This document shows positions 1-64,000 of a DNA stretch of 64,000 nucleotides, piece by piece. A model generated the notes under the pieces. The model had not been told where the DNA came from and did no database searches. It saw only the letters and a list, made by a program, of their open reading frames with translations. The position numbers were made by a program, and so were the translations under genes. The DNA comes from Gymnopus androsaceus JB14 (Eukaryota > Basidiomycota > Agaricomycetes > Agaricales > Omphalotaceae). Position 1 is the stretch's first letter. Every line of letters begins with the position of its first letter. The DNA is taken from positions 62,001 through 126,000 of the forward strand of contig ML769440.1 in NCBI GenBank assembly GCA_009733575.1. The letters are read 5' to 3'.

Positions 1-2300
1 CAAGGTGCAATTTATCTTGGTTTTCCTTGCAACCTGGTTACTAAACACATTACACATGTCAGGACTTGACCCATTTCCAGGTATCTGGCTATTTTACTTG
101 TCATTCCCATGCTGTTATCCATCCAATGGGTGCCTCCCGCACTTATTTACTAATTATCCTGCCTGCCGGGCACCTCCCGCACTTGATATTCATCCATCAG
201 ACCCTCCCGACATCTTACATAGCCTTCCCTACAGTATATAACTAGACAGCCCCAGTTCATGTACCCTAGTCTGTTATCACCATTGTTACTGAACTGATCC
301 TGTTTGCTTCTGTCTCTGTCTCATTATTAGGACCAGTGTGCCTTTTGGGTTCTGCGCAAAGGCTCACTGTCATCTGGATCAACCACTGGGCTTTGTCCAT
401 AGATCACTATATCTACATCCAAAGCTCACTGTCTCTTATATCTTGTGCTGGGCTTCATCTGGAGATCCAATATCTCTGTCTAAGGCTCACATACTTATCT
501 TGATTTATGACTTTACAACTGCAGCTCTCTTAGAGCATCTGCTTAGGCTCCAGGACTCACTCTAATCCACTAGTATTCCCTCTGAAACCTCCCCATCCAT
601 GCATTTCTTCCAAAATCCATCCGCTTTTGGCCCTACTCCATCTGCTTTTTCCATATTCCATCTGCTTTTTCCATATTCCATCTGCTTTCTCCATATTCCA
701 GCTGCTTTAACCATATTCCACCCATGTTTTCCCTATTTTGCTTGACTACACTTGTGGTGCCACTTGTGACTCAATTCCTCTGTATTCTGTCTGCATCCAT
801 CCTATTCTGCTTGTGGCACCTTGGAGCAGTTACTGTTTGTTGCATACAATACCGATAGTATTGTACAGACCCACCCTTATGGCATGGTTACTGTGGTTGC
901 TCATATTGGTCTCAGCTTATACCTAGGTGTGAGATGTTCAGACACACCAGCTTGAGATCCATTTTGTGCACCAGGTCTCACAACACATTCATATAATTTT
1001 AGCCAACCCTGCTGAGCATGACAATACTGAAAGCACTTCAAAAAACTTTTTAGACACTTTCTCAACTCCTCCAATCATATAAAGAGGATTTAGCTTGATG
1101 GAGAGCTAGATAGCCAGCAAATGGTACTAAGGACTTAGCAGGTTGCAGGTTGCAGCAATTTGCAACACAGTCAATGAAAACAGCCCCTTTTTATGATGCT
1201 CTCTTTTACCAATCACAAATGAGAGTCTTTATGGAATCTATGTGAGTTTTGCAACTAGTACTTATAACTGTTCAAGTCTCAACTTCAAGGTCACCTAGTT
1301 CAGCAGCTCCTCCTTCCAAAACCTAAGCCCCTGCAACACATCCAATTTTCAGCACCTAAAACTCTAACATCAGTGGATTGAATGGAGATATATAGCAGCC
1401 TTATAGGAGTATGAGTTGACTCATGGTAGAAGAAGTGGGGTAGTAGGTACTGGAGGAGTGGAAGTCCACTGCAGCTGGTTGCAATGTACTCACCAATTAT
1501 TGACAGTTTGTGTGTTTTTTCCTTCTCTTCTCTTCTATATGTCCTAATTATCTGCCAAATCAATACACAGTGGGTGTCTGATCTTGTCTGGTTTTCTTGC
1601 TAAATTTACCCTGCTCCTGCTCTACACTAGGTTCAAGCAACTGAATCAACCTTTGACACTTCAAGCCTTTCCAGGGGACATGGGCCTGCCCAGGCATCCA
1701 AATTTTCTGACAACCTCTGCAATGGAAATTCATTCCCAGTTGAGCATACAGTAAGTTCAGATTTATCCCATTCATCAACCAATTGGAATTTAATAACTAT
1801 GTACAGAAACCTCACAAAGCTTATATTCAGATAATACACATTCCAATAACATTGCTACTTGATTTTCGGATAGTGATGATCTTTGAAAGGGAAATTATTT
1901 TCTTGATTGGTACAACATGATTACCTTGCAAGCCATCAACTTTACCATTTGTTGATTCTCCATGAGCTCACAAACTCAAATGATAATTCAGATAGGATAG
2001 GCAAGGCAAACACCAAGTCTGGTGAGCCCAATCATTTTTTTGCGCCAGAGGGTGGCAGCATTGTGCCAACTCTGGTGGTTGGATGCAAGTGATCCTTTCT
2101 GGTTCCAGGTCCTGTGAAGACCACATCCATTGCTGCCTCCCAGTATTCATCTTGCACAAGCCAAACCTCATCATGATTTCCCAGTGGCACCAAACACAGA
2201 CTTACCAATAACAACAGCTTTCACCCATGGTATTGAAGAGGATGTTAATTTCTTGGAAGATCTTGTTTCCTGCTAACCTTTGCCAGTCCTGCATCAGCAA
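1..2300. other. Gene-poor flank with retroelement-like remnants
   Basis: No supportable gene. A TATA-like stretch near 235-241 followed by pyrimidine-rich DNA resembles a decayed LTR promoter, but I found no partner copy. Open frames on the minus strand (about 1560-2214) include a short Cys motif (C-R-G-C) and may be remnants of a coding sequence. They are broken and match no family I recognise. Confidence 0.3.
615..728. repeat. 20-bp tandem repeat
   Basis: About five imperfect copies of CCATATTCCATCTGCTTTTT lie head to tail, with variants such as CAGCTGC and ACCCATG at the distal end. This is a simple minisatellite with no coding potential seen. Confidence 0.75.
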
Positions 2301-2309
2301 AAAGGGGTT

Positions 2310-2640
2310 AAACCTATGATGACCTAGGGAACCTAGGCTACCCTGGTCACCCTGGTCACCCTGGTAACCTTGGGTCTTCCAGGCTACCCCAGGCTACCTT
2401 AGGCTACCTCAGGTTTCCTCAGGTTCCTCAGGTTAGCTCAGGTATACTCAGGTTCACTCAGGTTTACTCAGATTGCCTCAAATTCCCAAGGTTTATCCCT
2501 AAATCCTAGGCAACCTAGGTGACCTCAAAGAAACTGAGGCAGTCTAGGCAACCTAGGTGGCCTAGGAGACCTAGGTATCCTTAGGTTCCCTTAAGTCTCT
2601 TTAGGTCATTGTGGGTCAACCTAAAGTCAGCCCTGGGCCC
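2310..2640. repeat. CCTAGG/GGTCACC low-complexity tract
   Basis: The stretch consists of short variants of CCTAGG, GGTTACC and AGGTTCCTCAGG repeated in both orientations. It has the same vocabulary as the foldback that follows, so both probably belong to one repeat family. It ends at about 2633-2660 with a block (GGGCCCAGACCATTTTT...) found again at 3437-3462. Confidence 0.7.
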
Positions 2641-2740
2641 AGACCATTTTTTCTGATGTGGAGAGGCACATAAAGGAAAAGATGCCATTGCAGGTTTCCA
2701 GATCTCTGGCACCATCTTCTCCTTGAATTAATCAGCCATT

Positions 2741-3459
2741 AGGAAAAATGGCCTGGGCCCAGGATGACCCCAGGTCACTTAGGCAGCCTAGGCCACCTAG
2801 GAATAATGCAAAAACTTTGGACACCTCAGATATCCCAGGCCTCCTACATCAGAAAAAACTGTTTTGGGCCCAGGAGGATCTAAGGTCACCTAGTCCTCTT
2901 GGGCAACCTGAGGCATCCTAGTTGGCCCAGGAAAAAGGGTAAAACTTTGGACACCTCAGGTATCCTAGTCATCCTAGGTGTCCTGGGAGATCCTGGGGCA
3001 TCCTGGGGCATCCTGAGGCATCCTGGGATAGAAATTTTATCCTAGGATGCCTCAGGATGCCCCAGGATACCCCAGGATGCCCCAGGACATCCCAGGATCC
3101 CCCAGGACACCTAGGATGACTAGGATACCTGAGGTGTCCAAAGTTTTACCCTTTTTCCTGGGCCAACTAGGATGCCTCAGGTTGCCTAAGAGGACTAGGT
3201 GACCTTATATCCTCCTGGGCCCAAAACAGTTTTTGCTGATGTAGGCCTCCTAAGCCTCCCAGGCATTCTGGGGGCCATCCTGGGCTGTCCTGGGCTGTCC
3301 TGAGGCATCCTGGGGCAACCTGAGGCAACCTGAGGATACCCTCAGAATTCCTAGGAGGCCTAGGATACCTGAGGTGTCCAAAGTTTTTGCATTATTCCTA
3401 GGTGGCCTAGGCTGCCTAAGTGACCTGGGGTCATCCTGGGCCCAGACCATTTTTCCTGA
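2741..3459. repeat. 0.7-kb foldback inverted repeat
   Basis: The outer arms (2741 inward and 3459 inward) are near-perfect reverse complements over about 100 bp, sharing AGGAAAAATGG, CTGGGCCCAGGATGACCCC and GGAATAATGCAAAAACTTTG. Further inner blocks also pair, down to a central stem 3011-3030/3038-3057 with a 7-nt loop. The right arm carries roughly 110 bp extra at about 3243-3352. No transposase is present. Likely a non-autonomous foldback or MITE-like element. Its transcript would be a long hairpin RNA. Confidence 0.8.
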
Positions 3460-3530
3460 TGTCTCTCCCTCCTAGAGAGACAAATCCAATGTCTTATTCC
3501 CTACTCTCCTCTCTCCAGTCCATAACAACC

Positions 3531-3960
3531 TCCTACTCAATCCTGAAACCAAATTCAAACTGTGGGATCAAACATTTGTTCCCCAGTTTGTCAGATTCTT
3601 CCAAATCTCTTCCTTCCCCTATTCAGTCATCCTTATCCAGAGCTGAAGTCTGGGTGACTTTGCTGTCTGTCTCCCACCTGATAGGAGGGAGTTGGCCAAC
3701 TTCTTTGAGTCCAGCCTCTCTTCCTTCTGCTTCACCTGCTGTTCATCTTGTGTATATGGCAATGGTAGAAGCTGCAAGTACAACAATGGCAATGACTTCT
3801 GTTGGTACCTAGTAGTATGGAAACATCAGCAAAACCTGGATAATTGCCATAGCTGTTATAGCATGTTAGAAATAAGAAATGAAGTTTAAATGATTGTATA
3901 GCCGTTTGACCTCGACTGGGCCCTGAGGCAAACAGGTAAGGTACATGAGTAACTACATAC
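3531..3960. repeat. Diverged direct repeat, copy 1
   Basis: This stretch aligns by eye with 4949-5350. Shared blocks in the same order include TCCTACTCAATC, a GTGGGATCA block, TCCAGAGC, CAC(C)TGATAGGAGGGAG, and further on GGGCCC(T/A)GAGGCAAACA(G/A)GTAAGGTACATG. The copies are strongly diverged. They could be old LTRs or copies of one repeat. A shorter related piece lies near 4680-4780. Confidence 0.55.
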
Positions 3961-4070
3961 TGTATTTATACCTGTAAGAATGACTATGTCATAGTGCATA
4001 TAACAGGAAAGTGGGTACTATGTGAATATCTGTGGCTACTATGCATACAGTAAAGTGGCTACTGTGAGTA

Positions 4071-4159
4071 CAGTGATGGCAAAAAGTGATGAACCACTCT
4101 CCCACTTAATTCAATTCAATACTGAATTGGGGGTGGTTCATCACTTTTTGCTGTCACTG
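4071..4159. mobile_element. Tc1/mariner-type MITE (89 bp)
   Basis: Terminal inverted repeats of 27 bp (4071-4097 and 4133-4159) begin with CAGTG and match at 25 of 27 positions. The element is flanked on both sides by TA (4069-4070, 4160-4161), the target duplication of Tc1/mariner elements. The interior is only about 35 bp, so this is a miniature non-autonomous element that needs a transposase from elsewhere. Confidence 0.85.
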
Positions 4160-4264
4160 TATATGCATGGATACTGTGAGTGTATGTGCAAATATCTCCT
4201 GTGATATCATATATTCATAAGTATGTTGTAATGTGGGTTAAAATAGATTTTCTGTAAATTCCAA

Positions 4265-4460
4265 CATAGCAAGCCATAGCAAGCCATAGCAGCCATAGAA
4301 CTCTGAACTGCTATGGATTGCTATGGGTAGCTATGAGTTACTATGAGCTTCCCAAATTATATTGCCTGTTAACAGATGTCATGCTCTATAGTGATCCATA
4401 GTGATCCATAGCAGCCCATAGCTCTGGATAGATGGGGACCTTGCTATGGGTGCCATGAGT
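4265..4460. repeat. CCATAGCA palindromic repeats
   Basis: Repeated CCATAGCA-like words (4265-4300) are followed by their complements GCTATGG (4310-4345), and the pattern recurs at 4395-4460. It forms imperfect hairpins. No gene is seen. Confidence 0.6.
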
Positions 4461-4948
4461 GCTGTCCAGTTCACCCAGGTTTTGCTGATGAAGCCTGCAT
4501 GATGTCTTGGACCACCCTTCTTTGAAGTGACATTCATCAGAGACACTGGAGAGGCTCAGACAAGAGAACTTTAGAGAAGTGACCATGACAGATTTCTCTG
4601 GATTCACTCTCTGTAAGAATACACCTTATAACACCAGCAAGGTAACAAGGATATAATATATTGACAAATGATAAATGTTTGACATTGTATGGATTTTGGG
4701 ACAAAGATCCTAAGGCAAACAGGTAAAGTACATGTATATCTACAAGCAGTATTTATACTCCTAGAAAGCATATCTCATAGCTATCAAATATAGTAAGTGG
4801 ATACTATGTGAAGTAATGATATCACCTATGAAGCAATGGTGATGTAAGGTGTAAATATAGCATAGATATGATGTAAATATGATGAAAACCATGACATCAT
4901 CATGACATAGCTGTATCCAGCTTGTACATCAAAATCTGAAATCAACCT

Positions 4949-5350
4949 CCTACTCAATCTTAAAGTGAAATCTGAAAGGTGGGATCAGTTCAACTAGACA
5001 GACAGATTTGCTTCTCAGCTCATCAGATTCATCTGAGTCTCTTCTCCCATTTTTTCATCCCCATCCAGAGCCAAAACTCAAACCACTTCCATAAAGTCAC
5101 TGACCATCTCTCACCTAACAGGAGGGAGCAGAAGCTCTTGGAGTATGTCCCTTCTGCTCTGTCTATTTAAGAAAGATCAAAGAATAGCTCCAAACCCAAA
5201 ACTCATGCACATCTGAAGCCTAAAGGAGTTTTGGGATGCAACACTGTTGAAATAAGCTGAACACCAATAAATTGGAGAGTAACATTTGACCTCTCTTGGG
5301 CCCAGAGGCAAACAAGTAAGGTACATGGGTAACTATGTACTATATATATA
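4949..5350. repeat. Diverged direct repeat, copy 2
   Basis: Second copy of the repeat described at 3531-3960, in the same orientation and about 1.4 kb downstream. It ends with the GGCAAACAAGTAAGGTACATG block. The 5350-5873 stretch that follows holds no feature I can support. Confidence 0.55.
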
Positions 5351-5993
5351 CTCCGTGAATTCAATTATATCCCTACTATGTCATTCTGGGGCTCCATAGA
5401 TCTGTCAAACTGTGGAGCTCCAATGTCCTAATGTGGCAATGCCATATCCAGCTTGCCAACTGGAATAATCAATTCTAACAGACACAACTGGAAAGACTTC
5501 TAGTAACAGAAATTGCAGATCAATTCAAGACAAGGATATACTTGCAGATCTAGACAGCAGGGATGATCATTGATGATTTGGAAGAAGACATTGAAAATAT
5601 TGAAAGGGACTGACAATAGAAGCTAGTGTTACTCATTACTCAACTCAATCTATTCATTCCAATTTAGGTTACTGCCTTTACCAAGTACTCAATCCAAGCA
5701 TCAACTCATTTATCCTTGGTAGATGCTGCTATTGAATTCTCCATGAGGCAGATATGTATGACAGAGTATTCCAATGGGATCTTATGCTTTTCAGACTTTT
5801 CAGTACCAGTCCAGAATCAGATGATGACCAGCCAATGGTAAATTGGGTTGACATCATTACAAGAAACATCCAGTGTTAAATGTTGACGGGTGTTTAGTGT
5901 GGCGCTGTATGTTTGGTTTGGCTTTCCTTTTCGGGTTCTATGTTCTTATTTGGTAATCTTTATTTGTTTACCGATGTGACCTATTTTCCGTAC

Positions 5994-6000
5994 TATATAA
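5994..6000 (+). promoter_or_regulatory. TATA box of copia I LTR
   Basis: TATATAA lies 32 bp upstream of the CCCTCAGT hairpin arm, which puts transcription start near 6025. The same spacing is seen in copia II. Confidence 0.65.
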
Positions 6001-6025
6001 AGCTGGGCACGTCGGTTCCCCACTT

Positions 6026-6053
6026 CCCTCAGTTCCATCATTACGACTGAGGG
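6026..6053 (+). promoter_or_regulatory. Cap-proximal hairpin over a splice donor
   Basis: CCCTCAGT (6026-6033) pairs perfectly with ACTGAGGG (6046-6053) across a 12-nt loop. The last G of the 3' arm is the first base of the GTAAGC donor at 6053-6058, so folding would mask the donor. The hairpin is conserved in the 3' LTR (11953-11980) and, with a different loop, in the unrelated LTR of copia II. Confidence 0.7.
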
Positions 6054-6101
6054 TAAGCATCTTACCTATAATTTCTCTTACATTACTGACTTTACCTATA
6101 G
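6053..6101 (+). other. Predicted 49-nt leader intron in copia I LTR
   Basis: Donor GTAAGC, branch-like TACTGAC and acceptor CCTATAG give a 49-nt intron, typical in length for basidiomycetes. Support is internal. The same leader recurs at 6137-6195, and there the sequence runs straight from ACTGAGG (ending 6158) into the post-intron block at 6159, exactly as if this intron had been spliced out. The matching intron in the 3' LTR is 11980-12028. Confidence 0.75.
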
Positions 6102-6195
6102 CGCTCATTGTATTCATCATGTCTATAGGTAGTACGAGTTCCATCATTACAACTGAGGCCCTCGTTGTATTCATTGTGTCTATAGGAATTTCACA

Positions 6196-8067
6196 GATTT
6201 GCAGTCAAAATCGCTGTTCTGTATCTCGCCAAATAGACTCTGGGTTTACCTTCACTGCCTCGCCATTGTCGAAACTTTATCTTTATCCTCTTTATCCTTC
6301 CAAATATGAGTTCGATACCGTCCAGTCAGCTTCTGTCTCTTATCTCGTTGATGAGTTAGATTTGTGCTAGGTATGAAAACCAACCAAACAACAATCACCC
6401 CAATCAGATACAATCCAAAAGGTTTAATTTAATGCGAGGAAGGAGGTTGTCGAAGGTTCCCTCAACTACTAATTGATTCAAAGAGAAAAGCACTTGACAG
6501 TTGACACAGATAGTGCACGATGAACAAGGTTTTATATTTGGAGGGAGGTTTTGAAAAGCCAACTAACATACGACGACGTGCTGAACTAATCGAGGGGAAA
6601 GCAAACACCAAAGCACGGGTCAAGTACGCTGACTCAACAAACAACTTTGCGTATCTCGGGAAACTTTACGTCGCCGCGCAATGATACTCCAACTCTCAGG
6701 GATTCCCGTGAGTTACCTAACAAGCTTATACAACCACCATGCAAGTCACTCGAGTAGGCATTTTTAACACACTCAGCAAAGAGCGGGCAAGGGGTAGAAT
6801 CTGTTGGTAAAGCTAGGTAACACTCCGAGAAGCTTCCTCCCTAAAACTAGACCAAGCCAACACTTGGGTCCAAGACCTTTCCTAATCAACAACGGACTCG
6901 TCGATGTGTGCAAGTTAGGCTCCACCTGTGGTCCTAAGACTGATGTGACCTCTCTTTGAGATGAAAACCAGGAATGCTCGACTTAATAGCCGGGAAGTAG
7001 AATGAATTGCCTCAGTATTATCAAGGTTACAAGAAGGCCACCCATTTCAAAGGTTGCAGAGGATGATGCAGACGCGTCTGAGCATGTACGGATCACTACA
7101 GGTCCTAAGATAGAACTGCATTTCAGGTATCAAGTCTAACTTGTCATTCCGAGATAGAATAGCTACCCTTATATACTGAGCGAGATATATGAAAATAGGA
7201 AAATGAGAGAAACTGAGTGAGATAGGATGAAACAGAGTAAGTAAAATAGAAAAAGATAAATAATGTCCATATATGAGTGTATACTATGGTTTTGCCTCGA
7301 CGTTTTCCTGCCTCGTTTGTTTGTCTTCCTCAATTGGGTCGACTTTTGGGATTTTGGTCTGAATCAACTCGAGTCATTTGCCTTTTTACAAGGCTCGCCA
7401 GTTCCTTTAGCAGAACAGCCCTCGGAAGTATTTCTATGTTTTTCCTTGCCAATGGGAGACTGGTTATTATCCCTAGTTCCGCGCGGTCTCAAGTCTAGAT
7501 GCCTGGTAGCATATGGATCTTGGTAAAACGCTGAGGCTCGGATAGAAACACTCCTTGGTCCTTCCGTGCTCTAGAAGTAGCTACAGCAAGTGGGTCATGT
7601 GGCCGCGTTGGACTGCCGCGGCTATCTGCCTGGGCGCTTTCCAGCGAGCATCAACTTTTGAGGGCACCCGTTAGGGTACTTCCTCATCTTGGTCCACCTT
7701 GCTTGGTTTAATAAACTTGAGTGTTGTTTAGACTCCTCGGTGAGCTGATCGTGGAAGCAATGCCTCGTTAAGACTTCGATCCCTTGGGTATATCCTTCAA
7801 TGACCTAGCCTAATATAACTGGTATGTGGGCTTGTTTATCTGCCTCGGTCAGCAACTTGTTATCCAACAAGCTTGCCTTGCTACACCATACCACGCATAG
7901 GACTTTGGTTGAGGCGCATTCACAAAGTTAAGTATGGTACCATTGCACGTACCGTTACTCTGCAACCCCTTGGGTAGAATAGGTCCTTGGTAGATTTTAA
8001 CTATCAGCTTGGGCTCACTATAGTTCTCTTATTGACCGTGTTTTGTTACTAACAGAACCTAGGATTA
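6196..8067 (+). other. Copia I leader and 1.7-kb non-coding interior
   Basis: Copia elements normally start gag soon after the LTR. Here about 1.87 kb intervenes and nothing in it reads as gag. A CTAGGT/ACCTAG pair brackets 6367-8060, which suggests either a nested insertion or an unusually long leader. I could not identify a primer-binding site for a standard initiator tRNA or any coding domain. Confidence 0.45.
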
Positions 8068-8696
8068 TTGGTTCTGCGCAGTTCTAGCCTTAGCCAAAAA
8101 ATTGGCGTATCATCGTTCCCCGAGGAAAAGCAACTGAAAGGTGCTTTGAACTGGGCCGCCTTCCATGATCATGTCAAGAGCGTTGCTCATTCCTATGGGA
8201 TGACTGGATATCTCCTCGGATCATCTGTCCTGCTCAAAACGCTGCTCCCACTGTCCTTGCTGCCGGTACCACTCAAGCTGCTATTGTTGTTCCTGTCACC
8301 ATGCCTGTCAATTCGCAAAACCTGTCCGATCAGGAATGGAAGCTTCGGGATGGTCATCTTGCTGGAATCATTTACCAGAATATTCATGATCCCCGTTCAA
8401 TTAATCTGGGTGCTGAGCTCACAGCAAACCAGATGTGGGTCAAGTTGACTGGCGAATACGAGAAACAAAGTGCAGCTAATCGGACTCTCGCTATGGAACA
8501 TCTTCGTCAGCTCAAGTACGTCAAAGGAACACCCTTTGAGAAGCATTTCAGTGCCTTGGAAGCTCTACGTCAGGATGCCTCGGATGCTGGATGCACAGTC
8601 ACCAATGACAAGCTCCGTGGATATTTCCTCAGTTCTTTGCCAATTCCTTCCCATCTCTGGATTATCCAGACTCATGGCTCTCGCACGTACAAGTAG
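8068..8696 (+). pseudogene. Copia I gag remnant
   Basis: The translation resembles Ty1/copia Gag, the nucleocapsid precursor that packages element RNA in cytoplasmic particles. The first part (to about 8228, with L-N-W-A-A-F-H-D-H) is in one frame. The middle, including D-Q-E-W-K-L-R-D, Q-M-W-V-K-L and a repeated L-R-Q-L-K helical motif, is in another, so a frameshift lies near 8228. A TAG stop at 8694-8696 interrupts the frame, which reopens at once and continues into the zinc knuckle and pol. The product cannot be made intact. The nearest upstream promoter is the 5' LTR. Confidence 0.75.
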
Positions 8697-10346
8697 ATCA
8701 AGCAATTCCTGGAAGAGTACAACATCCAACTTTGTCTTGCTGGAGGCTTCAAATCCGATGGGTTGTCTGCTCTCGTGACAGTCATGAACACTACGTACGC
8801 ACGGAAGCCCTTCATTTGCGAGAACTGCAAGTGTTCTGGCCACAGTCAGAAGCAATGCTGGTTGCCTGGTGGTGGTGCTGAGCATTGTGCTCCTGCCTGG
8901 TGGAAACAGGGTATTGAATCGAATAGACCTGCTGCTGCTGCAGTCATCACAGAGCAGATCGTCGCTGCTGCTACTTACGATTTTGGTTGCAGTGGTGCAT
9001 TTGGTACTCCAGTTCATGCTGCGGTAACTGACTTGAACCTCTTTAGATGCAGAGGGGAAAGCATTGCCGTGGTAGATGATGACTGGTTGTACGATATGCT
9101 ACCTACTGTTCTCATGTCTACGTTATCCTCACCTTCGTCTCCTTCAATTGAACGCATTCCCACCTATATTGACAGTGCTGCTTCTGAGTGGTGCATTTGT
9201 GATAAGTTGATGTTCATTGAGTACACGCCTGTTCGTATTGTGGGTCGGATGGCTATGGAGGGAGAAGGTGGTCAATTTGTTATTGAAGGCAGAGGAATCA
9301 TTGAGTTGCATGTACGAACGTCTAGTGGGGTAGTAAACAAACTGCATTTTCCCGCTTCGCATACTCCTTTGTTCTCAATGAACCTGTTATTGCTCCCGGC
9401 TATGGACGTTCTGGGTTATCGGGGGATGTGGGGGAGTGGTGTCTTGACAGTTGTGGATAAGACTGGGAAGGTAGTGGTGGATGGAAAGTTGGCTTTTGAG
9501 AAAGCATGTCACCATTTATACGAGGTGGACATTGTCGATGTGAAGCCACCTGTGGTGGCAGTTAGTGTGAAATCTCGGTCAATGAATGTACCTTGCTCAT
9601 TGGAGATGTGGCACGTTCATTTTGGGCATGTGGGTATAAATGTTGTCCGCATGATGTTGAAGAAAGGCTTGGTTGGTGGGTTGAATACCTTGGATATGAT
9701 GGTGTGCGGAAAATGCGAGGTCTGCTTGCTGATGAAGGCTACAAGAAGGCCGTTCAATGCAGTCGTTATCCTGTCGTTGGAACCTTTGGATCACGTTAGC
9801 CTCGACTTGTGGGGGAGAGCAAGAACTACCAGTCTCGGTGGTGCTGTCTACATGCTGCTAGCATGCGACGACGGTACAGGCATACCGTTTCCATATTTCT
9901 CCGCCACAAAGGATGCTCCAAAGATCTTGTCATTGGTAAAAGTCTTTGTTGCTATGGCTGAAACCCAAACGGGGAGGAAAGTACGCGTTTTTTGTATCAA
10001 CCTTGGTCGAGAATTCGACAACAAGTGGTTTGAGGATTTTTGTAACAAGAAGGGGATTGTCATCGAGCGTGTTCCTAAAGACTCTTCAGCTGCAAATGGA
10101 CAAGTAGAACAAGTGAATCGTACCATTATCGAAGGTACTCGTGCCATGTTGGAGGATTCTGAGCTCGACAAGAGATTCTGGGTGGAGGCTGCTGCTGCTC
10201 AATGTTATATTAGAGGGTTTATTCCTACCATGTGGCATCCTGGACAGGTTCCCTGGCAGAAGTGGAAACGATCCGACACTCTTGACGTCTCAGAGATTGA
10301 GAGGTTTGGAAGCTGGTTGAAGCTCCGGAAGGTGTTTGGATACTAG
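8697..10346 (+). pseudogene. Copia I Gag-Pol: zinc knuckle, protease, integrase
   Basis: In frame with gag after the TAG. In order it carries a CCHC knuckle (C-E-N-C-K-C-S-G-H-S-Q-K-Q-C, near 8818-8860), an aspartic-protease-like site reading D-S-A-A-S where copia proteases have D-S-G-A-S, a GAG-pre-integrase HHCC region (W-H-V-H-F-G-H ... C-G-K-C), and an integrase core. The first integrase aspartate is present (L-D-L-W-G). At the second, family members have I/T-D-N-G, but here it reads I-N-L-G (about 9996-10007), so the catalytic Asp is Asn. The glutamate (V-E-Q-V-N-R-T) remains. The frame stops at 10344-10346, before reverse transcriptase. Confidence 0.88.
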
Positions 10347-10351
10347 AGGGA

Positions 10352-11262
10352 ATGTGGGTGTACGATTTGAAGATGGATGGGGATGGAAAGGTGTTGAAGA
10401 TGAAAGCTCAATACGTTGCTAGAGGTGACATGCAGATTGTGGGTGTGGATTACGAGAAGAGTTGGTCGATGGTTGCGCATGTGTGGAGTTGGTTCATATG
10501 CTTATGGCCATTGCAGTTGGTCTAGGGCTGGAGACAAGTCAGTGGGATTTCTCGTTGGCATACTTGAATGGGACTTTACTGAAGGATCCACCAGTGTATA
10601 TGTGTCAGTCTACCAGTTTTGCTCAGACAGGGGAGGAGGCAAAAGTTTGTCTGATGCAAAGACCTCTATATGGAATGGTACAGGCGGGTCATATCTGGTA
10701 CAACAAACTAGAGGACCAGTTCAAGAAACTGGGCTTCAAGTCCTCACGCGCCAACCCTTGCATTCGTTCTTGATTCAACCCTGCTTCTGGCCACAGGACC
10801 ATTGCGTCCATACACACCAACAATATTTTTGCGGCTTCGATGGATAGAAAGGAAGTGGAGAACACAATCCATGGGTTCAGAATCTGGGACCTGAAGGACG
10901 TCAAGGATAAGAACGTCCTCCTTGGATTGACAATTGATTACTTGCCAGATGGTTCGATTGGCATTATGCAAGCCCCATTCTTCCTCAAAGCGTTCAAGTA
11001 CTTTGGTATCCTCAACAATCTTCAACCACTGTATACTCCATTCCCTCCCGGCTACTCTATCCCTGCGAGAGGAAAGCGGTCGAAGGAGGATGACGCGTTC
11101 ATGAACAACAAGCCATACCAAGGTCTACTGGGTTGTTGCCAATGGGGAGGTGGATGCAGCAGACTGGACATTATTTTTGCATGTTCGAGTCTGGCGATGG
11201 TTCAGAATGAACTGTTCCTGAGGATTGGGATCTTCTCATCAAACTATGCTGTTATATTCTAA
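10352..11262 (+). pseudogene. Copia I reverse transcriptase remnant
   Basis: Matches the copia reverse transcriptase (RVT_2) pattern: K-A-Q-Y-V-A-R-G-D, then after a frameshift near 10465 a D-F-S-L-A-Y-L-N-G segment and P-L-Y-G-M-V-Q-A-G-H-I-W. A TGA stop lies at 10771-10773. Beyond it the expected Y-x-D-D active site reads H-T-N-N (about 10817-10828). Both catalytic aspartates are asparagine codons, each one G-to-A change away in a CGA context. Another frameshift separates this from RNase H. The enzyme is inactive. Confidence 0.85.
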
Positions 11263-11813
11263 TGACAGTCCACTACGGAGTGAAATACAAACCTTGTGTG
11301 GATAAGAAGGTTACGACGGTGGGCTACTCGGATGCGGATTGGGCTGGTTGCAAAGCTATGCGTTGGTCGACTTCCGGATATATATTCTTGATGAACGGTT
11401 GTCCTGTGGCATGGGCTTTGAAGAAGCAGAACTTAGTATCATTGTCGTCAACGGAATCGGAGTATATCGCATTAGCAAAGTGGGTTCAGCAGGCTATCTG
11501 GATGGCGAGTTGGTTGCAAGAAGTGGACTTGGATATGGGAGGTCCAATGGGTTTGCTGGTTGACAACCTAGGAGTGATTGCATTGTTGGAGACAATGAAG
11601 GGGCACGATTTGGCGAAGCACATTGACATCCGGTACTTCTTTATTCGGGACACTGTCAAGGAAGGACAGGTATCCATGTATCCGGTGGCGTCTTCTCAGA
11701 ACCTTGCCAACATTATGACCAAGTCATTATCAAGGGAGAAGCATCATCATATTGTGTCCACATTGGGTTTGGATTGGTGGTATAACGACACCAGGGGGAG
11801 TGTTAAATGTTGA
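11262..11813 (+). pseudogene. Copia I RNase H domain remnant
   Basis: Open over 183 codons. It keeps the copia RNase H motifs: Y-S-D-A-D-W-A-G, S-T-S-G-Y, L-S-S-T-E-S-E-Y-I-A and V-D-N-L-G-V-I-A, so the acidic residues are intact. It continues through K-H-I-D-I-R-Y-F-F-I-R-D and N-L-A-N-I-M-T-K-S-L, the usual copia C terminus, and its stop falls just inside the 3' LTR. It is separated by frameshift from the reverse transcriptase piece, so no complete Pol is encoded. A purine tract (CCAGGGGGAG) directly before 11801 is the polypurine primer. Confidence 0.88.
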
Positions 11814-12122
11814 CGGGTGTTTAGTGTGGTGCCGTATGTTTGGTTTGGCTTTCCTTTTCAGGTTCTATGTTCTTATTTGGTAATCTTTATTTGTTTACCG
11901 ACGTGACCTATTTTCCATACTATATAAAGCTGGGCACGTTGATTCCCTGCTTCCCTCAGTTCCATCATTACGACTGAGGGTAAGCGTCTTACCTATAATT
12001 TCTCTTACATTACTGACTTTACCTATAGCCCTCGTTGTATTCATTGTGTCTATAGGTAATACGAGTTCCATCATTATGACTGAGGCCCTTGTTGTATTCA
12101 TCGTGTCTATAGGAATTTCACA
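11801..12122 (+). mobile_element. Copia I 3' LTR (322 bp)
   Basis: Same structure as the 5' LTR and followed by TCCAG (12123-12127), the 5-bp target duplication that also precedes the 5' LTR. The hairpin is at 11953-11980, the predicted intron at 11980-12028, and the intronless second junction at 12085|12086. This confirms a complete LTR element of 6,249 bp. Confidence 0.93.
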
Positions 12123-13533
12123 TCCAGGCATTCAAGACCATTGAGGACTGGAATCAACTAGGCACTGACATCTGAATCAACCAAAGATGTCATGGAGATA
12201 TGGCAGCTCAGTTATACAGCAATTCCTTTGCTGCAATTGACTTGAAACAGGAAGTGACCATGTTGGAGGAAAAGGAGAGGCAGAGCCTGAGGGTACATCC
12301 TGAAAAGTTTGTACTGATATATAAGCAAATCATGAAGTGACATAGATGTTTCCAAGCCTTGTTCTTAGAGGTAAGTCACAGCAGTTTTCTTGAAGCATAA
12401 ACTGTTTCATTCTTAGTTTGGACCTGCAGTCTTACTCAACCCGTATCTTTTGATTTATTGGTCAGGAGAACTCAAGTTTTTTGGACCGTAATGGCAGTAT
12501 TTTAAAATGATGTGTATGAACTATGGTTCAATATTTTCGGATTATATCTTGTAGAAGCTCACAGCAATAGTAATTGACAGGCCATACCATTGGTGAAGTG
12601 GATATCATACTTGCCTTCCATAGTGCAACTGCAATCGTACTGTGTCTGGTCGAGGCCTGAGGTCTGATATGGTAGGTGGTATAGTACACTTTGACAGTGA
12701 CTAGCTAGCTTAGGGTTAGGGTTCGACTACGAACGGCGTATGTTGCTCTATATTTTTATTCTGTGGAGAGTATCCAATCATTAAATACATACATGCTATC
12801 TTGGCACAATCTAAAACACACCGCCAGCCATTTCTAAAAGCAAAAACGAGAACGGTAACTACGTACATAGTATGAAACTTGGCGAAACGAACAAACGCAA
12901 ATGTACTAGTAACTAGTAGTAGTAATAAGCATCCAAGTCACAAGTGAGCACGAAGAAAATATGCATGATGCAAATTTGAAACAACGGCAACCAAGTACAC
13001 AAGTATACTATACACGCACTACGCTTTTTTTTTCGGAGAAGGAAAGAAACAAAGGGTAGTGGCAAAGGAACCGTAACCGTAATTAATCGTAACTCAGACT
13101 GGAAGCCAAATCAAAACCAGAAACTAGGGCGCGAGTCTCGAATCTCGATAACTGAAGGAGGATATCGGATATCTGTGAAGTAAGGAAGAGATGCAAGGAG
13201 AAGATGGATGGATTGGATATAGATGATAATGGGTAGATTTTTCCAGAGAGATGCAATGCAATGCAAAGGAATTGAAACGAGGAAGGAGGTGAGGTAACGC
13301 CGAAGTGAAGAGAGAAAGGTAAATGTGAAGGAGAAGGATGAGTAAGGAGGTTACACCGTGCATAACAAGTCGTGGTAGTATGTAGTCAAAAAAAAAAAAG
13401 AGAACAACATGCAGATCAAAGACGTTTGGAGACGAAGAAAACATGAAAGGAAAATACAATAAAAACCAATGCCATTTCATTCAACGACAGCCTCTTCGCA
13501 TTGAGCCGCATCCACACTCACAAACGTTACCAT
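12123..13533. other. Intergenic region
   Basis: No gene supported. Contains a short telomere-like stretch (TTAGGGTTAGGGTT, 12711-12724) and homopurine or homopyrimidine runs. The last part (about 13100-13533) probably includes the 3' untranslated region of the minus-strand gene that ends at 13534. Confidence 0.5.
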
Positions 13534-15867
13534 TTACAGAAATCCCTTTAACCTCAGTCCCACGGGTCCAAGTCCCAGTCCTAGGTCATCATCACTGTCT
13601 TCATCAACGTTGAGATCGCCCGATATAACCAGACCGTTCTTGTCCTCATTAACATCATCAGCGTGAACCTCAACCTCATCTTCATCTAAATTTGATATGG
13701 TCGTACATTGCCATAGCGGTGAACGCGCGTACGGCCCAGTGCTTCTCCTCGGTCCAGGCGAACGCAGTTCATGGGCCGGCTTCGAGTTCGAATTCGATCC
13801 CGACACCGATGCTGAACCAGAGTCCCTCCTCCGCAAAATCATCCTCGCAACAAGCTGAGCCATACTCATTATTGAGACTCTGGTTTTTTTCTTCTCTTTT
13901 GCGTTCTTTTTCTTCGATAGTGAAGAGGTTGATTCCACGTCAACCTCTCCCGGTGTAGACGCGATAGGCGTACTAGTCTCCATCTCCGGACTCGAGCTCG
14001 AAGGTGGAGGAACCAGCGTCAACTCGACCAAGGACCCAATCTCCTTCCATCGCTCCTTTTCACGTTTTCGGTCTTTCCGCGCTCGTGCTCGTGCCGCTTG
14101 ACTTTGAGGTTGAGTTGGGACGGGGATCCGTGTGGGGATCGACCCTGCTGTTGCTGGATCGAGTCCAGCCTTCTTCGTCAACGACATCGGCGCTGTTGTT
14201 CCTCCTACCTCGTCAACGCGGGTTTGATTTCGGATAATCGCCGTCACCGCCACATCATTGGCACCGCTGTCAATCGTCTCCAACCACTTTGCACATCTCT
14301 CTCTTTCCTTCGCCTGCCTCCGTAACAGAAGGAGCTTGTACAGGTCGCTGTGGAGCTCCGGATGTGCAAGGAGAGTTGGAAGGGAGGGAGATAGTGCTGG
14401 ATGGGGTATTGCTGCCATTGGCGCTGCGGGAACAGGAGAAGAAATCAAAGCAGGCAAGATCGGAGCTGGACTAGAGGGACTGGGAATAGGAGCGCAATTG
14501 GGATCGCCAGAGGAGGAAAGAATGCTTGGTAGCATATATATAAGCGAGTCGAGTGTTTCGAGTAGTGTTTCCGTGGAAGAAGAGGATGAGGAAGATGAGG
14601 CCGAGGCCAAGGAAGCCCTATCGACATCGACATCAATGTCGAGCAAAAGAAGACCACTGTTTGGGCTCGGGGTGGAGTTGGAATCATCCAACGGAGGGGT
14701 AGAAGAGACCGTTTCGAAATCTTCGTCACCTTCATGGTGTTTTACCTCCAATTCTAAGTTTATCGGCGAAGCAGTAACGGTTGAAGTCGAATCTGAGAAA
14801 ACTGAACCCTCATCCATATCCTCTGGAAGGGGGGACGAAGGATAAGGATACGGTGAAGGTGGTGATGGTGGTGAGCTCGACCCCATTCTCGGTGGTGATT
14901 CTACTTCTATTGCTGTTGCTGCTGTTGTTGTTGGGAAGGAAGATAACGACAGACCCAAATCTTCTTCCTGTTCCTCGTCGACATCGAGGTCTGGCAGTCC
15001 AAAACTCCTCAACGAAGGAGACTGCGTTCCAATCCCATCATGTTCGTAATCATAATCGTAGTGGTGTTCATAGCTCTGCCCATAATAAGGTTCGTATTTA
15101 TTATCATCACCAAAGTCAAGAGGCTCGAGCAGTCGTACGTCCTGCATGAACGGTGACCTAGGAGCTGGAGACGGCAAAGTTATGAGCTCTGGAGAGATAT
15201 CTGGGGACGGATAAGGCAGCCGATGGGCATGAGGGAGAGCATCGTGACGCTGTTGTGACGTCGTGAGGGCGGTCTCTGTAGTGCTTGTACTTGGTACAAG
15301 GTCATCGTACAGCGATAAATGTGGTGGCGTCCCGAACGCAAACCCTTCTTCGTTTTGATCTTCCTCGAAAAGAGTTTCCAAGGAACCAAAACCGAATGAG
15401 GATCCTGGTGATAAGGGAGATAATAAGTGCGATTCGTTTTCTTCCTCTTCTTTTTGTTCATCCGACTCTGTGGTCTCCAGAATCAGTTTGCGCCCATCCT
15501 CTTCAACCGCCAAAGGCAAGGATAAATCTGACGCAGAGGCGGTATATAGACGACTTACACAAGGTAAGGAAGCAGTAACAGTTGGCAACGTAGGCGGAGG
15601 TGATATCGGCCAGTGTCCAAAAGCGTTACTGGCGTGTACATCGATTCGCGGTGAATCTAGGATGCCTCCGAATCCCAGCGCAAAACCTGCGCCAGATTCT
15701 CCTACTTGTGTATTTTTAGCAGTAGTTGGAAGAGGAATGGCTTCGCCTGGATTGCAATTGGTATGTGGAGGCGAAGGATACGAGGAGCGCTCGAGCATAT
15801 CCGTTGATTTGGGTCCAGTATCTTTATCTTGAATTTGGAGGAGGTTATCATCCTGGGGTAAGGACAT
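13534..15867 (-). CDS. Ser/Pro/acidic low-complexity protein
   Basis: A single open frame of 777 codons starting at ATG 15867. The product is dominated by Ser, Pro and acidic residues, with a poly-Ser run (about residue 430), a Tyr/His/Asp-rich patch (Y-G-Q-S-Y-E-H-H-Y-D-Y-D-Y-E), basic stretches and an acidic C terminus ending G-L-R-L-K-G-F-L. The most ordered part is a short helical segment (L-H-S-D-L-Y-K-L-L-L-L-R-R-Q-A-K-E-R-E-R) in the second half. I recognise no domain, signal peptide or membrane segment. Intrinsic disorder suggests a nuclear or signalling role, but that is inference. A likely 5'-UTR intron ends at CGCAG just upstream (about 15880), with a GT donor near 15957. Confidence 0.75.
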   Translation of the reverse strand: MSLPQDDNLLQIQDKDTGPKSTDMLERSSYPSPPHTNCNPGEAIPLPTTAKNTQVGESGAGFALGFGGILDSPRIDVHASNAFGHWPISPPPTLPTVTASLPCVSRLYTASASDLSLPLAVEEDGRKLILETTESDEQKEEEENESHLLSPLSPGSSFGFGSLETLFEEDQNEEGFAFGTPPHLSLYDDLVPSTSTTETALTTSQQRHDALPHAHRLPYPSPDISPELITLPSPAPRSPFMQDVRLLEPLDFGDDNKYEPYYGQSYEHHYDYDYEHDGIGTQSPSLRSFGLPDLDVDEEQEEDLGLSLSSFPTTTAATAIEVESPPRMGSSSPPSPPSPYPYPSSPLPEDMDEGSVFSDSTSTVTASPINLELEVKHHEGDEDFETVSSTPPLDDSNSTPSPNSGLLLLDIDVDVDRASLASASSSSSSSSTETLLETLDSLIYMLPSILSSSGDPNCAPIPSPSSPAPILPALISSPVPAAPMAAIPHPALSPSLPTLLAHPELHSDLYKLLLLRRQAKERERCAKWLETIDSGANDVAVTAIIRNQTRVDEVGGTTAPMSLTKKAGLDPATAGSIPTRIPVPTQPQSQAARARARKDRKREKERWKEIGSLVELTLVPPPSSSSPEMETSTPIASTPGEVDVESTSSLSKKKNAKEKKKTRVSIMSMAQLVARMILRRRDSGSASVSGSNSNSKPAHELRSPGPRRSTGPYARSPLWQCTTISNLDEDEVEVHADDVNEDKNGLVISGDLNVDEDSDDDLGLGLGPVGLRLKGFL

Positions 15868-16813
15868 CAAGCAACCTGCGAGATTGAAAGAACAAAGAAA
15901 GCATCAGTCTCAGTCTTCTCGAACGTTCTCGAAACGAACCACAAAGAAATACTGACCAAAATGAATTAGATATTACAAAGCGAGACTGTTATACAACAAG
16001 AAAGCTTGAGAGGTCGACAAGGACAGCGCGCAACTGAAAAAGAAGAAGAATCTGGGTATACCGAAATACCAGAACCAGGAAAATTCATGAGAAAGAAAGA
16101 GATAAACTGAATATCTCTTTCTTGGGGAATATGGTCTCGAGTCTCGACGTAAAACGGCAAGACAAGAGATGTATGGAACTCGCTGCTCACTCGCAGGAGA
16201 AGATTGAAGTATGAGAACGAGATGACCTCGAGTTTCTCAACCCCAACGAGACGACGCAACGTTTCCCAGCACAGCCTCGGAGCGAACGGACCGTCCGAGA
16301 CACGAGGCGATGGATCGATTAGATGGATTTGCACCCGAAATGAAATGATCCCGCGGACGCGGACCATTCCGAAACTCCCGATACTAGTATCTTCAACGAA
16401 ACTTTCGGTACTGTATTTGAGAGTTAAGCCTAAGGCAGTTCTCTCTAAGACCAAGCTAGATTTCTGCAAAATTTCTGATAAAAACAAAAACAAAACTTAG
16501 ATCGTCACTCTAGTCTCTCGCATATTTAATCCGGCGCCTGAGGATATTACGACCTCGCATCGTTATCGCGTCTTACTCCATACATTCTTGCCCGGATTCT
16601 TGAGCCCCCACTCTCCTGTATTGGATTTCCGAACGGCGTATAAAATGCAGTAGGTTGTTTCCCTCGCTATACTACATTTCCCAAGAAATGCGCCGCACAT
16701 AAGTACACCCAAACTCTCCCTCCCAAGAAAAACCTTCAGCTGAAACTGGCCCCCTGCCCTACGAACGCAGTCATACAAGTACCATCCGTCGTCGTCTTGT
16801 ACCGCAGCAACTT
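15868..16813. other. Promoter region of the minus-strand Ser-rich gene
   Basis: Lies between two minus-strand genes. It contains a chance-like open frame (15966-16493, minus) and one at 16563-16817 (minus), neither with recognisable domains. I treat the region as upstream leader of the gene at 13534-15867 plus the 3' UTR of the gene at 16814-18515. Confidence 0.4.
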
Positions 16814-18515
16814 TCAAGTAAGATCAATTACCTCTACCTGACTGGAATCTTTTGACTAGATAGACATATTGAAAAAAGGGTAAGCGAAGTTCCGCAACAG
16901 AAATTCATAATCCAGAAGATTGGGGATGGGAAAGAGAAAAAAAAGGGAGACGGTGGAAGAGTAGAGAGGGATGAAAGGAATATAAATCGTAAAGCAAGAG
17001 GAAAGGAAAATCAACTAGGAACATACCTTGACTCTACTCAGAGCTGAGGACGAGGATGAGGAACTTGCACTTGCCCTTATACCCAAACTCATTGTCGAGC
17101 CCGAATTTGCACTCAAGCCTGGGCTTGTACTCGCACTCAAACCCGCACTGAGCCTTGCACTCACACTCGGACCGGAACTAGAAGGTATACCTATACCGGC
17201 GCTACCAGTGCGAGTCTCTGTCCGACGACGCTTCGAAGGCGTAGCCGGGACTTCCGACTCAGACTCAGAATCACTGATGATGACAGGCGGTCGCAGACGC
17301 GATATTATCTGACTGGTAGTAATAGTATCATTACTCAAAGTTCTCTTTCGAGACTGAGACGAAATAGGGGTGGCCGTAGGTGTAGGAAGCGCACCAGTGC
17401 TGGGATGGTGCCTCTGAGTCGAAGGCGGATCAGCAGCATTTGAAGAAAACGAGGGTGTAGATGGCCAACTCGAGCTAGACCTTGACTTTGATCCCGACGC
17501 TGATGCAGCAACTAAGGTAGATGTCGAAGCCTGGAATACCAACCAAAACAAACGATCACTATGAAATAACCTGTAGACTACCAAGAAAAGCCAGTTACCT
17601 TGGACTTTGAAGATGATGCAACAACCTCAGCGTCCGAAACGATTTCAACCTCAGAAGAGGGTGAACGTGGACGTGAATGAGGATGCAATGGTGGAGATGC
17701 TGGCATTGGCAACAGGTCTGAAGTGTTGAGCTGGAGAGAGGTGCCTGTGAAATAAATCAGGTTGGCTAGGCGCTGAGTATCCAGGAAATCTGAATGCGAT
17801 GGTGGAGAAAAAGGAGTCATATTAAATTATACTTACCTGCAATACCAGGACACTTACTCCATTTATGTCCCTCCATTGCTGAACCGCACTTTCGACAGTG
17901 GGGCTTCTTACGAGTTGGAGTTGTTGCGAGTGCCTGAGGCTCAGCAGCGTTTCGTGTGGGTTTTGGCTGACTCTGAGGAGTTGGAAGCGGATTGTTGCTC
18001 TTCTTCTTCTTTGACGGAGTAGTTGGAGTGGCTGGAGCGTCTGGCTTCTTCTTCTTCTTCTTTGGAGTCTGCAGAGCAGCATTGCGAGCCCGAATCTCAG
18101 CAGCTTCTGGATTCTGCGCTTCCTCCCGTCGAATCTCCTCCAATAGTCGATCGAATTTCTTCTACAGTAGGCATCAGATGTCAAGATCTCTACATCAAGT
18201 ATGGTAAGTACGCACCTTGAACACATTCTTCTTATAAAATGTCGCTGTTCCCACTTTTCGGGAAACATCGTTATCCGTCATCGCGGCAATAAAGTCTTTG
18301 GCTTGCGATTCGTTTATCTGTTGGATTCGAGTCCGGATTAGTCTTGGGACCATGAGATGCGGTCGACGTACGCCATTCTTCTTCAAGTTATCTACTATCT
18401 TCGTTTTACTGATTTCGTTAGGGGCTGGAATGAAAATTCCTTTGCAAAATGCAGTAGATTTGGAAGTTGAAGTAGTTTTCGTTTTGGTGATGGTTTTAGA
18501 CCGCGGCGACGACAT
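16814..18515 (-). CDS. Zinc-knuckle-like protein with candidate SUMO-interacting motifs
   Basis: Five exons fit GT-AG rules and keep phase: 18515-18216, 18161-17837, 17744-17599, 17530-17027 and a 24-nt last exon 16837-16814. ATG 18515 sits in a strong CCACCATGTCG context. The N-terminal exon holds a conserved-looking helical region (A-P-N-E-I-S-K-T-K-I-V-D-N-L-K-K-N-G). Exon 2 has poly-Lys stretches and C-R-K-C-G-S-A-M-E-G-H-K-W-S-K-C, a compact Cys/His motif. Exon 3 has V-E-I-V-S-D-A-E, exon 4 V-I-I-S-D-S-E-S-E-S-E followed by K-R-R-R, and the last exon encodes only V-E-V-I-D-L-T. These three match the hydrophobic-core plus acidic pattern of SUMO-interacting motifs. A nuclear SUMO-binding role is inferred. 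The family is not recognised. Confidence 0.65.
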
Positions 18516-19798
18516 GGTGGCAAGAAAGCAACAAGAAAGTTGACAATGGCTCATTTACATCCGCCCGTTGTTTGGTTTCAAAGGCGCCGGTCAACACGCG
18601 TTGGCGCCCAATCTCATCTTCTCGAGTCAATATTCTACTACTCGTTGCTCCCTCCCTGAATTTCCGGAACGATCCATCTATATAATCACATCGCCAGAAA
18701 TCACAGACTAGTTGACCTTCCTTCCTTCCTCTCACGGCCAAGGAATTGGCTTTTAGGCAGTAGAAGAATTAGGGTGGGGTGATACTGAGGGCTTGGTCTA
18801 TGTAGGTACCGCGCTACATGATGAGGAAGTGTGTTACCTTACGGCGATTGGACATTTATACAAGGGTAAAGTAAGCGCCATTCTATTTCACGACATCCGC
18901 TCTCATTAACTTCAAATTTAGACGCATACGATTATTGACTGGTTTCGCGACTTTCTCCGAGTCTTTAGCCAAGCTCAAATCCGGATGCGTTCGTCTCCAA
19001 ACCCCTTAGAACCTGTCATGATACAAGACTAAAGCCAATGTGGCACAATGCGAGTCCGATATTGTTCCTTCAACTCACGGACGCAGTCGCAGTGTTGATG
19101 ACTTAATGCCGCACATGTATGAGATTTTCGAGACTAACCACCAGAGGATAGAACATATGCAGACTGAAATCCCGAATCGGAATTACATTCTTCCCCCTCA
19201 AACCCTTTCGGATTATGCTTAGGACACAGCTATCATCTGCTACAGTCTTTTAGTTTTACTTCAACTCGACGAGCCATAAACTTGCTACAGACCTTCAACT
19301 CCGACGCCCACTTTCTTCAGTGCCTTTAATGAATCCCGACTTGGACATCTGTCACCCTCAGCTGCTCCTTGGGTGTACCTTGGTGTACCCTAAAAAGGTT
19401 TAGGTACGCAAGTAAAGATACAAAAATGCACCGGGATGTTGGTTCTGCATGCGTTAGGTGTTAGGTGTTGTTTTTCGCAAGCAAAATGGCCGCCCATTAT
19501 CAAAGAACTCGAGGCAATTGTGATCGGACTTTTCGCCAAAGTACAATTGCTTGCTTCATCGCTTCCTGAAACACATACAAGACGCAGCAGCAGCACACAC
19601 ATAAAATATCTCCGTCTCACGAACACCACGGATTCGCCGGATGGAGCTGTTATTGTGATTCATCAATTAGAACATATATATGCCACTGATATGCTGCAAT
19701 AGTCTATCATTACAATTCACGAAGTATCATCTTATCCTCTTGGCATCATATGATACGATATAACCCGCAAATGTAGACCCACAATCTCACTCAGCAGG
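18516..19798. other. Divergent intergenic region
   Basis: Shared upstream region of the minus-strand gene ending here and the plus-strand membrane-protein gene. A 60-codon frame at 19040-19222 has no recognised motif and I do not call it. No strong TATA box is clear. Confidence 0.4.
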
Positions 19799-21119
19799 AT
19801 GACTCCTGACGAGCAAGAAGAGATCTTTTTCCTGGCTCAACAAGCGCTTTTCAACGCCGTGAATGTTATAGTGGTAACGACTGGTTATGGTACGCTGGTC
19901 TCAAACGAGGTGTATTAATGACCGAAGACACAGACACTTTCTTTTAGGAGCATTTCTTTTAGGAATGAGCATTGCGCTCTATTCTTTGGCGTGCGTTGCA
20001 CCGATAACCGTTTCTCGAATGTCTCTGATGCATGCTCTTTCATAGGACAAGACCAGCATGGGGACGCGCGCAGACGGCTCTCCTGGTCTGCATACTCGTA
20101 ATCTTCGTCTGCATCACCTGGGATGTCATTTACTCTGGGGGCACCGACTTGCTTGAGTTCCACTATTCATTTGTGAGGACGTTACCCGGTGGGATTCTTG
20201 CTCAAGGAGATGCTATGGCGAATCATCTTGCAGCATGGGAATACCTGCCAGGTTGGCCTGCGACGATTAACGTGCGTTCTATTGGTGTATGTGTGTTCGA
20301 TATTCATAATACCTTTTTTGCTGTACTAGCTTCTTTTCAGCGATGGCATTGTCGTCTGGAGAGCATGGATTCTATTTCCTCACGACAAGCTGTGGAGATC
20401 TCTTCTGACTTTCCTTATGATTGCCAATATAGGTACGCGTTTGTACTGCCTCACCCTCAGTGATGTAAGTCCAAAATATACGTAGGTATTAACATCGCAG
20501 ACTGTATTTGGGACGATATTGAGGTCACCTTGGAAGAGTCGAGCTCTACTATCCTCGATTGGCTTTCGAGTGTGATGTCCCTGGCGGTCAATATCTTTGC
20601 AACGCTATTAATTGCGTGGAAAGCCTGGTATGTAGTACCACCGAGTTCTCTTGGGTGCTTCAGCTGATTTTACCATGGCATTTCAGGTCTCATCACCGAG
20701 TTTTGGCAGAAGCCTCAATCCACAAACGGACCCGCGTCGAGAATATCTTGCTGCTTCTGGTCGAATCCGGGGCCGTATACTGTGCAATCCAATCGATCTA
20801 TGCTGTCTTTATTCTAATGGATGTATACGCCACGGTGAGCTTTGGTTTCGTAAAAGGACTGGATGCCATTACTTCCATGTCAATTGTCGCTGCGGTGAGT
20901 GGTATCATTCTTTTTGTCAAGTTCTATATGCTAAAGTATTTTTTAAATGCGTTATAGGCCTGTTATCCTGTTGCGGTGGTCGTTTTGATTCATGGAAAAA
21001 ACGGCTCGCCTATTGTCGAAACAATGTACGATGACACCAGAGTGGGGACTCGGATTGGCGAAAACCACCCCCTGACTACAATTGGCCACTCAAGCGGAAG
21101 AACTGCTGTTTCCGAATGA
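19799..21119 (+). CDS. Seven-helix integral membrane protein (basidiomycete family)
   Basis: Seven exons with consistent phase: 19799-19889, 19948-19990, 20046-20271, 20330-20432, 20501-20627, 20687-20894, 20958-21119. The protein opens M-T-P-D-E-Q-E-E-I-F-F-L-A-Q-Q and shows about seven hydrophobic segments. Motifs of a large family of uncharacterised Agaricomycete membrane proteins are present: D-G-I-V-V-W-R-A-W at the end of a helix, and N-I-L-L-L-L-V-E-S-G-A-V-Y-C-A-I-Q in a later helix, followed by a Tyr/Pro-containing last helix (A-C-Y-P-V-A-V-V-V-L). The tail is hydrophilic and cytosolic-looking. Function is unknown in the family; a receptor or channel role is only a guess. Introns are 51-63 nt. 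The acceptor at 20329 (TACTAG) is preferred over TTTTCAG at 20340 because only it keeps the conserved frame. Confidence 0.82.
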
Positions 21120-22694
21120 GGTTCGTGCAGGTAGAGATTATGATGATATCAAATAAGTACTAAAGCCGCTACCTTCGTTAAATGTAAGAGAAATTAAATA
21201 ATTACATCGACAGTGCCAGTGATACTTAGAGACGATTGTATAATAAATTAAAGTCTGTTGTAGAAAGATACGATACGGCAAGCCAGTGCCGTTCTACCTT
21301 TCCCTTTTCATTTCGCAGCTTAATTGAAATGTGCTCTGCTCCTCCCCAGTCTTAGATCTAAGGCTTCATGCTCTCCGGCGGAATCATTCGTGATACCGCC
21401 AATTCAGTGACACGAAACGCGGCCCCCCTGAACTTTATGGTTTTTTGATTCGTGACGCATAACGAAGGGGTCCTGAACAGGGCACCGATCGAGCCGTAAC
21501 GCTACTAAAAAGGCACTCAAATATCATTTTTCCTCGTACATACAATCAAGGTCAATCAACAATTGACAGCGTCGACAGTCCTCAACAAGCTTCGGTTCGT
21601 TTACCTTTATTCCCGCTATCATGTCCCTTCGTCTTTGTATCTTTTATATCGCTGTACTTCGTGGATTGTGAACTCCCAGTCCTTTGGGAGGGCGTCTTTT
21701 TCTCTCGCTTACCTCTTCCCACTGCCTGGAGCGCGCCTGCGGCTTGCTGAACTGAACGTTGATGGGCGTAACGCATAACGCCACATGGCTGAACCGATGA
21801 CCGACTGTATTTGGACCGTAACGCTCAATATGGCTGAACTAACGGTCGAAATGGTACAGTATGTGCTTGCACTTGAAATAGACAACTTATTTTCCCATCA
21901 CGAAATCCCCCGCTTTGACTCTCGCCAATCAATTTCATCAGCAAAACCTGCATCTTCAAGTTGCATATTATTTCCCACAGCAACGCCGAAACCTCCCTGC
22001 TGGGAGCTCTGTGCGGCGCTGCCCTTACCATCTAGTAGGTTCTGGGGCGCTGGAAGTTCTGGAAGCGCTGTCTGGCACCTTCAGGCACTATCCACACGAC
22101 ACATGTTTTGCTGATGCTGATCTTACCTTTTGCCTCGACTGTACGAACAACAGTGCGGACGAATCTATTGCTTCATATATTTTCTCAGCGCTGGAGCCAC
22201 TTTGACATTGGTCTCTTGTTAATGGACTCGGAAGGCTGTAAGAAGGATATTATTTCGGATATGTAAAGATGAATAATGCTTTGACTGACTTATTTTGGAC
22301 TTAGGAGCAAGGAAGCTATAACTTTTGACAGGTCTTTTCAAGAATCAAGCCTATCCATAGGCTAGCTCTGATCAATGGGTATCGTTTCAGTAATTCAGGA
22401 GTCGGTAAGCAAGGATCAAAGATCGGGAGGTCTTTTTTGTTCCAAGAACAATTCTATTGAAATGTGGAGCTTATGGTAACCTAGCCACAAGGGCAGCTGA
22501 CAGAAAGCTATGCCGCCCCACTGGTATATAAGGCTGGTCCTTTGATGTAACCCCATCGCTACGCGGAAACCACCCACTCCTCCAATTTTATTTTCAGGTA
22601 AGAAGTTCATTAATTTCATGCATCTTCAACTAAAAAGTTGTACTTTCTTTTCCCACACTAGCCATTAATTTCCAATCCGAATTCTTTGCCAAGA
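21120..22694. other. Intergenic region with unclear open frames
   Basis: Holds two overlapping open frames at 21785-22205 (plus) without recognisable motifs or convincing introns. Repeated GTAACGC and GGCTGAAC words occur near 21495-21845. The last 280 bp act as upstream region of the ankyrin gene. No gene is called. Confidence 0.35.
22525..22532 (+). promoter_or_regulatory. Putative TATA box of NACHT-ankyrin gene
   Basis: TATATAAG lies 170 bp upstream of the ATG at 22695. Placement is plausible for the gene core promoter but rests on sequence only. Confidence 0.45.
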
Positions 22695-25600
22695 ATGTTT
22701 GCAAATTGCTCTAATTTCCTGATTGGTGGTGGTCAGTTTATCTCCCAAGCCATCACTTGTGAGAAAATTCCACAGGATAATAGTCCTTAGATCCTTCATT
22801 GATCTTGTTTCAATATGGTTTAGTAGCCACTGATGAAGAGCAGAAGATACGCACTTGGTTAAATGCTCCTGACTGCCACACCAATTTTACCACTGCTGTT
22901 AACAAGAGAGCAGTTGGTACTGGAACTTGGATTATTGAACATTCGGAATACATCAAGTGGAAAGAAAATTCAAGTATGCTATGGATCCAAGGTAAAGGTA
23001 GGTGTCGCTGAATTTCCTAGTATTTATGTTGATTGTTAATGGATGTATAGCTGGATCTGGAAAAACTATGTTGTCGTAAGCACCATGTTCCTGTTCATGG
23101 ATTAAGGATATTCTTTGACAAATTTATCTTCAAGAACCATGATTGTTGAAGACTTGTCTAATACAGCTCCAGATTCTGTATGGTATCACTACTTTGATTC
23201 TCGTGATAATTCCGGCATCAAAACCACATTTCGGGGATTCCTGCTTTCTCTTGTGCAACAGATGGGCTGCTATGATCAGTGTATTCCATCCCTCTTTGCA
23301 GAAGTTGTATGGGTCTTGCAAGAAGGGGTTATCATTTGCACCACCCACTGATATGGAACTGAAGATGACTTTGAGACAGATCATGGAGGGTTTTCCCATG
23401 TGGATATATCATGGTGGATGCCATGGATGAGTGCCTTGAAACTGCTGAAGTGATTGAATGGCTTGCAGATATTAACCAAAAGTATGGAGTTGCATTGACA
23501 AGCCGCATCTTCCCAGAAGGCAGAGCAAAAGAAATTGCACTTCAGATTACCATGGATAGTGCCTGCTCTGAAGTTGATGAAGACATTGCAACCTATTTGA
23601 AACTACAGCTGGAGCAGTGCAGTTTCAGAGGGGATTTATATAATCAGATTCTTGATACATTGCTTGGAAAATCCCATGGACAGTAAGTGCCATCTGAATA
23701 TTACTCAGGAGCTGTTATATTCATCAATAAAATTTCTAGATTTCGATGGGTTGATTGTCAATTTCGAGCTCTGAAAAGATGTGCCACGCCTAAAGCAGTG
23801 TACAATGCATTGCAAAAACTTCCAAGTGACTTGGAGGAAACCTATGCATTTGCCATACAACAAGCAAAAGAGAGTGATCACAGTGATGATGTACATCACC
23901 TTCTTCTGTGGCTTCTCTATGCTTTTGAGCCCTTGCACATTGACCAAATTGAGGATATCCTGGCCATTGATTTAAAGCAACAACATGTTAACCAAAGACA
24001 TCAAATGAAATTGAAGTTGCATGTCCTAATTGACTCAACCCTGGTCATGGTGGACACAAATAATATTGTACAGCTGGCGCACAGTTCAGTGCGGGAATTC
24101 CTGATTGGGAGCCCAACTGAAATCCAGACAAAGAACTTATTTGAGATTAATCATAAGCTAGCTCATGAAACACTGGGTCAGGCATGTATCATCTATGTCA
24201 TCAGTCTGAGCAATGAGGAAACATATGCTGTGGATGTGCCTAGTAATTTACCGCTGGAGAAATATGCAGCACTCTATTGGCCATACCACATAAAAGAAGT
24301 AGAAGATCCTGAAAGTGCAGTGTGCAATCTAATGAGACATCTTTTGAAAGATGGGAGTCCCCAGTTCAAGAAATGGGTTTCCATGTCCAAGTACTATAGG
24401 AGGCCCTGGACTAGTTGGAGTCTGGAAAGCAAATCATATCCAGGATCAAGGCCAATCTACTATGCCTCAAAGTTTGGTCTTTTAAGAAGTGTACAAGAAC
24501 TGATAGAGAGTGGCACCAATATAGATACTGCAGGGGGAAAATATGGAAACAGCCTGCAGGTATCAGCGTATCAAGGCCATAAACCAGTTGTTGAATTGCT
24601 CTTGAAAAGTGGAGTAGATGTCAATGCATTGGGTGGAGTGTATGGCCACTCTCTTCAGGCAGCAGCATGTTCATTGAAGGAGACTACAGCAGTGGTCAAT
24701 ATCCTTCTTGCACATGGTGCAGATGTCAATGCACAGGGTGGAGTGTATGGAAGTGCACTGCAAGCAGCAGCATATCATGGTAATGAATCTGTTGTGGAAT
24801 TACTTTTAAACCATGGCGCAGACGTCAATGCCCAGGGCGGGGAGTATGGAAATGCACTTCAGGCAGCAGCATATCATGAATCAGTTATTGCATTACTTTT
24901 GAAAAGTGGTGCAGATGTCAATGCCCAGGGTGGGAAGTATGGAAATGCACTTCAGGCAGTTGCATATCATGGCAATGAATCAGTCGTTGAATTACTTTTG
25001 AACCATGGTGCAAATGTCAATGCCAAAGGTGGAGAGTTTGGCAATGCTCTTCAAGCAGCAGCATGTTCTTTGAAGGAAAATACTGCAGTTGTTAAGATCC
25101 TCCTTAAGCATGGTGCAGATGTCAATGCACAGGGTGGTGTGTATGGATATGCTCTTCAGGCAGCAGCATGTTCTTTGAAAGAAACTACTGCAGTTGTGGA
25201 GATCCTCCTTGAACATGGTGCAGATGTCAATGCTCAGGGTGGAGAATATGGAAATGCACTTCAGGCAGCAGCTTATGATGGCAATGAATCAGTTATTGAA
25301 TTACTTTTGAGCAGTGGTGCAAATGTCAATGCTCAGGGTAGAGAATATGGAAGTGCACTTCAGGCAGCTGCATATGATGGTTATGAATCAGTTATTAAAT
25401 TACTTTTAAACAATGCTGCAGATGTCAATGCTCAGGGTGGAGAATATGGAAATGCACTTCAAGCAGCAGCATATCATGGTCATGAATCAGTTGTTCAATT
25501 GCTTTTGAACAGTGGAGCAGATGTCAATGCCCAGGGTGGGAAATATGGAAACGCTCTACAGGCAGCTGCATATGAGGGCAATCAATCAATTGTTGAATTA

Positions 25601-25894
25601 CTTTTGAACCGTGGCGCAGATGTCAGTGCCCAGGGTGGGAAGTATGGAAATGCTCTGCATGCAGCAGCATGTTCCTTGAAGGAAAATACAACAGTGGAGA
25701 AGATTCTTCTTGAACACGGCGCCAATATTAATCACAAGGGTGGAGAGTATGGAAATCATCATACAAATGTGTGTAAAATATGTCAGGCATCAGCACATTA
25801 TGGTGAAGAATTCAAATTATTTCTAAGGAATGGGGCAGAGGTGGTGGAATCTAGGGTTTCAAGCTATGCCCATACCTTGATGGAACAACTGTAA
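22695..25894 (+). pseudogene. NACHT-ankyrin STAND protein, frame disrupted
   Basis: Fungal NLR-like architecture. The short N-terminal exon begins M-F-A-N-C-S-N-F and is followed by a stop-containing stretch (22785-22815) that I cannot resolve. A NACHT ATPase follows: Walker A G-K-A-G-S-G-K-T is split by an intron (22998-23050), with another intron at 23076-23134, and Walker B reads M-V-D-A-M-D-E-C at about 23411. The conserved order needs frame changes near 23290 and just before 23411, with no room for introns. An intron 23683-23739 restores F-R-W-V-D-C-Q. The winged-helix-like part leads to about 13-14 ankyrin repeats (24460-25800) of 33 or 35 residues with the core G-N-A-L-Q-A-A-A-Y and G-A-D-V-N-A-Q. 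The family acts in cytosolic nonself recognition. If the frameshifts are real this copy cannot make a working NACHT domain. A separate C-terminal ankyrin product from the 23740-25894 frame is possible. Confidence 0.8.
24520..25760 (+). repeat. Homogenised ankyrin-repeat coding array
   Basis: About 12 in-frame units of 99 or 105 bp with high nucleotide similarity. Units alternate between a 33-residue type (A-Y-H-G-N-E-S-V-V-E-L-L-L) and a 35-residue type (A-C-S-L-K-E-T-T-A-V-V). One unit (near 24870) lacks two residues. This pattern fits unequal exchange within the array. Confidence 0.85.
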
Positions 25895-28030
25895 TCATAC
25901 CCCCCTCCTCCTCCTCATCACCCACAAAGATGGTCAGTAGTGTAAGTATATGGCTATAATGGTCATAAGTATGGTATAAAATTATTTATTCGCTCTTTGA
26001 AACACGTACTTATTAAAAAACCTTCTTCATTTAAAGAACACTGATGGTTTGGAGTTTGCATTTTTTTTACACTGAGCCTAAACACGAGGAATTAAATAAT
26101 ACATATAATGATAATATACTTTCATACTTCTTTTGGCAGCCCAACCATGCAATGTTCCACAAATCATGCTTCAAATTTCTGTAGCTCACTTGCTGGTAGT
26201 AAATCTCTTTGATATTGATGAATAAGAAGAGGCATGCCGCATAATTGTCATAGATGTCTATACAGTATCAAGTTATAGATAGCTACATGCATACAACCTT
26301 CAAGCGAGCTCAAATTATCATAAACTTGAGCTCATAAGTTGATCATGATTCATTAGTGAGTAATAACATCGAGAACAAATTCTAAGTAACTGAAAAGAGG
26401 TAACTGTCAGTAGTAGTACTGTAAGTAGGATTGAATCAATCTTAAGCAAGAAAACAGGAGGTAGATGTAAAGTACTTAATATTAATAATGATAGTAAGTA
26501 AGGACAAAAGACGAATGACTTGCGAAAGACAGAGATTTGAGAATGAACAAAATCCTGCCTCCTGATCATTCAAAGGTATTCAAAGTTCGGACATCAGGGG
26601 AATCAAAAGTAGAACAATGAGACAGACTCGTTTTCAAGAAAACAGCTCATTCCCAGAGTGTAGCCAAACGGGTTTCATTCTCCTAAGGCTGAGGAAATGA
26701 GTGGACGGATGGACGAGGATAATTTGAAGAGAGGAAAGGCAAGGATAATGCATGGAGTCGAAGAGGGATGAAGGCCGGCGTGGCCAGTAGCAATATACCA
26801 GCCACTACCGCAGTCAAAGAAGGGGGGACATATTAGATAAAACGACAATGCGCAGGCGTGCGGGTAGCCTGACGCTGCCATACGGACTGGTAGTGGAAGA
26901 GTCCAGCTCACGCTTGTGTGAACTTGAAGCATTCACAAGTACACCATTCTGGAATTGCGAAAGAAAAGAAGTCGGTCGCATATACCACCCCATTAACAGC
27001 ACCCTCATCTGTAGATTAGACCATTATTTGAAGCTCATCGAGCCCGAGACAGCGACAATTCAGTCGTTGTAAACGACTCACCAATCGTTAGTTATAGTCA
27101 CAGTCATAGGAAAAATCACCGTAATGGATAAGTGCGAGGGATGAGGAAATGGAAATAAAGAGGTATCGGAGAATCAAAGGAATCGAAACTTGACATCGAG
27201 AATTGTAGGAGAGCTTGCTCGCGAAACAAAGCTCAGCGGAGAACGGAACCATATAAAGTGAAGCACAGCAAGACAGATGATCTTTGTTTTCGAAGCGAGG
27301 TGATAAGAGGGATAACTGAAGAGGTCGAGTAGGGAGGAGGTATAAGCCGGACGCCTTCCCCTGTTCGTCTCCGTCTGCTTGTTATGCCGACACCTCGGAT
27401 GTTACCCCGTCCATCCACACCATCCAAACGTACAGCTTATCTCCCCATGTCCGATGCCATTCTCCCCTTCTCCTCCTTATCCAATACGTGTAGGATTAAA
27501 GAAGGAGTTTGCTGGGACTGATAAGAGTGGGAAGTGGGATATGAGTTAGTGGTGATGGGAAGGTGAGGTGTCGATGGAAAAGCAGGAGTGAGATGTTGTT
27601 GAAGGCAAGTTGAAGGAGCTCTGATGCCCGCCGCTCCTTATCTACTGCTTGAGTTGATGTTGAAACGATAGCCCGTCCTCCTCCATACTCAGGGCACCGC
27701 TTCTTCGAAGTTAAGTAGTCAGTGTTGATGTTGGTCTTTGGTAGCCTCAGTCCGCCCAGAGATGTATACCGGTATAATCGTTATCCAGCTCGTCCAAGCC
27801 TTTGGAGGTGGGTGATGTCTTGGGTTGTAATGTCCGAGTGGTATCAGTCCAGATGAGGTCTCTAAGCATAAGTAGACACTGATTTTTCAACTTCAAGAGA
27901 ACGTGGTGAAAAGAGTTTCAACTCAGTCCGAACGGATCAATTTTGCCGCGCTTCTTTGCTCTTCACGAGTGTCCTCGACCTTCTGTGGTCCGAATCCATT
28001 GGCATTAGTGCTGTAAACACGGATTTTCAC
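25895..28030. other. Intergenic region
   Basis: AT-rich at first (25900-26300), then mixed. Open frames on both strands at 26675-27072 overlap each other, lack motifs and are not called. A 5S-like fragment lies at 27671-27760. Confidence 0.4.
27671..27760 (+). pseudogene. 5S rRNA-like fragment
   Basis: The string CATACTCAGGGCACCGC ... GAAGTTAAG(T)AGTCAG.GTTG resembles the middle of fungal 5S rRNA (the CACCGC and GAAGTTAA blocks with similar spacing). The 5' and 3' stems are not complete. Dispersed 5S copies and decayed fragments are common in fungi. Covariance-model scoring would settle it. Confidence 0.35.
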
Positions 28031-28034
28031 TCCA

Positions 28035-28752
28035 ACAATGCCACCTGCACGAGCTACCATTCCACTCGCAGTCCCTGCTCCAGCTTTACCGGCTCGACCT
28101 CACACACTGTCGGCAGTGAATTCAAGCTCAAGCCGAGTCTAGCTTCGGGGCTGAGACCGCTGACGCCTATACCTCAAACACGATTTACGAGCTCCAATTC
28201 CATTTATATGCTTCTACATGCGCTTCAGCCTTCCGATGCCTTCAATTTTTTCGTCGGAAGTACTGTCAATGCGTTGATTCCACCTCATCTCTACGGCACT
28301 ATACACGCTTCTAAATCGACCAAAAAATCTCATTCCGGTACAGTATACTCAGTTGAGGTCTCTGCTAAATGAGGATTATGACGATAAGACGCAAGGTCCA
28401 ACACGAGTCAAGTTCAGAGTGGAGAAGGACAGGGAGTCGCGTTTAAATGCTTTAGACAAATACAGCTTTGGTACGTTCGTTTTCCTTTGCAAATAGCCTG
28501 GTCAATAATCTGTGTTTAGAATTCACATGTACCGTTCCACATCCATCACGTCTCATTCGACTACTGTGAATCGCATGTTCGCTTCCTTTCCGCGTCTCAA
28601 GGTTCCTTTCTTTCGTTTCCTTTCACCAACTGTCCCCGTGTGCCAATGTTGAGAGATATGATATCCAGCAGGAATGCAATAAGGATTTGACGCTCTCTGT
28701 AGAGCAAGCAGAGGCATTGGTTGTTGCTTTAATCGAGGAACTAGTGGATTGA
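28035..28752 (+). pseudogene. Unrecognised gene or remnant with UBP2-like start
   Basis: The first 110 bp read M-P-P-A-R-A-T-I-P-L and L-P-A-R-P-H-T-L-S-A-V-N-S-S-S-S, closely matching P-P-A-R-P-N-T-P and L-P-A-R-P-H-T-P-L-A-V-N-P-S-S-S of the downstream UBP2-type gene, and then hit a TAG. A later frame (about 28280-28752) can be spliced by two short GT-AG introns (donors near 28473 and 28565) into a continuous hydrophilic sequence with K-F-R-V-E-K-D-R-E-S-R-L-N-A and S-V-E-Q-A-E-A-L-V-V-A-L-I-E-E-L, ending TGA 28750-28752. I do not recognise that part. It may be a small gene fused with or next to a decayed duplicate of the UBP2 5' end. Confidence 0.35.
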
Positions 28753-28999
28753 GGACCAAGCTGTCCATCATGCATCCAGATCTTCAACTGTGTCCTTGGC
28801 TTTCGTCCCCAAATCCAGTTGATCATCTGGAACGATCTCCAAAGATCCTATTTCTTCTTCCTTTCTGTCTACCAGATCTACGAGTCACTCGATATGACCT
28901 CGATACCTGCGCAGGTATATCGCGGATCTGGATTTGGTCTTTGTTATCGGTCTTCCATCCTGAGCTCGCCTAGTCTTGACTCAAGACTAGACTCTTGAG

Positions 29000-29105
29000 A
29001 ACCATTAATGAAGGTACATTAGATTGTATTCATCATGCTTGCTTACCATATTGCAATTGAGTATTCCCTAAGCAAGCGACTTGGGTTTGATTCCCGAATG
29101 GTGTA
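29000..29105 (+). pseudogene. Decayed tRNA-like sequence
   Basis: Contains GGGTTTGATTCCC, a B-box-like T arm with one C-to-T change, then AATGGTGT. A 9-bp stem GCTTGCTTA/TAAGCAAGC brackets what would be an intron-containing anticodon arm. It resembles the tRNA-Gly-like gene at 39371-39463 in the T arm and the stretch after it. The A box is poor, so it is probably a tRNA pseudogene or tRNA-derived repeat. Confidence 0.35.
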
Positions 29106-29360
29106 TACATACCAGTTAGTTGATGAGATTTGCTTTTTGTAACTAATTAACAACATTCTGTAGTATGTATATGATTTTTGAGAGAAATGTAGTTCAACCG
29201 GCAGGCATTTGCACTGGCGCGTGCCACTGCCTACGTAAGCGCGCCCTGGCTTCGTCTCTTTCATTGTCAATTGTCAATTTTTGGAGCCTCTCATCTGCCT
29301 ACTCTTATTCCTCGGCTCGTCTTCCGCGAATACGAACACGAATGCTCTACATGAACATCT

Positions 29361-32300
29361 ATGGACCAACAAAATCCCACTCAAAACGCAGCGGCAGCGA
29401 CACCGAAACCGCGTCGACCATTGCCTCATACGCCTGCAGCTTCACCAATGCCACCTGCGCGACCTAATACTCCAATCTCAATCACTCCACCGTTACCTGC
29501 TCGACCGCATACACCGTTGGCTGTCAATCCGAGTTCGAGTCCAAATTTGGGTTCGAGGCCTGCGACGCCTACGCCGACGGCTAATAATCCAATCTCTCAA
29601 ATGCAGCCTTCTACGATGTCCAATCCAGTTTCATACGCTTCAGCAGCTTCTGGCTCTTCTTCCTCACATACGCCAATCCCGCCTTCATCTTTCTACGGTT
29701 CCAAGTCAACTAAAACGGCCTACAATCCAGTACCAGTACGTATACCTGGTAGTGATGCGTGGGGGATACCAGTGGACAACGACGGATCCTCAGACTCGCA
29801 TACGCCAATCCCGCCTTCATCTTTCTACGGCTCCAAGTCAACTAAAACGGCCTACATGCCAGTACCAGTACGTATACCTGGTAGTGATGCGTGGGGGATA
29901 CCAGTGAACAACGACGGATCCTCAGACGACGATGACGATGAAGTTCCACCGATGACTGACGCCGACGCTATAGAGGATACCGACTATCTGACTGTTGGAC
30001 CGCCGATCGGTACGAATACATGGTGGGGAAATCAGAGTGGGTCGACGGACTATGGCGGAGGAGTCTGGGATAACAATGCGAATGCGAATATCGGAAATGG
30101 GAATTGGGACACGGATACTGGCCAATGGGAAGATCATACTATGTTCGCTGATTTTGGCAAGGTGGATGAGAATGATACGATGAATTTGGTTCCTATCGAT
30201 GGGAGGAAGGAGGAGGAGGAGGAATCTTGGTGGGAGAAGGACAAGTTTGTCACATTAGGCCCAGGACTCCTGCCTCCAGTCCTTGCAAACCAGATCCACG
30301 ATCCAGAACATACTTTGTTCGAGGTAATCGTTAGGATTCCGGATATTAAACCTTCCAGTCAGGGCTCAACTAAATCCACTCGCGACCCACCTCCAGCGCC
30401 GACGTCTGAAAAACCGCCTCATGGGTCGAGGTTGCCTAGTTCTACTTCTACTTTGGAAGCCACCGGTAAAGGTGAACTTGGCACGCACATCCCTCCAACT
30501 CCATCCCAAATTCTCGGAGCTGTCCCGCACCCAAAAGCGTATTATTGTCCAAAGGATGATTGTTGGGTTATTTTCGAGGCTTCTGTGGGTGTTCCGCCGT
30601 TGAGGAAAGACTTTGATTCGAGAGGAGAAGTGTTGCCGGATATTGAGAGGAGGTTAAAAACGGAGAGTTGTGTTCCGAATCCTGGTACGACTTGCTTTCT
30701 TATATCGCTTTATTTTGCATTACTAACCAATCCTAGGTTCGACAGGAGCAGAAACAAAACCCAAAAACAAAACCCACCACTTCCACTACTACCCTCGTGC
30801 TGTACCTGCCAGCAAGGCGCTGGATCCGCCGTTTAGGAGAGGCGTATGGGAGAATGCGAGTCCGAGTCAGGGCACGACTGCGTCTACGAATCCTTTGATC
30901 TCGATTTCACGTTCCACTTCCACTTCGTCAACAGCCGCAGGAGAAACGGAAGCGGAGGCGGAAGCTATGGAAGTCGTTACCGAGGACCAAGCCGAGGCTT
31001 CTGGAGGAACTGCTGAGGATGTCCAAGACGAAAACGAAAACGACCTCCTCCTCGATCTATATATCTGCTGTCAATGTTCCGTCTATTGTGTTGTTTCTCC
31101 GAGCCCGAGTTCTTCTACCTCTCCGCCCGTTGCCTCCTCAGATTTAGGCTCCACGATTCTCCCTCCTTCCGCACCCTTATCTGACTCCTCCTCAGAACCC
31201 ACCTCCGTCAGCAAAAGCAAAGGAAGCGCGCGCGGCATCCCCCCCGTAATCCCTCCCCCAATCTGGTTCGCATTCATCAAAGATAGGCTTACCAACCCCA
31301 ATCCGGCGTTGATTAACCCACCCGGTAAAGACGGTGGAAGAAAGACTAGCAAGGAGTTGGGACTGGGAGGAGAGCATACATTGGTGGTTAGTTTGGAGAC
31401 GTTGTTGATGTGAGCAGCCGTGCATTCGTGCAACCCCTCCTGCGTTTATTAGTATCTTATTGAGGCAAATTCCTACAGTGTAATCCAAAACCACCTCTGG
31501 AAAGGTGAAGGTCGCAAGATCAAAGTCAACGGTCCCGGGTTCTCGAAGAGGTTGGGGTGGAATTTGGCTGCGTGAGTGTCTACTCCCCCACCTTGCTTTT
31601 TGCTTCAGTTTCTGGCTTCTTTGCGGGAGGCGACCCGCGTTGGTTTCGCTTGCATGGAGAGGTTCCTTTCTTTCATATGGTTTCGCGTTTCCTTTTCTTC
31701 ATTTGTTTGTATTATGGCGCTTCCACTTCACATTTTACTTTACGCAAAGGTCGTTTGTTTGTTCGTCAGAGTACTGACTTCCTTCCTTACCTTTCTTGTC
31801 TTGCACAGCCAACAAGTCCTCTACGCTCTCGGGTTCACATCCGAACAGCAGCATAATGAGGATATCATACTCAGGCCCCCTCTTATCGATGTTGATTTGG
31901 GCTCATCCGGGTCCGGTGCTCCTTCTCAGTCTGGGAGCCCTAATTCGTCTGATAGGGAGCGGGAAAGAACGCCTTCGAAAGCCTCGACACCGATCCCAGG
32001 GTTAGGATCAACTCCATCGACCTCGAGCTTAACAAAATCCCGCCGGAAGGGTGCCAAATCATCCTCCGAAGAGGTCGAACAGGCTCAACGTATCGGACGC
32101 GCTAACCGCGCCAAGCTGCTGCGCGCGTGGGTGGAGATTGGTGCGTGGCTGGTTGATTGGAAAAGGAGGAATGGTGAGTTGCGTTACTTGTGTGTATTGT
32201 TGTGCATTTCTTTGTGAGTGGCGAGTGGGGAGCTTTCTTCCTGTTGTTCACGTTTCGTTCGTTTGCTTTTGAACCTCCCGACTCCAACACCGACCGCCAA

Positions 32301-35300
32301 CTTTTTTTGGGCGGTTTTACTAGTTTGCTCCGCTTCGCTCCGCCTGTTATCAAGCCTTACTGATTCTTTCTCTCTGTCCACCTTCCGTCCTTAAGCAAAG
32401 GCCGTCTCCCTCCTCCCATCGTACACCCCGTTCGAGCTGCACATCACCCTCGACGACAGCGTACGAGAAAAGTATCAGGCTGCGGTAGGGGCGCATGTGG
32501 ATCAGCGTGAGTATCATCCTGCTTTCAAATTCGTTTGTTTCTGTTCTCCTCATCTCACTCACTTTCGTTTTCGTCCATAATGTAGTCCCCCGCGCAGATC
32601 TGCCCGACACATTCTTAATGGAGCTCCGTACACTCTCTGACAGGTGGTTGGTGTTGGGGTTGACGCCGGAGTCGTATTCACCTGGTGCGTTCCTTTCTTT
32701 CTTTCCTCCTCTTGCTAATACTCATTCACTCACTTCCTTCCCTCACTCACCCTTCTCTTCCCTTCCTATCCTACTCACCACCTCTCGCACACACTCCGCG
32801 CTCCATTCACAGACCTCCTAACATTCGCCTACCTCGCCCAACGCCGCTGTTCTCCCCCTCAAACACCAGTGTTTTATACAGCGCTGATGAAGATCATTCA
32901 TGTGTTTCTTCGTGTGCCTGGTGAAGGAGAGGAAGGTGGAGGGCATGCAGGGGCTGCAGGTGGAGGTGCAGAGAGAGTCTTGCATGACAGTAGTGTGTTG
33001 AAGCTGTGTATTGGTGAGTGGAGTTGAATTATTTTCTTGTGGTTTTAGTTTGGATTTCGATGCGCGAGAGGATTTGTTAAAAGCTTTGTTGTTATCGTCT
33101 TTTGGGGGTTTATGGCGCAAGGGGTGATTTTGCGATGCTTTCTGTGTTCTGTGTTATTTTTGGGGAGTGGCGTAAACGTGAAGTGACCCCTACACGATGA
33201 TTCTTCTTCCTATCCCCCATTCTGACGTTCCTTCGTCCGTCTTCCTCCTCTGTAATGCTGACTTGATCTATGATTTACAGCGGAAGACCTAAAAGGACGA
33301 TGGGTGATGGACGACCTAGACAAGGCCGTGAGGCACTTAGGATTCGATGGAGTCACTGGCATGTCTTCCGACTCCTCCGACTCCTCGGGATTGGGATCCG
33401 GTATGGACGTCGACATGGATTTATCAAAGAAAAAGGCCAAACGGAAAGGCGGATTCCTCCAAATGGAATACGACGATGACGTTCCGGAAGAGTTTATCGT
33501 TAATGCGTGGAGGGAGTGTGTTAAACGCATGGCTGCTGGCAACTCGTCTTCGGAGCTGCCGTCGTACTCGGCTTATTCGGGAGGGTATAACTCATACGAT
33601 GGTGGCGGGGATACACATATGTTCGATGCCACGTCGGGAGCGGGAGCGGGACAGTTGATCTTGTATGATGGGAGTCAGAATCAGAATCAGAGTGGAGGGA
33701 TTGAAACTGGTCAGGGAGAGGAAGACGAACTAACACCACGAAAGCTATCCGATGCTTTAAGGATCATCGCACAGAGCAGAGGAAGCAAGACGTTGATAGC
33801 ATTGTGGGAGAGCTGTAAGAGTTCGACTGGTGGGTGCTTTTACCTTTATTAGCTGTCTCTTTCTCGTGCTGTACAAGTTGCAACAGCCTACGAACTAGTT
33901 CACGAACGAATAAGCTGATGTTTGGTTTTCCAGAATCCCCAGAAAAGGCGTACGACGTGCTCGAAGTTCCGAAGGAAATTGACGATGGGATGTTGATTAC
34001 GGTGTATCAGATGCGGGTGAGTATTTATTCTGTCTTTGTTACTGTTACTTTTTCGTTCTCTAATGACGCTTCTTTCCCTCAGGTTGAGGAACAACCGACG
34101 CAATTGGAGAAAATGCAAAAGGCACTGTATATGATTGCGGAGATTAGGGATAGTACGAGGCTGAGGGAGTTTGCAAGGACTTCGAGGGATCGTGAGTGAT
34201 CCTCTCCCCTACCTCGCACTTTTTTCATCTTCTTTCTTTGTACTCGTTATTGACTTTGTTTGTACAGCTGGCGAATACGTCGCACCAACCCGCTCGGATT
34301 GGCCACGAGGCCTCAACCAGCTCGGGAATACATGTTATCTCAACTCGTTGTTGCAAGTATGTCTCATATCTGCCTTCACCTTTTCTACCATCAACTCATC
34401 TCTCCCTCGTAGTATTTCTACACAATCAAAGAACTCCGCGCTTCTGTTCTCCGCATGGGTGGGTCAGCTATGGCTGCCATCTCCCATGCCAAAGCGACCG
34501 GAATGTATTTGGACGAAGAGAATGATAACGACAAGGGTGTGGATGCGGATATGAAGCTTCTTTCGGACGATATGTTAAAGAAACATCGTGTTGGGGGACG
34601 GATGGTGACTAGGAGGGAGATTGTCAGGTCGAAGCAGTGTGAGAGGTTTTTTCTTCCGTGAAGGATCTAACTGACGCTTATGGCAGTCGTCAGTCACTTG
34701 GCTGACCTCTTCCACTCTCTCGAATACGCTGAAAACCCTGCTGTCACTCCGAGCATCGAGCTTGCTAAGCTAGCTTTGGTGACATCCAAGGACGAGGAGG
34801 TTGATGACGAGTCTACCACGACTGATAAGAGTGGAAGTGCGGGTGGGAGCGATGATACGGATGCGACCTTGGTTGATGATATACCTGGGCTTGTGCTTGG
34901 GAGTGGGGGTGCTGGTGCTGGTCCCTCGGGTTCATCGAACAACGCTAACGCTGGTACATCGGAACCTCCGCCGCAGCCCTCGGGATCCAATTCAAACTCA
35001 AACTCCACGTCATCCTCTCCCCCTCCTCGCTCACGCTCCCCCACGTATTCACCAACTCACTCTTCCTCCGTCCTTGGTAAACGACCCCGAGATCTTTCAA
35101 AGCAGGATACCGAGTTGATTGATAGTAGTAGCGGACTCCTCGGAGACTCAACCTCAACCTCAACATTGCTCCTAGATGCGTCTCCACCTCCGGATTCCAT
35201 CGCTTCGTTGGGCTCTACTACCTTCTTAACTGCGGGTGCCGGAGGACAAGGTACTAGTGCTTCGGGAAGAATAACGCCAGACTGGGCGATTGACATTGAC

Positions 35301-36761
35301 ACTGACGATGTCGTCATGCGAGATGCTTCGCCAATACGAAGAAAGACTCCTCCTCCGCTACCACCGAGGAAACCCCCTGCACCTGTCGTGAATAATGATT
35401 CGGTGATGATGTTTGGAAAACAACACGATGTGGCGGAATGTATGGATAATTGCATGTTCCAAATTGAGACTGCGCTGCTCAAGTTTGATGATGATGACGA
35501 TAGCGGTGGGTTGGGCGAGACTGAGGACGATCCTGATTCGGAGAAAGCAAGCGTCGTGAAGCGGTGAGTGTATTTAGATAAATTTTGGTCCTACCAATGT
35601 GCTGATTGTTACTCTTACCTTTACAATTCTATGTAGACTCTTCTACGGCCAAATCCGACAAACCTTTATAGAAACCTAAAGGGTGTACCCACCACACACC
35701 AAAAAACCGACCTCTTCTCCCATCTACCTGTAAACGTGGGCACCGATGCCGAACAGGGGGAATTCGGATTTGATATCTACGATGGACTAGGCCGGTACTT
35801 TGACGATACGATCGAGTATGAGGGGCAGAGGGTATCAATGGAGGTTGGGCTCGTGAAAGTGCCACCTTTGTTACAGGTCCAGCTTCAGGTACGATACCCA
35901 GTGATGAGGAGAAGGAGAAGCTTTACTGAGGACGATATCTTTGACAGAGAGTGCAATTCAATCGCGAGCTCCTGCAGTCGTGGAAGTCGCAGGCGTATGT
36001 CAAGTTTGGCGAGACGCTGTATATGGATCGGTTCATGGACAGCGCGGATCCGGATAAGAGGAAGCGTTCGAAGGCTATACAGGATGAACTCAATGGATGT
36101 CGGGAACGCCTAAAACTGTTAAGTGAAGGCAAGGGCAAGTCGACGGTTAGTTTCGCTTTGCATTACTCTTTATAATATATGCCTAGTCCGCTCTACAGAA
36201 CATCCAACCTCCTGAACCAGCACCCGCCACCGCGAACCCCTCATCACTCGACATCGACATCGACATTCCCCTTGTACACCCCCTACCACCAACCCCTCCG
36301 CAAATATCCCAAGAGCAAGAACGCGACATCCTCCAAGCCGAAATGACTGAACTCCGTACACGTATTCCGCAACTCAAAGCCGAGCTCGAGGAGCTATGGC
36401 AGTACGACACCAGCGTAGCGTATGAGCTCACCTCAGTGTTCATCCACCGAGGAAACTCACCCTCCTTTGGACACTACTTTTTCTATTCGAGGAATCTTCC
36501 GGATAAACCAGACGAATGGTTCAAGTACAACGATGAGGACGTCACGGAGATTCCCAAGGAGGAGGTGTTGAGGGATACAACAGGAGACACAGCGAATCCG
36601 TATTTGGTAGGTTTTATCTCTTAAAATACATGCCTGTCGATTGGTTGGCTGACTGAGGTTTTTCCTTCCTGTAGCTCGTGTTCACGCGAAAAGGCTCTCA
36701 AGTTGTGGAGACGGTCAATAGATTTGATCCTTCAAAATTCGACGACGACGCTATGAGCTAA
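29361..36761 (+). CDS. UBP2: UBP2-type ubiquitin C-terminal hydrolase (frameshifted)
   Basis: A large multi-exon gene with about 16 introns, mostly 50-100 nt. The N terminus (exon 1, from ATG 29361) is Pro/Ser-rich and low complexity. A Cys pair region follows (Y-Y-C-P-K-D-D-C-W, later L-Y-I-C-C-Q-C-S-V-Y-C), as in UBP2-family N termini. The peptidase C19 Cys box G-L-N-Q-L-G-N-T-C-Y-L-N-S-L-L-Q is at about 34300-34356, the QQDAxE-like box F-G-K-Q-H-D-V-A-E-C at about 35410, and the His box G-N-S-P-S-F-G-H-Y-F-F-Y at about 36451, followed by W-F-K-Y-N-D-E-D-V. The enzyme removes ubiquitin from substrates, in yeast together with Rup1/Rsp5 on K63 chains. One flaw: after L-F-Y-G-Q-I-R-Q-T-F-I-E-T the frame meets TAA at 35677-35679, while the conserved sequence resumes in another frame from 35682. 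A single missing base would explain it. Either a true null allele or a sequence error. Confidence 0.88.
29667..29930 (+). repeat. 132-bp in-frame tandem duplication in UBP2 exon 1
   Basis: Two adjacent 132-bp copies (29667-29798, 29799-29930) differ at only a few bases and encode the 44-residue block H-T-P-I-P-P-S-S-F-Y-G-S-K ... G-I-P-V-D-N-D-G-S-S-D twice. Being a multiple of three, the duplication keeps the frame. It lies in the disordered N terminus, outside the catalytic domain. Confidence 0.9.
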
Positions 36762-37070
36762 AGAGGGGAGTTTGGTTTCTTGACATTTACTGTATCTTTC
36801 TTGTGGATTTGCCTGCTAATTTATGCTATCGTCTTGATTTCCCGCAATTTACTGTACCTACTTACCTGCTTGATATGACTGGTACACCTACATGCATTGG
36901 TCACGGTTCTCATTAGCATGGAAATAAATAATAAATATTTAGAGCCTCGATATATATACGAACACTTTTCCTAAGTTCCATAATTGGGGGTAAGTTGAAG
37001 CTGCCAGTGGATCGAGGAGCTGAGTAAGGTCTAAATAAATAAGCTACATGACTATTCGCAAGTAAGTAAA
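36762..37070. other. Convergent 3' intergenic region
   Basis: 309 bp between the stop codons of the UBP2-type gene (plus) and the F-box gene (minus). AT-rich and holds the two 3' UTRs. No other feature seen. Confidence 0.6.
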
Positions 37071-38703
37071 TCAAGACGACATCTGCATCCGCATACGTAT
37101 AAGCAAAGGAAGAGTATTCGCTACAATATCCCACTGGGATTTGTACTGGTCAAATTCGTACCAATGAGATCCATACTGAATTGAACATCCAGACGGACAA
37201 ATTCTTCCAAGAAACAGGGCGACATCGTTAGGTCCGCTGTTCTCCGAGATTCCTACGTGCAAGGTCTCCAACTGTGGAAAGTGGGATGGTAAATGACCCC
37301 ATTGTGTTGAAGAAAGAGGCCCTGCGGCGGCGAGGATACCGATAGTGCGAAGGAGAGGACAATGTTGTGCGAAAGGAATAAGAGAGAGAATGTTCAAGTG
37401 GCAAGGAATATCGGGAACTGAGGCAGGAGCCTGGTTCAGCATAATGGATTCAAGACGAGGCCACGATCTAGCAATATTCGCAACGTCGCCGGTGCAAAGG
37501 TTGAGTGGAAGCCAATGTTGAATTTCGAACTGAACTATATTCTGAGACGTGAGTATTGGCTCCAAATGACCAAAGCGAATACCGAGCTCAGGTGCAGGGA
37601 AAGGTCCCCTGAGTGCTCGCGATGAGTATCTGAGTCCGTGGAATAGCAGGCGAACATGTCTAAGCCTACGACAGTTTGTAGCACGGGAGAGAAGAAATTG
37701 AACATCATCCGGCTTTTCTATAATTCCAGAAAACACCGTAATGTGCGTTAAATAAGGAGCATTGGGAAGAAAGTCTGCTAAAACACGATAGTGGGTTGGC
37801 AAGGCCAACCAAGTGAGTGTACTTGTTTGATTTGGGAGGGGTGAGGGTATGAGGGTATTGACTTCTCTGAGATGTCTTGTTGTTCCATTGCCACCGAACA
37901 CGGGTCCGAAGACATTGCACACCGTCAACGAAGATATACGGGAAGGCAAGGAAGGAATTGCAACCATTACATGAGAGAGATCACGGTTGGGAGGTAGCAC
38001 TATCGCCGTCAAATTTGGCAAACAGCGTAAAATTTCAACGATGGATCGTTGAATGGCTGCATCTTCCCTGATACGATCGAAATCAGAGAGGTAAGGGAGC
38101 TCCAGGCATGTCACCGACGGCATTCTTGCCTGCAAAATTTGGATTAGCTCCATAGATTCCGACGTGACCGCCCATGAGCTACTGGGAAGTATAACCTTCC
38201 TGACAGAATCATGCATGAACATGGCGGCGTACTGCAACATAACGCGATTTCCCCGCGGAAAATACCACTGGAAAGTGTGTAAATTTGGTAGAATAGGTTT
38301 AGGGGAGCGAAGACGAGCAATATCAGCCAAGATATTGCTATATTTGGTAGTATTCGAGTTAACTCGGAAAACTCGAATTCGATGAGCGTAAATCTGCTCG
38401 AACCTTCGCCAGAGTGCATATGTTGGTGTTTCGACGTATTTCTAAAAGTGCAAACATTTGAGTGTCAAGGAGTTGGAGCGATAGATTTTCTCGGCTCACA
38501 TAAATACGTGGCGAGTCCTGAGAAATTTCTAGCGATCCCAAGAGCTCCGCAATCCTTCTCAAGTCTGAAACTTCATACCAGAGGATGTCCAACGCAGTCT
38601 CTGACCATCGTTTGCAAACCAAGGCGTTGTTTGTGTTGGAAAGTCCTTCACACTGTTCGAATATGATCCGAAGCAATTCTGAAGGGATAGATATGTCGGC
38701 CAT
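37071..38703 (-). CDS. F-box protein with leucine-rich C-terminal region
   Basis: Two exons, 38703-38500 and 38441-37071, joined by a 58-nt intron (GTGAGC ... TTTTAG), give 524 residues. The F-box is at residues about 4-50 (I-P-S-E-L-L-R-I-I-F-E-Q-C ... A-L-V-C-K-R-W-S-E-T-A-L-D-I-L-W). Across the splice follows L-W-R-R-F-E-Q-I-Y-A-H-R-I-R-V-F, the linker typical of Agaricomycete F-box families, and then irregular leucine-rich repeats (L-P-N-L-T, L-T-W-L-A-L-P, L-E-S-I-M-L, L-E-T-L-H-V). F-box proteins bridge Skp1 and substrates in SCF ubiquitin ligases. The repeats are the likely substrate site. The substrate is unknown and these families are large and fast-evolving. ATG 38703 is chosen since it starts directly before the F-box. 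Confidence 0.88.
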
Positions 38704-39673
38704 CGTCTTTGAAAGCACCAAGTGCGAGAGAGAAAATTGAGGAAGTGGTCGAGGATGAAGTTTGAACCGATAAAAATTGATTTTCTCAGGATCATTGCCT
38801 TTTCCGATGATTATTTACGCTTTGACCGGCCTAGGTCCTTTCGCTTTCTTCTCAGTCCACTATATACACATTTTTTCCATAATAATACCCTGATTTACTC
38901 CACCTCGCTCGCTTTCCAAGTCCCATGTAGGGATATGTTCCGTTTCCAAAATCAATGGAAGTTTAGTAAAAGCTACTGAAGTGAATGACAGTGCCAGCAA
39001 TGTGTATTTGCGTGCAAGGAGCTCCTGAAGAAAGGCGGAAGGCTTTCGGTGAAGAATCAGAGATTGGTAAAGGTAAATCCGGTTGAGATCGCACCTAACG
39101 GGTCAGTGATGCGTGTAGTTCAACGCCCTGGTACGGGATGAGCTTTGGATGAGGCGCTCGCCCGGGCACGGTAAACCAGCGAACTTGAGCTAATTTGTCT
39201 CCCGTGTCGGAGAAGATTAATGACGAGATTAAGCTTTGGATTTCAATATGGGCGAGAGGGATGCCCAACAAGCAAAATGAAACACTGCGACTGGTTCGTG
39301 CAGTATTTAAACATGTTCTGTAATTGATCTTCCAAAAACAAGATGCTACAAACATGGGCGATCTAGACATAAACCATTCGGGAATCGAACCCGAGCCACT
39401 TGCTCATCAGCAACATCTAAAATCTGTGGAAGGTAAGCATAATAACCACTTTACCAACGGTGTCACAGCCAACGCTACATCTCCATGCACACGTACATGT
39501 AGCTCAGCGTTCTTGATTAATTCCATACAAATTAGACTGCATTACATTCTTGGACTAAGATAGATATGAAGATGAGTACGCGACAAACGAAAAACATGTA
39601 CCTATAGCAGTGGTATCTTGGAGAGAGAAAATAAGGTATAACATACATATCACCACACAGTAGTCTTTTAGAA
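38704..39673. other. Intergenic region with tRNA-like gene
   Basis: 970 bp between the start of the F-box gene and the stop of the dynactin gene, both on the minus strand. Apart from the tRNA-like gene at 39371-39463 I see no gene. Confidence 0.5.
39371..39463 (-). tRNA. tRNA-Gly(TCC)-like gene with intron
   Basis: Reading the minus strand: acceptor ACACCGT, A box TGGTAAAGTGG, an anticodon loop containing CTTCCAC (TCC anticodon), an intron of roughly 22 nt, perfect B box GGTTCGATTCC, and 3' acceptor ATGGTTT, which pairs at 6 of 7 positions. The D arm and loop resemble eukaryotic tRNA-Gly. A T run follows about 35 bp downstream. One mismatch each in the acceptor and anticodon stems leaves open a recent pseudogene. 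Confidence 0.5.
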
Positions 39674-42600
39674 CTACACCCCAACCTTCAAGTTGTTCGC
39701 CCTCTCCACCAGCCCCTTGACCCTCCTCGCCAACCTCTCCCTCTCCATCCTCCTCTCCAATACATGCTGAACTGGCATCTTTCTCCGAGGCATCCACACT
39801 CCTCCCGCGCCTGTACCCGTACTCGTACCAGTATCTTCTCCCTTGCCCAAGTCCGTGTCTCCACCCGCACTCGCATCCGCACCCTCACCCGCACTCGCAC
39901 CTCCGCCCGAGTTTTCGCTCCGCTCTCGCTCCCGTTGCTGCATCCTCTGACTAGCCTCCAACCGCTTCCTATTCATCTCCGAAAGATCCACTACTCTAGG
40001 CGACGAAGCGAATTTCATGACGGAACGGTAGAGGAGTTTGGTTTCTACTGCGAGGGAGAGACCGTGACTCGGAGGAGAGGTAGTTGAGGATGAAGAGGAG
40101 TCGTCGTGGTCGTGTTCGACTTTGGCTTTGGGTTTACTTTTCGAGGGCGCCTCTGACTCTGCGTCTTCTCCAACTGAAGAAGCCCCATCCTCCTCCTCAT
40201 TATCCTCATCCTCATCATCCGTATCCGAAAGCCCCGAAGGATCCAGTGGAGGCGTAGCCATGCGTCGTGGTTCCGGTATCACAGGCAAAGACCTAATATC
40301 TTTGATTAGATCCTGTCCTTTCAAATACGAGTTTTCCATTCTTAGGAAACGGAGGGTTCCTCGGAGGGCGTTGTACTAGAGGGACAAAAATTAGTCGAAA
40401 GAAAAAAACAAGTCGTAGAGCGAACGAACCTGGTCAATCAACTGAGCTTGATCGAGATTACTTTCTACCGTGTTGTGATTCTCTTGGTCTGCACTTTGCG
40501 GACCAGGGGCTCCGCTAGCACTCTTCTCCGTCCCTCCCGCTCCAGCCCCTCCTCCAACACCCCCTCCTGCACCTCCCGCACCCCCACCCAAACTCTTCAA
40601 CCTCCCATTCTCCCTCTCCAGCACCTCCACCTCCCCATTCAGCTGCTCCACCACCTCCTCCCACTTCTTCTCCGCCTTCTTCATCTTGCCCATCTCTCCC
40701 TCCAACTGACCCACCCGTTCTTGCAACTTGACCCGTTCGCCTTTATCTTTCTCTTGATTGAGCTTGTGCTCGAGTAACGTATTCTTGTGAGTGACTTCGG
40801 AAAGGGTGGTCTCGGTGGATTTCAGGGTGCGGAGGAGAGAGGTAAGGTCGGAGGAGAGAGAGGAGATTTGGTGGGTTGCGGAGATGTTGGTGGGGAGCGA
40901 AGCTTTGAGGGTTGGGAGGCGAGTTAACCAGGGGGGTGTGAATGTTACTGGGGGAATAGTTAGCGTTAAAAAAAAAGTCGGTAGAAAGTTAGAGGCTTAC
41001 TCTTCAGCACATTCTCCGGCTCGCCCATCATCTCCAACACCCTTGCACCCTCCTTCACAACACCCGCAATCCTCTCCCCAACCGCTTCCCACCATAACGT
41101 ACCAGGCTTTTCTCCAGCTCCGCGGATTAGCGCAGCTTGTTGCTTTGCGTAGCTGAGGATTAAGCGTAGGCTAAAGGGAGTTTTCTTGCCCGCCCCCGCA
41201 GTACCTGCACTTTCGCCAGTAGTACCCCTCACCTCCCCCAAATGCCCCAACGTCTGCTGCGCCAGCTGAATCGAAAAATTAAGCAACTCTTGCAACGTAT
41301 TATTCAACGACTCGAGATGTGGGATGAGGTGCGGTTTGAGGGCGGAGGGAGGGGAAGTATGGGAGAGGGAGAAGAGGCGTTGGGTCATTTTGCGCGCATA
41401 CCCCTTTGCACTCTTACTCCTCTCCAGAAGCTTCTGCAAAGGCTGGTAAAGCTCCGTGTTGATATCGAATCCTCCCATGTCGATCGAGTATTCAGCCTCA
41501 GCCTCAGCCTCGAGAGCCTCGGCCTCTCGCACCAACCCTTCCACACTCCCCTTCATCATCCCAATACTCGCCGCAAACATATCCAAATCCATCTCGAACA
41601 GCTCGACGCTTCCGAGTTCTCTTTCCGCCATGTCGTAGAGGGGGTTGTACGTCAGGGTGAGCTTGGAGGGCGAGGCCGAGTCAGTGTCGGGGTTCCCGTC
41701 TGAGGCTGGGGCGAGGTACACCTCTGCAAGATGGCTAAACTGCGCTTGGAGTATTGCCACATCCCTAACACACTCCCTCTCTCTAAACTCACCTCCACTC
41801 CCCCCTCCCATTAACAACTCGACATGAACATCGATCCTCTTCTCCAAACCGCGTATCTCCTCCCACATCCCTCTCCCTACGCTCAAATACATCTCCGCAT
41901 CGCAACGTCTCAGGACTGAGGCGAATCGATTGCAGAGGGTGCTGAGCGCACTCAAGCGGCCCCGGAGTTCGCATACACCCACGAGGAGTTCCGTGCTAGG
42001 CGAATCATCCAACGCCTCAGGCAACCCATGCATCCTCGCCATAACCTCACTAATAATATTCGCTTTGCCCGCCAGCCGCTGGAGGTACAAATAACACTTG
42101 AGCGCCTCCCTATCGCCCCCTCCCTCACCCTCACCCCATACCTCCATCTCATCCAAATACCGTTCGAGGATCTGTATTTCCTCCCGAACCTCTCGTACCT
42201 CCAACCTACCCAACATTCCCTCCACCTCTCTCTTCTGATTCCTCTCGACGCCGCTTTTGAGGCGCAGGTTAGCTGCGGCGATGAGCGCGTTTTGGGTTTG
42301 GACTTGGGCGGATTCGGAGACAGCTGTTTGGGTTTGGAGACGGAGCGTGTCGAGTTGGGATTGTAGGTCGATGACTAGGCTGCGGAATTGAGCCAAGGTG
42401 GATTGATGGTCAGCTAACGCAGACGTAAGAGTATCGATGGTTTGGGATTGAGTGTGGAGTTGGGAGGTGAGCGAGTCAATGTCGGAATGGAGAGCTTTTT
42501 CAGTGTCGATGTGGTTTTCTTCGAGTTCGTCGGAGAGTTCTTTGATTGCTTCGAGGTCTTCGATGGTTATTCGCATTTCTTCGATTTTCTGGAACGGATG

Positions 42601-44003
42601 TTAGAAAGCAGAATCTTATGTACATAGCCTGTGGCACATACCTCCCCCAACATAAGATTCCTCTCCGTAAGCTGAACGAGCATATCCTCTGCACCCAGTG
42701 CATCGTCCAATTGAAGTTTAAGGTCTTCGATTTGTACTTGAGCGTTGGATAGTTTTATTACCGTTTCAGAGTATTGAGCCTGCAGCTCCTCCAACCCAGT
42801 CATATCCCTCTCCATCTCGGCAATCCTCCTGCGTTGGTCCTGGTCCGTTTCCTGCGTCATATCCCTCAGACGGAGTAACGCTTCTTTGAGTCTCTCGTTT
42901 TGTTTTTCTAGTTGGATGTACGCTAGGGAGGATTTCTCTGGACTCTGAGCAGCAACAGTAGCGTCAGCGTCGTCCTCTGCATCCTTTTCCTCCCGCATAA
43001 CCTCCAACTCGACCTCGGCAATAGCCAATTTCTCCTTCACATCCTCCAATTCTCCCTCTGCCATCTCGGCTTTCTCTTCTGCCATCTCCTTATCCAGCAT
43101 GACCATCTCCAACTGTTCTTGTGCGTCGGCTACGCGGGTATCAGCCAGCTGTGCTAGCTGCTGAGCATCGGAAAGCTCTCGACGGAGGGACGTAATTTCT
43201 GTCTGCTGGGACTGAAGCTTAGCTTGTAGTTTTGGACGGAGAGAAACGAAGGATTCGGCTTCAGAGAGGCGGGATTCGAGTTGTCGGAGATGTGAGGCGT
43301 CATCGGCGCGTTTGGCTTCGAGGACACGGAGTTTGGCGCGGAGAGAGTGTAGCTCAGAGTCATCGACTACTGGTTGGGGGGCAGGTGGTGGATTGGCTAG
43401 AGGGGAGGAAGCGAGGGGAGAGGAGACTCTAGGTTGTGGAGAAGAAGCCAATGGAGAAGAAACTCTGGGCTGTGGGGGATTTGATTGCGGAGACGGCGGA
43501 GACTGCGCTTTAAGAGATATAGACCTCCGAGGTTGATGCTGCGAAGGTTTCTTTGTCGGCGACGGAGGACCAAGTCGACCAAATGTAGGCTTGGCTGGAC
43601 TTTGTGACCTACTCGAAGAAGAAGCAGGCGACGCTCTAATTGAAGCACTATTGGCAGGCGATGCTGCGGCTCTAATCGACGCACTATTCGTTCTTTGGTG
43701 ACCTAACGATGGCCTGGCTACCTTCACCTTCTCTTTCGCCTGCTGAATTTCAGACCCCAATACACCCTTAATCTGACCAGCCCTCACAAACACTCCGTAC
43801 CCCATCCCTCCTTTGCACGTAAAATACTGCACTCCCTCTACCGACCCATCGTTCTTCCCTATACACTCATCCAACTCTACCCCAACCCATTTACCCGGTT
43901 TGAATTCAGTGACGCCGGAGAAGCGTACTACGCCTCGAGCGACTACACCCCCGCCCACAGAGACTTGCACGATCGTGCCTAGTGCGGGGTCGGGGACGCT
44001 CAT
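39674..44003 (-). CDS. DCTN1: Dynactin p150-Glued subunit
   Basis: Four exons, 44003-42642, 42588-41001, 40947-40430 and 40375-39674, keep phase and give 1389 residues, the usual size for the family. The N-terminal CAP-Gly domain (residues about 1-80) has the signature [15 protein letters not shown] and G-V-F-V-R. It binds the C-terminal EEY/F motif of tubulin and EB1. A Ser/Pro-rich basic linker (about 85-200) is followed by a long coiled coil (200-600), the dynactin p150 domain, and a second coiled coil ([18 protein letters not shown]). A low-complexity C terminus follows. The dynactin complex carries dynein along microtubules and supports nuclear migration in hyphae. ATG 44003 lies just before the CAP-Gly fold. 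The sequence appears intact. Downstream neighbours on the same strand are the tRNA-like gene and the F-box gene. Confidence 0.95.
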
Positions 44004-45641
44004 GCAAGCTTAGGACAGGTAAAGTGACGTGTGACAGAAGTGACTGCGCGTCGCAAATCAATATAGGCGCTCATTCCACTTGCTTCTTCAACTTCCGCTC
44101 AAGTTCTGGCGGCGTCCGCCGTACGTGGCTTTCCTTACGTTAACGTTTTTGCGATTCTGCTGCACCAGTTTCTGTATCGGCCCACCTGAACTGATTTTAG
44201 AGACTCCTTCCGAGGTGAGCCTTGAATTAACTTGACTCGAATATATAGGCTAAAATATTTACTAGTTCGTAGAATGGAAGTCACAGATTCTACAAATGTT
44301 TTCGAGCCACTTCAAGTGTCGAATATCTACTTTTCCAATTTACAACCAAATCTCCCTGCTGTCCACGACGCGCGTCCATTTCATAATTCGCCTGAAGATT
44401 CAGAATACTCTCACTCTCCTTCGAGATCTCGCAGAGCTTTCCCGTACTGCGAGCTGCAACTGACCTTCCAAACCGAATTGAACCTTATTGTACCTCTATT
44501 CATGACCGCGAACTAGACTTCTCGGATCCCCAGGTAGAGATACGCTTGCTGCTCATATCTGTTATCTCCACCTTCCAATCTGTGGAATCTGTAGATCTTG
44601 CCGACCATCTTGCATGGTTTTCTGACGTTACTCGCTCCTACCATTTAGTCATTTACAGATGCACGACTCTGCTGACACTGACAATATACCTCTAGTCAAT
44701 CTTACTGCTAAATCTATACAGCTAGACTCACTGAATCGCCCTTCATCTATTGTAGATGAAGGAATCTTACATTACGGGGCTGGGAATTATCGGACAAGCT
44801 GTCCATGCGACAACTCGCCAGGCTGTAGTTTTATGCCTGGATGATTGTTCTTTATCTCGAAGAAAGTTTTGGCCCAGCGCCGAACGATATAACTTTGGAC
44901 TGTCTAGTGGTTGACTGCATCGATGAAGCCCGTGTCAACTACTTGGGATTATACAAGGGTCTTCAATGCCTGTCGTCAAATGGGTGGGTAGGGTCTTACT
45001 GTGATAGTATGGCCAAGAACAGCGCCATTGCTCCAGAATTATCTACATTTCTTTCGCAAGTGCTTTGAGCGGTGGAGAAGTCTTATATGTGGGAGATGTG
45101 TAGCTTTGTTGTGGACACTGGGTGAGTACACGAGCAGAATCCGAATGTATTCAGTGAATCTTATGGATGTATGTACATATGTTCTAATTCGCCATTAAGT
45201 ATTTCATTGACTGCCATTTTTTGAGATATATCAGTCCTTTTCTTCTCCTCTTACTGCATGTTCCTACTAACCATCTTACTTCGTCTTATCTCTCTCGCGT
45301 TTCCCAACCTAACTTAATATATTTTTGTTAGTCTTTTAAAGCCGAATCTTGGATTGTATGCACTCTGGAAGTACGCGAGCTGATTATTAAATGACTCAAA
45401 CACGTTTTGGAGGAGGAGGAGGAGTATTACATGGCATGGTCCCTAGACAGGAACACCGGTTCTGGCGCAGCACGAGTCGCTGTCCCTAGGCCTGAGTAGA
45501 GTTCAAAATTTAAACTTTACCCTTCGCATAATATCATTCCTTATACACTGACCACCATCTTCTTTCCCAACTTCCACCTTGTTTTCTCATCATCCATTAA
45601 AACCAACGCCACGCATTTCAGAATTGTTTTTTTTTTGAATC
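44004..45641 (+). other. Region with fragmentary open frames
   Basis: The first 270 bp serve as promoter of the dynactin gene. Plus-strand frames follow (from ATG 44274, through 44510-44690, 44659-44844 and 44841-45068) that are moderately long and adjacent but in different phases. They could be exons of one unrecognised protein or remnants. No motif is recognised and I could not find a convincing set of splice sites. The 45070-45600 stretch shows no feature. Confidence 0.3.
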
Positions 45642-45810
45642 ATGGTGTAAGTAATTATCGATACAGCTCTATCCAACTTGACCATATTATAACTGTGCCA
45701 CTCAATTAGCAAATGCTCTGTTCCCGGGTGCATGTTTGGAAAATATTCCCGAACCGTCCACCAGCATAAGACCGCTTACCATTCAGAGACGGAAACTCTG
45801 GTATACCAAA
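45642..45810 (+). pseudogene. 5' end of a C2H2-like gene split by copia II
   Basis: A tiny first exon (ATGGT, 45642-45646), a 63-nt intron (GTAAGT ... AATTAG, 45647-45709) and a second exon 45710-45810 read M-V-K-C-S-V-P-G-C-M-F-G-K ... H-Q-H-K-T-A-Y-H, a compact C2H2 motif. Similar starts occur in Plavaka/KDZ-type transposon proteins and related genes of Agaricomycetes. A new donor GTAAGT follows at 45811 and 38 bp later the copia II LTR begins (45854). The element therefore sits in intron 2 and the rest of the gene must lie beyond the satellite, outside this window, or be lost. Confidence 0.55.
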
Positions 45811-46073
45811 GTAAGTTCAAGATTAACTCTAGTCGACTTATTGAGGCCAATATTGTTGGACGAGGAGGTCAAAGCGTAACTTTGTAAGTGATCGAGCCTC
45901 GTCCGGGGATTAACATTGCCGGACAATATACCTTTTTCCTTGTTTCTCTAGTTACGAATTTCTTATTTCTTCATACACGTTCGGACTCCACTTCGCTCCT
46001 CCATACACGTTTTGTTACTATGTTTCGACGGACTAACTTTGCACTTACTACAATCGGTAGTTAGACACTACCG

Positions 46074-46081
46074 TATTTATA
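46074..46081 (+). promoter_or_regulatory. TATA box of copia II LTR
   Basis: TATTTATA lies 29 bp before the CCCTCAGT arm, so the predicted transcription start falls at the base of the hairpin, as in copia I. Confidence 0.6.
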
Positions 46082-46142
46082 CACAGACCTTTCGTCACAG
46101 CGCCCTCAGTCTTTTGACACCTTACTCGTGTCTGTACTGAGG

Positions 46143-46198
46143 GTGAGCTTATTTTACTTTTTACACCTGTTCATCAAGCTAATTGTACTTTACTATAG
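46143..46198 (+). other. Predicted 56-nt leader intron in copia II LTR
   Basis: GTGAGC donor, CTAAT (CTAAC in array copies) branch-like site and ACTATAG acceptor span 56 nt. In the second leader copy of the same LTR (46235-46295) the sequence passes directly from ACTGAGG (ending 46269) to TTTAACG (46270), removing precisely this interval. That is internal evidence that the intron is spliced. Confidence 0.8.
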
Positions 46199-46365
46199 TT
46201 TAACGTACTTACACGATTAACAGGTATTTAATAGAGTCTTTTGACACCTTACTTGTGTCCGAACTGAGGTTTAACGTACTTACACGATTAACAGGTTATA
46301 GGCCCCCGTGTTGCTTATTTCAAACCTACCTCTAGACTCAGATTCTATCCTTACATCTTGAAACC

Positions 46366-46824
46366 ATGGCCAGTAACTGCGCGATTCCGCCGCCTATACC
46401 AGAGGTTTCCGCAGACTTGAAGTTTGACAGAGGCATCCGCGTAAGCTGGATGCCTGTTAAACAAAGGATTATAAATTCCCTGAAGACTCAGGGTCTCGTT
46501 GGCTATACCAATGGTACTATCCCTAAACCTTCTCATCCTGTCTCTGCTCCTCCTATCACCGTAACTTCCCCTGATGGCTCTACAACGACCACTACACCTC
46601 CTGCAGCTGGCAGCTGCTACAGCGGTCTTCTCGACAAATCCCTCTCAAGAGGAATGGATCTTTCGGAATGACTGTGCCAAAGGCATCATCGAATCTCACA
46701 TAGACGATTTACCTTTGCTCATTACTGGCTTGGACTTGAAGAGCACTAAAGAACTGTTCGATATGCTCGAATCAGTCTATGGAGGAAAGGATGGGATGCA
46801 GAAAGCACCTGAGGCTCTAGCCTT
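46366..46824 (+). pseudogene. Copia II gag, 5' part
   Basis: Starts M-A-S-N-C-A-I-P-P and reads through a Thr/Pro-rich part in one frame to about 46615. Gag-like sequence (Q-E-E-W-I-F-R-N-D ... D-L-P-L-L-I-T-G-L-D) then continues in another frame, showing a frameshift. The reading frame is cut at 46825 by an inserted MITE; the gag sequence resumes near 47440. Product would be the capsid precursor of the element. Confidence 0.7.
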
Positions 46825-47436
46825 ATTAAAATAAAGCCCGACAACTTGTCATAGGCACATTTTAATATTTGCGACAGCTATATAGAGCCTACAGTACTGA
46901 CAGGGGAACCCTAACCATAGTATGATAAGATGGGGCCATATCTCGGGAACTAGGGGCCGTGGGAAAAAACGGAAACGGCTACACCCCGTTATTTTCGGCC
47001 CTCTTTCCGATGGTGCTATCCATTTAACCCTAACCCCAAAAGCGAGTTATGCCAAAAAAGGAAATTTTCGCACTGTTTTGGTCAGGTCTCGTTAGGGTAA
47101 GCACAAAGTGCTTACCCTAACATAGAGACCTGATCAAAACAGTGCCAAACAAACAGTGCACATAGGTTAGGGTTAGGGTGGTTAGAGTTTAGGGGTTGAG
47201 GATAAAAATGGGGGTGTGGGGGCTTGCCCCCACTGTTATAATATTAGTCATCATTAGGGTTAGGATATGAGGTAGGGTTAGGGTTGGGTGCAGGTGACCT
47301 GTATGAGCATGAGAAAAGTGTCCTTTTTTTCCCACGGGCTCTTGTTCTCTCTGTATAGATATTATGACTTTGGTGCTGACAAGTTGTCCCAAATATTAAA
47401 ATGCACCTCCGAGAACTTGTCGGGGTTTATTTTAAT
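46825..47436. mobile_element. 612-bp MITE with telomere-like motifs inside copia II gag
   Basis: Terminal inverted repeats of about 47 bp (46825-46871 and 47390-47436) share ATTAAAATAAA, CCCGACAA and CATTTTAATATTTG. The interior has many TTAGGG/CCCTAA words (46909, 47031, 47090, 47115, 47166-47180, 47256, 47275) and a 74-bp palindrome at 47071-47144 built around GTTAGGGTAAGCAC. No coding sequence. Target duplication not resolved. Confidence 0.7.
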
Positions 47437-47841
47437 ACTGCTAAAGAACCAGCTGCAGAAAGTACTCACCATGTGAAAACTTCGCTCCTGCATTTTCACT
47501 TCCTCCGACTCCATTGATGCATTCTTCAAACGTCTCCAAGATCTATGCAAAGAGTCAATTGAGGCTGGTAACAAGATTGATGACCCTACCTTTAGAGAAA
47601 TCGTTCTTGCTGCATTCCCTAGCGCCGCATTTGACACAATCATCCAGAATATCACTACATCTCCATCCTACCCCACGTCTGCTTCTGTGATCCAGCAGAT
47701 ATCATTCCAATTCTTGAGAATTGAGAATAGGGAGAACGAGAATTGCATCGTATCTGGGGATCGTATCTCCCAGGTGCATGCCGCAGTTCTTGCCAAGATT
47801 GAGGATTTGGAAAAGCAAGTAGCGGCCAAGCAATTCAGGGA
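47437..47841 (+). pseudogene. Copia II gag, 3' part
   Basis: From about 47505 it reads D-S-I-D-A-F-F-K-R-L-Q-D-L-C-K-E-S and D-P-T-F-R-E-I-V-L-A-A-F-P, typical copia Gag (UBN2-like) helices, to A-A-K-Q-F-R-E. A frameshift near 47840 separates it from the zinc knuckle that should follow. Confidence 0.7.
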
Positions 47842-49325
47842 ACGGATACGTGTGATAATTGTGGTAGGAAGGGGCACTCGAAGCATAAGTGCTGGAGGAA
47901 AGGAGGGGGAAGTGAGGGTCAATATCCTTCTTGGTGGAGGGGTAAACGTGATCCAGCTCTTTCCATGCCGTCCTCCAACGTCGCGATAGGAAATTTCCCA
48001 CAGATATATGGTATGGCTGCTCTGTCAGCACCGGTTGAAGGGGGACTCTATGCGGACTTGGGTGCTAGTGACCACTTCTTTAGGGAGAGGTCTGATTTCC
48101 TGACATACGAGCCATGCAGTTGAAAGGGACAATCTTTGGAAAGGGGAACGAAGCTTGATATTATTGGAGTAGGAAGGGTAAAGAAAGTCCTGCTCGAAGG
48201 TGGTAAACCGGTGACGCTTATATTCAAGAATGCTCTTCACTCACTGAATATCGCTTACAACCTCATCTCAATATCTCGTCTTGACTCTCTTGGCTACACT
48301 ATCCTTTTCGGCAACGGCAGTGCCAAGTTCTACTCACCCCAAGGAACCCACTTCCTGACTGGTGTCGGTTCTGGGGGTCTCTATTGACTGAATGTACACA
48401 ATTCTCAGGCTCTTGCAGCCAGATCTCGATCCCTACATTGGCCTGTTGACCTTCAGACCTGGCATTGTTGATTTGCGCATGCTGGTACAGACCAAATCAA
48501 GCTTTTGGAGAAAGAGAAGCTGGTGGATGGACTCACCATTATGAATTCTACCCTTGACGGAAGGTGTGTAGACTGCCTTGTCGGCAAAGCTATTCGTAGG
48601 CCTTTCAATGCAAATGTTGAGACAGAGAAGGAGGTTCTGGAAAGGGTTCACACGGATTTGACCGGACCCATGAGAACCATGGCCAGGAGAGGCTACCAGT
48701 ATTCATTCCCTATGGTCGATGGTTGTTCCACGTATGGAAAGGACTACTACATGTCCAGAAAGGAATCGAGTTCTGCATTGACGTGCATGGATGCTTACAG
48801 AGTATGGGCAGAGAGGCAGACTGGGAAGAAATTGCGTTGCATTAGGATTGATGGTGGAGGCGAGTTCAAAGGAGAATGGGATGCTTGGGCTACGCACCAT
48901 GGGATTTTGCTTGAAAGAACTCCTGGGTATTCTTCAGCAGCAAATGGCGTAGGGGAGAGAAAGCATGCGATTACCTTTGCCAAAGTTTGAGCCATTCTTC
49001 ACGATTCAGGCCTTCCCCAAAACTTATGGGCTGTGGCAGCTGCATACATTGTTTATACCGAAAACCTGCTTCCATCCACGCGAAATGGAAACCGCATCCC
49101 TGCTGAAGTCTTCCTGGGCAAATGGCAAGATGTTTCACATCTTCGCCCATTCGGTGCGAGGGCTTGGGTGACAATTGTTAATGGGAAACCAGGGAAGACA
49201 GATCCGAGAGCATTGGAGGGAAAGATGGTTGGATATATGGCGAGGGGAGTTTACTTGATCTACTTGCCGACCGGTGCCATTATTCAGAGCAGGGATGTCG
49301 TTTTGAGGAGGGTTGCCCTAATCAT
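47842..49325 (+). pseudogene. Copia II zinc knuckle, protease and integrase remnant
   Basis: One frame interrupted by TGA at 48121, 48385, 48469 and 48988. In order: CCHC knuckle C-D-N-C-G-R-K-G-H-S-K-H-K-C, protease site A-D-L-G-A-S-D-H-F where the family has D-S-G (TTG at 48058-48060 instead of a Ser codon such as TCG), HHCC region (T-W-H ... C-V-D-C), and integrase core with T-D-L-T-G, I-R-I-D-G-G-G-E-F and N-G-V-G-E-R intact. A shift near 49320 moves to the reverse transcriptase frame. Not functional as it stands. Confidence 0.85.
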
Positions 49326-51258
49326 ACACTGTCGGTTGAAGGGGAGGATGACAGTCAAGGAGAAGAACATGTTGATTCAACTGACATCAATGTAAACCCC
49401 GGTATCTCCATCACCGATCAAATCTTCCTTCCTGATGCCAATCAAATCATTCCCAGTTCCTTGACATCAGACCAGGTTCTCGATCAAACGACTCTGGACA
49501 AACCTCCTCCTCTAATGCCTCCCCCTCTCATTGAAGCACGCCAATCTCCTCGACACCACTCTGGTCCACCGGTGCTCGTTCCACCTCATCAACCTCGTTC
49601 CCGCAAACCTAAAGCCATGTTGGCTACCCTGGCAGATGACCTAAACGAAGCAGGTACTGAATATAATACTGCACTTGTTGCAATTGGCATACCTCCTGTC
49701 CCGAAGACTTACAGACAGGCCATGGAAGATCCAAAACAATGGACAGCGGCAATCAAGAAGGAGAAAACCAGGATGGCGGAATTCAGTGTTTTTGGGCTGC
49801 TTCAAGATCCTCCTCCTGGCGCTACCATTCTTTTTCCATTATACGTATTTGCCCATAAACTCAATGGAGAAGGGGAAATTATTGAGGAGAAATGCAGGAT
49901 AGTGGTAAACAGCGGTACTCAGACGGAGGGATGCGACTACTTCGAGACTTTTGCTGCAGTCATGTGTTTCGAATCGTTCCGGATACTCCTCGCTCTATGG
50001 GTCAAACTCGATTACATTATCTGGCAAATTGATTTTGCATCTGCCTACCTGAACGCTGATCTCGAGGAAGAACTTTACGCTTGGCCACCTGAGGGATGGG
50101 AAGGATATTGGTCAGGAAAGGTGATGAGGATTAAGAAGTTGATTTACGGGATGATGCAGGCTGGATGAAACTGGTGGGAGACTTTGGACGCGTCATACCA
50201 GGAAATGGGTTATCGAAGGTTGCAAGCAGACCAGTGCATCAGGAGTCGAGTGTCGGAGACAGGGGAGATGATAACGGGGACGTATACGGATGACACCTTA
50301 GGGGGTTCATCAAACATTCAGGAGATGGAAAAGGCAAAGAAGGAGATCGGGGAGAAATACCGTATTAAAGAGACGGACAGCATTCAGTTTGCTCTTGGAA
50401 TTCGTCTCATTCATGACAAGGCTGCGGGTCGTGTCTCGCTCTCCATGGAATCCTACTTTGAACGTATGCTTGCACGGTATGACCTTGAAGGTCTCAAACC
50501 GAAATCAACCCCTCTCCCTTCAGGTCTCTCACTCTTGACGAATCAATCTCCTCAGACTGAGGAGGAACGCCATTTCATGCGCAACAAACCTTATTGCGAA
50601 ATTGTGGGAGCACTCCTCTTTGCCGCCGCCACATGCAGACCTGACATTGCTCAAGCTATAAACACTCTTAGTCAATTTACTGGCAACCCTGGACGAGTGC
50701 ACTGGAACGCACTCATCCATCTCCTCCGATATATCACTGGCACCAAATCCTATTCAATCGTTTATTCACGCGACGCTCCCAGAGGTATTGAACCAGTTAC
50801 ATATGTCGATGCCGACTATGCTGCGTGCATAGATACTTGACGATCTACAACTGGTATCCTAACTATGATGGCAGGGGGAGCGACGTTTTGGCAGTCCAAA
50901 CGACGGGATGTCATAGCTCTCTCAACAACTGAGGTGGAGTATATGGCATTGGCAAAAGGAGCTCAGCAGGCATGATGGGTTTATAATTTCCTTGCCGAAA
51001 TTGGGCACGGAGTCTCTCTCCCATCTCTTCTCAGGGCTGACAACAAGAGTGCAATCGCTATATCCAAAAATCCTAAATTCCACTCTAGGGTCAAGCACAT
51101 TGACATTTGTTTCCATTATCTCCGTGATGCAGTGAAGTCAGGGGAGCTCAAAGTGGAGTATATTCCCTCGGAGGACAACCCTGCTGATATCCTCACTAAA
51201 CCCCTTGGAACTACCCTTCATCGTTGCCAAAGTCGGTCTTCTCCAGCTCGAGGTTGAA
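49326..51258 (+). pseudogene. Copia II reverse transcriptase and RNase H remnant
   Basis: One frame with TGA stops at 50166, 50838 and 50973. The reverse transcriptase shows W-T-A-A-I-K-K-E, Q-I-D-F-A-S-A-Y-L-N-A, K-L-I-Y-G-M-M-Q-A-G and an intact Y-T-D-D catalytic box (50283-50294). The RNase H part shows Y-V-D-A-D-Y-A-A, L-S-T-T-E-V-E-Y-M-A and R-A-D-N-K-S-A-I-A, then K-H-I-D-I and N-P-A-D-I-L-T-K-P-L-G. The frame shifts near 51225 at the extreme C terminus. A purine tract GCTAGGGGAG precedes the 3' LTR. Confidence 0.87.
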
Positions 51259-51280
51259 TCCCCAGACGAAGCTAGGGGAG

Positions 51281-51534
51281 TGTTGGACGAGGAGGTCAAA
51301 GCGTAACTTTGTAAGTGATTGAGCCTCGTCCGGGGATTAACACCGCCGGACAATATACCTTTTTCCTTGTTTCTCTAGTTACAAATTTCTTATTTCTTCA
51401 TACACGTTCGGACTCCACTTCGCTCCTCCATACACATTTTGTTACTATGTTTCAATGGACTAACTTTGCACTTACTATGATCAGTAGTTAGACACTACCG
51501 TATTTATACACGGACCTTTCATCACAGCACCCTC
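51281..51534 (+). mobile_element. Copia II 3' LTR, unique part
   Basis: TGTTGGACG start identical to the 5' LTR, followed by U3 with the TATTTATA promoter. From 51535 the LTR passes without a break into the 127-bp satellite, so its 3' end and target duplication are not visible. The hairpin is kept for the first unit only (51530-51537 with 51563-51570). Confidence 0.85.
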
Positions 51535-54500
51535 AGTCTTTTGACACCTTACTCATGTCTGAACTGAGGGTGAGCTTATTTTACTTTTTACACCTGTTCA
51601 TCGAGCTAACCGTACTTTACTATAGTTTAACATACTTACACGATTAACAGGTATTTAATAGAGTCTTTTGACACCTTACTCATGTCTGAACTGAGGGTGA
51701 GCTTATTTTACTTTTTACACCTGTTCATCGAGCTAACCGTACTTTACTATAGTTTAACATACTTACACGATTAACAGGTATTTAATAGAGTCTTTTGACA
51801 CCTTACTCATGTCTGAACTGAGGGTGAGCTTATTTTACTTTTTACACCTGTTCATCGAGCTAACCGTACTTTACTATAGTTTAACATACTTACACGATTA
51901 ACAGGTATTTAATAGAGTCTTTTGACACCTTACTCATGTCTGAACTGAGGGTGAGCTTATTTTACTTTTTACACCTGTTCATCGAGCTAACCGTACTTTA
52001 CTATAGTTTAACATACTTACACGATTAACAGGTATTTAATAGAGTCTTTTGACACCTTACTCATGTCTGAACTGAGGGTGAGCTTATTTTACTTTTTACA
52101 CCTGTTCATCGAGCTAACCGTACTTTACTATAGTTTAACATACTTACACGATTAACAGGTATTTAATAGAGTCTTTTGACACCTTACTCATGTCTGAACT
52201 GAGGGTGAGCTTATTTTACTTTTTACACCTGTTCATCGAGCTAACCGTACTTTACTATAGTTTAACATACTTACACGATTAACAGGTATTTAATAGAGTC
52301 TTTTGACACCTTACTCATGTCTGAACTGAGGGTGAGCTTATTTTACTTTTTACACCTGTTCATCGAGCTAACCGTACTTTACTATAGTTTAACATACTTA
52401 CACGATTAACAGGTATTTAATAGAGTCTTTTGACACCTTACTCATGTCTGAACTGAGGGTGAGCTTATTTTACTTTTTACACCTGTTCATCGAGCTAACC
52501 GTACTTTACTATAGTTTAACATACTTACACGATTAACAGGTATTTAATAGAGTCTTTTGACACCTTACTCATGTCTGAACTGAGGGTGAGCTTATTTTAC
52601 TTTTTACACCTGTTCATCGAGCTAACCGTACTTTACTATAGTTTAACATACTTACACGATTAACAGGTATTTAATAGAGTCTTTTGACACCTTACTCATG
52701 TCTGAACTGAGGGTGAGCTTATTTTACTTTTTACACCTGTTCATCGAGCTAACCGTACTTTACTATAGTTTAACATACTTACACGATTAACAGGTATTTA
52801 ATAGAGTCTTTTGACACCTTACTCATGTCTGAACTGAGGGTGAGCTTATTTTACTTTTTACACCTGTTCATCGAGCTAACCGTACTTTACTATAGTTTAA
52901 CATACTTACACGATTAACAGGTATTTAATAGAGTCTTTTGACACCTTACTCATGTCTGAACTGAGGGTGAGCTTATTTTACTTTTTACACCTGTTCATCG
53001 AGCTAACCGTACTTTACTATAGTTTAACATACTTACACGATTAACAGGTATTTAATAGAGTCTTTTGACACCTTACTCATGTCTGAACTGAGGGTGAGCT
53101 TATTTTACTTTTTACACCTGTTCATCGAGCTAACCGTACTTTACTATAGTTTAACATACTTACACGATTAACAGGTATTTAATAGAGTCTTTTGACACCT
53201 TACTCATGTCTGAACTGAGGGTGAGCTTATTTTACTTTTTACACCTGTTCATCGAGCTAACCGTACTTTACTATAGTTTAACATACTTACACGATTAACA
53301 GGTATTTAATAGAGTCTTTTGACACCTTACTCATGTCTGAACTGAGGGTGAGCTTATTTTACTTTTTACACCTGTTCATCGAGCTAACCGTACTTTACTA
53401 TAGTTTAACATACTTACACGATTAACAGGTATTTAATAGAGTCTTTTGACACCTTACTCATGTCTGAACTGAGGGTGAGCTTATTTTACTTTTTACACCT
53501 GTTCATCGAGCTAACCGTACTTTACTATAGTTTAACATACTTACACGATTAACAGGTATTTAATAGAGTCTTTTGACACCTTACTCATGTCTGAACTGAG
53601 GGTGAGCTTATTTTACTTTTTACACCTGTTCATCGAGCTAACCGTACTTTACTATAGTTTAACATACTTACACGATTAACAGGTATTTAATAGAGTCTTT
53701 TGACACCTTACTCATGTCTGAACTGAGGGTGAGCTTATTTTACTTTTTACACCTGTTCATCGAGCTAACCGTACTTTACTATAGTTTAACATACTTACAC
53801 GATTAACAGGTATTTAATAGAGTCTTTTGACACCTTACTCATGTCTGAACTGAGGGTGAGCTTATTTTACTTTTTACACCTGTTCATCGAGCTAACCGTA
53901 CTTTACTATAGTTTAACATACTTACACGATTAACAGGTATTTAATAGAGTCTTTTGACACCTTACTCATGTCTGAACTGAGGGTGAGCTTATTTTACTTT
54001 TTACACCTGTTCATCGAGCTAACCGTACTTTACTATAGTTTAACATACTTACACGATTAACAGGTATTTAATAGAGTCTTTTGACACCTTACTCATGTCT
54101 GAACTGAGGGTGAGCTTATTTTACTTTTTACACCTGTTCATCGAGCTAACCGTACTTTACTATAGTTTAACATACTTACACGATTAACAGGTATTTAATA
54201 GAGTCTTTTGACACCTTACTCATGTCTGAACTGAGGGTGAGCTTATTTTACTTTTTACACCTGTTCATCGAGCTAACCGTACTTTACTATAGTTTAACAT
54301 ACTTACACGATTAACAGGTATTTAATAGAGTCTTTTGACACCTTACTCATGTCTGAACTGAGGGTGAGCTTATTTTACTTTTTACACCTGTTCATCGAGC
54401 TAACCGTACTTTACTATAGTTTAACATACTTACACGATTAACAGGTATTTAATAGAGTCTTTTGACACCTTACTCATGTCTGAACTGAGGGTGAGCTTAT

Positions 54501-57500
54501 TTTACTTTTTACACCTGTTCATCGAGCTAACCGTACTTTACTATAGTTTAACATACTTACACGATTAACAGGTATTTAATAGAGTCTTTTGACACCTTAC
54601 TCATGTCTGAACTGAGGGTGAGCTTATTTTACTTTTTACACCTGTTCATCGAGCTAACCGTACTTTACTATAGTTTAACATACTTACACGATTAACAGGT
54701 ATTTAATAGAGTCTTTTGACACCTTACTCATGTCTGAACTGAGGGTGAGCTTATTTTACTTTTTACACCTGTTCATCGAGCTAACCGTACTTTACTATAG
54801 TTTAACATACTTACACGATTAACAGGTATTTAATAGAGTCTTTTGACACCTTACTCATGTCTGAACTGAGGGTGAGCTTATTTTACTTTTTACACCTGTT
54901 CATCGAGCTAACCGTACTTTACTATAGTTTAACATACTTACACGATTAACAGGTATTTAATAGAGTCTTTTGACACCTTACTCATGTCTGAACTGAGGGT
55001 GAGCTTATTTTACTTTTTACACCTGTTCATCGAGCTAACCGTACTTTACTATAGTTTAACATACTTACACGATTAACAGGTATTTAATAGAGTCTTTTGA
55101 CACCTTACTCATGTCTGAACTGAGGGTGAGCTTATTTTACTTTTTACACCTGTTCATCGAGCTAACCGTACTTTACTATAGTTTAACATACTTACACGAT
55201 TAACAGGTATTTAATAGAGTCTTTTGACACCTTACTCATGTCTGAACTGAGGGTGAGCTTATTTTACTTTTTACACCTGTTCATCGAGCTAACCGTACTT
55301 TACTATAGTTTAACATACTTACACGATTAACAGGTATTTAATAGAGTCTTTTGACACCTTACTCATGTCTGAACTGAGGGTGAGCTTATTTTACTTTTTA
55401 CACCTGTTCATCGAGCTAACCGTACTTTACTATAGTTTAACATACTTACACGATTAACAGGTATTTAATAGAGTCTTTTGACACCTTACTCATGTCTGAA
55501 CTGAGGGTGAGCTTATTTTACTTTTTACACCTGTTCATCGAGCTAACCGTACTTTACTATAGTTTAACATACTTACACGATTAACAGGTATTTAATAGAG
55601 TCTTTTGACACCTTACTCATGTCTGAACTGAGGGTGAGCTTATTTTACTTTTTACACCTGTTCATCGAGCTAACCGTACTTTACTATAGTTTAACATACT
55701 TACACGATTAACAGGTATTTAATAGAGTCTTTTGACACCTTACTCATGTCTGAACTGAGGGTGAGCTTATTTTACTTTTTACACCTGTTCATCGAGCTAA
55801 CCGTACTTTACTATAGTTTAACATACTTACACGATTAACAGGTATTTAATAGAGTCTTTTGACACCTTACTCATGTCTGAACTGAGGGTGAGCTTATTTT
55901 ACTTTTTACACCTGTTCATCGAGCTAACCGTACTTTACTATAGTTTAACATACTTACACGATTAACAGGTATTTAATAGAGTCTTTTGACACCTTACTCA
56001 TGTCTGAACTGAGGGTGAGCTTATTTTACTTTTTACACCTGTTCATCGAGCTAACCGTACTTTACTATAGTTTAACATACTTACACGATTAACAGGTATT
56101 TAATAGAGTCTTTTGACACCTTACTCATGTCTGAACTGAGGGTGAGCTTATTTTACTTTTTACACCTGTTCATCGAGCTAACCGTACTTTACTATAGTTT
56201 AACATACTTACACGATTAACAGGTATTTAATAGAGTCTTTTGACACCTTACTCATGTCTGAACTGAGGGTGAGCTTATTTTACTTTTTACACCTGTTCAT
56301 CGAGCTAACCGTACTTTACTATAGTTTAACATACTTACACGATTAACAGGTATTTAATAGAGTCTTTTGACACCTTACTCATGTCTGAACTGAGGGTGAG
56401 CTTATTTTACTTTTTACACCTGTTCATCGAGCTAACCGTACTTTACTATAGTTTAACATACTTACACGATTAACAGGTATTTAATAGAGTCTTTTGACAC
56501 CTTACTCATGTCTGAACTGAGGGTGAGCTTATTTTACTTTTTACACCTGTTCATCGAGCTAACCGTACTTTACTATAGTTTAACATACTTACACGATTAA
56601 CAGGTATTTAATAGAGTCTTTTGACACCTTACTCATGTCTGAACTGAGGGTGAGCTTATTTTACTTTTTACACCTGTTCATCGAGCTAACCGTACTTTAC
56701 TATAGTTTAACATACTTACACGATTAACAGGTATTTAATAGAGTCTTTTGACACCTTACTCATGTCTGAACTGAGGGTGAGCTTATTTTACTTTTTACAC
56801 CTGTTCATCGAGCTAACCGTACTTTACTATAGTTTAACATACTTACACGATTAACAGGTATTTAATAGAGTCTTTTGACACCTTACTCATGTCTGAACTG
56901 AGGGTGAGCTTATTTTACTTTTTACACCTGTTCATCGAGCTAACCGTACTTTACTATAGTTTAACATACTTACACGATTAACAGGTATTTAATAGAGTCT
57001 TTTGACACCTTACTCATGTCTGAACTGAGGGTGAGCTTATTTTACTTTTTACACCTGTTCATCGAGCTAACCGTACTTTACTATAGTTTAACATACTTAC
57101 ACGATTAACAGGTATTTAATAGAGTCTTTTGACACCTTACTCATGTCTGAACTGAGGGTGAGCTTATTTTACTTTTTACACCTGTTCATCGAGCTAACCG
57201 TACTTTACTATAGTTTAACATACTTACACGATTAACAGGTATTTAATAGAGTCTTTTGACACCTTACTCATGTCTGAACTGAGGGTGAGCTTATTTTACT
57301 TTTTACACCTGTTCATCGAGCTAACCGTACTTTACTATAGTTTAACATACTTACACGATTAACAGGTATTTAATAGAGTCTTTTGACACCTTACTCATGT
57401 CTGAACTGAGGGTGAGCTTATTTTACTTTTTACACCTGTTCATCGAGCTAACCGTACTTTACTATAGTTTAACATACTTACACGATTAACAGGTATTTAA

Positions 57501-60500
57501 TAGAGTCTTTTGACACCTTACTCATGTCTGAACTGAGGGTGAGCTTATTTTACTTTTTACACCTGTTCATCGAGCTAACCGTACTTTACTATAGTTTAAC
57601 ATACTTACACGATTAACAGGTATTTAATAGAGTCTTTTGACACCTTACTCATGTCTGAACTGAGGGTGAGCTTATTTTACTTTTTACACCTGTTCATCGA
57701 GCTAACCGTACTTTACTATAGTTTAACATACTTACACGATTAACAGGTATTTAATAGAGTCTTTTGACACCTTACTCATGTCTGAACTGAGGGTGAGCTT
57801 ATTTTACTTTTTACACCTGTTCATCGAGCTAACCGTACTTTACTATAGTTTAACATACTTACACGATTAACAGGTATTTAATAGAGTCTTTTGACACCTT
57901 ACTCATGTCTGAACTGAGGGTGAGCTTATTTTACTTTTTACACCTGTTCATCGAGCTAACCGTACTTTACTATAGTTTAACATACTTACACGATTAACAG
58001 GTATTTAATAGAGTCTTTTGACACCTTACTCATGTCTGAACTGAGGGTGAGCTTATTTTACTTTTTACACCTGTTCATCGAGCTAACCGTACTTTACTAT
58101 AGTTTAACATACTTACACGATTAACAGGTATTTAATAGAGTCTTTTGACACCTTACTCATGTCTGAACTGAGGGTGAGCTTATTTTACTTTTTACACCTG
58201 TTCATCGAGCTAACCGTACTTTACTATAGTTTAACATACTTACACGATTAACAGGTATTTAATAGAGTCTTTTGACACCTTACTCATGTCTGAACTGAGG
58301 GTGAGCTTATTTTACTTTTTACACCTGTTCATCGAGCTAACCGTACTTTACTATAGTTTAACATACTTACACGATTAACAGGTATTTAATAGAGTCTTTT
58401 GACACCTTACTCATGTCTGAACTGAGGGTGAGCTTATTTTACTTTTTACACCTGTTCATCGAGCTAACCGTACTTTACTATAGTTTAACATACTTACACG
58501 ATTAACAGGTATTTAATAGAGTCTTTTGACACCTTACTCATGTCTGAACTGAGGGTGAGCTTATTTTACTTTTTACACCTGTTCATCGAGCTAACCGTAC
58601 TTTACTATAGTTTAACATACTTACACGATTAACAGGTATTTAATAGAGTCTTTTGACACCTTACTCATGTCTGAACTGAGGGTGAGCTTATTTTACTTTT
58701 TACACCTGTTCATCGAGCTAACCGTACTTTACTATAGTTTAACATACTTACACGATTAACAGGTATTTAATAGAGTCTTTTGACACCTTACTCATGTCTG
58801 AACTGAGGGTGAGCTTATTTTACTTTTTACACCTGTTCATCGAGCTAACCGTACTTTACTATAGTTTAACATACTTACACGATTAACAGGTATTTAATAG
58901 AGTCTTTTGACACCTTACTCATGTCTGAACTGAGGGTGAGCTTATTTTACTTTTTACACCTGTTCATCGAGCTAACCGTACTTTACTATAGTTTAACATA
59001 CTTACACGATTAACAGGTATTTAATAGAGTCTTTTGACACCTTACTCATGTCTGAACTGAGGGTGAGCTTATTTTACTTTTTACACCTGTTCATCGAGCT
59101 AACCGTACTTTACTATAGTTTAACATACTTACACGATTAACAGGTATTTAATAGAGTCTTTTGACACCTTACTCATGTCTGAACTGAGGGTGAGCTTATT
59201 TTACTTTTTACACCTGTTCATCGAGCTAACCGTACTTTACTATAGTTTAACATACTTACACGATTAACAGGTATTTAATAGAGTCTTTTGACACCTTACT
59301 CATGTCTGAACTGAGGGTGAGCTTATTTTACTTTTTACACCTGTTCATCGAGCTAACCGTACTTTACTATAGTTTAACATACTTACACGATTAACAGGTA
59401 TTTAATAGAGTCTTTTGACACCTTACTCATGTCTGAACTGAGGGTGAGCTTATTTTACTTTTTACACCTGTTCATCGAGCTAACCGTACTTTACTATAGT
59501 TTAACATACTTACACGATTAACAGGTATTTAATAGAGTCTTTTGACACCTTACTCATGTCTGAACTGAGGGTGAGCTTATTTTACTTTTTACACCTGTTC
59601 ATCGAGCTAACCGTACTTTACTATAGTTTAACATACTTACACGATTAACAGGTATTTAATAGAGTCTTTTGACACCTTACTCATGTCTGAACTGAGGGTG
59701 AGCTTATTTTACTTTTTACACCTGTTCATCGAGCTAACCGTACTTTACTATAGTTTAACATACTTACACGATTAACAGGTATTTAATAGAGTCTTTTGAC
59801 ACCTTACTCATGTCTGAACTGAGGGTGAGCTTATTTTACTTTTTACACCTGTTCATCGAGCTAACCGTACTTTACTATAGTTTAACATACTTACACGATT
59901 AACAGGTATTTAATAGAGTCTTTTGACACCTTACTCATGTCTGAACTGAGGGTGAGCTTATTTTACTTTTTACACCTGTTCATCGAGCTAACCGTACTTT
60001 ACTATAGTTTAACATACTTACACGATTAACAGGTATTTAATAGAGTCTTTTGACACCTTACTCATGTCTGAACTGAGGGTGAGCTTATTTTACTTTTTAC
60101 ACCTGTTCATCGAGCTAACCGTACTTTACTATAGTTTAACATACTTACACGATTAACAGGTATTTAATAGAGTCTTTTGACACCTTACTCATGTCTGAAC
60201 TGAGGGTGAGCTTATTTTACTTTTTACACCTGTTCATCGAGCTAACCGTACTTTACTATAGTTTAACATACTTACACGATTAACAGGTATTTAATAGAGT
60301 CTTTTGACACCTTACTCATGTCTGAACTGAGGGTGAGCTTATTTTACTTTTTACACCTGTTCATCGAGCTAACCGTACTTTACTATAGTTTAACATACTT
60401 ACACGATTAACAGGTATTTAATAGAGTCTTTTGACACCTTACTCATGTCTGAACTGAGGGTGAGCTTATTTTACTTTTTACACCTGTTCATCGAGCTAAC

Positions 60501-63500
60501 CGTACTTTACTATAGTTTAACATACTTACACGATTAACAGGTATTTAATAGAGTCTTTTGACACCTTACTCATGTCTGAACTGAGGGTGAGCTTATTTTA
60601 CTTTTTACACCTGTTCATCGAGCTAACCGTACTTTACTATAGTTTAACATACTTACACGATTAACAGGTATTTAATAGAGTCTTTTGACACCTTACTCAT
60701 GTCTGAACTGAGGGTGAGCTTATTTTACTTTTTACACCTGTTCATCGAGCTAACCGTACTTTACTATAGTTTAACATACTTACACGATTAACAGGTATTT
60801 AATAGAGTCTTTTGACACCTTACTCATGTCTGAACTGAGGGTGAGCTTATTTTACTTTTTACACCTGTTCATCGAGCTAACCGTACTTTACTATAGTTTA
60901 ACATACTTACACGATTAACAGGTATTTAATAGAGTCTTTTGACACCTTACTCATGTCTGAACTGAGGGTGAGCTTATTTTACTTTTTACACCTGTTCATC
61001 GAGCTAACCGTACTTTACTATAGTTTAACATACTTACACGATTAACAGGTATTTAATAGAGTCTTTTGACACCTTACTCATGTCTGAACTGAGGGTGAGC
61101 TTATTTTACTTTTTACACCTGTTCATCGAGCTAACCGTACTTTACTATAGTTTAACATACTTACACGATTAACAGGTATTTAATAGAGTCTTTTGACACC
61201 TTACTCATGTCTGAACTGAGGGTGAGCTTATTTTACTTTTTACACCTGTTCATCGAGCTAACCGTACTTTACTATAGTTTAACATACTTACACGATTAAC
61301 AGGTATTTAATAGAGTCTTTTGACACCTTACTCATGTCTGAACTGAGGGTGAGCTTATTTTACTTTTTACACCTGTTCATCGAGCTAACCGTACTTTACT
61401 ATAGTTTAACATACTTACACGATTAACAGGTATTTAATAGAGTCTTTTGACACCTTACTCATGTCTGAACTGAGGGTGAGCTTATTTTACTTTTTACACC
61501 TGTTCATCGAGCTAACCGTACTTTACTATAGTTTAACATACTTACACGATTAACAGGTATTTAATAGAGTCTTTTGACACCTTACTCATGTCTGAACTGA
61601 GGGTGAGCTTATTTTACTTTTTACACCTGTTCATCGAGCTAACCGTACTTTACTATAGTTTAACATACTTACACGATTAACAGGTATTTAATAGAGTCTT
61701 TTGACACCTTACTCATGTCTGAACTGAGGGTGAGCTTATTTTACTTTTTACACCTGTTCATCGAGCTAACCGTACTTTACTATAGTTTAACATACTTACA
61801 CGATTAACAGGTATTTAATAGAGTCTTTTGACACCTTACTCATGTCTGAACTGAGGGTGAGCTTATTTTACTTTTTACACCTGTTCATCGAGCTAACCGT
61901 ACTTTACTATAGTTTAACATACTTACACGATTAACAGGTATTTAATAGAGTCTTTTGACACCTTACTCATGTCTGAACTGAGGGTGAGCTTATTTTACTT
62001 TTTACACCTGTTCATCGAGCTAACCGTACTTTACTATAGTTTAACATACTTACACGATTAACAGGTATTTAATAGAGTCTTTTGACACCTTACTCATGTC
62101 TGAACTGAGGGTGAGCTTATTTTACTTTTTACACCTGTTCATCGAGCTAACCGTACTTTACTATAGTTTAACATACTTACACGATTAACAGGTATTTAAT
62201 AGAGTCTTTTGACACCTTACTCATGTCTGAACTGAGGGTGAGCTTATTTTACTTTTTACACCTGTTCATCGAGCTAACCGTACTTTACTATAGTTTAACA
62301 TACTTACACGATTAACAGGTATTTAATAGAGTCTTTTGACACCTTACTCATGTCTGAACTGAGGGTGAGCTTATTTTACTTTTTACACCTGTTCATCGAG
62401 CTAACCGTACTTTACTATAGTTTAACATACTTACACGATTAACAGGTATTTAATAGAGTCTTTTGACACCTTACTCATGTCTGAACTGAGGGTGAGCTTA
62501 TTTTACTTTTTACACCTGTTCATCGAGCTAACCGTACTTTACTATAGTTTAACATACTTACACGATTAACAGGTATTTAATAGAGTCTTTTGACACCTTA
62601 CTCATGTCTGAACTGAGGGTGAGCTTATTTTACTTTTTACACCTGTTCATCGAGCTAACCGTACTTTACTATAGTTTAACATACTTACACGATTAACAGG
62701 TATTTAATAGAGTCTTTTGACACCTTACTCATGTCTGAACTGAGGGTGAGCTTATTTTACTTTTTACACCTGTTCATCGAGCTAACCGTACTTTACTATA
62801 GTTTAACATACTTACACGATTAACAGGTATTTAATAGAGTCTTTTGACACCTTACTCATGTCTGAACTGAGGGTGAGCTTATTTTACTTTTTACACCTGT
62901 TCATCGAGCTAACCGTACTTTACTATAGTTTAACATACTTACACGATTAACAGGTATTTAATAGAGTCTTTTGACACCTTACTCATGTCTGAACTGAGGG
63001 TGAGCTTATTTTACTTTTTACACCTGTTCATCGAGCTAACCGTACTTTACTATAGTTTAACATACTTACACGATTAACAGGTATTTAATAGAGTCTTTTG
63101 ACACCTTACTCATGTCTGAACTGAGGGTGAGCTTATTTTACTTTTTACACCTGTTCATCGAGCTAACCGTACTTTACTATAGTTTAACATACTTACACGA
63201 TTAACAGGTATTTAATAGAGTCTTTTGACACCTTACTCATGTCTGAACTGAGGGTGAGCTTATTTTACTTTTTACACCTGTTCATCGAGCTAACCGTACT
63301 TTACTATAGTTTAACATACTTACACGATTAACAGGTATTTAATAGAGTCTTTTGACACCTTACTCATGTCTGAACTGAGGGTGAGCTTATTTTACTTTTT
63401 ACACCTGTTCATCGAGCTAACCGTACTTTACTATAGTTTAACATACTTACACGATTAACAGGTATTTAATAGAGTCTTTTGACACCTTACTCATGTCTGA

Positions 63501-64000
63501 ACTGAGGGTGAGCTTATTTTACTTTTTACACCTGTTCATCGAGCTAACCGTACTTTACTATAGTTTAACATACTTACACGATTAACAGGTATTTAATAGA
63601 GTCTTTTGACACCTTACTCATGTCTGAACTGAGGGTGAGCTTATTTTACTTTTTACACCTGTTCATCGAGCTAACCGTACTTTACTATAGTTTAACATAC
63701 TTACACGATTAACAGGTATTTAATAGAGTCTTTTGACACCTTACTCATGTCTGAACTGAGGGTGAGCTTATTTTACTTTTTACACCTGTTCATCGAGCTA
63801 ACCGTACTTTACTATAGTTTAACATACTTACACGATTAACAGGTATTTAATAGAGTCTTTTGACACCTTACTCATGTCTGAACTGAGGGTGAGCTTATTT
63901 TACTTTTTACACCTGTTCATCGAGCTAACCGTACTTTACTATAGTTTAACATACTTACACGATTAACAGGTATTTAATAGAGTCTTTTGACACCTTACTC
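51535..64000 (+). repeat. LTR-derived 127-bp satellite, about 98 units
   Basis: The unit equals the first leader copy of the copia II LTR (46108-46234) and starts AGTCTTTTGACACC. From the unit mark at 51661 to that at 63980 is 12,319 bp, exactly 97 x 127, so there is no net indel. I saw no base variant between units while reading. Each unit holds AGTCT...ACTGAGG, a 56-nt GTGAGC-to-CTATAG intron with CTAAC branch site, and TTTAACATAC...AACAGG. The array is cut by the window end. It shares the CpA forms of the 3' LTR (for example CTCATG where the 5' LTR has CTCGTG), so it grew from the 3' LTR copy. No long open frame. Candidate heterochromatin seed. Confidence 0.97.

Follow-up and report, generated by a model that had tools for sequence, protein, structure and literature searches.

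In HIV-2 and SIV, the leader contains a small intron within R-U5, and to our knowledge no spliced copy of this leader is stored in the LTR. For LTR retrotransposons, the accessible parts of the literature describe functional introns in Ogre and EVADE, which yield spliced subgenomic RNA (PMC12786077), and an intron with a spliced subgenomic RNA in BARE (PMC3735527). Penelope-like elements keep their introns and occur as partial tandems with pLTRs (PMC3846280), and the Ogre tandem repeats of Lathyrus are a case in which a short repeat of an LTR element expanded to a long array (PMC7004042). As for the priming of reverse transcription, copia is described as using half-tRNA priming, and Ty5 internal initiator-tRNA priming (PMC5371799). 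A lentiviral vector with leader introns (PMC5542766) is, as far as its accessible text goes, not relevant to the present subject, and the same holds for PMC2657110. In the literature on introns of LTRs and leaders, represented mostly by journals open without subscription, no LTR was found that holds an intron together with its spliced copy.

An intron located upstream of the primer site should be lost in the first reverse transcription of spliced RNA. In the LTRs described here such an intron is nevertheless kept, in 15 diverged families, and the sequences suggest that spliced RNA has repeatedly been turned back into LTR. The starting point is the window, that is, the whole stretch of 64,000 nucleotides that was analysed, which corresponds to positions 62001-126000 of the contig termed C58 here (C58:62001-126000). 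The assembly, which comprises 83 Mb in 934 contigs, is the genome that was searched for relatives.

The element and its 5′ LTR

The element in the window is a decayed Ty1/copia LTR retrotransposon. The order of its domains is that of Copia elements, with the integrase N-terminal to a reverse transcriptase of the RVT_2 type: the integrase core rve (48472-48990, forward strand) scores 31.2 bits in an open stretch of the broken pol, just under the gathering score of 32.6, and is followed by a profile match to SH3_retrovirus (48991-49395) and by RVT_2 (49182-50840, forward strand), the latter in two open stretches with a stop between them. When one open reverse transcriptase stretch served as query, 7 proteins were retrieved at E <= 1e-20. 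An intact gag-pol was not found, as stops and frame changes break pol into several stretches, and it is for this reason that the copy is considered decayed. The LTRs have the features of Copia LTRs, namely ends of the TG..CA type, a 5-bp target-site duplication, a primer site and a polypurine tract, the last of which reads AGGGGAG (51274-51280, forward strand); the 5′ LTR has the ends TGTTGG..AACA, and the terminus of the 3′ LTR is altered to GA. Since AATAT stands before the 5′ LTR (45849-45853, forward strand) and again directly after the 3′ LTR, beyond the window (C58:139375-139379), the element represents a real insertion. By eye, the gag region also appears to be interrupted by telomere-like CCCTAA/TTAGGG stretches (about 46880-47190) and an inverted repeat (about 47070-47150), which together resemble a small palindromic insertion. 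Elsewhere in the window there are about eleven 99-bp tandem repeats (24531-25756), putatively an ankyrin-like coding repeat as judged by eye, and a 132-bp unit in tandem duplicate with 96% identity (29663-29927).

The 5′ LTR measures 440 bp (TGTTGG...TTAACA, 45854-46293; this and all further features of this LTR are on the forward strand), and its last 186 bp have the plan A - intron - B - linker - A′ - B′. The first exon, A (46108-46142), opens with the predicted RNA start, A46108, in the initiator-like context TC/AGTC; the TATA box TATTTATA (46074-46081) lies at -34 to -27 relative to this start, and CGCCCTC (46101-46107), immediately 5′ of it, shows complementarity to the sequence around the 5′ splice site. 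Intron 1 has 56 nt (46143-46198), begins with GTGAGC, contains CTAAT (46179-46183) and ends with TATAG. It is followed by the second exon, B (46199-46222), by the linker GGTATTTAATAG (46223-46234), by the intronless A′ (46235-46269) and by B′ (46270-46293), which is the LTR terminus. Directly behind it stands the primer binding site GGTTATAGGCCCCC (46294-46307). An initiator-tRNA-like string, searched for with a pattern which we take to represent it, occurs at two genome sites, both being pattern matches to a putative tRNA; 12 nt of this string form the complement of GGTTATGGGCCC, which is the primer site in many related LTRs, and the site of the window LTR differs from the complement by one mismatch.

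A reading made earlier from the sequence alone had noted two leader copies 127 bp apart, the second lacking exactly a 56-nt interval, and both observations are borne out. The copies start at 46108 and 46235, and their alignment shows a single gap of 56 nt (46143-46198), with three substitutions in A and none in B. Patterns derived from A and from B each have 100 matches in the window versus 0 in 100 shuffles, so that chance can be excluded for the leader repeats. Because the boundary slides by one G, the GT-AG ends are one of two equivalent placements in the single pair that the window offers.

Relatives in the genome

A genome search with the window LTR gave at least 40 matches, and four further queries with LTR ends gave at least 21, 39, 39 and 18, the sets overlapping. 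Fifty-seven loci were passed to a parser that required a GTRAGY donor. Forty-three of them have the full form A-intron-B-linker-A′-B′, fall into 15 diverged families (clusters at 85% identity) and are the basis of the counts given below. The loci left out comprise L045, a 44th full form (A identical to A′, B to B′) that was not counted as its start motif is changed; L073, which begins at a contig start; L076, L077 and L078, which have A-intron-B without A′B′; the truncated or decayed L012, L079, L081, L096, L097 and L098; the incompletely retrieved L100 and L101; and L025, which belongs to a repeat with an A tract discussed below. Outside the parser set stood repeated places, L007 (U3-A-B), the partial or degenerate L009, L011, L014, L037, L038 and L040, and further members of the A-tract repeat (L013, L019-L024, L026-L029).

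The exact difference seen between the two copies in the window recurs in all 43 full-form LTRs. Ragged deletions in relatives would have spoken against splicing, and this part of the earlier reasoning stands with qualification: the boundary is exact in the 43, which were however picked for their full form, and among the remaining loci L096 has a ragged lesion over the A′/B′ junction and L038 a shortened first intron, while L007 (U3-A-B) and L077 and L078 (A-intron-B only) are shorter and end at repeat boundaries. In L077, L078 and perhaps L076 the LTR ends after the first B (U3-A-intron-B), and in L077 the primer site follows directly. L007 and L003 lie 11.7 kb apart in the same direction on contig C76 (C76:10409-22542). 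AATTT immediately precedes the altered LTR start of L007 and also follows L003 without a gap, so that the two probably belong to a single element whose LTRs are unequal, a short 5′ LTR (U3-A-B) and a complete 3′ LTR. A pattern for the donor has 63 matches genome-wide, which come down to 55 places once 4 overlapping and 4 palindromic matches are removed. Among them are two pattern matches resembling A plus donor, at C276:66987 and C276:67384, 397 bp apart.

The interval as a putative intron

The anatomy, its recurrence and the splice signals can be read directly from these LTRs, and they favour the earlier interpretation of the interval as an intron. All 43 acceptors are YAG and the lengths range from 50 to 63 nt; a CTRAY branch site at a fitting distance is present in 14 of 15 family representatives versus 2.2 expected on shuffling. 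The donor count of 43/43 is uninformative in this sample, given that GTRAGY was demanded by the parser. For this reason, the donor is better judged in a sample independent of it, defined by the pattern A′-B′-primer site, which has 21 matches genome-wide and none in viral contigs. An intron-bearing copy lies upstream in 20 of the 21, the exception being L007, and the donor is GTRAGY in all 20 of these LTRs chosen without a donor requirement. The interior of the intron varies among families, its ends are constant, and A′ and B′ are joined at the same point in 43/43. With GT..AG ends, a branch site and signals conserved across 15 families around a diverged interior, the interval has what is expected of a spliceosomal intron and is probably one. 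Were the 56-bp difference due to a random indel that has nothing to do with splicing, as the one-base slide of the boundary in a single pair would permit, an exact GT-AG difference would not be expected in 15 families with different intron sequences, and such an origin strikes us as exceedingly improbable.

Origin of the intronless copy

If the second copy had been inherited from a founding duplication, it should resemble the second copies of other families. The opposite is seen. Within the same LTR, the identity of A and A′ is 0.957 versus 0.780 to other families, and that of B and B′ 0.959 versus 0.665; in a permutation among the 15 representatives, 0 of 20,000 trials reached the observed likeness, for A or for B. 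Also within families, when transitions are ignored, 20 differences are counted versus a permutation mean of 55.4, and 0 of 5000 trials were as low. Copy 2 is nearest to its own copy 1, and not to copy 2 of other families, in 15/15 representatives for A and B together, in 15/15 for B and in 14/15 for A, and in a joint midpoint-rooted tree copies 1 and 2 stand together in 13 of 15 families, the families of L001 and L039 not being clades. In equal-length pairs, 95 differences were counted within LTRs, of which 65 are compatible with CpG decay since the insertion and 30 are not of the CpG type. The concerted evolution of A with A′ and of B with B′ thus points to recurrent regeneration, and the intronless copy is apparently not just passed on but remade again and again through splicing and reverse transcription.

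Splicing followed by reverse transcription, which had been proposed at the outset for the intronless copy, consequently holds as its best explanation on present sequence evidence, whereas the associated notion of a one-time end-to-end joining within one LTR is contradicted by a structure that is common to many families and whose A/A′ and B/B′ pairs evolve in concert. An account closer to that notion would place one splicing and reverse-transcription duplication in the distant past, after which unspliced genomic RNA would be packaged and the whole LTR form inherited, the intron serving translation only, with template switching or gene conversion maintaining the likeness within A/A′ and B/B′. 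One unusual event would suffice, and there is nothing unusual in the packaging of unspliced RNA; for BARE, separate pools of spliced and of packaged RNA are described in the accessible text of PMC3735527, and expansion of tandem repeats within LTR elements is known (PMC7004042, likewise in its accessible text). A T/C difference between A and A′ at position 26 of A, which has the same sense in L001, L002, L004, L005 and L008 and recurs in the 3′ LTR of the window between array unit and terminal copy, could go back to repeated CpG decay or have been inherited as a difference between A and A′, and in the latter case it would fit this account. Exchange in A, however, would never reach B′, and exchange in B would give A-intron-B or B-linker-A repeats, so that unequal exchange could homogenise A but presumably not B without altering the form; to homogenise a B′ of about 24 nt with the intron still absent should require double switches. 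B and B′ are concerted even within families, and the exact intronless form A-B-linker has 0 matches genome-wide (1 in the control), as compared with 63 for the donor pattern, the search reaching exact forms rather than decayed ones. A single ancient duplication is therefore, in our view, possible but unlikely. Tandem slippage alone fits L007, the A-intron-B forms (L077, L078, possibly L076) and the array of the 3′ LTR, but it fails on the concerted B/B′ and was rejected. That the intron is present and that the second copy is recurrently remade through spliced RNA we regard as highly probable.

A proposed splicing-coupled replication cycle

How the copy might be remade can be outlined as a cycle in which the leader is spliced twice, the cDNA lands on A′ and each round rewrites the spliced copy. 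To this cycle, in which one LTR would permanently carry an intron and its own spliced product, we give an even chance, the latter part of the reading included. RNA would start at A (46108), and its 5′ end would be spliced at intron 1 and at a second intron (linker-A′-B′), leaving A-B-primer binding site; strong-stop cDNA from such a doubly spliced leader would be a copy of A-B, and A-B only is what it must comprise if the form is to be closed under replication. The RNA 3′ end would be U3-A-intron-B-linker-A′, with intron 1 retained unspliced, and cut and polyadenylated inside A′, which would serve as R there. The cDNA of A would then pair with A′ and be extended, whereby the LTR U3-A-intron-B-linker-A-B would be rebuilt; in each round, the intron would be kept and a new spliced copy written behind it. 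The anatomy and its recurrence, the conserved splice signals, the coupled evolution, the geometry of the start site and the primer site can be read from the sequences, whereas splicing itself, intron 2, the poly(A) site in A′ and the retention of the intron at the 3′ end are inferred parts of the scheme. With regard to the earlier suggestion that the cDNA is joined to the unspliced R region, R at the RNA 3′ end is kept as the landing place, which is now changed to A′ itself as its probable position; and a blunt fusion at the joint is contradicted by the linker between the copies.

The geometry of the start site bears on the first step. The homology of A and A′ starts at AGTC, with the A of the initiator-like TC/AGTC, and in 37/43 LTRs a literal TATA stands 28-35 bp upstream of A, the six exceptions being L034, L030, L036 and L082 with TATA at -45, L083 with none and L099 with a TATA-like sequence only. 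Together, TATA and initiator place the expected RNA start at the point that corresponds to the beginning of A′, as should be the case if A′ copies the RNA 5′ end. Were the genomic RNA instead to start at A′, A-intron-B-linker would be merely U3 and a conventional cycle would close without splicing, and two TATA-driven transcript classes are indeed reported for BARE in the accessible part of PMC3735527; but TATA is found at that distance before A′ in 0/43, and the concerted B/B′ and the conserved intron signals would be left unexplained, which makes a start at A′ quite improbable.

The second splicing event of the proposed cycle would remove linker-A′-B′, which looks like a weak second intron. 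The linker starts with GGTA in 41/43 LTRs (GATA in L006, GCTA in L035), its GTA being the candidate 5′ splice site, and linker-A′-B′-G spans CAG/GTA to ACAG/G, the ACAG end being made of the LTR end and the primer site. In the window, the candidate intron 2 would have 71 nt (46224-46294; linker, A′, B′ and G) and read GTATTT...CTTAC...TTAACAG. CTNAY lies 12-20 nt before its end in 15/15 representatives versus 4.5 expected. Its donor is weak (GTANTT, no G at +5) and its branch atypical, CTTAY rather than CTRAY in 14/15, and since B = B′ the motif may instead serve the integrase, the LTR end or polyadenylation. The TANNTA of the linker could, as we presume, be a polyadenylation element.

An RNA end inside A′, the proposed R region, is favoured by a separate repeat family (L013, L019-L029), in which sequence that appears gene-like by eye is fused to an LTR ending inside A′. 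In 12/12 copies examined the LTR runs to about GTGTCYGAAC in A′ and is followed by 7-12 A, so that the repeat looks like a captured, polyadenylated chimeric transcript, representing one amplified event; its intron donor is broken in most copies, and it therefore says nothing on intron retention. As for retention at the RNA 3′ end, a hairpin switch was considered in which base pairing between CCCTC, 5′ of the start, and GAGGG, at the donor, hides the splice site of the 3′ LTR, but folding did not confirm it: donor accessibility did not differ significantly according to whether the upstream sequence was included or left out (0.25 against 0.13 in this comparison; p = 0.09, with the opposite direction in 5/15), the comparison with shuffled upstream sequence gave p = 0.055, and the -7/+3 pairing in 11/15 representatives is at the level of shuffled sequences (mean 10.0).

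The 3′ LTR and its array

The 3′ LTR, from 51281, has the same plan as the 5′ LTR. Its U3 (51281-51534, forward strand) differs from that of the 5′ LTR over 254 bp by 13 transitions and 0 transversions. Thereafter, identical 127-bp units of A-intron-B-linker occupy the forward strand from 51535 to the end of the window (64000), which contains 98 complete units, and continue to C58:139315, where they are followed by the terminal intronless A′B′ (C58:139316-139374, beyond the window). The array thus has 203 units and 25.8 kb, about half of it beyond the window. The 203 units show zero differences among themselves, and 6/127 bases differ between the unit and the corresponding sequence of the 5′ LTR, a rate close to that of U3 (13/254). 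Given that the divergence resembles that of U3 while the units are identical, either the array expanded after insertion or the assembler filled it; it accordingly results either from later amplification at the DNA level or from the assembly. As assembled, a long homogeneous array derived from an element, such as defines an LTR-derived satellite, is present at one locus.

Comparison with known systems

The small leader intron inside R-U5 recalls that of HIV-2 and SIV. If the proposed cycle is true, U3, R and U5 would be defined by splicing besides start and poly(A) sites, and the cycle would explain in a natural way how a retroelement can keep an intron. With the Ty1/copia elements that use half-tRNA(iMet) priming (Drosophila copia, yeast Ty5), the element shares an integrase located before RVT_2, an LTR of the TG..CA type, a 5-bp target-site duplication and a primer site complementary to an initiator-tRNA-like anticodon region; it differs from them in having an intron and an intronless copy inside the LTR, as judged from the accessible text of PMC5371799. 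The introns of Ogre, EVADE and BARE are reported for subgenomic RNAs, and the accessible parts of PMC12786077 and PMC3735527 mention no intronless twin in the LTR. Penelope-like elements differ by another class of reverse transcriptase and another insertion mechanism. The array is possibly a young LTR-derived satellite, and the build of these LTRs may supply tandem repeats that grow into satellite arrays. In comparison with the Ogre repeats of Lathyrus, which are located in the 3′ untranslated region, the unit is here promoter-proximal, carries the putative intron and has expanded at one locus.
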